Shown piece by piece: positions 1 through 64,000 of a stretch of DNA of 64,000 nt. The stretch spans positions 372,001-436,000 of the forward strand of contig NZ_CP124855.1 of NCBI RefSeq assembly GCF_030012525.1, written 5' to 3'. Position 1 is the stretch's first letter, and every line of letters starts with the position of its first letter. The translations under genes and the position numbers were made by a program. Origin of the DNA: Chryseobacterium gotjawalense. GTDB taxonomy: Bacteria; Bacteroidota; Bacteroidia; Flavobacteriales; Weeksellaceae. The notes beneath the pieces are model-generated. The model was not told the origin of the DNA. It saw only the letters and a program-made list of their open reading frames with translations, and did no database searches.

Positions 1-62
1 TGGACCAGATTGGTAATTTCTTTATCATCGGTTTTGCCCATGCAGACTAAATTAATTCGCAT
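1..62 (-). CDS. rlmH: RlmH, 23S rRNA pseudouridine-1915 N3-methyltransferase (5' end only)
   Basis: The reverse strand opens with ATG at 62 and reads 20 codons to the window edge without a stop. The peptide begins MRINLVCMGKTDDKEI, the usual N-terminus of flavobacterial RlmH, which methylates the pseudouridine at position 1915 of 23S rRNA in the assembled ribosome. The SAM-binding knot domain lies outside the window. A -7 element reading CAAATATA on the plus strand sits at 80-87, giving a short leader. Identification rests on 20 residues only. Confidence 0.8.
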   Translation of the reverse strand, partial: MRINLVCMGKTDDKEITNLV

Positions 63-66
63 TTCA

Positions 67-87
67 TATCTTTGTTTTGCAAATATA
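67..87. promoter_or_regulatory. Overlapping divergent -7 elements for rlmH and the BrkB gene
   Basis: The plus strand has TATCTTTG at 67-74, 18 bp before the ATG at 93. The minus strand has TATATTTG at 87-80, 17 bp before the rlmH ATG. Both match the Bacteroidetes TAnnTTTG consensus. Each expected transcription start falls in or beside the other element, so the two polymerases probably cannot bind together. No -33 element was assigned. Confidence 0.6.
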
Positions 88-92
88 AATTA

Positions 93-1097
93 ATGGGCAT
101 TAAAACTCCACAATTCATCATCAAAATAAAAGATTTTCTGGATAAGATTCATATTCCTTTTTTAGGAATTTCTCTTTGGAAAATGTTTGAAATCTATGGA
201 CAAGGTGTTTTTAAAATGCAGATTGGCAGAAGCGCAGCGAGTATTTCGTGGAGTTTCTTCCTGAGCCTGTTTCCTTTTATACTGTTTTTACTTTCGCTGC
301 TGCCGTATCTTCCGCATTACGATAAATTGCAGTTTTATATTTTTGAAGTGTTGATGCAGAATATCTTGCCGGCCCGTATGCAAAGCGATGTTACGGGATA
401 TATTCAAAATTTTATTATCCCGAATATAAAAAATATCAGCAATATGACGATTGTGTTTGCAATGGTTTTTGCGGTAAATGGAACGCATTCTTTGATTAAC
501 GGTTTTAATTTCAATACCAATTTACAACGGGGTCTTGTTAAAGAATATCTGGTGGCTTTCGTTATAACCATCGCATTTATTCTGCTGATTATTGCTTCTC
601 TGTTGGGAATCTATTACAGTGAAGTAGTTCTGAAATTATTTACACCCGAAATTAACATTTCCTGGTTGGTCGATAATATGTCGAAGATCATTGGATTTAT
701 TTCGTTCCCGATTTTCTATTTTATTTTATTGGCGCTTTTTTACTGGGTGGGTTGTTTGAAGATTACCACTTTTAAACAAGCTGTTCCCGGTGCGATTTTA
801 ACCACAGTTTTATTTGTGCTGGTGACCTATTTCTTTGCCATTTATGTGAGAAATTTTTCGAGGTACAATGTTCTTTACGGTTCTATCGGAACAATTATTT
901 TGGTAATGGTTTGGGTGAATATCAATATCATTTTAATTTTATTGGGAAATGAATTGAATATCGCCATTAAAAGAGTTCGTGTCGAAAAAATGATTGCTGA
1001 AGAAATGGCTTCCGGCGAATTGCAGTTTGATAAAGATCTGCTTTCTGAAACCGAGGATATTATTGAAGACCATCATCATATTACAACGGATAAATGA
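93..1097 (+). CDS. YihY/virulence factor BrkB family inner-membrane protein
   Basis: A 334-residue polytopic membrane protein with about six hydrophobic segments and the family's conserved SISWSFFLSLFPF stretch near residue 60 and YGSIGTIILVMVWVN near residue 270. The C-terminal tail is acidic and cytosolic-looking, ending in a His-rich run. YihY/BrkB proteins (the family once called RNase BN in error) have no settled function. I chose ATG 93 because a TTG start at 72 would lie inside the -7 element at 67-74. No terminator is obvious before the convergent nhaA gene. Confidence 0.88.
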   Translation: MGIKTPQFIIKIKDFLDKIHIPFLGISLWKMFEIYGQGVFKMQIGRSAASISWSFFLSLFPFILFLLSLLPYLPHYDKLQFYIFEVLMQNILPARMQSDVTGYIQNFIIPNIKNISNMTIVFAMVFAVNGTHSLINGFNFNTNLQRGLVKEYLVAFVITIAFILLIIASLLGIYYSEVVLKLFTPEINISWLVDNMSKIIGFISFPIFYFILLALFYWVGCLKITTFKQAVPGAILTTVLFVLVTYFFAIYVRNFSRYNVLYGSIGTIILVMVWVNINIILILLGNELNIAIKRVRVEKMIAEEMASGELQFDKDLLSETEDIIEDHHHITTDK

Positions 1098-1171
1098 TTT
1101 ATCAGTTCCGTTAAATTTTTGGATGTTACAGCAATAAGAAAATTTTCCTGTTCACAGATAAAAAGAAACCG

Positions 1172-2356
1172 TTAGCCTTCTGTTTCTTCCAGATTTTCCT
1201 TCTTTTTCCCAATATACTTTAACAAAGAAAAACCTGCGAATCCCGAAATTGCAGAAGCGACCAAAATGGCAAATTTGGCTTCATCCTGAATTTCAGGATG
1301 TCCTTTGAAGGAAAGTAAACCAATAAAAATAGACATGGTAAAACCAATTCCTGCCAGAAGTCCCGCGCCCAACATTTGAGACCAGGAACTTTTGTCGGGC
1401 AAACTGCTGATTTTTAATTTAATGAAAATCCAGGAAAACAAGTTGATTCCGATGATTTTACCGATGATTAATCCAAAGATAATTCCGTAGCCAAAGTTGC
1501 TGAAAAGTCCGTCCACCATTCCGTCTTTAAAAGTGATATTCGTATTGGCCAAAGCAAAAATCGGCATGATCAGAAAGTTGACGGGCAAATGTAATTTCTG
1601 CTCTAATTTTTCTAAAGGTGAAATTTCAGTGGTAGAAGTATTGGTCGGAATGGTGAAGGCCAAAAGCACGCCTGCAATCGTCGCATGAATCCCCGAATGG
1701 TGCATGAAATACCAAAGAAATAAACCCGGAATAATATAGAAAATATGTTTCTTGAATTTAAAGAAATTCAGCAGGATTAATATTACGACCATTGCTGCGC
1801 TTAATCCCAGATAATCCCAGTGAAGTTGGTCGGTATAGAAGATAGCGATCACCATAATTGCACCTAAATCATCTACAATTGCCAGAGCAGCCAAGAATAT
1901 TTTTAAAGAAAGCGGTGCCCGTTTCCCAAGCATCGAAATAATGGCGAGAGAAAACGCAATGTCTGTTGCCATCGGGATTGCCCAGCCATTTGCATATTCG
2001 GTGCCGTGGTTGAAAAAGTAATAAATTAAAGCGGGAACAATCATTCCGCCGATTGCCGCGATAATGGGTAATGAAGCAGACTTAAAGGTTGAAAGTTCAC
2101 CTTCTACGATTTCCCGTTTGATTTCTAAACCGACGAGCAAAAAGAAAATTGCCATCAAACCGTCATTTATCCAGATGCTCAGCGGATAATTAAGATGAAA
2201 AATTTCAGTTCCGATGTGGGTATCCAGTAAATTTTGAAATGAAACTCCGAGTGAAGAATTCGCGATAAAGAGTGATATTAAAACACAAAGGATTAAGAGT
2301 ATTCCTGAAGATTGTGAACTGTGAAGAAATTTTTTAAAATATTCGGTAATGAGCAT
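1172..2356 (-). CDS. nhaA: NhaA-type Na+/H+ antiporter
   Basis: A 394-residue integral membrane protein of normal NhaA length. It exchanges external H+ for cytoplasmic Na+ to control sodium and pH. The sequence carries the paired aspartates of the ion-binding site in LAIVDDLGAI and the NhaA signature GLEIKREIVEGEL near residue 80. Its start is 22 bp downstream of the rsh stop codon with no terminator between, so it is probably read through from rsh. The C-terminus is short and charged (GKKKENLEETEG). Confidence 0.95.
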   Translation of the reverse strand: MLITEYFKKFLHSSQSSGILLILCVLISLFIANSSLGVSFQNLLDTHIGTEIFHLNYPLSIWINDGLMAIFFLLVGLEIKREIVEGELSTFKSASLPIIAAIGGMIVPALIYYFFNHGTEYANGWAIPMATDIAFSLAIISMLGKRAPLSLKIFLAALAIVDDLGAIMVIAIFYTDQLHWDYLGLSAAMVVILILLNFFKFKKHIFYIIPGLFLWYFMHHSGIHATIAGVLLAFTIPTNTSTTEISPLEKLEQKLHLPVNFLIMPIFALANTNITFKDGMVDGLFSNFGYGIIFGLIIGKIIGINLFSWIFIKLKISSLPDKSSWSQMLGAGLLAGIGFTMSIFIGLLSFKGHPEIQDEAKFAILVASAISGFAGFSLLKYIGKKKENLEETEG

Positions 2357-2378
2357 AGGATTTATTTAGTGGTGTTTT

Positions 2379-4583
2379 TTACATTCGTTTTACACGGGAA
2401 ACACCATTAATATTTTTGAGTTGTTTGAAAGTTTCGTCCAGCTGGCTTCGGTTTCTCACTTCCAGATTAATGCTGCCTAAAAAGACGCCGTTATTAGATT
2501 CAATAGACATGCTTTTCATGTCCATATTCATGTTGTTGCTGATGACTGCTGTAATATCGTTGATCATTCCCATGCGGTCGAGGCCTTCAATTTCAATTTT
2601 TATTCTGTTTTTGAAACTTTCCTCATTGACCCATTTTGCCGGTAAAACCCGATAGTCATATTGGGCACGAAGGTTTATCGCATTGGGACAGTTGTCATTA
2701 TGAACTTTAATTCCTTCAGAAATAGTAATGAATCCGAAAATTCTGTCGCCCGGAATTACGGTACAGCATTTCGCATACGAATAATTCATTTTCTGCTCAT
2801 CTTTTCCGAAAACAATCATGTCAAGATTGGTTTCCGGCGTTTCGGTGAAGAGCTCGTTTTTGGTTGGCGATTTGCGGAAACGTTGTAGAATATTACTGAA
2901 AATTCCTTTTCCTTCGGTATATTTTTTAATGTCACCGATGTCTAAATCACCATTTTGAAATTTGAGAAATAATTCCTGAGAACTTTTTAACTCAAAGAAT
3001 TTCTGCATTTTATTTATTTCCTCATCATTGAAATTAAGTTTTGCGTGGCGCATTTTTCTTTGCAGGATTTCTTTTCCTTCTTCCACTAAACCATTATTTT
3101 CAGAATTCAGAATAGCTTTTATCTTTGATTTGGCTTTCGAAGTGACTACAAAATCCAGCCAGTCTACTTTGGGTTTTTGGTTTTGTGAGGAAAGGATATC
3201 AACCTGGTCGCCATTTAATAAAACATAGGAAATAGGCACTAATTTACCGTTTACTTTCGCGCCAAGACATTTTGTTCCTAAATCCGAATGCACTGAAAAT
3301 GCAAAATCTAAAGCAGTAGAGCCAATCGGCAGCGTTTTTATTTCCCCTTTTGGGGTAAAGACAAATACTTCTTTTGAATATAAATTAAGCTTAATGTCAT
3401 CTAAGAGTTCTGTCGTACTCATCGACTGCTGATTTTCCAGCACTTCACGGATTTCTCTTACCCAACGTTCAAAGTTTTTTTCATCAGAACTTTGTTGGTA
3501 ACCTTCCTTGTATTTGTAGTGAGCTGCGACGCCTTTTTCAGCGATATCATCCATCCGTTCGGACCGGATTTGAACTTCAATCCATTTTTTATCAGGGCCT
3601 AAAATGGTAAGATGCAGACTTTCATAACCGGTAGAACGCGGCTGAGAAATCCAGTCCCGCATTCGCTGAGGATTACTGTGATAAAGGTCTGTAACGATAG
3701 AATAGATTTTCCAGGCGAGAAATTTTTCGTTCTTAGCATCGGATTTATAAATAATTCTGATGGCATAATTATCAAAAACCTCATCGAAAGACACTCCCTG
3801 TTTGAGCATTTTACGGTAAATAGAAGAAATTGCTTTTGCTCTTCCTTTAATTGAAACATTTAGATTTTCATCTTCTAATTGTTCCGATACCTCTTTTTTA
3901 AATTCTTCGATGTATTTCTCGCGGCTTTCTTTCGCCAGTTCTAATTTCGAAGAAATGTCAAAATAGACTTCCGGATTATTAAATTTTAAAGAAAGGTCTT
4001 CTAATTCTGATTTGATGTTATACAGACCGAGCCGGTGGGCAAGCGGTGCATAAATATAAATTGTTTCCGAGGCAATTTTTTTCTGCTTCTCCGGCGTCAT
4101 ACTTTCCAGGGTCCGCATATTGTGCAGTCGGTCTGCAATTTTAATTAAAATCACCCTGAAATCTTCGGAAAGAGTGAGCAAAAGCTTACGGTAATTCTCT
4201 GATTGTATCGAAATATTCTGGTGATTCATGACCGCGATCTTGGTCAGTCCGTTGACAATATCTGCAATTTTTTTTCCAAATATTTTTTTGAGGTCGTCGT
4301 AAGTATAGTCGGAGTCTTCGATCACATCGTGCAGAAGTGCACACGCAATCGATGTGGCACCCATCCCAATCTCGTTGGCCACAATTTTTGCTACCTCAAT
4401 CGGGTGATAGATATAAGGTTCACCTGTTTTTCTGCGCTGGTCTTTATGGGCATCTAAAGCAATATCGAACGCTTTCCGGATGAGTTTGTTCTGTTCCTCA
4501 TCCAGCTTGCGGTACGTATTGGTAATTAAATCTTTATACCTTGCGAGAATTTCTTTATTTTCCTGTTCTAAATCGTAAACCAT
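2379..4583 (-). CDS. rsh: RelA/SpoT homologue, bifunctional (p)ppGpp synthetase/hydrolase
   Basis: At 734 residues this is a full-length long RSH protein that makes and degrades the stringent-response alarmone. Domains in order: HD hydrolase with His60, His85-Asp86 and Glu89-Asp90; synthetase with YESLHL and the nucleotide-site segment EVQIRSERMDDIAEKG; TGS from about 400 (VFTPKGEIKTLP); a conserved-Cys region (YAKCCTVIPGD); and a C-terminal ACT domain (GLDRMGMINDITAVI). The hydrolase residues are intact, so both activities are expected. nhaA follows in the same direction. A likely -7 element lies 22 bp upstream. Confidence 0.96.
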   Translation of the reverse strand: MVYDLEQENKEILARYKDLITNTYRKLDEEQNKLIRKAFDIALDAHKDQRRKTGEPYIYHPIEVAKIVANEIGMGATSIACALLHDVIEDSDYTYDDLKKIFGKKIADIVNGLTKIAVMNHQNISIQSENYRKLLLTLSEDFRVILIKIADRLHNMRTLESMTPEKQKKIASETIYIYAPLAHRLGLYNIKSELEDLSLKFNNPEVYFDISSKLELAKESREKYIEEFKKEVSEQLEDENLNVSIKGRAKAISSIYRKMLKQGVSFDEVFDNYAIRIIYKSDAKNEKFLAWKIYSIVTDLYHSNPQRMRDWISQPRSTGYESLHLTILGPDKKWIEVQIRSERMDDIAEKGVAAHYKYKEGYQQSSDEKNFERWVREIREVLENQQSMSTTELLDDIKLNLYSKEVFVFTPKGEIKTLPIGSTALDFAFSVHSDLGTKCLGAKVNGKLVPISYVLLNGDQVDILSSQNQKPKVDWLDFVVTSKAKSKIKAILNSENNGLVEEGKEILQRKMRHAKLNFNDEEINKMQKFFELKSSQELFLKFQNGDLDIGDIKKYTEGKGIFSNILQRFRKSPTKNELFTETPETNLDMIVFGKDEQKMNYSYAKCCTVIPGDRIFGFITISEGIKVHNDNCPNAINLRAQYDYRVLPAKWVNEESFKNRIKIEIEGLDRMGMINDITAVISNNMNMDMKSMSIESNNGVFLGSINLEVRNRSQLDETFKQLKNINGVSRVKRM

Positions 4584-4604
4584 TTATAAAAGCCAATTAG
4601 GACA

Positions 4605-4612
4605 CGAAAGTA
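4605..4612 (-). promoter_or_regulatory. Probable -7 element of rsh
   Basis: The minus strand reads TACTTTCG, one base from TAnnTTTG, 22 bp before the rsh ATG. A TTTG lies about 14 bp further upstream, which is short for a -33 element. Confidence 0.4.
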
Positions 4613-4848
4613 AGAAAAAAAAGTCCAAATAGGTGGACAAAACCCAAAAAATGTATTAATAGAAACTGGTTTTCTGAATGAAACTCTGATCGCTGAAAGG
4701 GCATATTCATCGCGATTGTAAGAAAATCCGTGTCAGCGTATTTAAACCGATAAAAATATATTGAAGCTAATAAAAGCTAGGATTGAAAGTAATTAAATCC
4801 ATAAGAGAGAATTTTTTTTTTAACATAGGAGACAAATGAGTTTTAGAA

Positions 4849-4880
4849 AATAAAGAACCCTTCAAATTTTGAAAGGTTCC
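4849..4880 (-). terminator. Intrinsic terminator after the 148-aa gene
   Basis: The arms GAACCCTTCAA and TTGAAAGGTTC pair, with one G-U wobble when read on the minus strand. They are followed on that strand by TTTATTTT. The hairpin is about 115 bp past the stop of the gene ending at 4998. Confidence 0.65.
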
Positions 4881-4997
4881 TGGTTAATTATATTAAAGAG
4901 TTTTTGATATTAGGGTTATATGTAATTTATGAAAAACTCCCAGGTTTTTGTTATTATAATAGATCCGTAAAAAAACCGCTTCTAAAATACAACGAAA

Positions 4998-5444
4998 TTA
5001 GGATTCTGGGGAATTTCCAAAATTGACTTCAGCATTGATCCCTTCCGATTGACCCCTGTAATTAAGGCTCGGGGAATTGAATATCTCTGCTTTGGCACGT
5101 AATGCCACTATTTTTTTTAAATAATCTAAAGATTTTGCATCGCTAAATTTTATGTTCTCAAAATAATTTTGATGAATGCAGTTGTTTCTTGAAAAGACTT
5201 CCTTTACCTTTTCGGTTTCTTCCGGATCCTTTACTTTTACACTGACCACCAAACTGTCGTCTTCAAGTTCGGTTTTGTCTTTAAAAAAATATTGCCATAT
5301 AGAGGTTTTTATTTTTTTATGAATGTTCTCTTCATGCAAATATAGAATGTAATCCTGATTCTGAATACCTGCATTTTCTAAGTCCTGGCCAATTTGGTGA
5401 GACTGACTTTGGCTTTCAAATAAGCCTGTGATAATTGATGCCAT
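4998..5444 (-). CDS. Conserved hypothetical protein, possible YflT-like stress protein
   Basis: A 148-residue soluble protein without signal peptide or membrane segment. The N-terminus MASIITGLFESQSQSHQIGQDLENAG, the D-x-I-L-Y-L strand and the SLVVSVKVKDPEE segment resemble the alternating alpha/beta pattern of heat-induced stress protein YflT domains. In these the opening segment describes a helix pairing with a beta sheet. I do not recognise a catalytic motif. The C-terminal 30 residues are polar and probably flexible. It stands alone with its own terminator and is divergent from dacB. The family link is tentative. Confidence 0.6.
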   Translation of the reverse strand: MASIITGLFESQSQSHQIGQDLENAGIQNQDYILYLHEENIHKKIKTSIWQYFFKDKTELEDDSLVVSVKVKDPEETEKVKEVFSRNNCIHQNYFENIKFSDAKSLDYLKKIVALRAKAEIFNSPSLNYRGQSEGINAEVNFGNSPES

Positions 5445-5585
5445 TATTCTAAATTTTAAATTTACACTACAAAGTTTACGTATTTAATGCGAAAAATGCA
5501 AGTAAAAACAATAGTTATTATGTATTAATTGAAAATAGAAGGATATATTGTTAATATATTTAACTTTTAAAAAATATTAATTCTT

Positions 5586-5593
5586 TATATTTG
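5586..5593 (+). promoter_or_regulatory. -7 element of dacB
   Basis: TATATTTG, an exact TAnnTTTG match, 18 bp before the dacB ATG. No convincing -33 TTG at the right spacing. Confidence 0.55.
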
Positions 5594-5611
5594 AGCACAA
5601 AAAAGTAAAAA

Positions 5612-6985
5612 ATGAAGAAGCTGATCCCTTTTGTTCTATTGATTTCCCAGTTTTTTTTCACACAGAATGTCGCACATAATTTAGATGCTGCAACCAGGAA
5701 ATTATTAGCTTCTGCCTCTGCATATTCCTCAATTGTTTCCATGTATGTGGCGGACGAAGGCGGCAATTTGGTGTATGAAAAAAATGGCAATGCGGGCCTT
5801 TCCAGTGCTTCTACGCAAAAGATATTTACGGCCGCTGCAGCTTTAGAAACTTTAGGCAAAGATTTTCAGTTTGTCACCAGAGCCTATTATTCCGGGACTC
5901 TTTCGTCAGGCTTTTTGGCGGGCGATCTTTTCGTGACATCAACAGGTGATCCCACTTTGGGAAGTTGGAGGTATGATGGATATAAACCCGAAAATTTTAA
6001 ACAAAAATTAATTCAGTCTTTAAGGGGAAAAGGGATTTCTAAAATTTCCGGTAATTTGATTATTGACGATTCCTATTTTGACTTTCTCACGACTCCCGGT
6101 GGTTGGCCCTGGAACGACCTGGGGAATTATTACGGTGCAGGAGTTTGGGGAATCAACTGGCGCGAAAATCAGTTCGATATGCAGATGCTCGGCGGCGAAA
6201 TCAAAAAATTAAATGTCGATTTGCCCAATGTGAAATGGGTGAATGATATTGAAACAAACGGAAATTCTGATCAATGCCTGATTTATACGGCGCCCCATTC
6301 TGAGGTAGCTTATATCAATGGAGTGTTGCCAGTGAAAGGGATTACGGTTTCCGGAGCAACTCCAAATCCACCTTTAACTTTAGGACAGGAAATAAAAAAT
6401 TGGCTGAAAGAATCCGGAATTGAATTTAATGGAAAAGTGACTTCTACCTCACAGCAAAGAATTGATGGTGAGAAAACAGCTGCCGTTCCGGCGAATAATC
6501 TTTTGCTCGAATATAAGTCGCCGACTTTAGATCAAATTATCTTTTGGTTTATGCGGAAAAGCATCAATTTTTATGGGGAAACTTTAATTAAAACTTTAGG
6601 AAAAGAAAAGAATAATGAGGGAAGTTTTGATGCAGGAATTTCCTACCTGAAAGATTTCTGGAAATCAAAAGGAATTAATCCGGCCATGATCAATTTTGCA
6701 GACGGAAGTGGACTTTCTCCCCAAAACTACGTTTCGGCAAAAGCAGAAGTGCAGTCGTTGCTTTACAGCAAAAAACAACCTTGGTTTAATGAATTTTACG
6801 ATGGATTTCCGACCCAGGGAAATGGGATGAAATTGAAAAGTGGAACCATGAAAGACACCAAATCATTTGCCGGCTACCATACTTCGAAAAACGGAAAAAA
6901 ATATGTTTTCGCAATCATTATTAATAATTATCAGGGCGGCAATGTTGGCGATGCATTATTGCAAGTGCTGAACGTTTTAAAATAG
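5612..6985 (+). CDS. dacB: D-alanyl-D-alanine carboxypeptidase/endopeptidase (PBP4, peptidase S13)
   Basis: A 457-residue exported protein with a signal peptide ending near residue 20. It should trim or cleave peptidoglycan cross-links in the periplasm. The three penicillin-binding motifs are present: S67-T-Q-K70 as SxxK, SIN in RKSINFYGE as SxN, and KSGT in LKSGTMKD as the KTG-type motif. The long insert between SxxK and SxN is typical of class C PBP4 enzymes. The stop codon is 15 bp from the start of a sensor kinase on the same strand, so the two are probably cotranscribed. Confidence 0.94.
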   Translation: MKKLIPFVLLISQFFFTQNVAHNLDAATRKLLASASAYSSIVSMYVADEGGNLVYEKNGNAGLSSASTQKIFTAAAALETLGKDFQFVTRAYYSGTLSSGFLAGDLFVTSTGDPTLGSWRYDGYKPENFKQKLIQSLRGKGISKISGNLIIDDSYFDFLTTPGGWPWNDLGNYYGAGVWGINWRENQFDMQMLGGEIKKLNVDLPNVKWVNDIETNGNSDQCLIYTAPHSEVAYINGVLPVKGITVSGATPNPPLTLGQEIKNWLKESGIEFNGKVTSTSQQRIDGEKTAAVPANNLLLEYKSPTLDQIIFWFMRKSINFYGETLIKTLGKEKNNEGSFDAGISYLKDFWKSKGINPAMINFADGSGLSPQNYVSAKAEVQSLLYSKKQPWFNEFYDGFPTQGNGMKLKSGTMKDTKSFAGYHTSKNGKKYVFAIIINNYQGGNVGDALLQVLNVLK

Positions 6986-7000
6986 TTGTATTTTCGTACG

Positions 7001-8167
7001 ATGAAGAGACGCGGGATTTTTTCCAAACTTAATAACTGGATTATTTATATATTGCTTACATCGGCTGTTGCAGGTGTAGTAGCGGCTTCTGTTGTTCTGA
7101 TTAATTATTTGCGGAAAGAGGAAATCAAAAGGATTGAACTTTTTGCGACCACGATCAAATATCAGCAGAATGAAATCATCGAAGATCCCATGACTTTGGA
7201 TTTGATTCTGCAGATTAACAAAACCAATAATACAATTCCTGTAATTGTTACCGATAAAAATAAGAAGCCCCTGGGTCTTGATTTTCAGAGAAATATCCCC
7301 GAAGCAATTCAGAATGATCCTCAGAAAATGCAGGCTTTGGTGAATAAAATGGCCAGTTCGTACAAGCCCATTGAACTGCAGATGCCGGATGGAAATAACC
7401 AATATGTCTATTACACCAATTCCAATTTATTAAATAATTTGAGGTATTCACCCTATATTTTAGGTCTGCTTATTTTGGCTTATATTTTCTTTTCTTTCTG
7501 GTTTCTGCGGACAATCAAAAAAACCGATGAAGGTTATGTTTGGGCAGGTTTGGCAAAGGAAACTGCGCATCAGATCGGAACACCGCTTTCATCAATGATC
7601 GGTTGGATTGAAATTCTCCGCATGGAAAATGAAAACAGCGAAGGCGTAAAAGAAATCGAAAATGACATCAACAGATTGAAAACGATTTCTGAAAGGTTTT
7701 CGAAAATCGGTTCTGTTCCCGAGCTTAATGATTTGAATATCAATGAAACCATACAACAGAATTACGATTATCTGAAATCAAGAATTTCGCGGAAAGTAAG
7801 TTTTATGCTGATCTTGCCAAAAGAACAGATCCTGATTCCGCACAGCAGAATTCTGCTGAGCTGGGTGATTGAAAATATTGTAAAAAATGCGGTAGATGCG
7901 ATGAGAGGAGAGGGGCGTCTGGAAATCGAACTCTACGAAAAAAGTAAAAACATTGTCATCGATATCAAAGATTCCGGCTCGGGAATGACAAGAACCCAAG
8001 CAAGAAATGCTTTCAAAGCAGGTTATTCCACAAAAAAAAGAGGATGGGGACTGGGTTTGTCTTTAGCAAAAAGAGTCATCAAGGAATACCACCGTGGCGA
8101 TATCAAAATTGCACAAACTGAACTCGGCGTGGGAACAATTTTCAGAATTACCATGAGAAATTCTTAG
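7001..8167 (+). CDS. Membrane sensor histidine kinase
   Basis: A 388-residue kinase. Two membrane segments (about 10-35 and 145-165) flank an extracytoplasmic sensor region of roughly 110 residues. The cytoplasmic part has an H-box GLAKETAHQIGTPLSS, the N-box NIVKNAVDAM, G1 DIKDSGSGM and G2 GWGLGLSLAKRV. The H-box HQIGTPLSS is the form common in Bacteroidetes kinases. I see no response regulator nearby, so its partner is elsewhere. ATG 7001 was chosen because the TTG at 6986 directly abuts the dacB stop. Coupling to dacB hints at a cell-envelope signal, which is an inference. Confidence 0.92.
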   Translation: MKRRGIFSKLNNWIIYILLTSAVAGVVAASVVLINYLRKEEIKRIELFATTIKYQQNEIIEDPMTLDLILQINKTNNTIPVIVTDKNKKPLGLDFQRNIPEAIQNDPQKMQALVNKMASSYKPIELQMPDGNNQYVYYTNSNLLNNLRYSPYILGLLILAYIFFSFWFLRTIKKTDEGYVWAGLAKETAHQIGTPLSSMIGWIEILRMENENSEGVKEIENDINRLKTISERFSKIGSVPELNDLNINETIQQNYDYLKSRISRKVSFMLILPKEQILIPHSRILLSWVIENIVKNAVDAMRGEGRLEIELYEKSKNIVIDIKDSGSGMTRTQARNAFKAGYSTKKRGWGLGLSLAKRVIKEYHRGDIKIAQTELGVGTIFRITMRNS

Positions 8168-8190
8168 TTTTTGTTTGTTTTACCAAAAGA

Positions 8191-8230
8191 AAAAAATGCC
8201 GTTTCCAGAAGAAGCGGCATTTTTTATTTT
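8191..8230. terminator. Bidirectional terminator between the kinase and the M1 peptidase
   Basis: An inverted repeat AAAAAATGCCG / CGGCATTTTTT with a 13-nt loop, T-rich on both strands. It serves the rightward kinase gene and the leftward peptidase gene. Confidence 0.85.
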
Positions 8231-8258
8231 ATAAAACGGGGTGTATTTTTTATACCGT

Positions 8259-9872
8259 TTATTTTTGCTGAGAATAATAAATGTAATAGTTCTCATCTAA
8301 TTTTACCGGATCTCCAGACGCTAATGTCACCGTTTGCCAATTTTCAGTCGGATTGATTTCCTGGTTACCGTTAATTCTGAGCGGCAATTTTAAATCCTTT
8401 ACAATCTGCGTATAGCGGTATTTTAAAGTATTTCCGGTTTGTGAATATTCTAAAGTCGGAATTTTGGTCGTTCTTAGATATTGATCAAAAACAGTAGAAA
8501 AATCAATCCCGGATTTTTTAGAAATATAATCTTCTACCTGTTTTGTGGTAACGGTTTGATGGTAGAAATCTTTATTCAAACCACGCAGAATTTGTCTGAA
8601 CTTTTCATCGTTATTAATGACTTGGCGAATCGTATGAATCATGTTGGCACCTTTGTAATACATATCGCTGCTTCCTGATTTTGCAACGCCGTAAGGACCA
8701 ATAATTGGCCCGTCATTTCTAATGTTTTTACGGATTCCGACTAAGTATTTTTCAGCCGCTGCTTTGCCCATAAAATCCTCCACAAACAAGGTTTCAGAAT
8801 AATTGGTGAAACCCTCATGAATCCACATATCTGCCTTGTCTTTTGCGGTGATATTATTGGCAAACCATTCGTGTCCGCTTTCATGAATGATGATGAAATC
8901 CCAGTTTAAACCAACTCCGGTTCCTGATAAGTCACGACCTAAATAACCGTTTTCGTAATTGTTTCCATATCCTACGCCACTTTGATGTTCCATCCCGAGA
9001 TAGGGCGTTTCTATCAGTTTATAAGAATCTTCGTAGAAAGGATATGGACCGAACCAGTGTTCGAAGGCTTTCATCATCGGTTTAACCTGTTGAAACTGTT
9101 TTTGGGCTTTCTCCAGATTATAGTCCAAAACCCAGTAATCCAAATCAAGTGCACCTTTTTCGCCGGCATAAGTTTCTTTAAAATTGACGTATTTCCCAAC
9201 ATTAGGAACGATAGAATAAAGATTGATTGGATTTTTAACTTCCCACGTATAAACCTTTTTATCTTTTTCAGATTTTTGGGCAATCAATCTTCCATTTCCT
9301 ACACCAACCAAATCTTTGGGGGTAATGATTTTCATAATCATGCCGTTATCAGGTTCATCACTCCAGAGATCTTTCGAGGGCAACCAAACCGAAGCGCCGA
9401 TTCCTTCCTGAGCCACAGACATCCACGGATTTCCCTGGGCATCTTTCTTGAAAACCCAGCCACCGTCCCAAGGCGCATTTTTGGCCACAACAGGATTTCC
9501 GGAAAATTGAATGGTGAAAGAATGCGTTTCGCCTTTTTTATAATTTTTCTTCGCCGTGATGAAAATAAAATCGCCTTCTCTTTTTGAAGAATATGATTTG
9601 GTGTCAGAACCGATGATTTTGTAATTCATCGGCTGCTGTAAATCGATTTGAAATACAGGGTTTTTAACGTCTTTTAAAATTTCAAAAGTTATTTTGTTCG
9701 TACCGGAAACCGACTGATCTGCGAACTTTGGTTCCACAGAAATTTCATATTTTTTGACATCCCAGAAATTCCTGAATTCGGTGTTAGAGCCTTTTAGCGA
9801 ATCTTGTTTTGTGAATTGCTGTGCAGAAAAAACTGCAGAAGTGAAAATAAGAAGGGCAAGAGTTTTTTTCAT
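8259..9872 (-). CDS. Secreted M1-family zinc aminopeptidase
   Basis: A 537-residue protein with an N-terminal signal peptide (MKKTLALLIFTSAVFSAQQ). The zinc site is complete: H330-E331-S-G-H334 followed 19 residues later by E353 in WIHEGFTNYSE. GMEHQSGVGYG stands for the exopeptidase GxMEN loop, with GMEHQ in place of GAMEN. An N-terminal beta-rich M1 domain precedes it. The protein lacks the long C-terminal helical domain of aminopeptidase N, as in many Bacteroidetes secreted M1 proteins. It should remove N-terminal residues from peptides in the periplasm or outside. Transcribed alone from a -7 element at 9893-9900. Confidence 0.93.
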   Translation of the reverse strand: MKKTLALLIFTSAVFSAQQFTKQDSLKGSNTEFRNFWDVKKYEISVEPKFADQSVSGTNKITFEILKDVKNPVFQIDLQQPMNYKIIGSDTKSYSSKREGDFIFITAKKNYKKGETHSFTIQFSGNPVVAKNAPWDGGWVFKKDAQGNPWMSVAQEGIGASVWLPSKDLWSDEPDNGMIMKIITPKDLVGVGNGRLIAQKSEKDKKVYTWEVKNPINLYSIVPNVGKYVNFKETYAGEKGALDLDYWVLDYNLEKAQKQFQQVKPMMKAFEHWFGPYPFYEDSYKLIETPYLGMEHQSGVGYGNNYENGYLGRDLSGTGVGLNWDFIIIHESGHEWFANNITAKDKADMWIHEGFTNYSETLFVEDFMGKAAAEKYLVGIRKNIRNDGPIIGPYGVAKSGSSDMYYKGANMIHTIRQVINNDEKFRQILRGLNKDFYHQTVTTKQVEDYISKKSGIDFSTVFDQYLRTTKIPTLEYSQTGNTLKYRYTQIVKDLKLPLRINGNQEINPTENWQTVTLASGDPVKLDENYYIYYSQQK

Positions 9873-9892
9873 TTTTAAAGAAATAAGTGGAA

Positions 9893-9900
9893 CAAATATA
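9893..9900 (-). promoter_or_regulatory. -7 element of the M1 peptidase
   Basis: The minus strand reads TATATTTG, 20 bp before the ATG at 9872. Confidence 0.55.
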
Positions 9901-9953
9901 ATTATTATTTTGTTCGGGGAATCTTTGGAACGTTATGTGTAAGTAAAATTCAG

Positions 9954-9961
9954 TATTTTTG
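9954..9961 (+). promoter_or_regulatory. -7 element of the glutaminyl cyclase gene
   Basis: TATTTTTG, an exact consensus match, 14 bp before the ATG at 9976. A TTTG at 9924-9927 is slightly too far upstream to be a sure -33. Confidence 0.55.
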
Positions 9962-9975
9962 AAAAAATTTATTGA

Positions 9976-11001
9976 ATGAAGATTAGAATTATTTCCACCG
10001 TTTTTGCTTTAGTTTTTCTTGTTTCCTGTAATAAAGACAAGGAAATTCTCAATACTTTAAATGACTATAATCTTTCGATGGAAAGCAAAGGTTATCATTT
10101 TGGGGATCATTTAGAGCTACCGAAAGAGGTGACCGATAATGCGGAAAGTATCTCGATTAGTTTTGGTGACAAAGAAACCTCAAAGCTGGTAGTTGATCCC
10201 GCATATTTTACTTTAGGAGATAATCAGGTTACTTTTAATATCAAGAAAAAAGGCGGTGAGATTTTAAATCAAGATGCGACTATTAACGTTTTTGCGAAAA
10301 ACCCAGCAGCAAAATTAACCTACGAAATCGTAAAAGAATATCCTCACGACCCGAAAAGTTTTACCCAAGGTTTTCAAATTGACGGCAACACTATTTATGA
10401 ATCTGATGGACAGTTAGGAGAATCCAGAATTTGGAAATATACCCTTGGAACAACTACTCCGATTGCGCAAACAACTCAAGCCGATGATGTTTTTTCCGAA
10501 GGTTGTGCGATTGTTGGTGACAAAATTTATCAATTGACTTGGAGAAATAAAAAAGGATTTGTTTACGACAAAAACTCTTTGAAAGAGTTGAGCGAATTTC
10601 CTTATCCAAATGTGATGGGTGAAGGTTGGGGTTTAACTTATGACGGTAAAGACTTAATTGCTTCTGATGGAACAAAAAATATTTATTTCCTCAGCGTTTC
10701 TGACCCGTCGAAAATGGTTCGTTACATTTCGGTCGCAGGAAATACCGAAGCGTATGACCAACTCAATGAACTGGAATATCATAACGGATTCATCTATGCA
10801 AATGTTTGGCACAAAGACGTCATTTTAAAAATAAATCCAAAGAATGGGGAAGTGGTTGGAACAATTGATTTTACAGATATTGCCAAGCAATATACCGATA
10901 TTGATAGCGAAAATACTTTAAACGGAATCGCATTTAAAGGAGATAATATGTTGATTACCGGAAAATTATGGTCGAAAATTTACGAGGTTTCAATCAAATA
11001 A
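9976..11001 (+). CDS. Glutaminyl-peptide cyclotransferase lipoprotein
   Basis: A 341-residue lipoprotein whose signal ends in the lipobox LVSC at about residue 18. The C-terminal two thirds match the five-bladed beta-propeller glutamine cyclotransferase family: KEYPHDPKSFTQGFQI, YESDGQLGES, SEGCAIVGDKIYQLTW, GEGWGLTYDG and LNELEYHNGFIYANVW. The enzyme turns N-terminal glutamine into pyroglutamate. Residues 20-115 form a separate beta-rich domain in front of the propeller. The next gene starts 4 bp after its stop, so the two form an operon. Confidence 0.92.
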   Translation: MKIRIISTVFALVFLVSCNKDKEILNTLNDYNLSMESKGYHFGDHLELPKEVTDNAESISISFGDKETSKLVVDPAYFTLGDNQVTFNIKKKGGEILNQDATINVFAKNPAAKLTYEIVKEYPHDPKSFTQGFQIDGNTIYESDGQLGESRIWKYTLGTTTPIAQTTQADDVFSEGCAIVGDKIYQLTWRNKKGFVYDKNSLKELSEFPYPNVMGEGWGLTYDGKDLIASDGTKNIYFLSVSDPSKMVRYISVAGNTEAYDQLNELEYHNGFIYANVWHKDVILKINPKNGEVVGTIDFTDIAKQYTDIDSENTLNGIAFKGDNMLITGKLWSKIYEVSIK

Positions 11002-11005
11002 TTAA

Positions 11006-11788
11006 ATGCTGAAAGTTTTTAAAATATTGATTCTATTTTTATTTTGTTCACTTTCTGCGCAGAAAATTCTTCCTTTTGATACGTTAAGATTAGCAACAGC
11101 CAAAGATCTTTTCGCAGATGATTACGGTAATATTTATCTCTACAAAAACCAAGATTTCAGCTTTACAAAATACGATTCTCTGGGAAATCAGAAAGCGAAA
11201 CTGATGCTGACTTTGCCGTTCCGGATTCAGTCGGTGCAGAATCCTTTAAACATTCCCTCATTTTCTGAAAATGCTCAGGAATTAAAGTTTTTTGACCAAA
11301 ATTTAAATCAGATTCAAACCATTAATTTCCGGCAGAAATTCGGATTTATCAAAACTGCTTATGTAGAAGATCTGCAGCAGGTGTGGCTTTTGGATGAAAG
11401 TACGAAACGATTAATTCAGTACAATTTCCGGGATGACCGTATCATCAATACCTTTTCATTTAATCTTAATTTTGAAAATATCATCGATCTTTTAATTTTC
11501 GAAAAAAAGGTTTATTTCTTACATGACGATCATTTGTCGGTTTATAATTTCAAATCAGAAAAAACAGCTGATTTTGCGCTGGAAAATGGCCGGAAACTTC
11601 GCCGTGAAAATGACCGGATATTTATTATTTCCAAAACTGCCATCCATAAAATAGAGGAGCACGCTTTGAAAACTGTTTTTAAGGCTGACAATTCGCAAAT
11701 TGTGGATAAAAACTCTGCTTCTTATTTTGTTATCAAAGGGAACAAACTTTATCTTTACCCCCTCGAAAAAGACTTTGGAATTAAATAA
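11006..11788 (+). CDS. Secreted hypothetical protein, probable beta-propeller
   Basis: A 260-residue protein with a signal peptide (cleavage after about residue 18, LFCSLSAQ). The rest is rich in short beta-strand repeats with aromatic and Asp residues (DDYGNIYLYKNQDF, VYFLHDDHLSVYNF, GNKLYLYPL), as in NHL- or YVTN-like propellers. I do not recognise a named family. It starts 4 bp after the glutaminyl cyclase gene, which also encodes an exported propeller, so the two are cotranscribed and may work in the same compartment. Confidence 0.75.
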   Translation: MLKVFKILILFLFCSLSAQKILPFDTLRLATAKDLFADDYGNIYLYKNQDFSFTKYDSLGNQKAKLMLTLPFRIQSVQNPLNIPSFSENAQELKFFDQNLNQIQTINFRQKFGFIKTAYVEDLQQVWLLDESTKRLIQYNFRDDRIINTFSFNLNFENIIDLLIFEKKVYFLHDDHLSVYNFKSEKTADFALENGRKLRRENDRIFIISKTAIHKIEEHALKTVFKADNSQIVDKNSASYFVIKGNKLYLYPLEKDFGIK

Positions 11789-11875
11789 CAACTATCTTTT
11801 AATAAAGAAAATTTAGAATTAATTTATGGTCTTTTTCGAAAAATAAATTACTGATTCATTAAATAAAATTTAGAA

Positions 11876-12490
11876 ATGCACATTGCTGTTACAGGAAATA
11901 TCGGCGCGGGAAAAACGACTTTAACCACTATGTTATCAAAACATTACGGTTGGGAAGCGCAATTTGAAGATGTAGATCATAATCCTTATTTGGAGGATTT
12001 TTATGCCGATATGAGCAAATGGAGTTTTGCCTTACAAATTTATTTTTTGGGAAGTAGATTCCGCCAGGTGAAAGAAATTCGGGATAGCGGAAAAAGCGTC
12101 ATTCAGGACCGTACGATTTATGAAGATGCACACATTTTTGCTGAAAATCTAAATGACATGGAACTGTTGACTGACCGTGATTTCGCCAATTATTCCTCTG
12201 TTTTTCATCTGATGAAAAGTTTTGTTTCGGCACCTGATCTGTTGATTTATTTAAAGTCCGATGTGCCCAATCTGGTGAAGAAAATTTACAAAAGAGGACG
12301 TGATTATGAAGCGTCAATTTCTATCGAATATCTTTCGAAACTGAACCAGAAATATGAAAGTTGGATTTCTGAATACAGCGAAGGGAAACTATTGGTCATC
12401 GAAGTAGATGATTTGGACTTTGTGGAAAGACCTGAAGATTTTGGTTTAATTCTGCAAAGAATAGAAACCGAATTGCACGGATTGTTTTAG
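11876..12490 (+). CDS. Deoxynucleoside kinase
   Basis: A 204-residue P-loop kinase of the dCK/dGK family that salvages deoxynucleosides by 5' phosphorylation. Visible motifs are the P-loop G7-NIGAGKTT near the N-terminus, the DRTIYEDAHIF segment that binds the sugar and base, and the lid KRGRDYE. The length is normal. The start ATG 11876 begins directly with the P-loop strand, leaving no room for a later start. No promoter element was found in the 87-bp upstream gap. Confidence 0.93.
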   Translation: MHIAVTGNIGAGKTTLTTMLSKHYGWEAQFEDVDHNPYLEDFYADMSKWSFALQIYFLGSRFRQVKEIRDSGKSVIQDRTIYEDAHIFAENLNDMELLTDRDFANYSSVFHLMKSFVSAPDLLIYLKSDVPNLVKKIYKRGRDYEASISIEYLSKLNQKYESWISEYSEGKLLVIEVDDLDFVERPEDFGLILQRIETELHGLF

Positions 12491-12580
12491 ATTTTTTTAT
12501 TAGGGGAAAATGAAGAGCCATAATTTGATGCGCTGTAACCAAGTCCGTAATATTTGCTGTAACCTTTTAATTTAAAGAAA

Positions 12581-12928
12581 ATGATTAAAATTCTTCATAA
12601 TAATTCCTGTTCGAAAAGTCGCGGTATTTTAGAATATCTGGATGAAAACGGGATTCCTTTTGAAATTATTGATATCATCAATCAGCCGCTGAGCGAAACG
12701 GAGCTGCGGACTGTTTTGAAGAAACTTCATTGTCCGGTAAAGGATTTGGTGAGAACAAATGAGAAGTTACATAAGGAACAGTTTAAAGACAGGAATTTAT
12801 CGGATGAAGATTTAATCCAGATGTTAGTGAAAAATCCGGAGTTGATTCAAAGACCGGTAATCATTAAAGGTTCCGTCGCAATGATCGGCCGTCCCATCGA
12901 AAATGTAAAACTTTTTATTGAAAAATAA
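12581..12928 (+). CDS. ArsC/Spx-family thioredoxin-fold protein, arsenate reductase-like
   Basis: A 115-residue protein with the ArsC thioredoxin fold. Cys10 lies in NNSCSKSR, with arginines in VRTNE, QRPVI and IGRPIENV at the positions of the three catalytic arginines of E. coli ArsC. It is therefore a plausible glutathione/glutaredoxin-type arsenate reductase. No ars genes lie nearby, so a general redox role is as likely. Its stop codon directly abuts the stop of the convergent epimerase gene at 12929. Confidence 0.85.
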   Translation: MIKILHNNSCSKSRGILEYLDENGIPFEIIDIINQPLSETELRTVLKKLHCPVKDLVRTNEKLHKEQFKDRNLSDEDLIQMLVKNPELIQRPVIIKGSVAMIGRPIENVKLFIEK

Positions 12929-13828
12929 TTAAATTAACGTTTTGAAAGCATCGTCGAGATGTGAATATTTAAAATCAAATCCCTGCGATTTGATTTTTTT
13001 GTTATCCGCCCGGGTGCCTTCTAAAATAATCGAACTCATTTCTCCTAAAACTGTTTTCAGTATAAAAGACGGAACATTCAAAGGAAGAAAAAACTTATCC
13101 GAAGCTTTTGCCAGTTTTTTCATGAAGTCTTTATTTGTTAAGGTTTCATCAGCGACTGCATTGTATTTTCCATTGATTGCAGAATTTTCAACAGCGGTTA
13201 CATACATATTGACCAGATCATCGATATGAATCCAGTTCATCCATTGTTTACCGGATCCCACTGCAGAACCCATATTTAAATCGATTGTTTTTTTCAGCAT
13301 GGGAAATGCTCCTCCTTCTTTTGATAAAACCATGGCCGTTCGCAAACAAACAATTCTATCTGAAATTTCAGAAAATTGGTCTGCAGCTTTTTCCCAATCT
13401 TCACAAAGTTTTGCGAGAAAATCTGTTTTTACAATTCCGGAATCTTCAGTTAAAATACGGTCAGAATTAAACGTTCCGTAATAATTAATTCCCGAGGCAG
13501 AAATGAATGATTTTAAGTGGATTCCCTTTTTCCGGCAATAATCAAACAGCAGGTTGGCAGAATCAATTCTGCTGGAATGCATTTCTTTTTTATAACTGTC
13601 GGTCCATCTTTCGCTGATGTTTGCGCCCGCCAGATGAATGATGCAATCTAAATTTTCAAAAGCCTTTTCGTCGATTTTTTTTTCAGCCACGTTCCAGTAG
13701 AATTCATTTTTTGCATTACTTTTTGAGCGGCTTAGAATTCTTACAGAATGTTGATGTTCTTCCAGCTTTTTGACTAATTCATTTCCGACCAGTCCTGTCC
13801 CGCCTGTAATTAGAATATTCATATGCAT
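12929..13828 (-). CDS. TIGR01777-family (SDR39U1) epimerase
   Basis: A 299-residue extended SDR protein. It has the N-terminal NAD(P) motif TGGTGLVG, FYWNVAEKKID, CIIHLAGANISERWT and the C-terminal DUF1731-like tail (LNVPSFILKTVLGEMSSIILEGTRA) that define this family. Its substrate is unknown. Starts at 13828 and at 13822 are both possible, differing by two residues. DUF493 lies 3 bp upstream on the same strand, so the two are cotranscribed. Confidence 0.9.
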   Translation of the reverse strand: MHMNILITGGTGLVGNELVKKLEEHQHSVRILSRSKSNAKNEFYWNVAEKKIDEKAFENLDCIIHLAGANISERWTDSYKKEMHSSRIDSANLLFDYCRKKGIHLKSFISASGINYYGTFNSDRILTEDSGIVKTDFLAKLCEDWEKAADQFSEISDRIVCLRTAMVLSKEGGAFPMLKKTIDLNMGSAVGSGKQWMNWIHIDDLVNMYVTAVENSAINGKYNAVADETLTNKDFMKKLAKASDKFFLPLNVPSFILKTVLGEMSSIILEGTRADNKKIKSQGFDFKYSHLDDAFKTLI

Positions 13829-13831
13829 TAA

Positions 13832-14140
13832 TTAAAGGGACATAACTCCTTCGATTTCGCCCACTTTTTTATAAACGGAAATTACATGTTCAGCATCCAG
13901 CACAAAAGCCGTAATAGTGAGTGAGGTATATTTTGCGTTTTTGCTGTCCCGCGTTGTCAGTGTAAATTTCAAATCATCAAACACACGGTAAATTTCTGTG
14001 ATTTTTCTTTCTTCATTTAAAACAATGAATTTGAACTGATAATCTTCGGGGAAATAGTGAGTGGCTTCCAGTTTTTCTTTTAAAGAACTGTAAAAATCTT
14101 CGGAGCTTTTATGATCTTGGTTTTCAATAATATTAGCCAT
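13832..14140 (-). CDS. DUF493 (YbeD-like) protein
   Basis: A 102-residue small cytoplasmic protein with the DUF493 ferredoxin-like fold: FPEDYQFKFIV near residue 30, the RDSKNAKYTSLTIT strand pair and the closing VYKKVGEIEGVMSL. The family, named after YbeD of E. coli, is an uncharacterised ACT-like regulator fold. It heads a two-gene unit with the SDR39U1 epimerase. Confidence 0.9.
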   Translation of the reverse strand: MANIIENQDHKSSEDFYSSLKEKLEATHYFPEDYQFKFIVLNEERKITEIYRVFDDLKFTLTTRDSKNAKYTSLTITAFVLDAEHVISVYKKVGEIEGVMSL

Positions 14141-14156
14141 TTTATATTTGTTTTAG

Positions 14157-14184
14157 TTAAAAAAAATCCGGCCTAAACCGGACT
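14157..14184 (-). terminator. Probable terminator of the DUF4197 gene
   Basis: A short GC-rich hairpin TCCGG / CCGGA at 14167-14182. On the minus strand it is followed by a run of T. It lies 24 bp past the DUF4197 stop and before DUF493. Confidence 0.6.
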
Positions 14185-14207
14185 TCAAAGATAGTTAAAT
14201 ATATTTT

Positions 14208-14891
14208 TTATCTCGTTCCGTTGAGTGAATTAAGAATGGTATTTGAATTTTGCTGCTCGTGATTTTCAATAATGTTAAAAAGCCCGTTAACCATTTGTTG
14301 AGCGGCGAATTTGCTTATTGAGCCCGTCGCTAAATTATTGTTGTTCTGACCACCGAAAATACTTCCTAAAATATTGGTTCCTGACAATGCTGAGTTCAAA
14401 GACTGTACTAGTCCAAACTCGTTCAGTTTTGCATCTACCTTCGGTGCGATCGCAGCCATCAACTGTGCCGAAGTTCTTTCCCGTAACAGTTGTGTTGCGG
14501 CACCACTTCCTCCCTGTACGATTCTTGTGGCATCTTCTGCTGTTAAAGAATTGACGGCATTTATCAAAATTGGCCGGGAAATATCAACTGTAAATGCTGC
14601 TGCGCTCGCGATATATTCTTTTTCTTTTTGAACCAGATTACTTAACCCTACTTTTTGCAAAGTATTATTAATGTCTCTCAACTGTTGCGGCAATGCGGCT
14701 TCGATGAGTTGATTTCCCAAAAAACTGTCTTTACTGCTGAAGATATTTAAACCTTTGGTAATTCCGCCTAATAAAATTTGTTTCAATACAGCTAAGCCAA
14801 CGCTGGAGGTTGCTATTGCCAGACATGACTGTGTTGTGGTTCCGATTGTTGCGATGGCCATTGTGGCCACTAATATTGTATTTCTTCTCAT
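14208..14891 (-). CDS. DUF4197 domain protein
   Basis: A 227-residue exported protein. The signal region MRRNTILVATMAIATIGTTTQSC could be a lipobox (TQSC) or an ordinary signal. The remainder matches DUF4197: LKQILLGGITKGLNIF, a helical middle with LRERTSAQLMAAIAPKVDAKL, and a C-terminus with SKFAAQQMVNGLFNIIENHE. The function is unknown. A Gly/Asn-rich stretch GGQNNNN around residue 180 is probably a flexible loop. It is monocistronic, with its own terminator. Confidence 0.88.
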   Translation of the reverse strand: MRRNTILVATMAIATIGTTTQSCLAIATSSVGLAVLKQILLGGITKGLNIFSSKDSFLGNQLIEAALPQQLRDINNTLQKVGLSNLVQKEKEYIASAAAFTVDISRPILINAVNSLTAEDATRIVQGGSGAATQLLRERTSAQLMAAIAPKVDAKLNEFGLVQSLNSALSGTNILGSIFGGQNNNNLATGSISKFAAQQMVNGLFNIIENHEQQNSNTILNSLNGTR

Positions 14892-15021
14892 AATGATTTT
14901 CTTAAGTTAGTATTTTTACTGTAGTCAAATAATACGCCAAAAAATTTATGGGTAGTGATTAAAGTCATTAACAAAAAATTATAATAAATTTATATTATCG
15001 TTAACATTGCATAAATTTATA

Positions 15022-15029
15022 TAACTTTG
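15022..15029 (+). promoter_or_regulatory. -7 element of the SusC operon
   Basis: TAACTTTG, an exact TAnnTTTG match, 75 bp before the SusC ATG. The region upstream is very AT-rich. No regulator binding site was identified. Confidence 0.55.
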
Positions 15030-15103
15030 AAAGAGTTAGAACTAATATGGTCATAAACAGATAATGGCTTTATTAAATATAGATAAAAGATAAAACTTTA
15101 AAT

Positions 15104-17917
15104 ATGAAAAACAGTAATCTAAAATTTCCTTGTTTAATAGCGGCGCTATACTTCGGTGTGAATGTCGGCGCGCAGGAAACTCGCAAGGACACCGCAATCA
15201 AAGAACAACTCATTGAGGAAGTGGTGATGATTGGTTATGGAACGAGAAAAAAAGTGGATAATACTACTTCAATAAGCTCAATCAATGCAGAGGAACTCAG
15301 TAAAACAAAGGTTTTAAATGCGACGCAGGCAATCCAGGGGAAAGCAGCGGGAGTTACTGTAATTGCTTCTGATTTACCAGGTTCGACGCCATCAGTTATT
15401 ATTCGTGGTTTGGGTACGGCACTGAGTGGTAGAAATCCGCTGTATGTAGTTGATGGCCTTTTTGCTGATAACATCAATAATATCAATTCCAATGATATCT
15501 TAACGTACGACGTTCTGAAAGATGCTTCCGCACTAGCAATCTATGGAAATAGAGCCGCAAATGGTGTGATTATCATCACGACAAAATCCGGAAAAGGTAA
15601 AAAGATTTCTGTAGAATATGATGGTTTGGCAGGAGTAAGAATGCCGTTGAAAAAAGTGAAAATGGCAGGTAGTAACCTGTTTTCTTTTTATACGAATACC
15701 GCTTTGCAGATGACGAAATTTTCTCAGGATCAACCGGTTAATACCGATTGGTTTAAAGAAATAACCCGAACTGGAACCTTCAATCAACATAATTTATCTT
15801 TATCAGGAGCTTCGGAAAATGCAAAATATTTCTTGAGTTTAGGAAATTATGACGAAAAAGCAATTTTACAGGGAACTGATTATAACAGAAGTACGATAAG
15901 AACGAATAATGAATTTAAGGTATCCAAAGGTATTGTGCTTACCCAAACATTATCAGTTGCGTTTACCAATGTTACCCCAAAACCTCTGAGTGCTTTTACT
16001 GCTGCTTATAAACAGTCGCCTCTTGTGCCGGTTTATTTTCCGGGTGGTAAGTATGGCGTTTCATTCGTAGGAGCAAACGGTTTTGCTTCGCCGACAGGTT
16101 CCTCCTTTAATAATGTTGGAAATCCGGTTGCGCAACTGAATTTATTTAATGAAAAGCAAAAATCAATGCAGCTGCAGGGAGGTTTAAAACTAGATCTTAA
16201 TCTGATGAAAGATCTTAAATTTACATCTCAATTCTCTGGTGAATACTATAATTTCAAGAGTTATAACTATGCCGATTTGTTGAGCATTTGGTTAGCGGCA
16301 GATCCTACGAGAAAAGTTTCTGATTACAAACCGACTGATAATGTGAATACCTTATTTAATGAGAAAAAAGATTATTTTAATTGGAGTTTGACCAATTACT
16401 TAACCTATGCCAAAAAATTCGGAATTCATGATATTGAAGCTACGATAGGTACTGAAGCAGCAGTCCGTGATGGGGAAAATACAATAAGTACTACCCGGAA
16501 AAATATGGTCCTTAACAGTAATTATTGGGATCTGTCGGGAACGAACTATTTGGATCAGCTAATCTCTTTATATAGTGTAAATGGAAATAAAAACACCACT
16601 AATTCTTATTTTGCCAGAGCACAGTATAAATTAATGAATCGGTATTTATTAACGGCGACGATTAGAAGAGATGGTTCATCACAATTTGCCCAAGGTAATA
16701 AATGGGGAACTTTTCCTGCTTTCGGAGCAGGTTGGGTGGTTTCTGAAGAGTCTTTCCTTAAAGACGTTTCTTTCTTAAATATGTTGAAATTAAGAGGCGG
16801 TTGGGGAAGACTGGGCAACCAGAATATCCCGACCAATTATCTGCCTTTTGCCAGTGGAGACCGTTACAACTATGCCTTTAATGGTAATGCCATTTCCAAC
16901 GGAACAACTTTAGATAAAATTTATGATCCTAATCTTTCTTGGGAGATAACAGAAGAATCCAGTGCAGGACTTGATTTCGAAATGGTGAACAGAAAATTAA
17001 AAGGTTCCGTGGATTTCTATAACAGAATCACCAAGAATATTATTTTAGCAATGATTCCTGTTTCAACTTCTGGAATTTCTCAAAATGGATATGCTCATTT
17101 GGGTGAAGTAACCAACAAAGGTTTCGAACTGATGCTGAGCTGGGCTGATAAAATCAACGAAAACTGGAGTTATAACCTGAGCGGAAATTTTTCTCACAAC
17201 AAGAATAACTTAAGCAAACTTGCTAATGAGAATGTAAATCCTATTAAAGGAGGTGATTTATCAAACGGACAATATACCAAGTACCTTAGTGATATTGCTG
17301 TTGGGCAGCCATTAGGTAGTTTCTGGTTGTGGGAAGTTAGCGGAATTGATGCCGATGGTAAATTTACATACGTGGATACTAATGGTAATGGAAAAACTGG
17401 TGCTGATGATTTAGCAGATCGTAAATTCTTCGGTTCTTATATGCCTACTTCTACGTACGGTGTTAATTTAGGTGTAACTTTCAAACAGCTTGATCTCTCT
17501 GTAAATGGCTACGGAACATTTGGAGCTAAAGTATATAATGGTAAAAAAGCACAGCGTTTCTCTGGTGAAAATATTGAATACGGCGTAGCTACAGATTTCT
17601 ACAGCAGTACCAATATGGGCTCATCCAATCCTGCACCTTTCAATGCAGTGCCATTAGCATCGAATTATTATTTAGAATCAGGTGATTTCTTTAGAATTAA
17701 TAATATTGCGCTAGGATATACCTTATCTAAACCAGTTGATTATTTATCTTCTTTACGGGTTTATGTGAGTGCTGTTAACCCTTTTATCACGCAGAAATTT
17801 ACTGGGTTCTCCCCAGAACTTAATGCCAATGGTGATCCTTATGGATTAACTGGTATTGAGTTAGATGCATATCCAACATTGCGATCTTTTGTATTAGGAG
17901 TAAATTTGAAATTTTAA
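15104..17917 (+). CDS. SusC/RagA-type TonB-dependent outer-membrane glycan transporter
   Basis: A 937-residue outer-membrane receptor. The signal peptide (to about residue 23) is followed within 20 residues by the TonB-box-like EEVVMIGYGT and then the plug (VIIRGLGTALSGRNPLYVVDG, DASALAIYGNRAANGVIIITTK). The rest is a beta-barrel ending in a C-terminal aromatic (NLKF). The usual 70-80 residue carboxypeptidase-regulatory-like domain ahead of the plug is absent, so it is shorter than many SusC proteins. It heads a locus with SusD, a LamG lipoprotein and glucanases, and should import the oligosaccharides they release. Confidence 0.95.
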   Translation: MKNSNLKFPCLIAALYFGVNVGAQETRKDTAIKEQLIEEVVMIGYGTRKKVDNTTSISSINAEELSKTKVLNATQAIQGKAAGVTVIASDLPGSTPSVIIRGLGTALSGRNPLYVVDGLFADNINNINSNDILTYDVLKDASALAIYGNRAANGVIIITTKSGKGKKISVEYDGLAGVRMPLKKVKMAGSNLFSFYTNTALQMTKFSQDQPVNTDWFKEITRTGTFNQHNLSLSGASENAKYFLSLGNYDEKAILQGTDYNRSTIRTNNEFKVSKGIVLTQTLSVAFTNVTPKPLSAFTAAYKQSPLVPVYFPGGKYGVSFVGANGFASPTGSSFNNVGNPVAQLNLFNEKQKSMQLQGGLKLDLNLMKDLKFTSQFSGEYYNFKSYNYADLLSIWLAADPTRKVSDYKPTDNVNTLFNEKKDYFNWSLTNYLTYAKKFGIHDIEATIGTEAAVRDGENTISTTRKNMVLNSNYWDLSGTNYLDQLISLYSVNGNKNTTNSYFARAQYKLMNRYLLTATIRRDGSSQFAQGNKWGTFPAFGAGWVVSEESFLKDVSFLNMLKLRGGWGRLGNQNIPTNYLPFASGDRYNYAFNGNAISNGTTLDKIYDPNLSWEITEESSAGLDFEMVNRKLKGSVDFYNRITKNIILAMIPVSTSGISQNGYAHLGEVTNKGFELMLSWADKINENWSYNLSGNFSHNKNNLSKLANENVNPIKGGDLSNGQYTKYLSDIAVGQPLGSFWLWEVSGIDADGKFTYVDTNGNGKTGADDLADRKFFGSYMPTSTYGVNLGVTFKQLDLSVNGYGTFGAKVYNGKKAQRFSGENIEYGVATDFYSSTNMGSSNPAPFNAVPLASNYYLESGDFFRINNIALGYTLSKPVDYLSSLRVYVSAVNPFITQKFTGFSPELNANGDPYGLTGIELDAYPTLRSFVLGVNLKF

Positions 17918-17929
17918 AAATTTAAAAAA

Positions 17930-19396
17930 ATGAATAAAAAAATAATAATATTATCATCATTACTTTTATTTTCACTCTCTAGCCAGAGTTGTCGTAATGA
18001 TTTTTTAGAGGTAAAACCAACAGAAGCAATTTCTACTGACGACCTGTCTTTGCTCAATAATGACGCCGGTGCTGAAAGTTTCGTTTCTGCGATTTATGCC
18101 AAATATTTAGATTGGAACATCAGTTCGTTTTCCTGGGTTGGCATTACAACCATTGCATCTGACGAAGCTGATAAAGGGTCTTCACCGGGTGACGCAGGTG
18201 GTGACAAAGATTTATTAGATGCCTTGAATTTCACTGCAACAGGAAGTTCTTTTCAAGATGTATGGCAAGGTCATTATCAGGCAGTCAACCGGTCCAATCA
18301 GGCATTGTCTTATCTTCCGCTGCTTACCAATGCCAATACAGATCTTAGAAATAGATTAACAGGAGAAGCTAAATTTCTTCGCGCGTTCTCCTATTTTATT
18401 TTAGTGAGATCGTTTGGAGGTGTACCTGTTGTGGATCATGTTCCAGCTGCGGGAAATGAAGCCGATAGAACAATGTTGCTGACCAGAAAATCAAAAGAAG
18501 AGGTTTATGCTTTCATTATGAATGACTTGAATGATGCAATTGGGGCCTTACCAGATAAAAACACTTACTCGGCTGCAAACAAAGGTCGCGCTTCAAAAGG
18601 TGCAGCTTACGCACTGCTGGCGAAAGTAAATCTTTATCAGAAAAATTGGCAGAAAGTGATTGATAACTGTAATTTGGTAACAGGTTATTCACTCACACCA
18701 AACTTTGCAGATATTTATAAAATTTCAGGAGAAAATAATCAAGAATCCATTTTTGAAATCCAGGGAAAAGGTGGCCCACAACAACCAGGAATTCAACAGT
18801 ATTCTCAGACTCAGGGCGCCCGTGGTGCAGGAGGCTGGGGTTGGGGTTTTGCAACACCATCTCAAAATTTAGTGGATGCCTTCAACGCAGCGGGTGATAC
18901 CAAAAGAAGAGATGCAACCATTATTTTTAGAAACTCAACTTTATATGATGGCAGAATTGTCCCGGCTACGGTAGAAAATCCTTTTTACAATTACAAAGTA
19001 TATTCTTCCAATTATACGGGAGATGATTACTCTGACACCAATATCAGATATCTTAGATATGCTGAGGTTTTATTAATGAAAGCTGAAGCCATGAATGAAT
19101 TGGGTCAAACAGCCGCCGCACTTCCATTCTTAAATCAAGTTAGAAACAGAGCGGGATTAGCAAATTCTACGGCAGTTTCACAAGCTGATGTAAGAACAGC
19201 AATCTGGCAGGAGAGAAGATTAGAATTAGCGCTGGAACATGACCGGTGGTTTGATTTAGTAAGAACAGGACAGGCAAAGGCAGCGATGGCCGCAGACGGA
19301 AAAACTTTTGTCGTAGGAAAACATGAAGTATTTCCTTTGCCGAGTTCTTTTATTGCTGAAGCCAAAGGATTATCTGCGCAAAATCCTAACTATTAA
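17930..19396 (+). CDS. SusD/RagB-family glycan-binding lipoprotein
   Basis: A 488-residue surface lipoprotein. The signal ends in SSQSC near residue 21, with DFLEVKPTEAIS directly after, the standard SusD N-terminus. The tetratricopeptide-like scaffold is visible in EAKFLRAFSYFILVRSFGGVPV and RGASKGAAYALLAKVNLYQKNW. The C-terminal segment NIRYLRYAEVLLMKAEAMNELG plus IWQERRLELALEHDRWFDLVRTG is the RagB/SusD signature. It caps the SusC barrel and binds the substrate. The gap from SusC is 12 bp. Confidence 0.96.
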   Translation: MNKKIIILSSLLLFSLSSQSCRNDFLEVKPTEAISTDDLSLLNNDAGAESFVSAIYAKYLDWNISSFSWVGITTIASDEADKGSSPGDAGGDKDLLDALNFTATGSSFQDVWQGHYQAVNRSNQALSYLPLLTNANTDLRNRLTGEAKFLRAFSYFILVRSFGGVPVVDHVPAAGNEADRTMLLTRKSKEEVYAFIMNDLNDAIGALPDKNTYSAANKGRASKGAAYALLAKVNLYQKNWQKVIDNCNLVTGYSLTPNFADIYKISGENNQESIFEIQGKGGPQQPGIQQYSQTQGARGAGGWGWGFATPSQNLVDAFNAAGDTKRRDATIIFRNSTLYDGRIVPATVENPFYNYKVYSSNYTGDDYSDTNIRYLRYAEVLLMKAEAMNELGQTAAALPFLNQVRNRAGLANSTAVSQADVRTAIWQERRLELALEHDRWFDLVRTGQAKAAMAADGKTFVVGKHEVFPLPSSFIAEAKGLSAQNPNY

Positions 19397-19415
19397 TTTT
19401 CAAAAAATATTGATT

Positions 19416-20393
19416 ATGAAAAATAGAACTTTAATTAAATATATCGGGGTAGCTTTTTTGATGGGTGTCATTACACTGAGTTGTGAAGACAGTATTGACC
19501 GTGATAATCTTCCTGTCCCGTACGCAGCCATCGGCGGATATGAAAATTCAGATGATGTTGCTGCTGCCAATCTTATCACCAAACTTAGCTTTGAAGACAA
19601 TTTGAACGATAAATACAATAATATAACTAATGCTGTTGGGACTTCAGTAGCATATGATTCTGGGATTAAAGGAAAAGCGTACAGCGGTTCTGATTCTCAG
19701 AAAAGATATGCCGTTGCCAATATTTCGCCCGCGGTTACCGGACTTAGCGCCTTTACTTTTTCATTTTGGATGAAAAGTGCCAATACGGTAGATCCGGCAA
19801 CTCCAGGTCAGGGGAAAGGAGCGCAGGGAATTTTTTCAATTGTTCGCCCAACCGAATTTTGGGGTGGAATTAATTTATTTATTGATAACCCGGACAATGC
19901 AAACCCAGACCGTATCCGCCTAAAACTTTCTGTGGAAAACGGAAGACCTGCAGTGGACTGGAGAGGGCAAAGCGTGATGATGAATATCGATGGAAGCAAA
20001 AATAAATGGATTTATGTTACCGTAACCTATGACCCAGCAACCAGCAAAGTAAGTGCTTATCTCAATGGAGAACCGGCAGCTAATCTAACAGGTTTTCCTT
20101 TTGCTCCTGCCGGGGGAATTACAGGTTCTGCGCCATGGTTTGCAAAAGATCCTGGAGGCATCGATAATCCAAATGGTGCTCCTGGTTATGGTGCAATTCA
20201 ATTGGTTGGGACCAATGGAAAAGTGGTAATAGGAACACACCAGTTTGATACTAATCCTCCTCAAAACAATGGCTCGCCGCAAGACTGGGCAACAAGTTTT
20301 GCCGGAATGTTAGATGAATTTAGAATTTATAATATTCCATTGAAAAGTGCAGATGTAAACGCGCTGTACAAATTGGAAAAAGACAACAGATAA
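19416..20393 (+). CDS. LamG-like lipoprotein, candidate surface glycan-binding protein
   Basis: A 325-residue lipoprotein with signal MKNRTLIKYIG and lipobox LSC, followed by acidic residues (EDSID) as in many surface-exported Bacteroidetes lipoproteins. Residues 60-320 form a concanavalin A-like LamG/laminin-G domain: LITKLSFEDNLNDKYNN, FTFSFWMKSAN, WIYVTVTYDPATSKVSAYLNGE and the closing FAGMLDEFRIYN. No catalytic residues are evident, so binding is more likely than hydrolysis. It is third in the operon, 19 bp after SusD, the usual place of a surface glycan-binding protein. A start at 19323 was rejected because it overlaps SusD. Confidence 0.85.
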   Translation: MKNRTLIKYIGVAFLMGVITLSCEDSIDRDNLPVPYAAIGGYENSDDVAAANLITKLSFEDNLNDKYNNITNAVGTSVAYDSGIKGKAYSGSDSQKRYAVANISPAVTGLSAFTFSFWMKSANTVDPATPGQGKGAQGIFSIVRPTEFWGGINLFIDNPDNANPDRIRLKLSVENGRPAVDWRGQSVMMNIDGSKNKWIYVTVTYDPATSKVSAYLNGEPAANLTGFPFAPAGGITGSAPWFAKDPGGIDNPNGAPGYGAIQLVGTNGKVVIGTHQFDTNPPQNNGSPQDWATSFAGMLDEFRIYNIPLKSADVNALYKLEKDNR

Positions 20394-20402
20394 ACTCATA
20401 AC

Positions 20403-20427
20403 AGAGCCATCGTGAGGTGGCTCTTTT
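20403..20427 (+). terminator. Intra-operon hairpin between the LamG gene and the first glucanase
   Basis: AGAGCCA and TGGCTCT pair around an 8-nt loop, followed by TTTT. It lies 10 bp past the LamG stop and 14 bp before the GH144 start. It has the form of a weak intrinsic terminator, with 7 bp and a short U tract, so partial read-through to the glycosidases is expected. Confidence 0.65.
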
Positions 20428-20440
20428 GATATAAAATTAA

Positions 20441-21832
20441 ATGAAAAAATCAATCCAATTATTGGCTGTAGCTTTTTTGCTTGTTTCATGCTCGCGTGAT
20501 TCACCACCAAAAAGTGGCGGAACACCAATTGGCGGCGGCGGTAGTGAACCTCCGATAAATACTGTTTATACCGATCCTCAAATTATCGGAATGACTCAAA
20601 AAGACGTTACCAAATATTTTTGGGATTATGCAGAAGCGAATTCGAAATTAGCACGGGAACGTTACCATACCGATAATCCGGGAACAGATGCTTCAGTGAT
20701 TACTACGGGAGGTTCTGGTTTTGGTTTAATGACCATTCTGGTAGCCATTAAAAATGGTGATGTTCCACGGACAGAAGCCGTTTCCAGATTGACAACTTCT
20801 CTTAATTTTTTGCAGAATGCCAACCGTTTTCATGGAGCCTGGCCTCATTGGATTAATGGTAATAATGGAAATGTGATTCCTTTTGGTACAATGGATAATG
20901 GAGGTGATTTGGTTGAAACAGCATTTCTTGTTCAAGGGTTAATCTGTGTTCGGGAATATTTTAAAACTTCTACAGATGCACAGGAACTCGCTTTGAGTAA
21001 AAAAGCTGATGAACTCTGGAAAGGTGTCGAATGGAATTGGTATACCCAAGGTCAAAACGTTTTGTACTGGCACTGGTCGCCCAATTACGATTTTCAGATG
21101 AATCTAAAAATACAGGGTTATGATGAAACTTTAATTACATATATTCTGGCGGCGGCTTCACCCAATTATTCTATTGCTAAAACAGTTTATCAACAGGGTT
21201 GGGCAAGAAATGGGAGTATAAAAACTGCCGCATCACAATATGGAATCCCATTGATAGTTAATCATAATGGAGCAAGTGGAACAGTAGGACCAATGTTTTT
21301 CTCACACTACTCTTTCCTTGGTTTGGATCCACGCGGACTTTCCGATGAATACGTGAGTTATGGAGATGCTGCAACAAATCATGCAAAAATAATGCATCAG
21401 TATGCCATCGAAAATCCTAAAAACTGGATGGGTTACAGTACAAAGAATTGGGGATTAACTGCAAGTTACAGCCGAAACACAGATGGGACAACCGGCTATT
21501 CTGCCCATCAGCCGAACAATGATTTAGGAGTGATTTCTCCTACAGCAGCCATTTCCAATATAGCTTATACTCCCGCAGAAAGCATAAGCTATTTAAGGTT
21601 TTTGTATAACGAAAATTATGCGAAATATGTTGGTGTAGCAGGTCCATTTGATGCATATTCAGTCCATTATAACTGGGTTACTCCAAGATATTTAGCAATA
21701 GATCAGGGAACAATTTCTCCGATGATTGAAAACCATCAGTCAGAGTTCCTTTGGAAATTATTTATGAATGCGCCGGATATTAAGCAGGGATTAATTAAAT
21801 TGGGGTTTCATTCAAGCAGATATGGATTTTAA
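20441..21832 (+). CDS. GH144-type glucanase (glucoamylase-like PF10091 fold), copy 1
   Basis: A 463-residue lipoprotein (lipobox LVSC at about residue 17) with a Gly-rich linker before the catalytic (alpha/alpha)6 domain. Family landmarks are VTKYFWDYAEANSKLARERYH, ITTGGSGFGLMTILVAI, FHGAWPHWINGN, DNGGDLVETAFLVQGL, WNWYTQG and YLAIDQGTISPMIENH. The glucoamylase-like/GH144 family includes the endo-beta-1,2-glucanase of Chitinophaga pinensis. It should cut the backbone at the surface or in the periplasm. Older annotations call it a glucoamylase. The exact linkage is inferred from the family and the neighbouring GH3. Confidence 0.85.
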   Translation: MKKSIQLLAVAFLLVSCSRDSPPKSGGTPIGGGGSEPPINTVYTDPQIIGMTQKDVTKYFWDYAEANSKLARERYHTDNPGTDASVITTGGSGFGLMTILVAIKNGDVPRTEAVSRLTTSLNFLQNANRFHGAWPHWINGNNGNVIPFGTMDNGGDLVETAFLVQGLICVREYFKTSTDAQELALSKKADELWKGVEWNWYTQGQNVLYWHWSPNYDFQMNLKIQGYDETLITYILAAASPNYSIAKTVYQQGWARNGSIKTAASQYGIPLIVNHNGASGTVGPMFFSHYSFLGLDPRGLSDEYVSYGDAATNHAKIMHQYAIENPKNWMGYSTKNWGLTASYSRNTDGTTGYSAHQPNNDLGVISPTAAISNIAYTPAESISYLRFLYNENYAKYVGVAGPFDAYSVHYNWVTPRYLAIDQGTISPMIENHQSEFLWKLFMNAPDIKQGLIKLGFHSSRYGF

Positions 21833-21867
21833 AAAAAATTAAAAATTTCGAAATTAATTAGGTATTC

Positions 21868-23244
21868 ATGAAGAAAATTATTCTTATTTCAGCATTTGCC
21901 GGTGTGTTGTTAATGTCGTGTGAAAGTACGAAACCAGTTATTAAAGCAACCGAAAATCAGATGATAAACAAATCAGATGAAGCATTGATGAATCAGGTAC
22001 AGAGAGATGTATTAAAATATTTCTGGGAAGAAGCTGAACCCAACTCCAGGTTAGGACGGGAGCGTTATCATGAGGACAATATTTATCCTCAAAATGATAA
22101 AAACGTTATTACTACTGGAGGCTCAGGTTTCGGAATGATGACCATTCTCGTCGGAGTTGAAAGAAAATTTATTCCTCGAAAAGAAGCCGTTCAGCGATTA
22201 ACGACGATGGCAGATTTTCTGGCAAAATCAGACCGGCATCATGGCGCTTGGTCGCATTGGATTAATGGAGAAACCGGAAAAACAGTTCCATTTGGTAAAA
22301 AAGATAATGGTGGTGATTTAGTAGAAACTGCATTTTTAGTTCAGGGAATTATTTCAGTGCGGGAATACTTTAAAAACGGAAATCAGGAAGAAAAAATTCT
22401 TGCCCAGAAAATGGATGATCTTTGGAAAGGAGTAGAGTGGAACTGGTACACCAAAGGTGGCGAAAAAACGCTCTATTGGCATTGGTCTCCAACCTATGGT
22501 TGGGAAATGAATTTCCCTTTAAAAGGATATGATGAAACTTTAGTAACCTATATTTTAGCCGCCTCTTCACCAACCTATCCAATTGATGCCGAAACCTATT
22601 ATAAAGGATGGACGAGAAACGGAACTTACACTACCGACAAAACCAAATATGGATTGCCGATGTACGTAAAACATAATGGCGCAGAAGAGTATGGCGGTCC
22701 ACTTTTCTGGGCGCAATATTCCTATCTCGGATTAGATCCGACTGGTCTTTCTGACCGATATGTTGCCAACTATTTTGATCTTAATAAAAATCAGGTCTTA
22801 ATTGATTATAAATACTGCGTAGAAAATCCAAAAGGTTGGAAAGGTTACGGACCGAATTACTGGGGACTTTCAGCAGGTTATACGAGAAACAATGATGGTT
22901 CTGTAGGTTACACTGCGCATACTCCCATCAATGATTCAGGGGTAATTAATCCTACCGCGGCGCTCAGCAGTTTTCCTTACACGCCAAAAGAATCGATGGA
23001 TTTTTTAAGATTTTTATATCAGGAAAAACCAGAATTCATTGGCTCTGCAGGTCCCTATGATGCAACTTCAATTAATTATAACGACTGGTTTACGCCAAGA
23101 TATCTGGCAATTGATCAGGGAACCATTTCGCCAATGATTGAGAATTATAGAACAGGTTTACTATGGAATTTATTTATGAATGCACCTGAAATTAAACAGG
23201 GACTGAAAAAACTGGATTTTAAATCAACAAAATACACCTTTTAA
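21868..23244 (+). CDS. GH144-type glucanase (glucoamylase-like PF10091 fold), copy 2
   Basis: A 458-residue paralogue of the preceding gene, colinear throughout: YFWEEAEPNSRLGRERYH, TTGGSGFGMMTILVGV, HGAWSHWINGE, DNGGDLVETAFLVQGI, WNWYTKGG and the C-terminus MNAPEIKQGLKKL. It is also a lipoprotein (LMSC) but lacks the Gly-rich linker. Two adjacent enzymes may divide labour, for example long polymer against shorter oligosaccharides, or outer surface against periplasm. It starts 35 bp after copy 1. Confidence 0.85.
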   Translation: MKKIILISAFAGVLLMSCESTKPVIKATENQMINKSDEALMNQVQRDVLKYFWEEAEPNSRLGRERYHEDNIYPQNDKNVITTGGSGFGMMTILVGVERKFIPRKEAVQRLTTMADFLAKSDRHHGAWSHWINGETGKTVPFGKKDNGGDLVETAFLVQGIISVREYFKNGNQEEKILAQKMDDLWKGVEWNWYTKGGEKTLYWHWSPTYGWEMNFPLKGYDETLVTYILAASSPTYPIDAETYYKGWTRNGTYTTDKTKYGLPMYVKHNGAEEYGGPLFWAQYSYLGLDPTGLSDRYVANYFDLNKNQVLIDYKYCVENPKGWKGYGPNYWGLSAGYTRNNDGSVGYTAHTPINDSGVINPTAALSSFPYTPKESMDFLRFLYQEKPEFIGSAGPYDATSINYNDWFTPRYLAIDQGTISPMIENYRTGLLWNLFMNAPEIKQGLKKLDFKSTKYTF

Positions 23245-23357
23245 TTTTTATTTTCTAACGATTGAGACCATAGAAAAAAACATTCTAATCCGAAGTTGTA
23301 TGAGTAGATGCTCGCTCAAAAAAAATAGAGTAAAGAAATAAACGAAATTTAATTAAA

Positions 23358-25685
23358 ATGAAAAAAATAGTTTTGCTGGCAGCCATGGCACTTTCGTCTT
23401 TGGTGATGGCACAGGATATTGTCAATAAACCGGTACAGTCTTTCCAGACCAGTCAGTATAAAGCCAAGAAAAAAGTTTTTGTAGAAAATCTTTTGGCGAA
23501 AATGACCTTAGATGAAAAAATCGGTCAACTTAATTTACCGAGTGCCGGAGATTTTACCACCGGACAGGCACAAAATTCCGACATCGGAAAAAAAATTGAA
23601 GACGGTTTGGTGGGCGGACTTTTTAATATTAAAGGGGCTGATAAAATCAAAGCCGTTCAGAAAGTTGCCGTTGAAAAAAGCCGTTTAAAAATTCCGCTCA
23701 TTTTTGGAATGGATGTCATCCATGGATATGAAACAAATTTCCCAATCCCATTAGGATTAGCAGCCTCTTGGGATATGAATTTGATTCAGCAGTCCGCCAG
23801 AGTTGCCGCCAAAGAAGCCAGCGCGGATGGTATTTCCTGGACGTTTTCCCCAATGACCGATATATCCCGTGAACCAAGATGGGGAAGGGTTTCTGAAGGA
23901 TCCGGCGAAGATCCTTACTTAGGAAGTGAAATCGCAAAAGCAATGGTTTATGGTTATCAAGGCAAAGATTTATCACATCATAATACCATCCTGGCGTGTG
24001 TGAAGCATTTTGCCTTATATGGCGCTTCTGAAGCGGGTAGAGATTACAATACCGTTGACATGAGTCATCTCAGAATGTTTAATGAATATTTCCCGCCTTA
24101 TAAAGCGGCAGTAGAAGCCGGCGTAGGCTCTGTAATGGCTTCTTTTAATGAAGTCGACGGAATCCCCGCCACCGGGAACCGATGGCTGCAAACCGAAGTG
24201 CTTCGGAATCAGTGGGGTTTTGATGGATTTATTGTCACTGATTATACTGGAATTAATGAAATGGTAGATCACGGCATGGGAGATTTACAACAAGTTTCTG
24301 CAATGTCATTGAATGCAGGAATCGATATGGATATGGTGGGCGAAGGATTTTTAAAAACTTTAAAGAAATCCCTGCAGGAAGGAAAGGTGACCCAAGCATC
24401 CATCGATCTTGCAGCCAGAAGAATTTTGGAAGCAAAATATGATTTAGGATTGTTTGATGATCCGTACCGATATGGTGACGCAAAATTGGCCGCCAAAGAA
24501 GTGTACAGTTTAGAGAATAGAAAGATTGCAAGAAATACGGCCGCACAGTCCATGGTTTTAATGAAGAATGAAAATCAAATTTTACCCCTGAAAAAATCAG
24601 GAACTGTGGCTGTCATTGGTCCATTGGTGAATAACGCGCTTAATATGGCCGGGACGTGGAGCGTTGGTGCAAATCACGCCAATTCTGTTTCGTTAGTAAA
24701 AGGATTGCAGGATAATTTGGGCAAACAGGTGAAATTTATTTCTGCAAAAGGAGCCAATATCGATTACAGTGAAAAACTAGAAAATATCTACGCTGCCCAC
24801 GGAAAGTTAACTGACCGGGATTTCCGTTCGAAAGAAGAGCTGCTGAAAGAAGCGGTATCAGTTGCTAATCAGGCAGATGTAATTGTACTTGCCATCGGAG
24901 AGTCTGCCGAGATGAGTGGGGAGTCTTCTTCCAGAACAGAAATCGATATTCCTGCTTCTCAGGTCGATTTATTAATGGAGTTAAAGAAAACCGGTAAACC
25001 AATTGTAGTCGTTCTTTTCACAGGAAGACCATTGGCTTTAACCAATATAAAAGATATTCCGGAAGCCATTTTAAATGTTTGGTTCCCGGGAACGGAAGCA
25101 GGAAATGCCATTACAGATGTTCTTTTTGGAAAAGTAAATCCCTCCGGAAAATTACCGATGACGTTCCCAAGAAGTGTAGGTCAGGTTCCATTGTACTATA
25201 ATCATAAAAATACCGGACGACCTTTGAGCGCTGAAAAAACAGAAAAATGTGAATACGAGCGATTCCGTTCCAATTTTATGGACGAATGCAATACGCCGCT
25301 TTATCCATTTGGTTATGGATTAAGTTATACCCATTTTAATTATTCTGATATTTCGGTTTCTAACGTAAATCCAAAAGGAAATCAAACCATCCAGGCATCA
25401 GTTACGGTGACCAACACTGGGAATTATGATGGTGCAGAAGTAGTGCAACTTTACATAAGAGATATTGTTGGCAGCATCACAAGACCTGTGAAAGAATTAA
25501 AAGGTTTCCAAAAAATATTTTTAAAGAAAGGGGAAAGTAAAAAAGTAACTTTTAATATCTCTCCCGAAGAGCTGAAATTCTACAACCATTCCTTGAAATA
25601 TGACTGGGAAGCAGGTGACTTTGATATTATGATCGGTACCGATTCTGAACAGGTGAAAACTGTAAAAATCAACTGGAATAAATAA
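23358..25685 (+). CDS. bglX: GH3 beta-glucosidase (BglX-like)
   Basis: A 775-residue exported enzyme with a signal peptide ending at VMAQ (residue 19). The N-terminal TIM barrel carries the nucleophile Asp295 in GFIVTDYTG. The second domain carries the probable acid/base Glu522 in MSGESSSR, and a C-terminal fibronectin III-like domain follows (SVTVTNTGNYDGAEVVQLY). It should release glucose from the ends of oligosaccharides in the periplasm. Beside two GH144 enzymes, beta-1,2-gluco-oligosaccharides are the likely substrate. This mirrors characterised Bacteroides GH3 enzymes active on beta-1,2 linkages, but the linkage is not provable here. It is followed by a strong terminator that closes the locus. 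Confidence 0.93.
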   Translation: MKKIVLLAAMALSSLVMAQDIVNKPVQSFQTSQYKAKKKVFVENLLAKMTLDEKIGQLNLPSAGDFTTGQAQNSDIGKKIEDGLVGGLFNIKGADKIKAVQKVAVEKSRLKIPLIFGMDVIHGYETNFPIPLGLAASWDMNLIQQSARVAAKEASADGISWTFSPMTDISREPRWGRVSEGSGEDPYLGSEIAKAMVYGYQGKDLSHHNTILACVKHFALYGASEAGRDYNTVDMSHLRMFNEYFPPYKAAVEAGVGSVMASFNEVDGIPATGNRWLQTEVLRNQWGFDGFIVTDYTGINEMVDHGMGDLQQVSAMSLNAGIDMDMVGEGFLKTLKKSLQEGKVTQASIDLAARRILEAKYDLGLFDDPYRYGDAKLAAKEVYSLENRKIARNTAAQSMVLMKNENQILPLKKSGTVAVIGPLVNNALNMAGTWSVGANHANSVSLVKGLQDNLGKQVKFISAKGANIDYSEKLENIYAAHGKLTDRDFRSKEELLKEAVSVANQADVIVLAIGESAEMSGESSSRTEIDIPASQVDLLMELKKTGKPIVVVLFTGRPLALTNIKDIPEAILNVWFPGTEAGNAITDVLFGKVNPSGKLPMTFPRSVGQVPLYYNHKNTGRPLSAEKTEKCEYERFRSNFMDECNTPLYPFGYGLSYTHFNYSDISVSNVNPKGNQTIQASVTVTNTGNYDGAEVVQLYIRDIVGSITRPVKELKGFQKIFLKKGESKKVTFNISPEELKFYNHSLKYDWEAGDFDIMIGTDSEQVKTVKINWNK

Positions 25686-25703
25686 AATAGAAACTTTCGA
25701 TAG

Positions 25704-25738
25704 AACCGTTTTCAAAATTAATGAAAGCGGTTTTTTTT
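25704..25738 (+). terminator. Terminator closing the glucan-utilisation operon
   Basis: AACCGTTTTC pairs with GAAAGCGGTT (one G-U) around a 9-nt loop and runs into eight T residues. It is 18 bp after the GH3 stop. Confidence 0.9.
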
Positions 25739-25754
25739 GTCCGTTTATTATTAT

Positions 25755-25762
25755 TATTTTTG
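25755..25762 (+). promoter_or_regulatory. -7 element of the glutamate-synthase-like gene
   Basis: TATTTTTG, an exact consensus match, 23 bp before the ATG at 25786 and just past the preceding terminator. Confidence 0.5.
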
Positions 25763-25785
25763 GGGCACTAAATAAAAAATTTATA

Positions 25786-27306
25786 ATGAGAGAAAAATTC
25801 ATTAGGTGGGGATTAGTACTTCTGGTAGTAACATGGGTAATATCTATATTAATTAAAACCCATTATTGGATCCCGATTCTGCTTAGTTGTATTTATATAT
25901 TGGGGCTTTATAACAGTTTCCAGACCAAACATGCCATTCTTCGTAACTTTCCGGTATTGGGTTATTTCCGGTATTTCTTTGAAGAAATTTCGCCGGAAAT
26001 GCAGCAATATTTCATCGAAAGAGAAACTGATGGAAAACCTTTTCCAAGAAACGAACGTTCCGCTGCCTACAGAAGAGCAAAAAACATTAGTGATACAGTG
26101 CCTTTTGGGACACAACTCGAGATCAATAACAGAAAATACGAAGGAATAAAACATTCGATATACGCCAAATCACCTTCAGAGGAATTGCCAACGGTATTGG
26201 TCGGTGGCGATCAGTGTACTCAGAAATACAAAGCATCACTTTTCAATATCTCTGCCATGAGTTTTGGATCATTAAGTGACCGTGCGCAGATGGCCTTGAA
26301 CAGAGGTGCAAAAAAAGGTGGATTTTACCACAATACCGGTGAAGGGGGAATTTCGCCTTATCACCTGGAAGGTGGTGATTTATGTTGGCAGATCGGAACC
26401 GGATATTTCGGTTGTAGAGATGACCACGGTAGATTTTCACCTGAGATTTTTAAGAAAAATGTATCGATTCCGGCGGTGAAAATGATTGAGCTGAAAATTT
26501 CTCAAGGAGCAAAACCAGGACACGGTGGAGTACTGCCGGGTTCGAAAAATACGCCCGAAATTGCAGCCATTCGTCACGTACAACCGGGCATGACTATTAT
26601 TTCTCCACCTTCGCATTCCGCATTTTCTGATGCAGCGGGATTGCTGAGATTTGTGCAGGAATTAAGAGAGCTTTCAGGCGGAAAACCAGTGGGATTCAAA
26701 TTATGTATCGGCGATACCAAAGAGTTTGAAGATATTTGCGCACAGATGAATGTATTGAAAATTTATCCGGATTTTATTACGGTAGACGGAGCAGAAGGTG
26801 GAACAGGAGCCGCCCCACCAGAATTCTCTGATGGAGTAGGAATGCCGTTAGAACCTTCATTAATCTTTGTTAATAGAACTTTGACCAATTTCAATGTTAG
26901 AGATAAATTGAAAGTAATCGCAAGTGGAAAAGTATTAACTTCACTTGATATCCTTCGTGCCATTGCGATGGGAGCAGATATGTGTAACAACGCCAGAGGA
27001 TTTATGTTTGCTTTAGGCTGTATTCAGGCATTGAGATGTAATACCAATACCTGTCCGACCGGAGTCGCGACTCAGGATAAAATGCTTATTAAAGGTTTAG
27101 ATGTAACCGATAAGAGTGAGCGCGTATATCACTTCCACAAAAATACGTTGCGTACCTGTAATGAGCTTATTGGCGCTGCCGGAAAATCGTCGTATAGTGA
27201 AGTTGATGCAAGTATGTTTATGCGCGGAGACGAATTTGAGCATCTTGCCGATTATTACTTCCCGGATATTTTAGGAAATGTAAAAACCCCCGCAGGGAAA
27301 TATTAA
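25786..27306 (+). CDS. FMN-binding glutamate synthase-family protein, membrane anchored
   Basis: A 506-residue protein with two N-terminal membrane helices (about 8-45), then the GltB-type FMN TIM barrel. Motifs include FNISAMSFGSLSDRAQMALNRG, GGISPYHLEGGD, KPGHGGVLPGSKNTPEIAAIR, DGAEGGTGAAPPEFSDGVG and the Cys-containing ALGCIQALRCNTNTCPTG. It lacks the glutaminase domain of true glutamate synthase, so it belongs to the stand-alone FMN-binding glutamate synthase family. The physiological substrate is not established. It has its own promoter and terminator and is not part of the glucan locus. Confidence 0.92.
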   Translation: MREKFIRWGLVLLVVTWVISILIKTHYWIPILLSCIYILGLYNSFQTKHAILRNFPVLGYFRYFFEEISPEMQQYFIERETDGKPFPRNERSAAYRRAKNISDTVPFGTQLEINNRKYEGIKHSIYAKSPSEELPTVLVGGDQCTQKYKASLFNISAMSFGSLSDRAQMALNRGAKKGGFYHNTGEGGISPYHLEGGDLCWQIGTGYFGCRDDHGRFSPEIFKKNVSIPAVKMIELKISQGAKPGHGGVLPGSKNTPEIAAIRHVQPGMTIISPPSHSAFSDAAGLLRFVQELRELSGGKPVGFKLCIGDTKEFEDICAQMNVLKIYPDFITVDGAEGGTGAAPPEFSDGVGMPLEPSLIFVNRTLTNFNVRDKLKVIASGKVLTSLDILRAIAMGADMCNNARGFMFALGCIQALRCNTNTCPTGVATQDKMLIKGLDVTDKSERVYHFHKNTLRTCNELIGAAGKSSYSEVDASMFMRGDEFEHLADYYFPDILGNVKTPAGKY

Positions 27307-27340
27307 AATTTGTAAAAACAAATAAGTTACTATAAACTAA

Positions 27341-27372
27341 AAACTTCAGAATTATTTCTGAAGTTTTTTTTT
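27341..27372 (+). terminator. Terminator of the glutamate-synthase-like gene
   Basis: AAACTTCAGA and TCTGAAGTTT form a 10-bp stem with a 7-nt loop, followed by a long T run. Confidence 0.9.
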
Positions 27373-27543
27373 GCTGAACTGATTAATGAAAATAACGAAA
27401 GATAACCTAGAGTAATCGACAGATTGTAATTTAAAGTTAATTCCATCCAATATCTTGATCGGTTTTTTAATTTTTATAGAATCTTATTGTCAAAAATTAA
27501 TGATACAATACATTTATTAAAGCATCTTGTAATCTTCCCTTGT

Positions 27544-28440
27544 TTAGGCACACTCAAAAGTAGAGTTTTTTGTTAATATTTTATTGTTGTCGTTGTTGAA
27601 ATTTTGTTGGAATGTGGGAAACTCATTTGCGCTATTTTGATTGAGTTTTCCATATTTCAATAAAAAATCCCGTGGCGTAAGGTATTGTAACGCACTATGC
27701 GGTCTCTCATTATTGTACATCCACATCCATATTTCTGCGTAATTTCTCATTTGCCTGATGTTCTCAAAGAGGTAAACACTTAAAAACTCTGTCCGGAACG
27801 TTCTGTTAAACCTCTCAATCAATGAGTTTTGTGTAGGTTTCCCTGGTTGAATGAAGCCCAGTTCGATATTTTCTTTGTTGCAATAATCTTTCATCTTTTC
27901 TGCAATAAATTCCGGTCCGTTGTCCACTCTTATCTTTTCAGGTTTTCCCCGCCATTCAATTAATTGTTCCAATTGCGAGATTACTTTTGCAGAGGGCAAG
28001 CTGCTATCAATAGTGATGTTTAAAATCTCTCTGTTAAAATCGTCAATGATATTAAGGGTTCTCACGCTTTTGCCATTTTCCAAGCTGTCGTGCATAAAAT
28101 CCATGCTCCAAGTAACGTTCGGATAGATAGGGCGAACCAGTGGTTGTTTTATCCGTGCTGGAAGCCGCTTTTTCCTTTTACTTCGCAAATTTAATCTCAT
28201 CGACTTATAAATCCGATAAACCCTTTTGTGATTCCATCCAAAGCCTAAGTTTTTCAATCGATTGTGCATCATCCAAAAGCCCCACGTTTGATTAGAATCT
28301 GCAAGTAAAATAAGTTCTGCACGGATCTCATCATCTGAACTTTTAAATACCTGACGATAATAATAAACTGAACTTCTTAAACTGAACACTTTGCACGCCT
28401 TGCGCAAACTCATGTTATGGATTTCTTTCGAATAATCCAC
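27544..28440 (-). CDS. IS3-family transposase, OrfB (DDE integrase domain)
   Basis: A 298-residue open frame containing the HTH_21 region and the rve integrase core. The acidic catalytic triad appears as D in WSMDFMHD, D in RVDNGPEF and E in LIERFNRTFRTE (D-D-35-E pattern). The natural product is not this frame alone. A -1 slip on the A7G run at 28477-28470 fuses it to OrfA through ALTPCEKRELVDYSKEIHNM, giving a transposase of about 395 residues. The OrfB stop lies 16 bp inside the left terminal repeat end. Confidence 0.95.
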   Translation of the reverse strand: MDYSKEIHNMSLRKACKVFSLRSSVYYYRQVFKSSDDEIRAELILLADSNQTWGFWMMHNRLKNLGFGWNHKRVYRIYKSMRLNLRSKRKKRLPARIKQPLVRPIYPNVTWSMDFMHDSLENGKSVRTLNIIDDFNREILNITIDSSLPSAKVISQLEQLIEWRGKPEKIRVDNGPEFIAEKMKDYCNKENIELGFIQPGKPTQNSLIERFNRTFRTEFLSVYLFENIRQMRNYAEIWMWMYNNERPHSALQYLTPRDFLLKYGKLNQNSANEFPTFQQNFNNDNNKILTKNSTFECA

Positions 28441-28463
28441 TAACTCACGCTTCTCACAAGGCG

Positions 28464-28730
28464 TTAGAGCTTTTTTTCGATCACATCTTTTAAGACTACA
28501 ATCTCCAAAGTTTGCTCAGCTACAATCTTTTTATATTGCGAAAGTTGCTTTTCCATCTCTTTCATTTTTGAAAGTTGCTGAACATCCAATCCACCATATT
28601 TGCTCTTCCACTTGTAAAAGGTTGGCTGGCTAATTCCATGCTCCCGGCAAATCTCATTCACCGTTTTTCCTTGATTTTGTTCAGATAATATCTTGATGAT
28701 CTGAACTTCTGAAAATTTACTGTTTTTCAT
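28464..28730 (-). CDS. IS3-family transposase, OrfA (helix-turn-helix)
   Basis: An 88-residue protein with an N-terminal HTH (EICREHGISQPTFYKWKSKYGG) and a leucine-zipper-like helix ending LKDVIEKKL. It binds the IS ends and regulates transposition. The last codons contain the slippery sequence A-AAA-AAG, and the zero-frame stop TAA follows two codons later. This is the normal arrangement for programmed -1 frameshifting into OrfB. Confidence 0.95.
   Translation of the reverse strand: MKNSKFSEVQIIKILSEQNQGKTVNEICREHGISQPTFYKWKSKYGGLDVQQLSKMKEMEKQLSQYKKIVAEQTLEIVVLKDVIEKKL
28470..28477 (-). promoter_or_regulatory. Programmed -1 ribosomal frameshift site of the IS3 element
   Basis: The minus strand reads AAAAAAAG across GAA-AAA-AAG in OrfA. 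Slipping back one base lets translation continue into OrfB with GCT-CTA-ACG. A downstream stimulatory structure was not worked out. Confidence 0.85.
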
Positions 28731-28792
28731 AGTCTTTCAAATTTAAAAACTATATTTTTAAATGATCCTATTTTTGGGGAAGATTACAATCT

Positions 28793-29152
28793 GTAATAAA
28801 TTTTTTCTACCACCAACCAGATAAAAACAAAGCACCAGGGAATTCGCCAAAAGAGCCAAAAATGTCACCGCATAAATCTGGAATTCAATTCATAGTAATC
28901 ATCTTTAAACTAAAATAAAATGCTCCGTAGGAGGAGAGAGTTCCTTCTGTTTTGCATCACGTATTTTCCTGAACTTACCTTCATTGAAGACCTTATAATT
29001 CAGTTCGGTAATATTTAGAGAAATGCATCAACTTTGAAGAGAAAAATCAAAACCAAAGAATATAAATTCACCATTCACTTATCCGCCATTCACCAAAAAA
29101 AATCCGCTATCAAATAAATGATAACGGATTTTAATTATTTCAAAAAACTCTC
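28793..29152. other. 360-bp gap between the IS and rplI
   Basis: No intact gene. It contains the rplI terminator at 29094-29130. On the minus strand a 38-codon open stretch, stop at 28905-28907, reads like the C-terminus of a protein (VFNEGKFRKIRDAKQKEL) and might be a gene remnant. Confidence 0.4.
29094..29130 (-). terminator. Terminator of rplI
   Basis: AATCCGCTATCA and TGATAACGGATT form a 12-bp stem (one wobble) with a 5- to 6-nt loop. The minus strand continues into a T run. It lies 23 bp after the rplI stop. Confidence 0.85.
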
Positions 29153-29680
29153 TTATGCTTCTTCAGCTGGAGTTTCTTCTGTTGTAACTGCTTTTGGTTT
29201 AGCAACTGGTTTAGGAGCTTCTACGACTGGTGGAGCATCAGAAACGATTTCGAATTCGTAGCTGTATTCCACTTCTCTGTGAAGTCTGATGATTGCAGTA
29301 GATTTACCAGTTCTCTTAATATTGTTCCCTGGAATCTTGATGTATTTTTTATCAACCTGTACTCCTACTTTAGATAATTCGTCAGAAAGGTTAGCGTTGT
29401 TGATTGAACCAAACAATTTGTCACCGGTACCAACTTTAGTGGCAATAGTGATGGTTGTTTTTTTCAATTGATCTACGATTGCATTTGCAGCCGCAACCAA
29501 TTTCGCTTCTTCGTCTTTTCTAGCTTCTAAAGTTTCTGCTAAAGCTGCTTTGTTTTTTGGCGTTGCCAAAAGTGCTAATCCTTTTGGTAGCAAGAAGTTT
29601 CTTGCATAACCAGGTTTTACACTTACTGTATCAAACTCTAAACCTAAGTTTTCTACGTCTTTTTTTAGGATAATGTCCAT
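29153..29680 (-). CDS. rplI: 50S ribosomal protein bL9
   Basis: A 175-residue protein beginning MDIILKKDVENLG with the L9 signature GYARNFLLPKGLA. A connecting helix and a C-terminal domain (DKLFGSINNANLSDEL, IRLHREVEYSYEFEI) follow. About 25 residues beyond the normal end are added, rich in Pro, Ala, Val and Glu (PPVVEAPKPVAKPKA), a disordered tail. It is last in the rpsF-rpsR-rplI cluster, separated from rpsR by 192 bp that include a hairpin. Confidence 0.97.
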   Translation of the reverse strand: MDIILKKDVENLGLEFDTVSVKPGYARNFLLPKGLALLATPKNKAALAETLEARKDEEAKLVAAANAIVDQLKKTTITIATKVGTGDKLFGSINNANLSDELSKVGVQVDKKYIKIPGNNIKRTGKSTAIIRLHREVEYSYEFEIVSDAPPVVEAPKPVAKPKAVTTEETPAEEA

Positions 29681-29811
29681 TGTTGTTGTCCGTTTTTAAT
29701 TTTAGAGAAAAGAATAAAGAGTAAAGAAGCAAGATTGTAAAGTCTTTTATCTTTCATCTTTTATCTCATTTCTAAAAATCGTTAGAATTAATTTATAAAT
29801 CAGCAACAAAA

Positions 29812-29845
29812 GCTTTAAAAAAGAAACTTAATCAAATTAAGTTTC
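29812..29845 (-). terminator. Hairpin between rpsR and rplI
   Basis: A perfect 10-bp stem GAAACTTAAT / ATTAAGTTTC with a 3-nt loop (29823-29845), followed on the minus strand by TTTTTT. It is 28 bp after the rpsR stop. It could terminate the rpsF-rpsR message or reduce read-through into rplI. Confidence 0.7.
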
Positions 29846-29872
29846 TCTCTTTATTCTTTTATCTATTTTGTC

Positions 29873-30175
29873 TTATTTCAAAAGATCCGCTACATAAGGC
29901 ATCATTGCCAAGTGTCTTGCTCTTTTGATGGCTGCAGATACTTTTCTTTGGTATTTCAAAGAAGTTCCTGTATATCTTCTTGGTAAAATTTTACCTTGCT
30001 CGTTTACGAACTGAAGAAGGAAATCTGCATCTTTATAATCTACATGTTTGATTCCGAATTTTTTGAATCTACAGTATTTTTTGTCAGATTTTGTATTAAT
30101 GTCAAGTGGAGTTAAAAATCTTACTTCAGATTCTCCTCCTGCTGAGGCTTGCTTAGCCATATCATCTATTGCCAT
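29873..30175 (-). CDS. rpsR: 30S ribosomal protein bS18
   Basis: A 100-residue protein with the S18 core [52 protein letters not shown] split over two helices, and the end [10 protein letters not shown]. It binds S6 in the platform of the small subunit, in keeping with the rpsF gene 25 bp upstream. The N-terminal extension of about 20 residues is common in Flavobacteriia. Confidence 0.97.
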
Positions 30176-30200
30176 GTCTTTTCTTTTTTAAGGGTTAAAA

Positions 30201-30542
30201 TTAAGCTTTCGCAGTTTTCACTTTCGTTCTTCTTTTTACTGCATACTCGATCGCATGTTTGTCAAGTTTTGTAGTCAGGTAACGGATGATTCTCTCGTCA
30301 CGTTTGAAAGCAAGTTCTAAGTCTGCTACTACAGTACCTTCACCTTTGAATTCGATCAAAGTGTAGAATCCATTCTTTTTTAATTGAATTGGATAGGCTA
30401 ATTTTTTCAGTCCCCATTTTTCTTTGGCAACGATTTCGCAATTGTGTGAAGTCAATAAGTCTTCAAATTTTTTCACTGCTTCCTCCACCTGTGCGTCAGA
30501 TAGAACGGGAGTTAAAATGAAAACAGTTTCGTAATTGTTCAT
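30201..30542 (-). CDS. rpsF: 30S ribosomal protein bS6
   Basis: A 113-residue protein beginning [16 protein letters not shown], with [19 protein letters not shown] and [19 protein letters not shown], the S6 fold. It is the first gene of rpsF-rpsR-rplI. The promoter at 30577-30607 has both elements at consensus spacing. Confidence 0.98.
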
Positions 30543-30576
30543 AATGTTAATTAATTTTGTTAATTATTTCGAGGTG

Positions 30577-30607
30577 CAAAAATATAACTTCTTTTTGTAA
30601 CATGCAA
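30577..30607 (-). promoter_or_regulatory. Promoter of rpsF-rpsR-rplI
   Basis: On the minus strand TTG (30607-30605), a 20-bp spacer, then TATTTTTG (30584-30577), a textbook Bacteroidetes promoter. The -7 element is 35 bp before the rpsF ATG. Confidence 0.7.
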
Positions 30608-30678
30608 GAAAATGAACGTACTAAAGAAGTTTTTGGAAGTAATTCCGGAAATATTCGAAATACAAACGGTTTTTATTC

Positions 30679-30783
30679 TAGCCCGGATCGAAACGGCATC
30701 CTTTTTTGAGGAGGAACGACGAAAAAAAGATACAGTGAAGAGCCGGACTGAACAGGTAAAAATACCCGGTTTTGTAGCTCCTG
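30679..30783 (-). repeat. Hairpin-forming intergenic repeat, related inverted copy
   Basis: Starts TAGCCCGGATCGAAACGG and has an inner stem CTTTTTT / AAAAAAG around 30701-30729. It ends near GTAGCTCCTGA. Its left half (CCCGG..GA...GG..ATCCTTTTTTG.GGAG) matches the reverse complement of the right half of the copy at 60625-60713. It lies between rpsF and the convergent-side 250-aa gene. An apparent 91-codon plus-strand frame across it is not considered real. Confidence 0.65.
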
Positions 30784-30837
30784 ATTATTTCCGTAACTCA
30801 GCGAGACAGCGTGTTTTTAATTGCCTAAATACGAAGT

Positions 30838-31590
30838 CTAAAACGCGAAATCTTTCATTCTTGAGTGGGCGAGTTCAGCTTCATTGATCCAGGTTAAAAA
30901 CGCTTCTAATTTATCCTGTAACTTTTGGCCCGAATTGTATTTTTTAAAAAATGAAATTTCAAATTTATCTTTATCAAAGTCCGTAAACTGCCAGGAATTA
31001 AGGTAAAATAAAACAAAGTCATCTTTTTTAATGGTTTCTACCACCATTTTTTCATAATAAGAAAGCGGCATTATTTGAAAAATAAAATCATTGTAAGGGA
31101 TTTGAGAATACCTGGAAATGCTTTCGTGCAGAATACTCAGCCCATTCTTTTCGATGATAGGAGCTTTTCTCTCAAATCTTTTAAAAGGAAATGCAAAAGA
31201 GGTTTCTTCGATTAGGGAAACATAAGTGAACCGCAAATGTAGAATTTCATTCAAATCAAAAGCATTTTCCTTCATCCGAATTCCACGGATTTGCTTTTCA
31301 ATAAGTTCTTCCGTGTTTTTCTTAATGCGTTCAATTTCCTCTAAACTGGAATCAATATGATAAAAAGAAATTTCATGACCTTCATCGATTATTTTTTTAA
31401 TCAATGTATCGAGCTGGGGAATAAGTGAGATTTCGATGAAAAAAGTTGCGCGGATTTCTTTGCTTTCCAGGCTTCGCAGAACTGCTTTTGTATTTTGAAT
31501 TGTGATTTCTAAAAGATCCTGATTCCTCAATCCACCGATGTTTTTAAATGCCCAGTCAGGATTGATAATATTAAAAGTGAGTAAAACCAT
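30838..31590 (-). CDS. Polysaccharide-deacetylase-like (NodB fold) protein, probably non-catalytic
   Basis: A 250-residue protein. The order of motifs follows the NodB fold: an N-terminal strand LLTFNIINPDW, ATFFIEISLIPQLDTLIKKI, then IDEGHEISFYHIDSSLEEI and IRGIRM. In active enzymes the first strand carries TFD and the third H-x3-H metal ligands. Here the Asp is Asn (N7), and the His pair is replaced apart from His in EGHE and FYH. Deacetylase activity is therefore doubtful. It has no signal peptide. It may be a relic or have a new role. Confidence 0.65.
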   Translation of the reverse strand: MVLLTFNIINPDWAFKNIGGLRNQDLLEITIQNTKAVLRSLESKEIRATFFIEISLIPQLDTLIKKIIDEGHEISFYHIDSSLEEIERIKKNTEELIEKQIRGIRMKENAFDLNEILHLRFTYVSLIEETSFAFPFKRFERKAPIIEKNGLSILHESISRYSQIPYNDFIFQIMPLSYYEKMVVETIKKDDFVLFYLNSWQFTDFDKDKFEISFFKKYNSGQKLQDKLEAFLTWINEAELAHSRMKDFAF

Positions 31591-31997
31591 TGATCAGCAG
31601 ATTGTTTTGGTGAAAGTATAAAAAAATCTGCAAACTCATCGGAAGAAATACCTTTGACGTTGCAGATTGTTAATTATTATAGAAACGATCTTCGTTTTTT
31701 AACCAAATAAACAGAAAAGATCAAAATGTTTAAGTCGGTCAAAAGTTTAAAAAAGAACTGTATTGTTTCAATTTCCGAAGGGATTCTTAATTTTCTTACT
31801 ACCAAAAATCTGTTGATTTCCCTTAATAAATTAATCAAAAAACAAAATCCGATTTGGGTTATTACAGTAAAAAAACCTTAAGCCTCTTAATTCCTTAATG
31901 TTGAAAAATTAATAGTTTTTTCAACAAGAAAGTAACGAACGCCGCATTTTATAAAATTGCCTTTTACAGTTAAAATTCAAATGTTTCTAGTAAATGA
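31591..31997. other. 407-bp intergenic region
   Basis: No gene seen. It holds an 8-bp inverted pair AATCTGCA / TGCAGATT about 30 bp apart (31629-31668), an isolated plus-strand TACCTTTG near 31650, and a tiny hairpin AAACGA-TCT-TCGTTT followed by T residues near 31683. These do not add up to a convincing small RNA. Confidence 0.4.
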
Positions 31998-32963
31998 CTA
32001 GTTTTTCGCCAGCTTCACTTTCAGATTTTCCAGCATATCTTTCGTCATTTCGCTGATGCCGTAATCATAAGAAAGTCCCCAGTCTTTTTTCGCCACCGTA
32101 TCATCGATGGAAGCCGGCCAGGAATCCGCGATCTGCTGACGGAAATCCGGTTGGTAATCAATCGTGAAATCCGGCATTTCTTTCTTGATTTCTTCCGCCA
32201 GTTCTTTTGGCGTGAAAGACATTCCTCCTAAATTATATGCGGTATGAACGGTCAGGTTTTCTTTCGGAGCATTCATTAAATCAAGCGTTGCCTTAATTGC
32301 GTCATTCATATAAAGCATTGGCATTCCTGTATTTTCAGAAATAAAACTCGTGTATTTTCCTTGTTCTACGGCTTCATAAAAAATTTCTACCGCGTAATCT
32401 GTCGTTCCGCCACCAGCAGGAGTTTTCCAGGAAATCAAACCGGGATAACGAATACTTCTTACATCAACTCCGAATTTATTATGGTAATATTCGCACCATT
32501 TTTCACCCGCCATTTTCGAAATTCCGTACACGGTCGTCGGATTCAAAACAACATTCTGCCCAACGTTTTCTTTCGGAATTCCTGTGCCGAAAACGGCAAT
32601 AGAACTTGGCCAGAAAATTTTCTTGAGCAAACCTTCTTTCGCCATTTCACAGAACTGAAGCAAAGGTTCGATATTCAGTTTCCAGGCAAAAAGCGGCTGT
32701 TTCTCAGAAGTTCCCGACAGCAAAGATGCCAGGTGATATACTGTAGTGATTTCGTAATCTTTAATAACCTGTCTTACCAATTGTGTATTGGTCACATCCA
32801 TCCTCTCATAGAATCCCGCGGAAGTCAGGTTTTTATCCCAACGGTCAAGTCCGGAAGCTACCACATTTTCCGCGCCGTGAATTTCAACTAATTTATTCGT
32901 AAGTTCGGTGCCGATTTGTCCCAGAGCACCGGTGATAAGTATTTTTTCCGTGTAGGATTCCAT
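31998..32963 (-). CDS. L-threonine 3-dehydrogenase, SDR type
   Basis: A 321-residue extended SDR enzyme. It shows the NAD motif TGALGQIG near the N-terminus, the catalytic Y-x3-K in VYGISKMAGE, and the segment RYPGLISWKTPAGGGTTDYAVEIFY, characteristic of the short-chain threonine dehydrogenases described from Flavobacterium and Cytophaga. It oxidises L-threonine to 2-amino-3-oxobutyrate, using NAD+. No kbl partner gene lies beside it. Monocistronic, with a TAAATTTG element 22 bp upstream. Confidence 0.9.
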   Translation of the reverse strand: MESYTEKILITGALGQIGTELTNKLVEIHGAENVVASGLDRWDKNLTSAGFYERMDVTNTQLVRQVIKDYEITTVYHLASLLSGTSEKQPLFAWKLNIEPLLQFCEMAKEGLLKKIFWPSSIAVFGTGIPKENVGQNVVLNPTTVYGISKMAGEKWCEYYHNKFGVDVRSIRYPGLISWKTPAGGGTTDYAVEIFYEAVEQGKYTSFISENTGMPMLYMNDAIKATLDLMNAPKENLTVHTAYNLGGMSFTPKELAEEIKKEMPDFTIDYQPDFRQQIADSWPASIDDTVAKKDWGLSYDYGISEMTKDMLENLKVKLAKN

Positions 32964-32984
32964 ATTTAAAGTTTAGATTTCGCA

Positions 32985-32992
32985 CAAATTTA
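32985..32992 (-). promoter_or_regulatory. -7 element of the threonine dehydrogenase gene
   Basis: Minus-strand TAAATTTG, an exact consensus match, 22 bp before the ATG. Confidence 0.5.
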
Positions 32993-33035
32993 GCAAAATC
33001 AGATAGCATAAGGAATAGTATTTTTAAAATAATTT

Positions 33036-33140
33036 TTTGGGCGACTGTTTCCGCCTGAAATTTAGACGGAGTCTCTCGAAGCGTTACCAGTTTTTTTCCA
33101 CTTCGTTCCGTAAAAAGAGCTCCATTCAAGTCGGGTCGCA
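33036..33140 (+). repeat. Hairpin-forming intergenic repeat, copy 1
   Basis: Begins TTTGGGCGAC and ends TTCAAGTCGGGTCGCA, the conserved ends of the family. The inner arms here are GTTTTTTTCC and GTAAAAAGAG, and the middle contains CACTTCGTTCCG. It lies in the divergent region between threonine dehydrogenase and ggt, upstream of the ggt -7 element. Confidence 0.7.
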
Positions 33141-33186
33141 AATTAGGATTCGAAATGAAAATCGTCGCCAATCCATCCATTTTCGT

Positions 33187-33194
33187 TATTTTTG
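33187..33194 (+). promoter_or_regulatory. -7 element of ggt
   Basis: TATTTTTG, an exact match, 14 bp before the ATG at 33209. Confidence 0.55.
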
Positions 33195-33208
33195 ATAAAT
33201 TTTTAGTC

Positions 33209-34894
33209 ATGAAAAAACTGCTGTTATCATTCGTTGTTATTTCCCAATTTGCTTTTGCGCAATTCACCGACATTAATATTGTAAAAGAAATTCATACCAA
33301 AGAAAAAGGTTTGGTCGTTTCTGCACATCCATTAGCAAGTGAAGCCGGAGCGAAAATCATGAAAATGGGCGGCAATGCTTACGATGCAGTCATCGCAACT
33401 CAATACGCTTTAGCAGTCGTTTATCCGCAAGCCGGAAATATCGGTGGCGGTGGTTTTTTAGTTGGCGTAAAAAATAACGGTGAGAAATTTACCATCGATT
33501 TCCGCGAAACCGCACCGGAGAAGTCATTCAGAGATATGTATCTTGATAAAAAAGGAAATGCCAATACCGATCTGTCTCAAAACGGAAGATTGGCAGTCGG
33601 GATTCCCGGTTCTATTGCCGGATTTTATGCGACCTTGAAATATGCGAAATTGCCGATGGAAAAACTGATTCAGCCGGCAATCAATTTAGCGGAGAAAGGT
33701 TTTGCAATCACAGAGAAAGAAGCCGATTTGCTCAATAATCAAATGGAATTCTTTAACCAGCATAATAAAAATAAAACCGTTTTTCAGAAAGCAACACCAT
33801 GGAAACAGGGCGACATTCTCATTCAGAAAGAATTGGCAGCAACATTAAAACTGATTCAGAAAAACGGCGCAAAAGGTTTTTATGAAGGGAAAATCGCTCA
33901 GTTGATTATTGAGGAAATGAAGCGCGGAAACGGAATTATTACTTTAAATGATCTGAAGAATTATAAAGTAGTGGAAAGAAAACCCATCACTTTTAATTAC
34001 AAAGGAAACGAAATCGTATCCATGCCTTTGCCTTCCAGCGGCGGAATTCTTTTAGCCCAAATGCTGAAAATGAGCAGTTTCGAAAATGTCGAAAAGTACC
34101 AACAGAACTCTACGCCGGCCGTGCAAATTATGGTGGAAGCCGAGCGCCGCGCTTTTGCGGACAGAGCAGAATATATGGGAGATCCCGGATTTATTAAAGA
34201 TAAAACAGAAATGTTGATTTCCGATGAGTATCTGAAAAACCGCTGGAAATCTTTTAATAAAAATGCAGCGACTCCAAGTTCAGAAGTCGGAAAAATTATT
34301 CCGCAACCCAAAGAATCTACAGAAACTACGCACATCTCCATCGTAGATAAAGACGGAAATGCTGTGGCGGTTACAACAACCTTGAACGGGTTGTACGGAA
34401 GCAAAGTGGTCGTTTCCGGTGCAGGTTTTTTCCTGAACAACGAAATGGATGATTTCTCCGTAAAACCAGGTGTTCCCAATATGTTTGGTGCTGTTGGCGG
34501 TGAAGCTAACTCCATTCAACCGGGAAAAAGAATGTTGAGTTCAATGACGCCAACCATCGTTTTGAAAAATGGAAAACCGTATATCATCGTGGGAACTCCT
34601 GGCGGGACTACGATTCCAACTTCGGTTTACCAATCGATTGTGAATGTGATTGATTTTAAACTGAGCCCGAATATGTCGGTAAATACCCCGAAATTTCATC
34701 ATCAGTGGCTTCCGGAAACCGTTATGGTAGAGAAGAATTTTCCGGAAACAACGATAACGGCTTTAGAAAAAATGAATTATAAAATCGAAAGGGTTTCCCA
34801 AATCGGAAGAACAGAAATGATCGTTATCGACGAAAAAGGGAATGCAGTTGCTGTCGCAGACGGACGTGGCGATGATTCGGTGGGAGTAGAATAA
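33209..34894 (+). CDS. ggt: Gamma-glutamyltransferase
   Basis: A 561-residue exported Ntn-hydrolase precursor. The signal peptide MKKLLLSFVVISQFAFAQ is followed by the large subunit (GLVVSAHPLASEAGAKIM, GGGGF, DFRETAP). The autocleavage site and nucleophile Thr373 are in TETTHISIVD, and the small subunit has GGTTIPTSV. It cleaves glutathione and other gamma-glutamyl compounds in the periplasm. ATG 33209 is preferred to 33155, which would put 18 residues ahead of a clear signal peptide and start before the -7 element. Confidence 0.96.
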   Translation: MKKLLLSFVVISQFAFAQFTDINIVKEIHTKEKGLVVSAHPLASEAGAKIMKMGGNAYDAVIATQYALAVVYPQAGNIGGGGFLVGVKNNGEKFTIDFRETAPEKSFRDMYLDKKGNANTDLSQNGRLAVGIPGSIAGFYATLKYAKLPMEKLIQPAINLAEKGFAITEKEADLLNNQMEFFNQHNKNKTVFQKATPWKQGDILIQKELAATLKLIQKNGAKGFYEGKIAQLIIEEMKRGNGIITLNDLKNYKVVERKPITFNYKGNEIVSMPLPSSGGILLAQMLKMSSFENVEKYQQNSTPAVQIMVEAERRAFADRAEYMGDPGFIKDKTEMLISDEYLKNRWKSFNKNAATPSSEVGKIIPQPKESTETTHISIVDKDGNAVAVTTTLNGLYGSKVVVSGAGFFLNNEMDDFSVKPGVPNMFGAVGGEANSIQPGKRMLSSMTPTIVLKNGKPYIIVGTPGGTTIPTSVYQSIVNVIDFKLSPNMSVNTPKFHHQWLPETVMVEKNFPETTITALEKMNYKIERVSQIGRTEMIVIDEKGNAVAVADGRGDDSVGVE

Positions 34895-35010
34895 TTTAAG
34901 ATGATAAAAAATAACGGAAATAAAAATTTTATAAGAGAAAAAGTACTTTCGTATAAACCAGATTTCGATTTAGAAATTTTAGAGATTGGTTAAAAAAATA
35001 CAATAAAAGG

Positions 35011-35030
35011 TTTTTATCGATCGATAAAAA
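35011..35030. terminator. Perfect 20-bp palindrome between convergent genes
   Basis: TTTTTATCGA followed by TCGATAAAAA is perfectly self-complementary. It lies 116 bp after ggt and 1 bp after the stop of the carotenoid operon's last gene, so it is probably a shared terminator. Confidence 0.6.
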
Positions 35031-35031
35031 T

Positions 35032-36459
35032 TTATTTCCCTGCTAATTTTTTCAGCATTCCATTAAAGATCAAACCGTGAAAAGGCAGGACAGAATACCA
35101 ATACAGTCTTCCCGATAAACCAAGCGGACGAAAAGTAGCTTCCTGATGTAGGATGCCATTTTTGATTTTAAATTCCAGCCAGGCTTCCCCCGGAAGTTTC
35201 ATTTCGGCAAAAAGCAAAAGCCGTTTTTTATCTCTGTCAGCGTACAAAACCCGCCAAAAATCTACAGAATCCCCGGCTTCTAAATGATTAACATTTCTGC
35301 GGCCCCGTCTTAAACCAACACCGCCAAAAAGTTTATCTAAAAATCCACGGATCCGCCAAAGGAAATCTGCATAATACCAACCGGTTTTTCCCCCGATACT
35401 GAAAATCCGTTCTAAAGTTGCTGCTTCATCATCCACTTTTATTTCCCGGACATCTTTAAAACAACCTTCGTCTGGAACTTCTAAATATTGCCAGACTTGG
35501 CGGCTGTGAAACTGATTGCTGAAGGAATCAAACCAACTCGACAAAACATCATTCTGCTTGATTTTATCAAATGCCTGACGAATCGCTTCCTGATAAGAAA
35601 AAAGGTGAATGTTTAACTGCTCTGCCAAAGTATTTTGCTGGGCGACCACATCGATTTTCATCGAATCAACTAAGTTTTTTGCCAGGAAATAACTGGTAGA
35701 AGTCACAAAATACAGCCAGTAAGAAGACAGTTTCGGCGTCATCACCGGAACGATGAAAATATGACGTTTCAAACCCCGGATTTCTGCGTACTGCAAAAGC
35801 ATTTCTTTGTAAGTGAGAATGTCGGTCCCGGCGATATCGTAATTTTGATTATAGGTAAATTCTTTTCCCAAAACGCCTACCAAAAACTGCATCACATTTC
35901 TTATCGCGATCGGCTGACATTTGGTATTGAGCCATTTCGGCGTAATCATGACCGGTAATTTTTCAACCAGATCTCTAATGATTTCAAAAGACGCACTTCC
36001 CGAACCCACGATAATCCCGGCCCGAAGACTGGTTAAGCTGTAAACAGAACTTTTCAGTGCTTCTTCTACATTTTTCCTGGATTGAAGATGTTTGGAAAGT
36101 TTTTGTTCATTAATAATTCCTGTCAGAAAAATCACCTGTTTTACCGAAGTTTTTTCTAAAGCATGGCGAAAATTCTCTGCGGAAATTTTTTCCTTTTCCT
36201 GAAAATCTCCTTCGCTGGAAGACATCGAATGAATTAAATAATAAGCTGCTTCTATATCTTGCGGAATCGTATTTAAAGAATTTACGTCTAAAAAATCATT
36301 CTCAATAACTTCAATTTGATTGAGTTTTTCTTTAAATAATTTAAGCCCGAAACGATTTTTATCCCTTACAGAACATACCACATGATGACCTTCTTCCAGC
36401 AACTGAATCAGAAGTCTTTTGCCAATATAACCGGTAACGCCTGTAAGAAAAATTTTCAT
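35032..36459 (-). CDS. SDR oxidoreductase with C-terminal DUF2867
   Basis: A 475-residue two-domain protein. Residues 1-290 are an atypical SDR with TGVTGYIGKRLL, VCSVRDKNRF and YLIHSM. Residues 330-475 are DUF2867, with GGKTGWYYADFLWRIRGFLD, RRGRRNVNHLEAGDSVDFW and PFHGLIFNGMLKK. Its substrate is unknown. It is the last gene of the carotenoid operon, overlapping the SRPBCC gene by 4 bp (ATGA), which suggests translational coupling. The same pair of domains sits beside carotenoid genes here, but a role in pigment synthesis or membrane placement is only inferred. Confidence 0.88.
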   Translation of the reverse strand: MKIFLTGVTGYIGKRLLIQLLEEGHHVVCSVRDKNRFGLKLFKEKLNQIEVIENDFLDVNSLNTIPQDIEAAYYLIHSMSSSEGDFQEKEKISAENFRHALEKTSVKQVIFLTGIINEQKLSKHLQSRKNVEEALKSSVYSLTSLRAGIIVGSGSASFEIIRDLVEKLPVMITPKWLNTKCQPIAIRNVMQFLVGVLGKEFTYNQNYDIAGTDILTYKEMLLQYAEIRGLKRHIFIVPVMTPKLSSYWLYFVTSTSYFLAKNLVDSMKIDVVAQQNTLAEQLNIHLFSYQEAIRQAFDKIKQNDVLSSWFDSFSNQFHSRQVWQYLEVPDEGCFKDVREIKVDDEAATLERIFSIGGKTGWYYADFLWRIRGFLDKLFGGVGLRRGRRNVNHLEAGDSVDFWRVLYADRDKKRLLLFAEMKLPGEAWLEFKIKNGILHQEATFRPLGLSGRLYWYSVLPFHGLIFNGMLKKLAGK

Positions 36460-36941
36460 GATGCAAATGTTTTTTCTAAAATTTTGAAACGGCTTTCAAA
36501 GATGAATTTCACTTTATTCCGCACCAATTTTCCGGCCAGAAAATCTCCTAAAATTCCGAAGGGCATTTTGAAATTAATGATGTCGGTCATTTTCACTTTT
36601 CCATTTGCTACTTCTTCAAAATGATGTTCGTGATGCCACATCGCATAGGGACCGAATCTTTGTTCATCCACAAAAAACTTATGATCTTCCAAATGCGTGA
36701 TTTCTGTAATCCAGTTCGATTTTATAAATGGTAAAACGCCGATTTTATAAGTGATAATTTGACCTTTGTACGTTTTGTCCGGTGGATTATTGGTGATCCT
36801 AAAATCCATTTCTTTCGGCGTGATTTTATCTAAATTCGTTGGCAATGTAAAGAATTTCCAAGCTTTATCAAGTGAAAGCGGTAAAATTTGTTCGGAAGTC
36901 AACGTGTAAATTCCTGATTGTTTGGTTAAATTAATTTTCAT
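36456..36941 (-). CDS. SRPBCC-family lipid/ligand-binding protein
   Basis: A 161-residue START/Bet v 1-like protein: PLSLDKAWKFFTLPTNLDKITPKEM at the N-terminus, then WITEITHLEDHKFFVDEQRFGPYAMWHHEHHFEEV spread over the central sheet, and a long C-terminal helix. Such folds hold hydrophobic ligands in a central cavity. It overlaps the cyclase gene by 11 bp and the SDR-DUF2867 gene by 4 bp, so it is tightly coupled to the carotenoid operon. Binding of a carotenoid or precursor is plausible but unproved. Confidence 0.85.
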   Translation of the reverse strand: MKINLTKQSGIYTLTSEQILPLSLDKAWKFFTLPTNLDKITPKEMDFRITNNPPDKTYKGQIITYKIGVLPFIKSNWITEITHLEDHKFFVDEQRFGPYAMWHHEHHFEEVANGKVKMTDIINFKMPFGILGDFLAGKLVRNKVKFIFESRFKILEKTFAS

Positions 36942-37644
36942 CGGTGGATTTAAATAATTTCTTGGTTTTTAAATATTCGAACAAAAGCGTAATCGAGTAG
37001 AGCAGGGCGAAACAGTAAAAACTGTCTTCCACCGGAATCGTTCCCATCCGGATTCCCAGATTCTGAGTGTCGTCATAAGAAACGACGGGCAAATCAGAAT
37101 AACTTCCTGTTAAAGCCGAATTTACAAAGTAGAAAGGGATAAATATAATGATGAAACTCAGGTAAAACCGTTGTGCATATTTCCACTCAAAAATAATCTG
37201 ACCTAACATTAATAATGTAAATAATCCGATACAAACAAAGGTGTACATTTTATCATAATTAAAAACGGTTAGCAATAAACCGACCGCGAAAAGAACGTAA
37301 GTAATCCATTTCGTCACCTTTGCAGATAATTCAATATTCGGAAAGAAATATTTTAAAGAATAATGAATAAAGATACTTGCATAAGGAATCAGCAAGAAAA
37401 ATAACCATTCCTCAACCGGCAATTTAAGAATCCTGAAACCGACTAAATATTGGTCATTAAAAGCCCAGACATTTTGATAAGCGAAATAACTGTCCCACAG
37501 AATAAAGAAAATTCCGACCGTCATAATCGAGGTGAAATAAGCTTTCCAGTGCTGAATGAAATGCATTCTTTTCTTCTCAAAACTGTAGAGAAAAGGAATT
37601 AAAAAACTGAAAATATCTAAAAGTAAGTAATAATACGATTGCAA
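36931..37644 (-). CDS. Lycopene cyclase (CrtYc-CrtYd type, two fused repeats)
   Basis: A 237-residue membrane protein with about seven hydrophobic segments. The lycopene cyclase domain signature occurs twice: RILKLPVEEWLFFLLIPYA around residue 80 and RMGTIPVEDSFYCFALLYS around residue 205. In actinobacteria the two halves are separate genes, crtYc and crtYd. Here they form one polypeptide, as in fungal and other bacterial fused forms. It should cyclise lycopene ends to beta-ionone rings. It starts 3 bp after crtZ. Confidence 0.88.
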   Translation of the reverse strand: MQSYYYLLLDIFSFLIPFLYSFEKKRMHFIQHWKAYFTSIMTVGIFFILWDSYFAYQNVWAFNDQYLVGFRILKLPVEEWLFFLLIPYASIFIHYSLKYFFPNIELSAKVTKWITYVLFAVGLLLTVFNYDKMYTFVCIGLFTLLMLGQIIFEWKYAQRFYLSFIIIFIPFYFVNSALTGSYSDLPVVSYDDTQNLGIRMGTIPVEDSFYCFALLYSITLLFEYLKTKKLFKSTDEN

Positions 37645-37647
37645 AAT

Positions 37648-38121
37648 TTATTTTTTTAAAGTTGATAATCGGGCTTCTTTGAAGTAATGTAGTGGCACGA
37701 ATAACATCCCGAAACATTCTCCTTCTTCTTTTCCTAAATGTTTATGGTGCATTTTGTGTGCTTTTCTCAACCCACGGAAATACCAGTTATTGGTTTTATC
37801 AAACCATTTGAAACGGCGGTGAATTAAGACATCGTGAACCAGAAAATAACACATTCCGTAAATTAAAATTCCTAAGCCGACGAAGAACATCCAGTTCAGT
37901 TCGCCACGCGTTCCGAAGTAAAAAAGCAAAATACTCGGGATTGCGAAAACGACAAAAAAAGCATCGTTTTTTTCAAATACATGAGGGTAACCGGGTTGAT
38001 GATGATCTTCGTGCAAATACCAACCCAAACCGTGCATGATGTATTTGTGCGTAAGCCAGGTAACGCCTTCCATGCTGATAACAATTGCGATTGTTAACAG
38101 GATATATCCAATAATTTCCAT
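37648..38121 (-). CDS. crtZ: Beta-carotene hydroxylase
   Basis: A 157-residue membrane di-iron hydroxylase. All four histidine clusters are present: HKYIMH, HEDHH, HDVLIHRR and HKMHHKH. It adds 3-hydroxyls to beta-ionone rings, so the pathway should reach zeaxanthin. No ketolase gene is present in the operon. It begins 1 bp after the stop of the unknown secreted protein. Confidence 0.94.
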   Translation of the reverse strand: MEIIGYILLTIAIVISMEGVTWLTHKYIMHGLGWYLHEDHHQPGYPHVFEKNDAFFVVFAIPSILLFYFGTRGELNWMFFVGLGILIYGMCYFLVHDVLIHRRFKWFDKTNNWYFRGLRKAHKMHHKHLGKEEGECFGMLFVPLHYFKEARLSTLKK

Positions 38122-38122
38122 T

Positions 38123-38581
38123 TTATAATTTTAAATAATCTTTGATGTATAGTTTCAAATCTTCATCATTTGTGTTTTTGTATTCCTGCGCTAAAAAATT
38201 CCGGTCTTCTTTAATCTGCTGGTTGTATCCTAAAATCGAGGGCGTTTTTTCCTGGGTGATTAAACGCATTAATCTGATTTCTAAATTTTTAGGATCTGCT
38301 TTTAAAGCCTGTTCCATTGTTCTCTTTCCCTCATTAAAGTAAGACATTTTCTTCAGTGGATTAAAGGCATGTTTTGCCATAAAGAATTTCCCGACCGCCA
38401 AAAATCCCCCGTAAATCGGTTCTTTCGAATTCCGGTAAGCAGTGCTGGATTTTTCAATCAATATTTTTGCTGATTTTTCAGAACTTTCACCCGTTTTTAG
38501 CAAAGTTCGTAATTCTTTAACATTTTGAGAAAACATGATATTGGAAATCAATAGGATTAATAGCAAACTCAATTTTTTCAT
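38123..38581 (-). CDS. Unknown secreted protein of the carotenoid operon
   Basis: A 152-residue protein with a clear signal peptide MKKLSLLLILLISNIMFSQ. The mature part is alpha-helical with TPR-like features (FNEGKRTMEQALKADPKNLEIRLMRL). I do not recognise a named family. Its ATG overlaps the crtB stop by one base (TAATG), and crtZ begins 1 bp after its stop. It is therefore an integral part of the operon although it is exported and its neighbours are membrane or cytosolic enzymes. A scaffold or delivery role for pigments is speculation. Confidence 0.8.
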   Translation of the reverse strand: MKKLSLLLILLISNIMFSQNVKELRTLLKTGESSEKSAKILIEKSSTAYRNSKEPIYGGFLAVGKFFMAKHAFNPLKKMSYFNEGKRTMEQALKADPKNLEIRLMRLITQEKTPSILGYNQQIKEDRNFLAQEYKNTNDEDLKLYIKDYLKL

Positions 38582-39426
38582 TACAGCAGATTCAGATTTT
38601 TGTTTAAAATCATTTCTCCAAAGAGGTACATTTTTCGGGCATTTGAAACGCGTATTCTTTTGGTTAAAAGCAATTCTGGTTTTGTCCTTCTTATTTTCTT
38701 AAACAAATTAAAGTAATATTTGTAGGCCATAAAAACGGCTAACCTGCTTGAAATTGGAAGCATTTTAATTCCAATTTTAGCGTGTTCGAAATCTTTGGCG
38801 ATATCTTTTTCAATTTCGATTTTATCTTTTTCGGAAAAGTTTTTAAAATCGACTCCCGGAAAATAAGTCCGGTTGAGATCAAGAAAATCAGCGCTGATGT
38901 CCCTTAAAAAATTAATCTTTTGAAAAGCGGCTCCTAAACTCTGTGCATAAGGTTTTAACTTTTCATATTCTTCTATATTGCCATTAACAAAGACTTTAAG
39001 ACACATCAACCCTACAACTTCAGCAGAACCGTAAATATATTCGTTGTATTTTTCATCATTCAGATCTTTAATTTCTCCCAAATCCATTTTCATTGAATGC
39101 AGAAAAGCATCAACCAAATCCTGCGGAATATTTTTCTCACGCTGCGTTAAACAGAAGGAATGTAAAATTGGATTGAGGGAAATACCGTTTTCTTTTGCAG
39201 AATGATAATTTCTCTCAAATTCTGCCATTAATTTAACTTTGTCATAATCGTGAAAAGTATCCACAATCTCATCTGCCAATCGTACAAATCCGTAAATGTT
39301 ATAGATATGCTGGCGGATTTCCGGTTGAAAAAGAGAAGACGCCTTGTAAAATGAGGTGCTGTATTTTTCGGTGACCATCTTCGAAGATTGCCCACAAAAT
39401 GCATTGAAAATTTCTAAATTATTCAT
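38581..39426 (-). CDS. crtB: Phytoene synthase
   Basis: A 281-residue trans-isoprenyl diphosphate synthase. The two aspartate-rich motifs are DEIVD (in VRLADEIVDTFHDYD) and DISAD (in FLRDISADFLDLNRTYFP). It condenses two geranylgeranyl diphosphates to phytoene. The length is typical. It starts 2 bp after the crtI stop. No crtE (GGPP synthase) is present in the window, so that step is supplied elsewhere. Confidence 0.95.
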   Translation of the reverse strand: MNNLEIFNAFCGQSSKMVTEKYSTSFYKASSLFQPEIRQHIYNIYGFVRLADEIVDTFHDYDKVKLMAEFERNYHSAKENGISLNPILHSFCLTQREKNIPQDLVDAFLHSMKMDLGEIKDLNDEKYNEYIYGSAEVVGLMCLKVFVNGNIEEYEKLKPYAQSLGAAFQKINFLRDISADFLDLNRTYFPGVDFKNFSEKDKIEIEKDIAKDFEHAKIGIKMLPISSRLAVFMAYKYYFNLFKKIRRTKPELLLTKRIRVSNARKMYLFGEMILNKNLNLL

Positions 39427-39428
39427 GG

Positions 39429-40898
39429 TTAGAATATTTTGTTTTGATGTTGAAGAATGTAATCTGTCACTACTTTTCCGGAGATTAAAGCGGGCGGAAC
39501 TCCTGGACCGGGAACGGTTAATTGACCGGTGTAGAAAAGATTCTTAAGTTTTTTATTGCTGATGCTCGGTCGCAAAACCGAAGTCTGTAATAAGGTGTTG
39601 GCCAAACCGTACGCATTTCCACGGCAAGAGTTGTACCGCTCTTTGAAATCCTGTACGCCAAAACTTTTCTTGAACAATACAGAGCTTCGTAAATCCACCC
39701 CAATATTTTTTTCTACACGATCCATTATTAATTCAAAATATTGATCATGAATTTCCTGACTGTCCTCTAAATCTACGGCTACAGGAATTAGAAAAAAACC
39801 AACTTCTTTTCCTTCCGGACATAAATTTAAGTCGGTTTTCGAAGAGAAATTTGCGTAGAACAAAGGTTTCGTTGGCAGCTTCGGTTCATCATAAATGTCA
39901 ACTGCATGTTGCCCGAAATCGGTATCAAAGAATAAATTGTGATGCTGCAGTTCCGGAACTTTTTTATCAAAGGCTACATAATATAAGAAGGAAGACGGCG
40001 CGAACACTTTCTTCTGCCAATATTTGTCGCTGTAGTTTTTTTGATCAGGATTTAAAAGTTGCTCGGTATGAGCATAATCCGCGCCGGAAATTACCAAATC
40101 TGTTTCGAAAGAATCAGTTGTTGTAATAACTTTTGTTGCTTTAGTGCTTTCAGTTTCAATTTGAATTACATTTTGATTAAGGTGAAATTCAACGCCCAGT
40201 TCTTTCGCCAATTTCACCATTCCTAAAGCAACTGCATTAAAACCTCCTTTCGGATACCAGGTTCCCAAACCAAAATCAGCGTGATTCATAAAGTTATAAA
40301 ACGCCGGTGTATTCTGAGGTTTCGCTCCCAAAAAAAGAACGGGAAATTCCAGAATGCTTTGAAGTTTTGGATTTCTGATGTTCTTTCTTACCGTCTGCGA
40401 AATGTTTTGAACAAACAAATTTAATCTGATGGCAGTCTCTAAACTGACCAGTTCTAATAAAGATTTTCCGGGATTATACACCAAATCTTTCATGGCGATT
40501 TCGTAATTCTTGCGGGAATCTTCCATGAATTTGCGCAGATGTTTTCCGCTTCCTGGTTCTACTTCTTCAAATTTGGCAATGATTTTTTCGGGTTCATCAG
40601 AAATATCGATATAGTCATCTTTCCCGAAAATAACTCTGTAACCGGGAGATAACTTCTTTAATTCATAATAATCAGAAACATTTTTGCCAAAATCGGCAAA
40701 AAATCGTTCGAAAATATCCGGCATCCAATACCAACTTGGTCCCATGTCAAATTTAAATCCATCAATTTCCAGCATAGAAGCACGGCCGCCTAACTGTTCA
40801 TTTTTTTCTAAAACCTGAACAGAATACCCTGCTTTAGCCATGTAACAGGCAGAAGCAATAGCGGAAAATCCGGATCCGATAATGATTACTTTTTTCAT
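39429..40898 (-). CDS. crtI: Phytoene desaturase
   Basis: A 489-residue FAD enzyme with an N-terminal Rossmann motif GSGFSAIASA, the LEKNEQLGGRASMLEIDGF segment, and the C-terminal carotenoid desaturase signature TGQLTVPGPGVPPALISG. It converts phytoene to lycopene at the membrane. It is the first gene of the operon, read from a promoter next to a palindrome that may bind the divergent MarR protein. Confidence 0.96.
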   Translation of the reverse strand: MKKVIIIGSGFSAIASACYMAKAGYSVQVLEKNEQLGGRASMLEIDGFKFDMGPSWYWMPDIFERFFADFGKNVSDYYELKKLSPGYRVIFGKDDYIDISDEPEKIIAKFEEVEPGSGKHLRKFMEDSRKNYEIAMKDLVYNPGKSLLELVSLETAIRLNLFVQNISQTVRKNIRNPKLQSILEFPVLFLGAKPQNTPAFYNFMNHADFGLGTWYPKGGFNAVALGMVKLAKELGVEFHLNQNVIQIETESTKATKVITTTDSFETDLVISGADYAHTEQLLNPDQKNYSDKYWQKKVFAPSSFLYYVAFDKKVPELQHHNLFFDTDFGQHAVDIYDEPKLPTKPLFYANFSSKTDLNLCPEGKEVGFFLIPVAVDLEDSQEIHDQYFELIMDRVEKNIGVDLRSSVLFKKSFGVQDFKERYNSCRGNAYGLANTLLQTSVLRPSISNKKLKNLFYTGQLTVPGPGVPPALISGKVVTDYILQHQNKIF

Positions 40899-40915
40899 CT
40901 CTTTTAATAATGGAA

Positions 40916-40923
40916 CAAAAATA
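40916..40923 (-). promoter_or_regulatory. -7 element of the carotenoid operon
   Basis: Minus-strand TATTTTTG, an exact consensus match, 18 bp before the crtI ATG. No TTG at the standard distance was found. Confidence 0.55.
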
Positions 40924-40952
40924 TACTTTTATTTTATAAATAGAAAATATAT

Positions 40953-40978
40953 TTACTAAATTTGTCAAATGTTAGTAA
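40953..40978. promoter_or_regulatory. Candidate operator for the divergent MarR regulator
   Basis: A 26-bp near-palindrome: TTACTAA, then ATTTG-T-CAAAT, then G and TTAGTAA. The outer 7-bp arms and inner 5-bp arms are perfectly complementary, offset by one base. It lies 30-55 bp upstream of the crtI -7 element and about 155 bp before the MarR -7. Size and symmetry suit a winged-helix dimer. Binding is inferred. Confidence 0.55.
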
Positions 40979-41132
40979 TAAGATAAGAAAAATACGGATT
41001 CACCGGCAGAAAAATTTTAGATCTTTATGACGCATACCTTCATAATATTTATATAAAAGGATGAAAAGTGAATTACGAAGTGTTCGAACGTATTTTGCGA
41101 GGTTAAATTCTTATAAAATATTCTAAGTGAAG

Positions 41133-41140
41133 TATCTTTG
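41133..41140 (+). promoter_or_regulatory. -7 element of the marR-phr operon
   Basis: TATCTTTG, an exact match, 38 bp before the MarR ATG. Confidence 0.5.
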
Positions 41141-41178
41141 TAAGGTATTTTGAGGAACTTCAAAAACTTTAGTGAACC

Positions 41179-41829
41179 ATGGAATTAAATTTAATTATAG
41201 AGATTTTAAAAGAACTCGATTCTTTTCAGAAAATTCAGCCGGGAAGTCAAAAAACGCTGGAAGATTTCAGAATGTATCTCAATGAAAAAGCCTACGAAAA
41301 AGAAAACCCCAGAAATTTAACCGAAAAGTTTGATCTGGAAGTGAACGATCTTGAAAACGAAATTGCTAAACAGGTAATTATGCTCGGTCGGTATTCTAAA
41401 CAATTGATTCGTAAGTCTTTGGATGGTAATCCTAATTTAGTTAATGAAGATTTTACCTATCTTTTCAGAATGATGGATTATCCGTCACTGACCAAAATGC
41501 AGTTGATTGAAAAAAATGCTCATGAAAAACAAACCGGTATCGAAATTATCAAAAGGTTGGTGAAAAATGGTCTGTTAGTGGAAAGTCCCGACCAAAATGA
41601 TAAAAGGAGCACCCGTATTTCGGTAACTGAAAAAGGAAAAAAAGTTTTCCTGAAATCGATGAAAGAGATCACCATGGTCTCTAAAATTATGTGCGGAAAA
41701 CTCAACGGGGAAGAAAAAGAAAATTTGCTGAATTATTTGAAAAAACTAAACACTTTTCACCACACCGTTTACACGAATTTTAAAAATGAAGAATTGGTGA
41801 GAATCTTTCAAATGGTAGATCATGACTGA
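41179..41829 (+). CDS. MarR-family transcriptional regulator
   Basis: A 216-residue winged-helix regulator. The DNA-binding region includes MDYPSLTKMQLIEKN, IEIIKRLVKNGLLV and the wing DQNDKRSTRISVTEKGK. An N-terminal extension of about 65 residues precedes the MarR core, more than in a typical 140-150 residue MarR protein. It diverges from crtI and overlaps the photolyase gene by 8 bp. By position it probably controls carotenoid and photolyase genes. A MarR protein (CrtR) controls carotenoid genes in Corynebacterium, but the inducing signal here is unknown. Confidence 0.88.
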   Translation: MELNLIIEILKELDSFQKIQPGSQKTLEDFRMYLNEKAYEKENPRNLTEKFDLEVNDLENEIAKQVIMLGRYSKQLIRKSLDGNPNLVNEDFTYLFRMMDYPSLTKMQLIEKNAHEKQTGIEIIKRLVKNGLLVESPDQNDKRSTRISVTEKGKKVFLKSMKEITMVSKIMCGKLNGEEKENLLNYLKKLNTFHHTVYTNFKNEELVRIFQMVDHD

Positions 41830-43123
41830 AAAAGTTTCTATATTTTGGTTCCGGAGAGATTTGAGATTGTCTGATAATCACGGATTATTTGAAGCGCTGA
41901 AATCTGCTGAAAACGTTTTACCCATTTTTATTTTCGATACCGAAATTCTTTTGAAACTCGAAAATAAGGAAGATAAAAGAGTCGACTTTATTGTTCAGGT
42001 TTTGCAGATTTTGAATCAGTTTTTAGAAAAATCGGGAAAATCAATTAAGATTTTTCATGGGAAACCTTTAAATATATTTAAAGAACTTATTGAGAATTAC
42101 GACATAGAAAACGTTTTCTGCAATGAAGATTATGAACCGCAAGCCATTAAACGAGATGATGAAATTGCGCAGTTCTTAAGTGAAAAAAATATTGGATTTC
42201 AGTCTTATAAAGATCAGGTCCTTTTTCATAAAGGCGATATTTTAAAGTCCGACGGAAGTCCGTACACAATTTACACGCCCTATTCAAAGCAGTGGTTAAA
42301 AATGTATAATGATGAAGAAGAGGAGTCTTATCCCAGTGAGAAACTCCTTCATCATTTACTTGATGTAGAAAAGCAGGAAATTTCCCTGCAAAAAATAGGA
42401 TTCAAAAAGACAGTTTATCAGTTTGAAGCTCCAACCATAAATCGTGAAATTTTGAAGAATTATCACGAAACCCGCAATTTCCCGACGACGCCAACTTCTG
42501 AAATGAGTGTTCATCTTCGTTTCGGGACAGTAAGCATTAGAAAACTGGCTGCTGAAGCCAGAAAACTGAATGAGACTTATTTAAAGGAATTGATTTGGCG
42601 GGAATTTTTTATGCAGATTCTCTATCATTTTCCGAAAGTGGTACATGAATCCTTCAAAAGAAAATACGACAATATTCAATGGTTGTATGACGAAGAACTT
42701 TTACAAAAATGGCAGGAAGGACAAACCGGATATCCACTTGTAGATGCCGGAATGCGGGAACTCAACGAAACAGGTTTGATGCACAACCGCGTAAGAATGG
42801 TTTGTGCAAGTTTCTTTACCAAACATCTTTTAATGGACTGGCGAATTGGTGAAGCCTATTTTGCGGAAAAATTATTAGATTACGATTTGTCTGCAAATAA
42901 TGGAAACTGGCAGTGGAGTGCGGGAACGGGTTGTGATTCGGCGCCTTATTTTCGAGTTTTCAATCCGGAAGAACAACAGAAAAAATTCGATCCTGATTTT
43001 AAATATATTAAAAAATGGGTAAAAGAATTCGGAACAAAAGATTATCCGGAACCGGCTGTTGAACACAAATTTGCGCGTTTGCGTGCTTTGGAAACGTATA
43101 AAAAAGGATTGCAGGATCTGTGA
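41822..43123 (+). CDS. phrB: Deoxyribodipyrimidine photolyase
   Basis: A 433-residue class I photolyase/cryptochrome-family enzyme. The N-terminal antenna domain starts FWFRRDLRLSDNHGL. The FAD domain has WREFFMQILYHFP, GQTGYPLVDAGMRELNETGLMHNRVRM and NNGNWQWSAGTGCDSAPYFRVFNP, the latter with the electron-transfer Trp and flavin contacts. It repairs UV-induced pyrimidine dimers with blue light. Its start lies inside the MarR gene, so the two are translationally coupled. Confidence 0.95.
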   Translation: MTEKVSIFWFRRDLRLSDNHGLFEALKSAENVLPIFIFDTEILLKLENKEDKRVDFIVQVLQILNQFLEKSGKSIKIFHGKPLNIFKELIENYDIENVFCNEDYEPQAIKRDDEIAQFLSEKNIGFQSYKDQVLFHKGDILKSDGSPYTIYTPYSKQWLKMYNDEEEESYPSEKLLHHLLDVEKQEISLQKIGFKKTVYQFEAPTINREILKNYHETRNFPTTPTSEMSVHLRFGTVSIRKLAAEARKLNETYLKELIWREFFMQILYHFPKVVHESFKRKYDNIQWLYDEELLQKWQEGQTGYPLVDAGMRELNETGLMHNRVRMVCASFFTKHLLMDWRIGEAYFAEKLLDYDLSANNGNWQWSAGTGCDSAPYFRVFNPEEQQKKFDPDFKYIKKWVKEFGTKDYPEPAVEHKFARLRALETYKKGLQDL

Positions 43124-43333
43124 TTTTTTAATGCATAACAGACAAAAGCTTTTATGCGAAATGCGAAAAAAAAGATTAGTAAAATTTTTATTCAAAAATT
43201 AACCATTAAGTTTTTCATGAAGGAATTAAGAGCATTAAGGTTCTCTCGGAAATTCCACTATGAACTTTTTATTCTTTTTAATACCTTAAAAATGATGAAA
43301 ATCTGTTGTTTTTTTTGCGGTAAAAATCCTAGT

Positions 43334-44185
43334 TTACATCAAAATCTTCAGACTTTTAGGTAGCACTTTAATATGAATAGGAGAGTCGATTTCGTTGTAT
43401 TCACCGTCTAAATGCCAGTCTTTGGTATCCACTGTAAAATCAATTTCCGGGACAGAAAGGAAAGTTACATATTTGTTTTCTTTTAACGTTTTAGAAAACA
43501 TTCTGAAGGCAAATGCGGCACCATGATGCAAAGGGAATTTTTTCACCAAAACAATTTCTGCCAAACCATCCACCGTACTTGCGTGCGGAGCGATATAAGC
43601 ATTATTCCCGAACTGCCGGGTATTGGCGACGTTTAACATTAAATATTCGCCATTGTGTTTCTTAAACTCTTCTGACGAAAATTTCACTTGGATCGGTTTA
43701 TAATTAAAGAAAGTTTTTATCGACGTTTTAATATAGTTTTTAAAACCGCGGCTTGTTTTTTCAAATTCCCTGACCACTTTTCCATCGAAACCCGTTCCTG
43801 AAACATTAATTGAAAGCCGGTCATTCACTTTAAAAGTGTCTATTTCCCGGTATTTATTTGCTTTTATTTTTGCTAAAAGCTCATCCAGATTTTTAGTAAA
43901 ATTCGTTTCATTTGAAAATCCGTTTCCTGAACCTGCCGGAAAAATGGCCAGGATTTTACCGGTATTAATCAACTGCTTCGCGACGGAAGAAATAGTTCCG
44001 TCGCCACCTACGGCAACAAAAATATCAACGTTTGCAAAATTGTCACTAATGAACTGTTCAGTTCCCTCTAAAGATTCTGAGATATAGAAATGAGGGTTTT
44101 CAACCTGTTTTTGAAGGGAATCCAAAAAAGGCTGGTAGTTTTTCTTTGCGGAAAAAGGATTGATAATAAAGGCGACATTCTTCAT
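43334..44185 (-). CDS. Diacylglycerol kinase-like lipid kinase (YegS/BmrU family)
   Basis: A 283-residue protein beginning MKNVAFIINPFSAKKN. It has the nucleotide site AVGGDGTISSVAK, the PAGSGNGFSNE motif and a beta-sandwich C-terminal half with DGLAEIVLV and WHLDGEY. It should phosphorylate a lipid such as diacylglycerol. ATG 44185 is chosen over 44209 because a consensus -7 element lies between them, so the message would be almost leaderless. Confidence 0.9.
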   Translation of the reverse strand: MKNVAFIINPFSAKKNYQPFLDSLQKQVENPHFYISESLEGTEQFISDNFANVDIFVAVGGDGTISSVAKQLINTGKILAIFPAGSGNGFSNETNFTKNLDELLAKIKANKYREIDTFKVNDRLSINVSGTGFDGKVVREFEKTSRGFKNYIKTSIKTFFNYKPIQVKFSSEEFKKHNGEYLMLNVANTRQFGNNAYIAPHASTVDGLAEIVLVKKFPLHHGAAFAFRMFSKTLKENKYVTFLSVPEIDFTVDTKDWHLDGEYNEIDSPIHIKVLPKSLKILM

Positions 44186-44191
44186 GGTTGG

Positions 44192-44199
44192 CAAAAATA
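44192..44199 (-). promoter_or_regulatory. -7 element of the lipid kinase gene
   Basis: Minus-strand TATTTTTG only 6 bp before the chosen ATG, implying a leaderless or very short leader message. Confidence 0.45.
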
Positions 44200-44236
44200 G
44201 AAAAAGCAAGCGATAAAAACCTGCTTTTAAGAAATT

Positions 44237-45046
44237 TTATAAATTTTGTCGTTTGATGAACTCGTCTGTTAAAAGTGGTTTAATATCCGAAAGAGGAACT
44301 TTGATTAAAACCGTACCCGCCGCATACGCGGTTATTTCATACTGGTTATAAAGGAAATAAAGGTTTTTATCATCAAAATAAAAATTGTTATTCAATGGGA
44401 TTTCTTTGACTAAGAGCATTTCAACTTGACCTTTATCTCCATCATTTTGAGTAAAATTGGCCATTAGAATTGGATTCCATAAAGCGGAATCCTGATTAGA
44501 AAGAATGTCTGCTAATTGCAGCGTTTTATTGTTCTGTAAGTCAAAAACTTTATAAGTTTCAAAATAATAGCCGTGAGCGCCACCCGTATAGCCATCGCCA
44601 GTGTACTGAACAGTCAGGAAATTATTTCGGTGAGAAACCAGATTCATATCCGAATTTTTTTCCCAGTTTTGGGCGAATTCAGGTTTGTAATCTTGTAAGG
44701 CATTCTTCTCTTCTTCATAAAATTCTTTCATTTTTAAATCTAGTGCCGCCGCGATATTGGCTTTGGAATATTCATCTAACCGAATTTCTTTTGGAGCATA
44801 AATAGAATCTAAAAGTGTTTTGTTTTTAAGAGTTGGAAAAAGCAATATTTTAGATTGAAATTTGACGGTGAGATTTTTGTCAATTTTTAGCGAATCGTTC
44901 ACTTTCACGGAATCAAGCGGAAAGTTTCCGGTGGTAGCAGTGATTTTTTCAACGGTTTCATTCGACGTTTCGGTGGTAGATTTTTCTTTGTTACAACTCA
45001 TGAATGAAACTGCAAATATGACTGATATGACCAATAAATTTTTCAT
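44237..45046 (-). CDS. DUF3298/RsiV-like lipoprotein
   Basis: A 269-residue lipoprotein with lipobox SFMSC at about residue 18 and a Lys/Glu/Thr-rich linker. The C-terminal half follows DUF4163-DUF3298: YTGDGYTGGAHGYYFETYKVFDLQNNKTL across adjacent strands, DILSN, then FYFDDKNLYFLYNQYEIT and VLIKVPLSDIKPLL. Relatives include the lysozyme-binding part of anti-sigma factor RsiV, but there is no sigma-binding domain or sigma gene here. The function is unknown, perhaps muramidase inhibition. Confidence 0.85.
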   Translation of the reverse strand: MKNLLVISVIFAVSFMSCNKEKSTTETSNETVEKITATTGNFPLDSVKVNDSLKIDKNLTVKFQSKILLFPTLKNKTLLDSIYAPKEIRLDEYSKANIAAALDLKMKEFYEEEKNALQDYKPEFAQNWEKNSDMNLVSHRNNFLTVQYTGDGYTGGAHGYYFETYKVFDLQNNKTLQLADILSNQDSALWNPILMANFTQNDGDKGQVEMLLVKEIPLNNNFYFDDKNLYFLYNQYEITAYAAGTVLIKVPLSDIKPLLTDEFIKRQNL

Positions 45047-45103
45047 TCTGAAATTTAATAAAAATATATAACTTATAAAAGTGGAAATTCAAATTTTAAG
45101 GTT

Positions 45104-45129
45104 TAAAAAAAACCGTCAAATTGACGGCT
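45104..45129 (-). terminator. Terminator of the DUF5684 gene
   Basis: CCGTCAA / TTGACGG with minimal loop. The minus strand continues into eight T. It is 23 bp after the stop at 45150. Confidence 0.8.
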
Positions 45130-45149
45130 CCTTACAAAAATAATCATCG

Positions 45150-45575
45150 TTATTTTCTGTCGTCAGGCAAAGCGTTTGGGTTATAAACTGAATCGCCGAA
45201 AGCGAGAACCGGAAAACCGATAAATGGCAATATCACCAAAAGAACCGTCATTAAAGTATCTTTACCGAAGAATTTGGATAAGCGGTCTGCCATCATAATT
45301 CCGAAAATGATATTGAGTAATGGAATCAGCAACATGATAAACCACCAAATAGGTTTTTTAACGATGTCAAGCAAAACAATAGTGTTGTAAATTGGAATAA
45401 ATGCTGCCCAGGCATCTTCTCTTCCTGCTTTCTGAAAAATTTTGTAGAGACAGAACGAAAAGAATAAATAGACAAATAAGTAGAAAATAAGCATTCCTAA
45501 ACCCATTGCCATAGCGCCTGCCACATCGCCGGAATTCATTCCATCATAAGGATTAGTCTGTAATAAAGTCATCAT
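45150..45575 (-). CDS. DUF5684 membrane protein
   Basis: A 141-residue protein with three to four hydrophobic helices. It carries the DUF5684 pattern CLYKIFQKAGREDAWAAFIPIYN, IVKKPIWWFIMLLIPLLN and DRLSKFFGKD. The same module occurs fused to some signal peptidases in Bacteroidetes, but the catalytic domain is absent here. The function is unknown. The start could also be the second Met. It is monocistronic, with a terminator on each side. Confidence 0.82.
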   Translation of the reverse strand: MMTLLQTNPYDGMNSGDVAGAMAMGLGMLIFYLFVYLFFSFCLYKIFQKAGREDAWAAFIPIYNTIVLLDIVKKPIWWFIMLLIPLLNIIFGIMMADRLSKFFGKDTLMTVLLVILPFIGFPVLAFGDSVYNPNALPDDRK

Positions 45576-45668
45576 AGTTTATTATTTTAAATTTTATCAA
45601 ATATATAATATTATTTAATGAAATGAATTAAATTCTTACTTATTGTTAAGTCAGAATGATGATGCCAT

Positions 45669-45703
45669 AAAAAAAGCTGTTCAAATACATGAACAGCTTT
45701 TTA
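45669..45703 (-). terminator. Terminator of gyrB
   Basis: AAAAGCTGTTCA / TGAACAGCTTTT with a 6-nt loop, T-rich on both strands, 19 bp after the gyrB stop. Confidence 0.9.
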
Positions 45704-45721
45704 ATAATTTATTAAAGACAA

Positions 45722-47704
<1,983 letters not shown>

Positions 47705-47758
47705 TTAATTAAAGTTTGCTGAAAAAAGGAGTGTAAATACTCCATTTCAAAAGGCTAA

Positions 47759-47766
47759 CAAAGATA
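47759..47766 (-). promoter_or_regulatory. -7 element of gyrB
   Basis: Minus-strand TATCTTTG about 100 bp before the start. The leader includes a small hairpin GGAGT / ACTCC. Confidence 0.45.
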
Positions 47767-47824
47767 CTGAATTCCGCCGGAATATAAAAGTTAAAGAACC
47801 TATAAAATTGCAGATCTTCTTCAC

Positions 47825-47852
47825 GAAAAAATCCTCAAAAGTTTGAGGATTT
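47825..47852 (-). terminator. Terminator of the osmC-like gene
   Basis: AAATCCTCAAA / TTTGAGGATTT; the minus strand continues into a T run. It lies 28 bp past the stop at 47880 and closes the lysS-osmC unit. Confidence 0.85.
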
Positions 47853-47879
47853 GGATCTGTAAAATGATTTTAAACTGAA

Positions 47880-48296
47880 TTAAACCAAAGTTGCGTCCAC
47901 TTTAATTTCAGTATTTAATAATTTCGAAATCGGACAGTTTTTTTCTGCATCGGCAACTAATTCATCAAATTTTTCTTTTGAAATTCCCGGAACCGTCGCC
48001 GTTAAAGTTAAACTCGATTCTGTAATTTTAAATTGCGTGGGATCTAGATTGATGACGCATTTCGTTTCGAGGTTTTCAGCTTTAAAGCCTGCCTGGTCGA
48101 TATTGAAGGATAAAGCCATGGTGAAACAACCAGCGTGAGCTGCGGCTATCAGTTCTTCAGGATTTGTTCCCACGCCTTCTTCAAAACGGGAATTATAGGA
48201 ATACTGCGTCTGGTTCAAAACCGTACTTTGAGTGGTAAGTGTTCCTTTTCCTTCCTTACCTGAACCTTGCCAAATGGCTGTTGCATTTCTTTTCAT
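47880..48296 (-). CDS. OsmC/Ohr-family peroxiredoxin
   Basis: A 138-residue protein with the OsmC fold and both active cysteines: Cys in AAHAGCFTMAL and Cys in DAEKNCPISKLL. NPEELIAAAHAGC is the family signature. It reduces organic hydroperoxides. It begins 23 bp after the lysS stop and is probably cotranscribed with it. OsmC fits better than Ohr by the N-terminus (ATAIWQGSGKEGKG). Confidence 0.93.
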   Translation of the reverse strand: MKRNATAIWQGSGKEGKGTLTTQSTVLNQTQYSYNSRFEEGVGTNPEELIAAAHAGCFTMALSFNIDQAGFKAENLETKCVINLDPTQFKITESSLTLTATVPGISKEKFDELVADAEKNCPISKLLNTEIKVDATLV

Positions 48297-48319
48297 GATG
48301 ATATTCTGTATTTAGGTGA

Positions 48320-50020
48320 TTAGGCCAATTTCATCAATACAATATCGTCAATTTTTTCGATTTTCACTAAATTATATTTTGTTAAATTTTTCGTGGCTTT
48401 GTCCCATTTCTTACCGGAAAGTTCGCTTTTCACCTTTACAAGTCCCAGATTCATTGGTTCTTCCTGACTTTTTAGAATTTCTAAAACCTTTTTTTCATCT
48501 TCATCCAGTTCGAAGGTTGGAGTTGCTTTTTCCGGTTTCATTTGCGGGAAGAATAAAACTTCCTGAATCGATGGATTGTTCGTTAAAAACATAATCAAAC
48601 GGTCCATACCGATTCCCAATCCTGAAGTTGGCGGCATTCCGTATTCTAAGGCTCTCAGGAAGTCTTCATCGATAAATTGTCCTGCTTCATCATCCCCTTT
48701 TGCCGCAAGTTTTAACTGTTCTTCAAAACGTTCTCTTTGGTCAATAGGGTCATTTAGTTCTGAATAGGCATTTGCGATTTCTTTTCCACAAACCATTAAT
48801 TCAAAACGTTCCGTTAAACCTTCTTTGCTTCTGTGTTTCTTTGTTAATGGCGACATTTCGATAGGGTAGTCGGTAATGAAAGTCGGCTGAATAAAGTTTC
48901 CTTCACATTTCTCACCGAAAATTTCATCAATCAATTTTCCTTTCCCCATGGTTTCATTCACTTCAACACCAATTGATCTTGCAAAATCAAAAAGTTCCTG
49001 CTCAGATTTCCCGGTGATATCGAATCCTGTAAATTTCTGAATGGCTTCAGTCATCGAAACTCTTGGATAAGGTGCTTTCCAGCTGATGGTATGTTCGCCA
49101 AAAGTAGAATCTGTAGTTCCATTCACCTGAATTGCAGAAAATTCCAGCAGTTTTTCGGTGAAATCCATCATCCAGTTGTAATCTTTGTAAGCAACGTAAA
49201 TTTCCATTGCTGTAAATTCCGGATTATGAGTTCTGTCCATTCCTTCATTTCTAAAGTTTTTGGAGAATTCATAAACACCGTCGAATCCACCAACAATAAG
49301 TCTTTTCAAATAAAGTTCGTTGGCAATTCTTAAATATAATGGGATGTCTAAAGCATTATGGTGCGTGATAAATGGTTTTGCTGCAGCACCACCCGGAATC
49401 GCCTGTAAAATAGGAGTTTCCACTTCGAAATAGCCGGCATTATTAAAGTAGGTTCGCATCGCATTGAACAGTTTTGTTCTTTTAATGAAAACTTCTTTCA
49501 CTTGAGGATTGACGACTAAATCTACATACCGTTGTCTGTATCGAAGTTCAGGATCGTTGAATGCATCAAAAATATTTCCGTCGGCATCCACTTTAGGTAA
49601 CGGGAGCGGACGTAAAGCTTTGGTTAGAATTTTGAAATTGGTAACTTTTACCGTCATTTCACCAACTTGGGTGTTGAAGAGTTCTCCTTCAATTCCGATA
49701 ATATCACCGATATCTAAAAGGTGTTTGTAAACGTCGTTATAAAGCGTTTTGTCTTCACCAGTACAGATTTCGTCACGGTTAAAATAAACCTGAATTTTTC
49801 CCTCAGAATCCTGAAGTTCGGCAAAACTTGCTTTCCCCTGAATTCTTCGGCTCATCAATCGGCCTGCAATCGTAACTTTTTTACCTTCAACAAAATCCTG
49901 CTTGATGGTTTTGGTGGTTTCTGTAATTTTATATTCTTCGGCCGGAAAAGCGTTGATCCCCATTTTTTCCAGGGTTTGTAGCTTTTCTCTTCTGATGATT
50001 TCCTGTTCTGATAACTGCAT
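48320..50020 (-). CDS. lysS: Lysyl-tRNA synthetase (class II)
   Basis: A 566-residue enzyme. It has an N-terminal OB-fold anticodon domain (VTIAGRLMSRRIQGKASFAEL) and class II motifs: motif 1 in YFEVETPILQAIPGGAAA, motif 2 in FRNEGMDRTHNPEFT, and motif 3 in GLGIGMDRLIM. After the usual end near FPQMKPEK there is an extra 65-residue domain (LDEDEKKVLEILKSQEEPM... to the C-terminus) with the helix-strand pattern of a winged helix. The osmC-like gene follows in the same transcript. Confidence 0.96.
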   Translation of the reverse strand: MQLSEQEIIRREKLQTLEKMGINAFPAEEYKITETTKTIKQDFVEGKKVTIAGRLMSRRIQGKASFAELQDSEGKIQVYFNRDEICTGEDKTLYNDVYKHLLDIGDIIGIEGELFNTQVGEMTVKVTNFKILTKALRPLPLPKVDADGNIFDAFNDPELRYRQRYVDLVVNPQVKEVFIKRTKLFNAMRTYFNNAGYFEVETPILQAIPGGAAAKPFITHHNALDIPLYLRIANELYLKRLIVGGFDGVYEFSKNFRNEGMDRTHNPEFTAMEIYVAYKDYNWMMDFTEKLLEFSAIQVNGTTDSTFGEHTISWKAPYPRVSMTEAIQKFTGFDITGKSEQELFDFARSIGVEVNETMGKGKLIDEIFGEKCEGNFIQPTFITDYPIEMSPLTKKHRSKEGLTERFELMVCGKEIANAYSELNDPIDQRERFEEQLKLAAKGDDEAGQFIDEDFLRALEYGMPPTSGLGIGMDRLIMFLTNNPSIQEVLFFPQMKPEKATPTFELDEDEKKVLEILKSQEEPMNLGLVKVKSELSGKKWDKATKNLTKYNLVKIEKIDDIVLMKLA

Positions 50021-50043
50021 TTTTCTTGCTATTTTAAAGTGTG

Positions 50044-50051
50044 CAAATTTA
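50044..50051 (-). promoter_or_regulatory. -7 element of lysS
   Basis: Minus-strand TAAATTTG, an exact match, 23 bp before the lysS ATG. Confidence 0.5.
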
Positions 50052-50222
50052 GTAAATTTTTCGCGAAGTGCAGAAGTAGTGAAAAGAGATAGGATATAAA
50101 TTGAACGTAGGGATTTCTTTGGGTTTATTAAATTAATATTTTGGATTAATTCTGCCAGGAAAGAGAACTATTTGTATCGTTTCCAAATTCTTATTTTGCT
50201 TCTTTTTATCAAGTATTCTCTT

Positions 50223-50230
50223 TATATTTG
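50223..50230 (+). promoter_or_regulatory. -7 element ahead of the metal-efflux region
   Basis: TATATTTG, an exact match, 4 bp before the GTG chosen as start of the 127-residue protein. This suggests a leaderless message or a start further downstream. Confidence 0.45.
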
Positions 50231-50234
50231 TCAT

Positions 50235-50618
50235 GTGAAAAAATGGTTTATTTACTTTTTGCTTTTAACTTATCTCACTTCTTTTAGCGAGGTTCGGCAA
50301 TTAGCGAAAATACCCAGATTGGTTGAACATTTTATTTCTCACAAATCAGCTGATAATGAGATGTCCATTTATGCATTTATGAAAATGCATTACATCGATG
50401 AGCAGATCAAAGACGGTGATTACAAACAGGACTTGCAGTTGCCTTTCAAAACGCAAGATTGTTCAGGTGTTTTAATCACATTGAACATTCCGCCTGAGAA
50501 ACCAAGTTTAAATTTGCAGCATCAACTTGTTTTCGTTGACCGTTCCAATAATTTTTCTTATTCCGAAAAAATGTATCCTGCTGTAATTCAGCAGATTTGG
50601 GAGCCTCCAAAAATTTAA
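50235..50618 (+). CDS. Small secreted protein upstream of the RND efflux operon
   Basis: A 127-residue protein from GTG 50235, with a signal peptide (M/VKKWFIYFLLLTYLTSFSEV) and a mature part containing EHFISHKSADNEMSIYAFMKMHYIDEQ and QDCSG. I do not recognise a family, but the gene immediately precedes the RND pump and includes His, Met and Cys residues that could touch metal. The frame extends up to TTG 50172, but that start would precede the -7 element at 50223, so GTG 50235 is preferred. The exact start is uncertain. Confidence 0.65.
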   Translation: MKKWFIYFLLLTYLTSFSEVRQLAKIPRLVEHFISHKSADNEMSIYAFMKMHYIDEQIKDGDYKQDLQLPFKTQDCSGVLITLNIPPEKPSLNLQHQLVFVDRSNNFSYSEKMYPAVIQQIWEPPKI

Positions 50619-50644
50619 TTAAACATTTTCAGTGTGTATTATGA

Positions 50645-50667
50645 TGTCAAATCTTTAACGTTTGACA
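50645..50667. promoter_or_regulatory. Candidate operator of the RND efflux operon
   Basis: Perfect 7-bp inverted repeat TGTCAAA-N9-TTTGACA, centred 73 bp before the pump start. Symmetric sites like this suit a dimeric regulator. No regulator gene is adjacent and no clear -7 element lies between it and the gene. Confidence 0.45.
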
Positions 50668-50728
50668 GCTTTTAATATAACGGTTATTAGGATTTAAATA
50701 TCCGATGACCCTCAAAACTTCCTATAAA

Positions 50729-53700
50729 ATGCTTAATAAAATTATAGAATTTTCTATAAAGAATAAACTGATTATCATTTTAATGACGCTTGGTTTGATT
50801 ATTTATGGACTGTTCGAACTCAGAAAATTACCCATCGATGCGGTGCCTGATATTACGGATAATCAGGTTCAGATTATTACGGTTTCCCCAAGTTTGGGCG
50901 CGCCGGATGTAGAACGTTTTATCACTTTCCCTTTAGAACAGATTAATTACAATATTCAGGGAATAAAAGAAATGCGGAGTTTTTCGCGCTTTGGTTTATC
51001 CGTAATTACCATTGTTTTTCATGATGATGTCGATCTGTTGGTCGCACGTCAGCAAGTTGCAGAAAGACTGCAACAGGTTTCCAAAGATATTCCCACCAAT
51101 TTGGGAGTTCCACAGATGGCGCCGATTTCTACAGGTTTAGGGGAAATTTATCAATATGTTGTCCGGCCGAAAAAAGGGTACGAACACCGTTATAATCCCA
51201 TGGAATTGCGAACCATTCAGGATTGGATTGTCCGCCGGCAATTGCTCGGAACTCCAGGAGTCGCAGATGTCGCCAGCTTTGGTGGCTATTTAAAACAGTA
51301 TGAAGTCGCCGTAAATCCCGCTGTTTTAAAATCAATGGGTGTAACGATTTCGGAAGTTTTTAATGCCCTCCAAAAAAACAATCAAAATACCGGTGGTGCC
51401 TACATTGAAAAAGGCCCAAGTGTTTTGTTCATCCGGACGGAAGGCTTGATGAATCATATCTCTGATATTGAAAATACAGTGGTCAGGAATTTGGCTGACG
51501 GAACGCCGCTTCTCATTAAAAATATTGCAAAAGTCCAATATGGAAAAGCCATTCGGTATGGTGCGATGACTTATGATGGCGAAGGTGAAGTTGCGGGCGC
51601 GGTCGTCATGATGATGAAAGGTGCCAACTCAAACGAAGTGATCAAGGAGGTAAAAACCAGAATCGCAGAAATCCAGAAAACACTTCCCGAAGGCGTGAAA
51701 ATAGATGCCTTTCTCGACCGCACCAAGATGGTGAATAACGCAATAAGTACCGTAAGTAAGAACTTGTTGGAAGGCGCACTGATCGTTGTTTTTGTACTGG
51801 TTTTATTTCTCGGGAATTTCCGCGCGGGTTTATTGGTTGCGTCGGTCATTCCTTTGGCAATGCTTTTTGCCATTATCATGATGAATATTTTCGGGGTTTC
51901 CGGAAACTTAATGAGTTTGGGCGCACTGGATTTCGGTTTGATTGTCGATGGTGCCGTGATTATTGTCGAAGCCATTCTGCACCGTTTCAAACATTTAACC
52001 AAGTTTCAGGATAAAAAGATTTCCCAGGAATTTATGGATCGCGAAGTTTATACTTCTTCAAGTACCATGATGAATTCAGCGGTTTTCGGGCAGATTATTA
52101 TTCTTATTGTCTATCTGCCAATTTTAACTTTGCAGGGAATTGAAGGAAAAATGTTCAAACCAATGGCACAAACCGTAATATTCGCCCTGCTTGGAGCATT
52201 TATACTGTCACTGACTTATATTCCAATGATGAGTTCCCTCTTTCTTTCTAAAAAAATTGATTTAAAGAAAAACTTTTCAGACAGGATGATGGAGAAATTC
52301 GAAATCTTTTATCACCGGACTTTAAATTTTGTTTTAAAAATTCCAAATCTGGTTTTCTTTAGCGTTGTCGGATTATTTTTCGTGTCTTTATTTGTAATGT
52401 CAAGATTAGGCGGCGAATTTATTCCATCACTTCCGGAAGGTGATTTCGCCGTCGATACCAGAGTTTTACCGGGAAGCAATCTGAAAACTTCAACGGATGC
52501 CGTTTTGAAATCCCAACAGGTTTTATTGAAGAAATTTCCGGAAATAGAAAAGATCGTTGGAAAAACCGGAAGCAGCGAAATTCCCACAGATCCCATGCCG
52601 ATTGACGCCAGCGATATGATGATCATTCTGAAACCCCGAAAAGAATGGACTTCCGCAAAAACCTATGACGATCTCGCAGAAAAAATGTCTGCAGAATTAA
52701 AGAAAAATATGGTAGGCATCACTTATTCCTTCCAGTATCCTGTCGCCATGCGTTTTAACGAATTAATGACGGGTGCCAGACAGGATGTAGTTTGTAAAAT
52801 CTATGGCGAAAATCTGGATACTTTAAAAGTGTACGCAGAAAAGTTAGGCGAAATTTCAAAAAAAATCAATGGTGCTCAAAATATTTATGTAGAACCTGTT
52901 TCCGGAATGCCGCAAATTGTAATTTCCTACAAAAGAGAAGCGCTTTCACAATTTGGTTTAAATGTAGAAGACGTCAACAACATTGTGAACACCGCATTCG
53001 CCGGACAATCTACCGGTTCCGTTTTCGAGGGCGAGAAGAAATTCGATTTGGTCGTTCGTTTGGATGGCGAAAAGAGAAAAAATGTAGAGGATGTTAATAA
53101 TCTTCTTATTGCAACACCTGCCGGAACTGAAATTCCATTGAGCACCGTCGCTTCAGTTGAGCTCAAAGAAAGCGTTAACCAGATCCAGCGGGAAAATACG
53201 CAACGCAGAATCATCGTCGGCTTCAATGTCAGAAACCGCGATATTCAGTCAACCGTCGAGGATTTACAGAAAGTGGTTGAAAAAGAGTTCAAACTTCCAC
53301 CGGGTTATTCGATTTCTTATGGCGGAACTTTTGAAAACCTGCAACACGCAAAATCCCGTTTAATGATCGCTGTTCCCATCAGTTTACTGTTGATTTTACT
53401 GATGCTTTATTTCGCCTTTAATTCCGTAAAATATGGGTTGCTCATTTTCTCCGCCATTCCGCTTTCGATGATCGGTGGAATCCTCTCGCTCTGGATTCGG
53501 GGAATGAATTTCAGTATTTCCGCAGGTGTCGGTTTCATCGCACTTTTCGGAGTCGCCGTATTGAATGGAATCGTATTGATCGCCGAATTCAACCGACAGA
53601 AATTGCATCATTCAGATTTAAAAGACGTCGTTAAAATCGGCGGAAGAATAAGATTGCGTCCCGTTTTAATGACGGCTTTGGTCGCCTCGCTCGGATTTTT

Positions 53701-53905
53701 ACCGATGGCATTAAGTACCGGCGAAGGCGCAGAAGTTCAGCGGCCTTTAGCAACTGTCGTGATCGGCGGTTTGCTTTTGGCGACTTTCCTCACGCTCTAT
53801 TTATTGCCTTTAATTTACATCTGGTTTGAGGAACATTTCCCCGACCGTCGCAAAAAAATTCAGGAAATAAGTGAAGAAGAAGATGGATACAAAGAAGATG
53901 AATAG
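50729..53905 (+). CDS. Heavy-metal efflux RND pump, CzcA/CusA family
   Basis: A 1058-residue inner-membrane proton antiporter with 12 membrane helices and two large periplasmic loops. It has the heavy-metal RND signature GALDFGLIVDGAVIIVEA in TM4, PDITDNQVQI near the N-terminus, and MRFNELMTGARQDV in the second loop. The last resembles the Czc/Cnr NELISG segment more than the Met-rich copper site of CusA, so a divalent cation is the better guess. ATG 50729 (MLNKIIEFSIKNK) is the usual family start. Genes for the outer-membrane channel and adaptor follow. Confidence 0.94.
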   Translation: MLNKIIEFSIKNKLIIILMTLGLIIYGLFELRKLPIDAVPDITDNQVQIITVSPSLGAPDVERFITFPLEQINYNIQGIKEMRSFSRFGLSVITIVFHDDVDLLVARQQVAERLQQVSKDIPTNLGVPQMAPISTGLGEIYQYVVRPKKGYEHRYNPMELRTIQDWIVRRQLLGTPGVADVASFGGYLKQYEVAVNPAVLKSMGVTISEVFNALQKNNQNTGGAYIEKGPSVLFIRTEGLMNHISDIENTVVRNLADGTPLLIKNIAKVQYGKAIRYGAMTYDGEGEVAGAVVMMMKGANSNEVIKEVKTRIAEIQKTLPEGVKIDAFLDRTKMVNNAISTVSKNLLEGALIVVFVLVLFLGNFRAGLLVASVIPLAMLFAIIMMNIFGVSGNLMSLGALDFGLIVDGAVIIVEAILHRFKHLTKFQDKKISQEFMDREVYTSSSTMMNSAVFGQIIILIVYLPILTLQGIEGKMFKPMAQTVIFALLGAFILSLTYIPMMSSLFLSKKIDLKKNFSDRMMEKFEIFYHRTLNFVLKIPNLVFFSVVGLFFVSLFVMSRLGGEFIPSLPEGDFAVDTRVLPGSNLKTSTDAVLKSQQVLLKKFPEIEKIVGKTGSSEIPTDPMPIDASDMMIILKPRKEWTSAKTYDDLAEKMSAELKKNMVGITYSFQYPVAMRFNELMTGARQDVVCKIYGENLDTLKVYAEKLGEISKKINGAQNIYVEPVSGMPQIVISYKREALSQFGLNVEDVNNIVNTAFAGQSTGSVFEGEKKFDLVVRLDGEKRKNVEDVNNLLIATPAGTEIPLSTVASVELKESVNQIQRENTQRRIIVGFNVRNRDIQSTVEDLQKVVEKEFKLPPGYSISYGGTFENLQHAKSRLMIAVPISLLLILLMLYFAFNSVKYGLLIFSAIPLSMIGGILSLWIRGMNFSISAGVGFIALFGVAVLNGIVLIAEFNRQKLHHSDLKDVVKIGGRIRLRPVLMTALVASLGFLPMALSTGEGAEVQRPLATVVIGGLLLATFLTLYLLPLIYIWFEEHFPDRRKKIQEISEEEDGYKEDE

Positions 53906-53910
53906 TATTT

Positions 53911-53996
53911 TTTGGGCAGCAATTTCCGTCTTCCGCTCCCAATCTTTTGCTCGTCGTTCCTCCTCACAAAAGGATTTCCGCTCAAGCCGGGCTGCA
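53911..53996 (+). repeat. Hairpin-forming intergenic repeat, copy 2
   Basis: Begins TTTGGGCAGC 5 bp after the pump stop, with AATTTCCGTCTTCCGCTCCC, inner arms CTTTTG / CAAAAG, then GGATTTCCGCTCAAGCCGGG and CTGCAG. It differs from the other copies in the terminal GCGAC/GTCGC pair, which here reads GCAGC/GCTGC. The pair is changed on both sides and remains complementary. Confidence 0.75.
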
Positions 53997-54039
53997 GATT
54001 TTAGCACCCACTCAATGACTTTAATTAAATTTAAAAAAG

Positions 54040-55260
54040 ATGAAACAGCTTATAAAAATAATAACAGCATTTTCAGTTTTGCTAGCCATTCAATTGAAAG
54101 CACAAACGCCGATTTCTCTGGAATCTGCCTACGAAAAAGCCTTTAAAAATAATCTGAACTTAAAAAACGGACAACTCCGGATCGATTATCAGGAAAAAAT
54201 TAAAAAATCGTACGCCATTGTGGATCCTTTAAATATTTCCGGAGAAATAGGGCAGATTAATTCGGCCTATGCCGACAATAAATTTTCCGTCAGTCAAACG
54301 TTTAGATTACCCGGATTCTACAATTCCCAAAAAAAGGTTTTGATGGAAGAATGGAAAAATTCCATGCTCAATTTAGATATTCAAAAATGGCAGCTAAAGC
54401 GCGAAATCGCTTTGATTTATAATGAACTCAATTACCAGAATGAAAAAGAAAAATTGCTTTTGAGAGCCGATTCTATTTATATCAATTATTACAAACGGGC
54501 TGAACTCCGTTTGAAAAAAGGCGAAAGCAATATTCTGGAAAAAACAACAGCAGAAAATTACCGAAGTCAGGCGGAAATTCAATTGGCGAATCTGAAAAAA
54601 GATAGAGAAATTTCTCTTTATCAATTTAATTATTTGCTTAATGATGACGTGATCTATTCGAATGAAACTTCTGGTTTCTATGAAATGAACGTTGAAAATC
54701 AGGATTTGAATTTCGCCGGAAATCCAGTCATTTTAAAACAACTTGAGCAACAGAAAAGCATAGAACTGGCCAAACTGAATGTGGAAAAATCGAAATTGCT
54801 GCCGACTTTCAATATCGGTTACAACAATTCCAGCATGTACGGAAATGGCGCAGATAATCACTTTTATGAAAGATCAGCGCGTTTTCACTCCGGAATGATT
54901 GGCGTGGGAATTCCACTTTTCAACGGAGCGCAAAAATCTCTAATCGAAGGGCAGAAAATCAATCAGTTGATTGCTGAAAATAATTATGAATTGGGTTCCA
55001 GAAATCTTAAAAATCAATATGCATCATTGTTTTCAGATTATGAAAAACTGAAAAGCGAAACCAGTTATTATAAAACCAGCGGATTAAAGAATGCTGAAAC
55101 CATCCTGAAAACCGCCAACCGGCTTTATTATGAAGGCGAAATCAACTATCTGGAATGGTCCATTTTAATCAACCAAAGTTTAGAGATTCAAAATAAAATG
55201 ATAGACTCTCAAAAAATGCTGAATGAGAAAATCATTCAACTGAACAATTTAACTCAATAA
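54040..55260 (+). CDS. TolC-family outer-membrane efflux channel
   Basis: A 406-residue exported protein (signal to about residue 22, LAIQLKAQ) with two outer-membrane efflux protein repeats: LESAYEKAFKNNLNLKN, FSVSQTFRLPGFY, long coiled helices, then GVGIPLFNGAQKSLIEGQKI. It forms the trimeric exit duct for the RND pump. Order in the operon is pump, channel, cytochrome, adaptor. It is separated from the pump by an intergenic repeat. Confidence 0.92.
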   Translation: MKQLIKIITAFSVLLAIQLKAQTPISLESAYEKAFKNNLNLKNGQLRIDYQEKIKKSYAIVDPLNISGEIGQINSAYADNKFSVSQTFRLPGFYNSQKKVLMEEWKNSMLNLDIQKWQLKREIALIYNELNYQNEKEKLLLRADSIYINYYKRAELRLKKGESNILEKTTAENYRSQAEIQLANLKKDREISLYQFNYLLNDDVIYSNETSGFYEMNVENQDLNFAGNPVILKQLEQQKSIELAKLNVEKSKLLPTFNIGYNNSSMYGNGADNHFYERSARFHSGMIGVGIPLFNGAQKSLIEGQKINQLIAENNYELGSRNLKNQYASLFSDYEKLKSETSYYKTSGLKNAETILKTANRLYYEGEINYLEWSILINQSLEIQNKMIDSQKMLNEKIIQLNNLTQ

Positions 55261-55281
55261 TAATTTAACAATTTCATCAAA

Positions 55282-55854
55282 ATGAAAACATATACCGTCC
55301 TTCACCGAATCCTTCACTGGGTTTTTGCCGCAGTGATGCTTGTTTTATTCACCACCGGATTTCTGAGACTGTACTGGATGAGCAAAACCGTAATTTCTGA
55401 TGCAATGAATAAAAATGTGGAAATAAAGAATTTAAATCTGGATACACAAAGCCTGCGAACCATCGTTCATTCCGTTCAGGATCCTATGTTTGAGTGGCAT
55501 GTTTATGCGGCCTATATTATTACTTTTGCATTCATTGCAAGGATAATTTATATGATGGTAAAGGGAATTAAATTTCCAAATCCATTCGTAAAAAATGCTT
55601 CAAACAAGGATAAATTCCAAGGTTTTATTTACCTCGCCTTTTATCTTTTGATTGCCGTACAAATAATTACCGGTGGAATTCTAAAATATGAAATCGGCAC
55701 AAAATCTTTGGCAGATCTTGCAGAAACCGTTCACAAATTCGCGGTTTACTGGACTCCAGTCTTTATTCTTTTGCACTTCGCCGGCGTCGCGATTTCCGAA
55801 AATACGAATCGAAAAGGAATAACCTCCAAAATGATTGGCGGTGATTCTGAATAA
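55282..55854 (+). CDS. Cytochrome b/b6-domain (cytochrome b561-like) membrane protein
   Basis: A 190-residue protein with four membrane helices and histidines placed for two b-type haems: LHRILHW near residue 10, EWHVYAAYI near 75, AETVHKF near 150 and LLHFAG near 165. It matches the Ni/Fe-hydrogenase cytochrome b/b561 superfamily. It starts 21 bp after the channel gene and ends 13 bp before the adaptor gene. A link between membrane redox and metal export is suggested by position only. Confidence 0.85.
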   Translation: MKTYTVLHRILHWVFAAVMLVLFTTGFLRLYWMSKTVISDAMNKNVEIKNLNLDTQSLRTIVHSVQDPMFEWHVYAAYIITFAFIARIIYMMVKGIKFPNPFVKNASNKDKFQGFIYLAFYLLIAVQIITGGILKYEIGTKSLADLAETVHKFAVYWTPVFILLHFAGVAISENTNRKGITSKMIGGDSE

Positions 55855-55867
55855 TAAAATTTTTACA

Positions 55868-56992
55868 ATGAGAAAACTACTTTTAATACTTTTAAGTCTG
55901 ATAATTTTTTCCTGTTCCAAAAAAGAAACGGTTCAGGAAGAGATCAGCACCGTTCACGGAGATCAGGTCACTTTAAACGACTTGCAGATCAAAAACTCGG
56001 GAATTGAAACCAACACGTTAAGCAATCTCGATATCGCGCACAAAATTATGCTCACCGGACAGATCGACGTGCCACCACAAGGAATGGCAAGCGTTTCTGC
56101 TCCAAGTGGAGGTTATGTGAGAGTTTCCCGATTTATGCCCGGAAATTTTGTGAAAAAAGGACAGAGTTTAGCAACCTTAGAAAATCCTGAATTAGTTCAG
56201 CTTCAACAGGATTATTTGTTGGCAAAATCGAATCTTCAATATGCTCAACAGGATTATTCCCGCCAAAAAGATTTGAATACAAACAAAGCCAGCTCCGATA
56301 AAGTAACCCAAAAAGCCTTTAATGAAAGCCAAAATCAAAACATTATGATGAAGGGAATGGCGCAGAAATTATCAGCCTTGGGCATTAATCCGAATTCTTT
56401 AAACGCAAATAATATCCGGCGGACTTTCGCAGTCACTTCTCCAATTTCAGGATATGTTTCGACCGTGAATGTGAATATCGGACAATATGTGTCGCCGATG
56501 GATAAAATGTTTGATATCGTGAATACTGGTGATATTCATTTGGCTTTAAAGGTTTTTGAAAAGGATTTAAATAAAATTAAAACAGGCCAAAAAGTCTTTG
56601 CCTTCACCAATCAAAATCCTGCAAAAAAATATGAAGCCCGGATTTTCATCATTGGAAAAGATTTCTCGGCAGACCGTAGCGTATTGGTTCACTGTCATTT
56701 TGTGGATAATAATCTGTCTTTAATTCCTGGAACTTTTATGAATGCTGAAATCGAGGCTGATTCTGCTAATGGAACGGTTATTCCCGATGATGCGGTTGTT
56801 ACCTGGGAGGAAAAACAATATGTTTTCGAAGAAATAAAACCCAAAACTTACAGAATGTTTCCCGTAGAAATCGGTAATTCTGAAAATGGTTTTACCGAAC
56901 TTTTAAACTTTAAAAAAGAGAATTCAAACAAAAAGTTCGTCACAAAAGGTGCTTACCAATTATTGATGGCGCTGAAAAATGTAGAAGAGTAA
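55868..56992 (+). CDS. RND periplasmic adaptor (membrane fusion protein), CusB/CzcB-like
   Basis: A 374-residue lipoprotein, lipobox LIIFSC at about residue 17. It has the adaptor architecture: barrel-sandwich halves (GGYVRVSRFMPGNFVKKGQSLATLENPELVQLQQ and SPISGYVSTVNVNIGQYV across the hairpin), a helical hairpin, then a beta-barrel domain (FEKDLNKIKTGQKV). It joins pump to channel. ATG 55868 is the start, not 55835, which overlaps the cytochrome gene. Confidence 0.92.
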   Translation: MRKLLLILLSLIIFSCSKKETVQEEISTVHGDQVTLNDLQIKNSGIETNTLSNLDIAHKIMLTGQIDVPPQGMASVSAPSGGYVRVSRFMPGNFVKKGQSLATLENPELVQLQQDYLLAKSNLQYAQQDYSRQKDLNTNKASSDKVTQKAFNESQNQNIMMKGMAQKLSALGINPNSLNANNIRRTFAVTSPISGYVSTVNVNIGQYVSPMDKMFDIVNTGDIHLALKVFEKDLNKIKTGQKVFAFTNQNPAKKYEARIFIIGKDFSADRSVLVHCHFVDNNLSLIPGTFMNAEIEADSANGTVIPDDAVVTWEEKQYVFEEIKPKTYRMFPVEIGNSENGFTELLNFKKENSNKKFVTKGAYQLLMALKNVEE

Positions 56993-57004
56993 ATAATGGT
57001 CTGA

Positions 57005-57151
57005 TTTTTTAAACCGCAAAAGAAACAAAAGTTTACTTTAAAATAAATCAAAAGTTTGCAAAAGCACCATGAAATAATGGCTTTACCATTTTGCAGTCTT
57101 TTGAAAACCTTTTCAGTTCATTTGTCTTTTACCACTTTTGCGGTTAAAAAA
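57005..57151. repeat. 147-bp inverted-repeat element
   Basis: Outer arms TTTTTTAAACCGCAAAAG and CTTTTGCGGTTAAAAAA pair with one bulge. Nested arms TCAAAAGTTTGCAAAA and TTTTGCAGTCTTTTGA (two mismatches) and CCAT / ATGG complete a long hairpin. It lies between the adaptor gene and the trp promoter. It is MITE-like in form, without coding capacity. It could also terminate both strands. Confidence 0.65.
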
Positions 57152-57197
57152 TAAGGATTTGATTTTTTGGATAGTTACTAATTTTTTTAAAAATTAC

Positions 57198-57227
57198 TTG
57201 CAGATAAAAAAAACATTTATATATTTG
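57198..57227 (+). promoter_or_regulatory. trpLp: Promoter of the trp operon
   Basis: TTG (57198-57200), a 19-bp spacer and TATATTTG (57220-57227), an ideal Bacteroidetes promoter. Transcription should begin near 57233, giving a leader of about 270 nt before trpE. Confidence 0.75.
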
Positions 57228-57310
57228 CCTCAATGAAACGCGTCTCAAATATTTCTTAAAAAGAATAATGACCGTTCCATTTGAAATTGAAAAAAAATAT
57301 TTCTCTACAA

Positions 57311-57367
57311 ATGAATTCAATAACAAACAATACTTGGTGGTGGCATTCAAACTCCTTTAGGGTCTGA
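57311..57367 (+). CDS. trpL: trp leader peptide with three consecutive Trp codons
   Basis: An 18-codon frame, ATG 57311 to TGA 57365-57367, encoding MNSITNNTWWWHSNSFRV. The three adjacent TGG codons at 57335-57343 would stall a ribosome when charged tRNA-Trp is scarce. ACAAACA-ATAC just before them (57323-57333) can pair with GTAT-TC-TGTTTGT (57378-57390), an 11-bp stem that a stalled ribosome would block. This is the classic arrangement of a transcription attenuator ahead of a biosynthetic operon. Confidence 0.85.
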   Translation: MNSITNNTWWWHSNSFRV

Positions 57368-57401
57368 AGCAAATCTTGTATTCTGTTTGTAAAAAACATA
57401 T

Positions 57402-57437
57402 AAAAGACTTTGACGGGATCCGTTGAAGTCTTTTTTT
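57402..57437 (+). terminator. trp operon attenuator terminator
   Basis: AAAAGACTTTGACGG and CCGTTGAAGTCTTTT form a 15-bp stem (two G-U pairs) with loop GAT, then a T run. It lies 34 bp after the leader stop and 68 bp before trpE. An upstream CAAATCTT (57370-57377) can pair with AAGA-C-TTTG of the left arm (one bulge), a weak candidate antiterminator. Confidence 0.88.
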
Positions 57438-57504
57438 ATGCCCAAAAGTGAAAAACAGAATCATGCACTCCAATGAGTTTATAATTAAAAAAAATAAAAG
57501 TCAA

Positions 57505-58923
57505 ATGAATTTTGATACTAAAATCAACATAAAAACCACCGTAAAATCGGTGATGAGCGATCTTTTCACACCGGTCGGAATTTATTTGCGTCTGCGCGAT
57601 AAATTTCGGGACACGATTTTGCTCGAAAGTGCCGGAAATCAAAATACCGATAACAATTTTTCCTTCATCGCCATCAATGCAGTTGCCGGAATTGAAATCC
57701 GAAATTTTCAGGAAGCAGAAATTAAATTTCCTCTTGGGAATCCTCAAAAAATCGCTTTAGAAAAAGAGAAGTTGAGTGAATTATTAAATGATTTTACCAA
57801 GTGTTTTGTTTGCGAGAAGCCTTCAAGAGAAATCGGTAAATCCGCTCAGGGATTTTTTGGTTATACGAGTTACGATGCCATTCCGTTCTTCGAAAATATA
57901 AAGTTTAAAGATCGGTCAGAAGAAAATGAAATCCCGTTACTGCGTTACCGACTTTATCAATACGTCATCGCAATTAACCATTACAACGATGAAATGTTCA
58001 TCATTGAAAATAAAATTAAGGATTTAAGATCTGATCTGCCCGAAATTGAAAATTTAATCAATCAGAAAAACGCACCTATTTTTCCTTTTCAAAAAATTGA
58101 CGAAGAAACTTCCAATTTAAAAGACGAAGAATACCGCGAATTGGTCGAAACTGCCAAAAAACATTGTTTCCGTGGCGATGTTTTCCAGTTGGTGTTGAGC
58201 CGCCGATTTGAACAGAAATTTAACGGTGATGAATTCAATGTTTATCGTGCTTTAAGACATATCAATCCTTCGCCATATTTATTTTATTTCGATTACGGCG
58301 ATTACAAATTATTGGGCTCCAGTCCGGAAAGTCAGTTGATTATTAAAGATGGAAAAGCCATTATTCATCCGATTGCAGGGACTTTTAAACGAACCGGAAA
58401 TATTGAAGAAGATTTGAAAGCCGCTGAAGATCTGAAAAAAGATGCCAAGGAAAATGCCGAACACACGATGTTGGTTGATTTGGCACGAAACGATTTAAGC
58501 ATCTGCGGAAAAAACACGACGGTGACGAAGTTGAAAGAAGTCCAGTTTTTTTCTCACGTCATTCATCTGGTCAGCGAAGTTACTGCCGAGGTTGAAGAAA
58601 ATCAAAATCCTTATGAAATGATCGCCACGACTTTTCCGCAGGGAACTTTGAGCGGAGCGCCAAAATATAAAGGCATGGAACTGATCGATTCTTACGAGGA
58701 AACTTCCCGTTCGTTTTACGGAGGATGTATCGGTTTTGTCGGTTTTGATGGAAGCTGCAATCAGGCGATTATGATCCGTACTTTTTTAAGTAAAAATAAT
58801 ACATTGTACTATCAAGCCGGAGCCGGAATTGTCGCGAAATCCTCTGCAGAAAATGAACTGCAGGAAGTGAACAATAAATTGAATGCCCTGAAAATGGCGG
58901 TTAAAAAAGCTACCTCAATATAA
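57505..58923 (+). CDS. trpE: Anthranilate synthase component I
   Basis: A 472-residue chorismate-utilising enzyme making anthranilate with TrpG-supplied ammonia. Motifs include LLESAG of the N-terminal Trp-binding region, then GDVFQLVLSRRFEQKF, LLGSSPESQL, HPIAGTFKRTG, NAEHTMLVDLARNDLS and FPQGTLSGAPK. The feedback site (LLES) suggests inhibition by tryptophan. ATG 57505 (MNFDTKINIKTT) matches the usual family start. Upstream starts at 57448 (GTG) and 57463 would add a Lys-rich stretch without family similarity. Confidence 0.95.
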   Translation: MNFDTKINIKTTVKSVMSDLFTPVGIYLRLRDKFRDTILLESAGNQNTDNNFSFIAINAVAGIEIRNFQEAEIKFPLGNPQKIALEKEKLSELLNDFTKCFVCEKPSREIGKSAQGFFGYTSYDAIPFFENIKFKDRSEENEIPLLRYRLYQYVIAINHYNDEMFIIENKIKDLRSDLPEIENLINQKNAPIFPFQKIDEETSNLKDEEYRELVETAKKHCFRGDVFQLVLSRRFEQKFNGDEFNVYRALRHINPSPYLFYFDYGDYKLLGSSPESQLIIKDGKAIIHPIAGTFKRTGNIEEDLKAAEDLKKDAKENAEHTMLVDLARNDLSICGKNTTVTKLKEVQFFSHVIHLVSEVTAEVEENQNPYEMIATTFPQGTLSGAPKYKGMELIDSYEETSRSFYGGCIGFVGFDGSCNQAIMIRTFLSKNNTLYYQAGAGIVAKSSAENELQEVNNKLNALKMAVKKATSI

Positions 58924-58999
58924 CAATCTGAAAGTTTAACACTGTAACAATTAATAAACTGCTACATTGATAAATGGGTACATTAATAAAGTTAATCTT

Positions 59000-59569
59000 A
59001 TGAAAATATTAGTCTTCGATAATTACGACAGTTTCACTTACAATTTGGTTCAAATGATTGAGCAGATTGTGGGAGAAAAGGTAGAGGTCTTCCGCAATGA
59101 TGAAATCACTTTGGAGGAAATCGAAAAGTATGATAAAATTGTGCTTTCTCCCGGACCGGGAATTCCGGGTGAAGCGGGAATTTTAATTGATTTAATAAAA
59201 AAATACGCACCAACAAAATCTATTTTAGGCGTTTGTCTCGGTCAGCAGGCAATCGCAGAAGCGTTTGGCGGAAGTCTGATTAATTTAACGGAAATCTATC
59301 ACGGCGTCGCAACTACCGCAAAAACCATTAAAAAAGAGGCGTTGCTTTTACAGGATTTGGCCGAAAATTTAGAAGTCGGAAGATATCACAGTTGGGCCGT
59401 GAATCCCGACGGTTTTCCGGAAGAACTGGAAATAACTTCAATTGACGAAAATGGAATGATCATGTCTTTGCAACATAAAACGTACGATGTTCACGCCGTT
59501 CAGTATCATCCTGAAAGTATTTTAACACCCGACGGAAGAAAAATAATTGAGAATTTTTTAAAAAACTAA
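59000..59569 (+). CDS. trpG: Anthranilate synthase component II (glutamine amidotransferase)
   Basis: A 189-residue class I glutamine amidotransferase. Nucleophile Cys79 lies in GVCLGQQAIAEAFGG, the oxyanion region in SPGPGIPGEAG, and the catalytic His/Glu in VQYHPESILTP. It feeds ammonia to TrpE. ATG 59000 (MKILVFDNYDSF) is the family start. A start at 58967 adds 11 unrelated residues. The 76-bp gap from trpE is AT-rich with a loose repeat of TAAC/ACATTGATAA words. Confidence 0.95.
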   Translation: MKILVFDNYDSFTYNLVQMIEQIVGEKVEVFRNDEITLEEIEKYDKIVLSPGPGIPGEAGILIDLIKKYAPTKSILGVCLGQQAIAEAFGGSLINLTEIYHGVATTAKTIKKEALLLQDLAENLEVGRYHSWAVNPDGFPEELEITSIDENGMIMSLQHKTYDVHAVQYHPESILTPDGRKIIENFLKN

Positions 59570-59570
59570 A

Positions 59571-59611
59571 GCCACGAAGTGGCGACAATCAATAGCACAG
59601 GGTGAAGCCCT
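59571..59611 (+). repeat. Double hairpin between trpG and trpD
   Basis: GCCAC-GAA-GTGGC (59571-59583) starts 2 bp after the trpG stop, and AGGG-N5-CCCT (59599-59611) follows before the trpD start. It resembles short palindromic intergenic repeats and is not followed by a T run. Confidence 0.5.
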
Positions 59612-59633
59612 ATGAAACATGAAAAAATTTAAA

Positions 59634-60620
59634 ATGAAAGACATCTTACAATATTTATTCAACCATCAAACATTAAGCAAAGCGCAAGCGAAATCGATTC
59701 TCCTGGAAATTTCAAAGAATATTTTCAATGAAATTGAAGTCACCTCTTTCGTCACAGTTTTCCTGATGAGAAGTATTACGTTGGCAGAACTGGAAGGTTT
59801 CACCGAAGCGTTGCAGCAACTCGCGCCTCAAATTGATTTGGGAACCGACGATTTGGTGGATATCGTTGGAACGGGTGGTGACGGAAAAAACACCTTTAAT
59901 ATTTCAACTTTGGCGAGTCTGGTCGTAGCCGGAACCGGACAAAAAGTGGCAAAACACGGAAATTACGCAGCTTCCACGATCAGTGGTGCATCCAATGTTT
60001 TAGAAACGCTCGGTTATCGTTTTAAAGAAACTGAAGCCGACTTAAAAATTGATTTAGAAAAAGGAAATTTCTGTTATTTACACGCGCCGATTTTCCACAC
60101 TTCTTTAAAATCTATTGCGCCGATGCGTAAAAATTTAGGCTTGAAAACTTTTTTCAATATCCTGGGACCTTTGATTAATCCGGCGAAACCAAAATACACC
60201 ATGATCGGTGTCGCGAATCTTGAGATTGCACGGATCTATCAGTATTTGCTACAGAAAAAAAACGCCGATTTTCTGTTAGTCAATGCATTGGATGGTTACG
60301 ATGAAATCAGTTTGACCGGCGATACCAAAATCATGGATAAAAACGGCGAAAGTATTTATTCCGCCCAGGAATTACAGTTCAGAAATATCGAACCTGAAAC
60401 CATTTTTGGGGGAAACAGTACCGAAGAAGCCGCGCAGATTTTCAAAAAAATTCTGGAAGGCAAAGGATCTTATGAACAGAACGCCGTGGTTTTGGCCAAC
60501 GCCGCAATGGCTTTGAAAAATACCGAAAAATACGGTGAGTATGAAAATTGCTTAATGATGGCGACAGAAAGTTTACTGCAAGGAAAAGCACTGAATTGTT
60601 TTAAAAAAGTGATTGATTAG
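59634..60620 (+). CDS. trpD: Anthranilate phosphoribosyltransferase
   Basis: A 328-residue enzyme joining anthranilate to PRPP. It has DIVGTGGDGKNTFNIST (PRPP-binding GTGGD), KHGNYAAST, APMRKNLGLKTFFNILGPLINP within its middle and GYDEISLTG. The amidotransferase domain is separate here, unlike the TrpGD fusion of E. coli. Starts at 59634 (MKDILQYLFNHQ) and 59619 are both possible. The first is closer to the family start. Confidence 0.95.
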   Translation: MKDILQYLFNHQTLSKAQAKSILLEISKNIFNEIEVTSFVTVFLMRSITLAELEGFTEALQQLAPQIDLGTDDLVDIVGTGGDGKNTFNISTLASLVVAGTGQKVAKHGNYAASTISGASNVLETLGYRFKETEADLKIDLEKGNFCYLHAPIFHTSLKSIAPMRKNLGLKTFFNILGPLINPAKPKYTMIGVANLEIARIYQYLLQKKNADFLLVNALDGYDEISLTGDTKIMDKNGESIYSAQELQFRNIEPETIFGGNSTEEAAQIFKKILEGKGSYEQNAVVLANAAMALKNTEKYGEYENCLMMATESLLQGKALNCFKKVID

Positions 60621-60624
60621 CGTT

Positions 60625-60713
60625 TTTGGGGCGACAATTTCCGTCTTCCGCTCCCAATCTTTTTTGTTCCGTTTTGCTCCACAAAAAAGGATTTCCGCTC
60701 AAGCCGGGTCGCA
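60625..60713 (+). repeat. Hairpin-forming intergenic repeat, copy 3
   Basis: Begins TTTGGGGCGAC 4 bp after the trpD stop. It continues AATTTCCGTCTTCCGCTCCC, inner arms CTTTTTTGT / ACAAAAAAG (9 bp perfect), GGATTTCCGCTCAAGCCGGG and TCGCA. GCGAC and GTCGC at the ends are complementary. It lies inside the trp operon between trpD and trpC. Confidence 0.85.
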
Positions 60714-60745
60714 AACTCTGCTACAAATAAAAATTAGAAATAAAA

Positions 60746-61525
60746 ATGAATATTCTCAACAAAATAATCGAACATAAAAAGATAGAAGTTGCCCAGGCAA
60801 AAAAGAAAATCTCTTTAACTGAATTAAAGGAGGCCGTGTTTTTTCAGCGCAAAACTTTTTCCTTAAAAAAATCCGTCAAATCGGGAAGCGGCATCATCTC
60901 TGAATTTAAAAGAAAGTCACCGAGTAAAGGAATTATTAATGATAAAGCTGATGTTTCAGAAGTCGCAAAATCATACGAAAAATTCGGGGCAAGCGGAATT
61001 TCAATTTTAACTGATGAAAGCTTTTTTGGCGGGACGCTGCACGATATTTTAAAAGTAAGACAGGAAATTTCAATTCCCATTTTGCGTAAAGATTTCATGA
61101 TTGACGAATACCAGTTTTACGAAGCAAAAGCCAACGGAGCCGATGCTGTTTTGTTAATCGCAAGTTGTCTGTCGCCAGCGCAGGTTCAGGAGTTTACGGA
61201 ATTATCTCACGGGCTGGATTTAGAAGTTTTGTTGGAAATCCATACCGAAGAAGAACTCAAACATATTAATAGAAACGTAGATTTGGCGGGAATAAATAAT
61301 CGAAATTTAAAAGATTTCAAAGTCGATTTACAGCATTCTGTTAATTTGAAAAACATGTTGCCAAAAGAAATTCTGGCTGTTGCAGAAAGTGGAATTTATG
61401 CTGTTGAGGATTTCAAATTCCTGAAAGAAAAAGGATTTGACGCCTTTTTAATGGGAGAATATTTTATGCGAAATGAAGATCCGGGACTTGCATTCGGAGA
61501 GTTGATCAATATAATTAAAAATTAG
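60746..61525 (+). CDS. trpC: Indole-3-glycerol-phosphate synthase
   Basis: A 259-residue TIM-barrel enzyme closing the indole ring. It shows the catalytic ISEFKRKSPSKG segment, ILTDESFFGGTL, ILRKDFMIDEYQ, GINNRNLKDF and AESGI near the C-terminus. It is a separate polypeptide, not fused to TrpF as in E. coli. A hairpin starts 2 bp after its stop. Confidence 0.95.
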   Translation: MNILNKIIEHKKIEVAQAKKKISLTELKEAVFFQRKTFSLKKSVKSGSGIISEFKRKSPSKGIINDKADVSEVAKSYEKFGASGISILTDESFFGGTLHDILKVRQEISIPILRKDFMIDEYQFYEAKANGADAVLLIASCLSPAQVQEFTELSHGLDLEVLLEIHTEEELKHINRNVDLAGINNRNLKDFKVDLQHSVNLKNMLPKEILAVAESGIYAVEDFKFLKEKGFDAFLMGEYFMRNEDPGLAFGELINIIKN

Positions 61526-61527
61526 AA

Positions 61528-61572
61528 GCCACGAATTCACGAACGGTTTTATTTAATTCGTGTATTGGTGGC
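61528..61572 (+). repeat. Palindromic repeat between trpC and trpF
   Basis: GCCACGAATTCACGAA and TTCGTGTATTGGTGGC pair at 14 of 16 positions around a 13-nt loop. It fills nearly all the 58-bp gap and ends 11 bp before the trpF ATG. Confidence 0.7.
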
Positions 61573-61583
61573 AAAAAAATAAT

Positions 61584-63419
61584 ATGAAATTAAAAGTTTG
61601 CGGTCTTACAAAACTCAATCAAATTCGTGAATTAGTGGCAATGAATATTGATTTCTTGGGCTTTATATTTTACGAAAAATCACCGCGTTATGTTTTGAAT
61701 ACTTTGACTTGCAATGAAATTAAATCCATTAATCATCAAGGCAAAATCGGTGTTTTCGTCAATGAAAAGATTGAGAAAATCATTGATATTACTGAAAAAT
61801 CAGGATTGAATTTTATTCAGCTTCACGGCGACGAAGACGAAAATTTTATCACAGAATTAAAACAAAAATTAAAGCCCGAAGTCGGAATTATAAAAGCGAT
61901 TAGAGTAGGAAATGATTCGTCTGAAGTTAAAAATCAAGTCGAAAACATCTTAAATCTCAAATCTCAAATCTCAGATCTTTTATTCGATACCGATTCCAAA
62001 TCGTTTGGCGGAACCGGAAAAACCTTCGACTGGCAAATTTTAAATGAGTTAAAAATCACCAAACCTTATTTTCTAAGTGGTGGGATTTCAGAAGAAAATA
62101 TTGAAAATATAAAATTATTAGAACAGCAACCTTTCGCTCTGGATATCAATTCAAAATTTGAAATTGAGCCGGGAAATAAGGATTTAGAAAAAATTAAAAA
62201 CTTCATAAGCGTTGTTAACACCGCTCCAAAAATAAAAATTATGAACTATCAAAACCCCGACAAAAACGGATATTATGGCGAATTTGGCGGCGCTTTCGTT
62301 CCCGAAATGCTGTATCCAAATGTCGAACAGTTACAAAATCAGTATTTAGACATTATCAATTCAGAAGAATTCCAAACCGAGTTTCGTGATCTGTTGAAAA
62401 ATTATGTAGGCCGCGCAACGCCACTGTATTTTTCTAAAAATTTGAGCGAAAAATACCAAACGCAGGTTTATTTGAAGCGCGAAGATTTGAATCACACCGG
62501 TGCCCATAAAATCAATAATGCGTTGGGACAGGTTTTATTGGCGAAAAAGTTAGGAAAAAAAAGGATTATCGCTGAAACCGGCGCCGGTCAACATGGCGTG
62601 GCAACGGCAACTGCGTGCGCTTTGATGAATCTGGAATGCATCGTTTATATGGGCGAAATCGACATTGCCCGTCAAGCCCCGAATGTTGGACGGATGAAAA
62701 TGTTGGGTGCCACAGTAATTCCCGCAACATCAGGATCGAAAACGTTGAAAGATGCCGTGAATGAAGCGCTTCGGGATTGGATCAATAATGCTTCGACCAC
62801 GCATTATATCATCGGCAGTGTCGTTGGGCCGCATCCTTTTCCCGACTTAGTCGCACGTTTTCAAAGTGTCATTTCCGAAGAAATAAAATGGCAGTTAAAA
62901 GAGAAAATCGGTCGTGAAAATCCCGATTACGTAATCGCCTGTGTTGGTGGCGGAAGCAATGCTGCCGGTACTTTCTATCATTTTGTAGATGAACCGGCCG
63001 TGAAAATTATTGCAGCAGAAGCGGGCGGTTTCGGGTTGGATTCCGGAAAATCTGCAGCGACCACTTTCCTCGGAACTTTAGGGGTTTTGCACGGTAGTAA
63101 AAGTTTGGTGATGCAAACGGAAGATGGACAGGTCATCGAGCCGCATTCGATTTCTGCCGGTTTAGATTATCCCGGAATCGGCCCTTTTCATGCGAATTTA
63201 TTTAAAGAAAAAAGAGCAGAATTTTTCAGCATTACCGATGAAGAAGCGCTGAAATCTGCGTTTGAACTGACTCAGATTGAGGGAATTATTCCTGCCCTGG
63301 AATCGGCGCACGCTTTGGCGGTTTTGGGAAAGAAAAAGTTTAAAAAAGAAGACGTCGTCGTGATTTGTTTGAGCGGAAGAGGCGATAAGGATATGGAAAC
63401 GTATTTGAAAAATTTATAG
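61584..63419 (+). CDS. trpFB: Fused phosphoribosylanthranilate isomerase-tryptophan synthase beta chain (TrpF-TrpB)
   Basis: One 611-codon frame with no stop between the two enzymes. Residues 1 to about 207 are TrpF: the catalytic Cys in [22 protein letters not shown], and Asp in [20 protein letters not shown] linker of about a dozen residues ([12 protein letters not shown]) leads to TrpB from codon 220, starting [23 protein letters not shown]. TrpB has the PLP lysine in [22 protein letters not shown]-type loops and the phosphate cradle GGGSNA. TrpF and TrpB are usually separate. An internal ATG at 62241 could also give free TrpB. Confidence 0.9.
62241..63419 (+). other. trpB: TrpB module with possible internal start
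   Basis: The TrpB part of the fusion, 392 codons from ATG 62241, begins exactly where independent TrpB proteins begin. The AT-rich sequence AAAATAAAAATT precedes it, like many starts in this genome. It may therefore be translated both as a fusion and alone. It makes tryptophan from indole and serine with TrpA, encoded next. Confidence 0.75.
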
Positions 63420-63424
63420 CATTA

Positions 63425-63526
63425 TTTGGGCGACTTTTCCGTCTTCCACTCCCGCTTTTTTATAGTGCTGGCTTCGGCTTCGCTCAGCCACCAATATAAA
63501 AAGAGCTCCGTTCAAGCCGGGTCGCA
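63425..63526 (+). repeat. Hairpin-forming intergenic repeat, copy 4
   Basis: Begins TTTGGGCGAC 5 bp after the trpB stop. It has TTTTCCGTCTTCCACTCCC, inner arms CTTTTTTATA / TATAAAAAGAG enclosing a second hairpin (GTGGCTGAGC-type arms GCTGGCT / AGCCACC region), then TTCAAGCCGGGTCGCA. It lies inside the trp operon between trpB and trpA. Confidence 0.8.
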
Positions 63527-63565
63527 GATTCCGTATTTTTACAAAACCCTATTTAAAACAAAAAA

Positions 63566-64000
63566 ATGAATAATAACACCAGCATCAAACTTCCAACCTC
63601 CAACTTCGGACCTGAAAAAAAACTCAACATCTATTTCACCGCCGGAATTCCGAAGTTGAAAGACACTACAGAAATATTAAAACTAATCCAATATTCAGGC
63701 GCAGATTACATCGAAATCGGAATGCCTTATTCTGATCCCGTTGCCGATGGACCTGTGATTCAGAAAGCACACGAAATTGCTCTGAAAAAAGGAATGACCA
63801 TCGCAGAACTTTTCAGTCAACTGAAATCGGTGAAATCAGAAATGAATATTCCCATTATTTTAATGGGCTACATCAATCCTGTTTTAAGTTTCGGTTTCGA
63901 AAATTTTTGTAAAGAATGTAAAGATTCCGGGGTTTCGGGATTGATTATTCCGGATTTACCGGCCGTGGAATTTGAGAAAAACTACAGAATAATTTTAGAG
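63566..64000 (+). CDS. trpA: Tryptophan synthase alpha chain (5' part, cut by the window edge)
   Basis: 145 codons from ATG 63566 to the window end with no stop. The sequence has KLNIYFTAGIPKLKDT, the catalytic Glu in YIEIGMPYSDPVADGP (with the second acidic Asp), PIILMGYINPVLSFG and GLIIPDLPAVE. It cleaves indole-3-glycerol phosphate and passes indole to TrpB. Its N-terminus has about 18 residues (NNNTSIKLPTSNFGPEKK) ahead of the first strand. It is the last visible gene of the trp operon. Confidence 0.95.
   Translation, partial: MNNNTSIKLPTSNFGPEKKLNIYFTAGIPKLKDTTEILKLIQYSGADYIEIGMPYSDPVADGPVIQKAHEIALKKGMTIAELFSQLKSVKSEMNIPIILMGYINPVLSFGFENFCKECKDSGVSGLIIPDLPAVEFEKNYRIILE

Follow-up and report, generated by a model that had tools for sequence, protein, structure and literature searches.

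Upstream of trpE in Chryseobacterium gotjawalense lies a short open reading frame with three adjacent tryptophan codons followed by a hairpin, which raises the question of whether the trp operon of this organism is controlled by a ribosome translating a leader peptide. A first-pass annotation of the window (the whole 64,000-nucleotide stretch of DNA analysed here, from a 3.27 Mb genome consisting of a single contig) had read this segment as a trp attenuator made up of a promoter, an 18-residue WWW leader, a stem and a terminator with a U tract, followed by trpE, and all of these were found in place when the sequence was re-examined. As set out below, the conservation of leader, terminator and antiterminator, together with covariation of the antiterminator, supports that interpretation, and we consider it very probable that ribosomes control the trp operon here by transcription attenuation, the leader being a divergent copy of the Bacteroid-trp RNA (RF01692).

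All features of the trp leader and operon described here lie on the forward strand. A primary-sigma promoter of the Bacteroidetes type (57198-57227) is recognised from the sequence itself, the TAnnTTTG consensus of Flavobacterium psychrophilum and the corresponding regions of the family; it consists of a -33-like TTG at 57198 and a -7 box of the TAnnTTTG form, TATATTTG, at 57220-57227, with the transcription start site predicted at about 57232. The leader ORF (57311-57367; 18 codons and a stop) encodes the peptide MNSITNNTWWWHSNSFRV, and its regulatory Trp codons are the three TGG triplets at 57335-57343. It is followed by an intrinsic terminator (57402-57437), a 15-bp hairpin with a 3-nt loop and a U tract and an energy of -16.8 kcal/mol, which ends 67 nt before the ATG of trpE at 57505. 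The leader folds better than its shuffled counterparts (z = -4.4; none of 200 shuffles folds as well), and the sequence TGGTGGTGG occurs a single time on both strands of the 64-kb window.

The gene behind the terminator, anthranilate synthase component I (trpE, 57505-58923; Pfam PF00425 and PF04715, and homologues), is the first of an operon that continues over 59003-64000 with trpG, trpD, trpC, trpF-trpB and trpA, the last of which extends past the window end. Here trpF and trpB share one uninterrupted frame (61560-63419, PRAI followed by PALP domains); most of the congeners sampled give two distinct matches, nearly adjacent or about 550-600 nt apart, and in one congener, G003, both lie in a single 828-aa frame. 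On the other side of the leader, an unrelated operon of efflux genes ends at 56992.

A search of the window with Rfam at the gathering threshold returned only a Flavo-1 RNA (RF01705, 30676-30753, 62.5 bits), a motif of unknown function located elsewhere in the window. The possibility that the trp leader is an unknown element was dropped when a relaxed search and the literature led to RF01692, the 'Bacteroidete tryptophan peptide leader RNA', which matches 57288-57414 with 43.7 bits (E 4.6e-4 in the relaxed search of the region and 9.8e-4 genome-wide). Since the gathering score of this family is 49 bits, a detection limit and not a biological feature, the window copy is missed at the threshold. 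Several congeners score 49.5-56.2 bits and pass the cut-off, and Flavobacterium species reach up to 79. In a search with stricter filters, RF01692 reached the cut-off in 28 of 316 family genomes, though trpE is present in 285 of 320; Chryseobacterium (g6) yielded no match above the cut-off, although leader and terminator are present.

Among 36 genomes of the genus, 31 carry trpE, and every one of these 31 has a short WW or WWW ORF followed by a terminator upstream of it. The other five (G010, G025, G027, G028 and G032) contain only weak TrpE-like matches and appear to lack trpE, and none of them gave an RF01692 match in the stricter-filter search. At the family level a WW(W) ORF with terminator precedes trpE in 97 of the 98 regions fetched. 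Further out, mainly in the order and class, all 29 loci have a Trp-run ORF (two of them with W.W instead of WW), and in a class-level set of 80 named loci, including Chryseobacterium, Epilithonimonas, Elizabethkingia, Capnocytophaga, Flavobacterium, Tenacibaculum, Chitinophagaceae and Roseivirga, such an ORF was found in 75; at least some of the remaining five are sequences that end at a contig end. In summary, genus and family keep all three elements, WW(W) ORF, terminator and antiterminator, and most of the class keeps the first two. Across the class the Trp run is kept in frame while the remainder of the peptide diverges, as is expected for regulatory codons. The outcome that the first-pass annotation had named as speaking against an attenuator, namely loss of the leader frame or of the Trp codons in the trpE upstream regions of relatives, was not seen. 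A phylum-wide scan upstream of the best TrpE match left about half of the distant genomes without a Trp ORF; these distant hits have 34-38% identity, and those checked adjoin unrelated genes. They could be paralogues encoded away from the trp operon and were therefore not counted as absences. Leader-peptide attenuation of trp is probably an ancestral mode of control conserved across Flavobacteriia and Chitinophagia.

An attenuator of this type depends on an alternative pairing that competes with the terminator. The first-pass annotation had regarded the antiterminator as the weakest part of the system, with 8 bp and a bulge. The best duplex in the window in fact reaches 13 bp, interrupted by a single bulged base, at -12.9 to -13.6 kcal/mol, and joins region 2 (57353-57365), which lies inside the leader ORF about 10 nt past the last Trp codon and overlaps the stop codon by one base, to region 3 (57405-57418), which it has in common with the 5' arm of the terminator. 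Over 96 loci of the family the duplex averages 11.4 bp and -12.8 kcal/mol. Between genera the two strands change together, as in the pairs GTCGGGTCT/GACTTTGAC, CGCTGAGTCT/GACTTCAGCG, GCAGGGTCT/GACTTCTGC and TGTCGGATCT/GACTTCGGCA. To put this on a quantitative footing, strands were swapped between loci: in 16 clade representatives the own pairs reach -13.3 kcal/mol as against about -11 for swapped ones, with none of 20000 permutations as good, and with 116 distinct loci not one permutation in 5000 attains the mean of the actual pairs, figures that are supportive rather than exact probabilities, as the permutations contain no model of phylogeny and shared ancestry is not fully corrected. Pairing and covariation in the sequences thus make the antiterminator well supported, and it can no longer be called the weak point. 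The trpE leaders L104-L117 and L120, mostly from Flavobacteriaceae, show mostly weak pairing between region 2 and the terminator 5' arm; in these a CGTGA-like segment after the Trp codons complements the terminator loop and 3' arm (TCACG), which suggests a different register of the antiterminator.

The second stem, P1, would act as protector or pause hairpin. Its 5' arm ACAAACAATAC (57323-57333) directly precedes the Trp codons and pairs with the 3' arm GTATTCTGTTTGT (57378-57390) in the minimum free energy fold as well as in the consensus hairpin of RF01692. Covariation had been proposed as a check on both stems, and P1 came out of it less clearly than the antiterminator: the advantage of own over swapped pairs is modest, with 45 of 20000 permutations as good, and the stem is missing in some Kaistella clades.

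Anatomy, conservation and antiterminator covariation are established by these comparisons; we infer the rest of the scheme, namely stalling, timing, termination and a response to tryptophan. Transcription would begin at the TAnnTTTG promoter, and behind the polymerase a ribosome would translate the WWW leader. A shortage of charged tRNA-Trp would stall this ribosome on UGG, where it would cover the sequence through the Trp codons. P1 would then be open and region 2 free to pair with the terminator's 5' arm as it emerges, ahead of the synthesis of the 3' arm, and transcription would proceed into the operon. With plentiful tryptophan the ribosome would reach the stop codon that overlaps region 2, which would then be hidden, so that the terminator could form and transcription would end before trpE. 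In the absence of translation P1 would enclose region 2 and termination would be partly favoured.

This scheme was examined with a masking model, in which the nucleotides covered by the ribosome are masked and the RNA is folded up to the terminator apex. For the window, stalling on the second Trp codon gives 11.0 expected antiterminator pairs; the figure is 2.9 when the ribosome sits on the stop codon and 6.3 when there is no ribosome. The 17 loci that share this type of leader give 9.7, 1.2 and 5.9, in that order. A stalled ribosome yields more antiterminator pairs than no ribosome at 96 of 96 loci. Pairing, covariation and masking model together describe, in structural terms, a competing antiterminator that is freed by a ribosome stalled on the regulatory codons. 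At equilibrium the finished terminator always wins over the antiterminator in the model once the 3' arm has been made, and the decision would therefore be kinetic and dependent on timing, as it is in E. coli. Where the leader is of the Chryseobacterium type, about 18 nt separate region 2 from the stop codon downstream. The model leaves region 2 unmasked when a ribosome waits on that codon, and does not tell the stalled state from the state at the stop; in such leaders the switching would have to come from the ribosome's passage and not from its parking.

The first-pass annotation had further pointed out that such a switch must work with starts that lack Shine-Dalgarno sequences. The geometry of the promoter makes this concern moot for most relatives in the family, whose RNA is predicted to begin at the leader AUG; the WWW ORF of the window is itself not leaderless. 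All 97 family regions with a leader have a TAnnTTTG box upstream of it. In 78 of them exactly 4 or 5 nt separate the box from the leader ATG, which places this ATG at +1 or +2. Because of this spacing, the leader mRNA of these 78 members is probably leaderless, as judged from the promoter consensus and predicted 5' ends. The F. psychrophilum study PMC9723704 places the TAnnTTTG box at -12 to -5 and puts the share of leaderless mRNAs in that species at only 5.5%. In the genome studied here, the pattern TAnnTTTG-N4-5-ATG occurs 185 times and the reversed pattern 94 times, which points to a moderate general enrichment of such starts.

In the window, the position that most relatives use as the start of the WWW leader is occupied by the ATG of a promoter-proximal mini-ORF (57233-57259, 8 codons, MKRVSNIS) at the predicted +2, and the WWW ORF starts 78 nt further on, behind a lineage-specific insertion (57233-57310) between promoter-proximal start and leader ORF that measures 66-92 nt in relatives. 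Four relatives (L003, L005, L009 and L012) have the same layout of mini-ORF and WWW ORF with differing mini-ORF peptides. Conservation of the peptide MKRVSNIS was considered and rejected, as every relative has a different one. An imperfect hairpin or inverted repeat at the insertion (57228-57284), recognisable by eye, gave a fold z-score of -2.5, but of -1.2 when another segment was folded, and with such weak and mixed scores we claim no function for it. On balance we lean towards a reading in which the trp attenuator of Weeksellaceae uses a leaderless mRNA. Translation of the WWW leader would begin at or next to the transcription start site, so that the ribosome could load on the emerging 5' end and keep step with the polymerase without a Shine-Dalgarno sequence; the lineage of the window would have secondarily gained the insertion of about 78 nt, with a decoy mini-ORF remaining at the former leaderless start and the WWW ORF reached by internal initiation.

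Could the same arrangement serve another purpose? The hairpin also lies downstream of the unrelated operon that ends at 56992 and could end that transcript, and one might picture it as an ordinary terminator of the efflux genes, with the leader ORF acting on translation through ribosome coupling from leader to trpE. The promoter that separates the leader from the preceding genes in 97 of 97 family regions with a leader argues against this, the widely variable distance between leader and trpE among relatives does not fit coupling, and part of the ORF shows covariation with the terminator 5' arm; we regard such an arrangement as unlikely. The trp operon of B. subtilis is regulated by TRAP, and this precedent for the same operon lends some plausibility to a metabolite or protein sensor, of the TRAP type or a Trp-binding RNA element, that would read the signal while the Trp codons are incidental. 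Incidental codons would hardly be kept as in-frame runs across a class in which the peptide otherwise diverges, and the sole significant Rfam match of the region is to a family of Trp leader peptides, which makes a sensor of this kind very improbable. Least credible, to the point of being negligible, is the assembly by chance of a random short ORF beside a random terminator: short ORFs and U tracts are common in AT-rich intergenic DNA, yet a short ATG-initiated ORF with WWW was found in none of 9700 shuffled upstream regions of the family (with WW in 0.7%), and the arrangement is kept across well over a hundred loci.

Ribosome-mediated attenuation at this locus is not a new kind of switch, the Bacteroidetes leader being already catalogued as RF01692; the surprise that the first-pass annotation expressed at trp attenuation in a member of this phylum is accordingly reduced, while the system that it described is real. 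Vitreschak and co-workers reportedly predicted attenuators in Bacteroidetes/Chlorobi in 2004 (FEMS Microbiol Lett). The Bacteroid-trp family was described by Weinberg et al. 2010 (PMC2864571), and it shares with the window the occurrence upstream of trp genes of Bacteroidetes, a short ORF with a run of Trp codons and a consensus hairpin around these codons that corresponds to P1. It differs in that the matched model stops within the terminator 5' arm and that its printed consensus structure does not contain the antiterminator pairing of the window. For F. psychrophilum, which belongs to the same class of bacteria, Bacteroid-trp upstream of trp is noted in PMC6414381, and leader-peptide attenuation of amino-acid operons, inferred from transcriptome and structure, is reported in PMC9723704; the passages of these two articles used here describe neither the antiterminator nor a leaderless start.

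The E. coli trp leader (RF00513) resembles the window in its Trp codons within a short leader ORF, its protector stem, its U tract and its mutually exclusive antiterminator and terminator sharing one arm; in contrast to it, the window has region 2 inside the ORF rather than past its stop, a Bacteroidetes promoter and a start that is not of the Shine-Dalgarno type, and RF00513 gave no match over the window at the gathering score nor over the region at E up to 10. In Sinorhizobium meliloti the attenuator RNA begins with the ATG of trpL and is leaderless (PMC7298713), as is predicted for most Weeksellaceae relatives and unlike the WWW ORF of the window; its lineage is unrelated. New in this analysis are an antiterminator that lies within the ORF and covaries, a census across the class, the geometry that predicts a leaderless start, and the observation that RF01692 misses most Weeksellaceae including Chryseobacterium.

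The same genome contains a candidate His attenuator upstream of hisG (L267, at about G000:C1:1037443-1037650 on the minus strand), where a short ORF, MKNTTALFHHYHLI, lies 15 nt past a TATATTTG box and is followed by a hairpin and U tract before the gene; no significant Rfam match was obtained for this leader region. A profile search of the genome for further attenuator loci found no ilvD (PF00920) and no prephenate dehydratase (PF00800), both of which were found in 14 of 14 control genomes.

For the organism itself the window holds ordinary regulation. For the group it means that attenuation of trp through a leader peptide is not confined to enteric bacteria, and the predicted leaderless start of the leader would be a simple answer to the coupling of ribosome and polymerase in bacteria that initiate without Shine-Dalgarno sequences.
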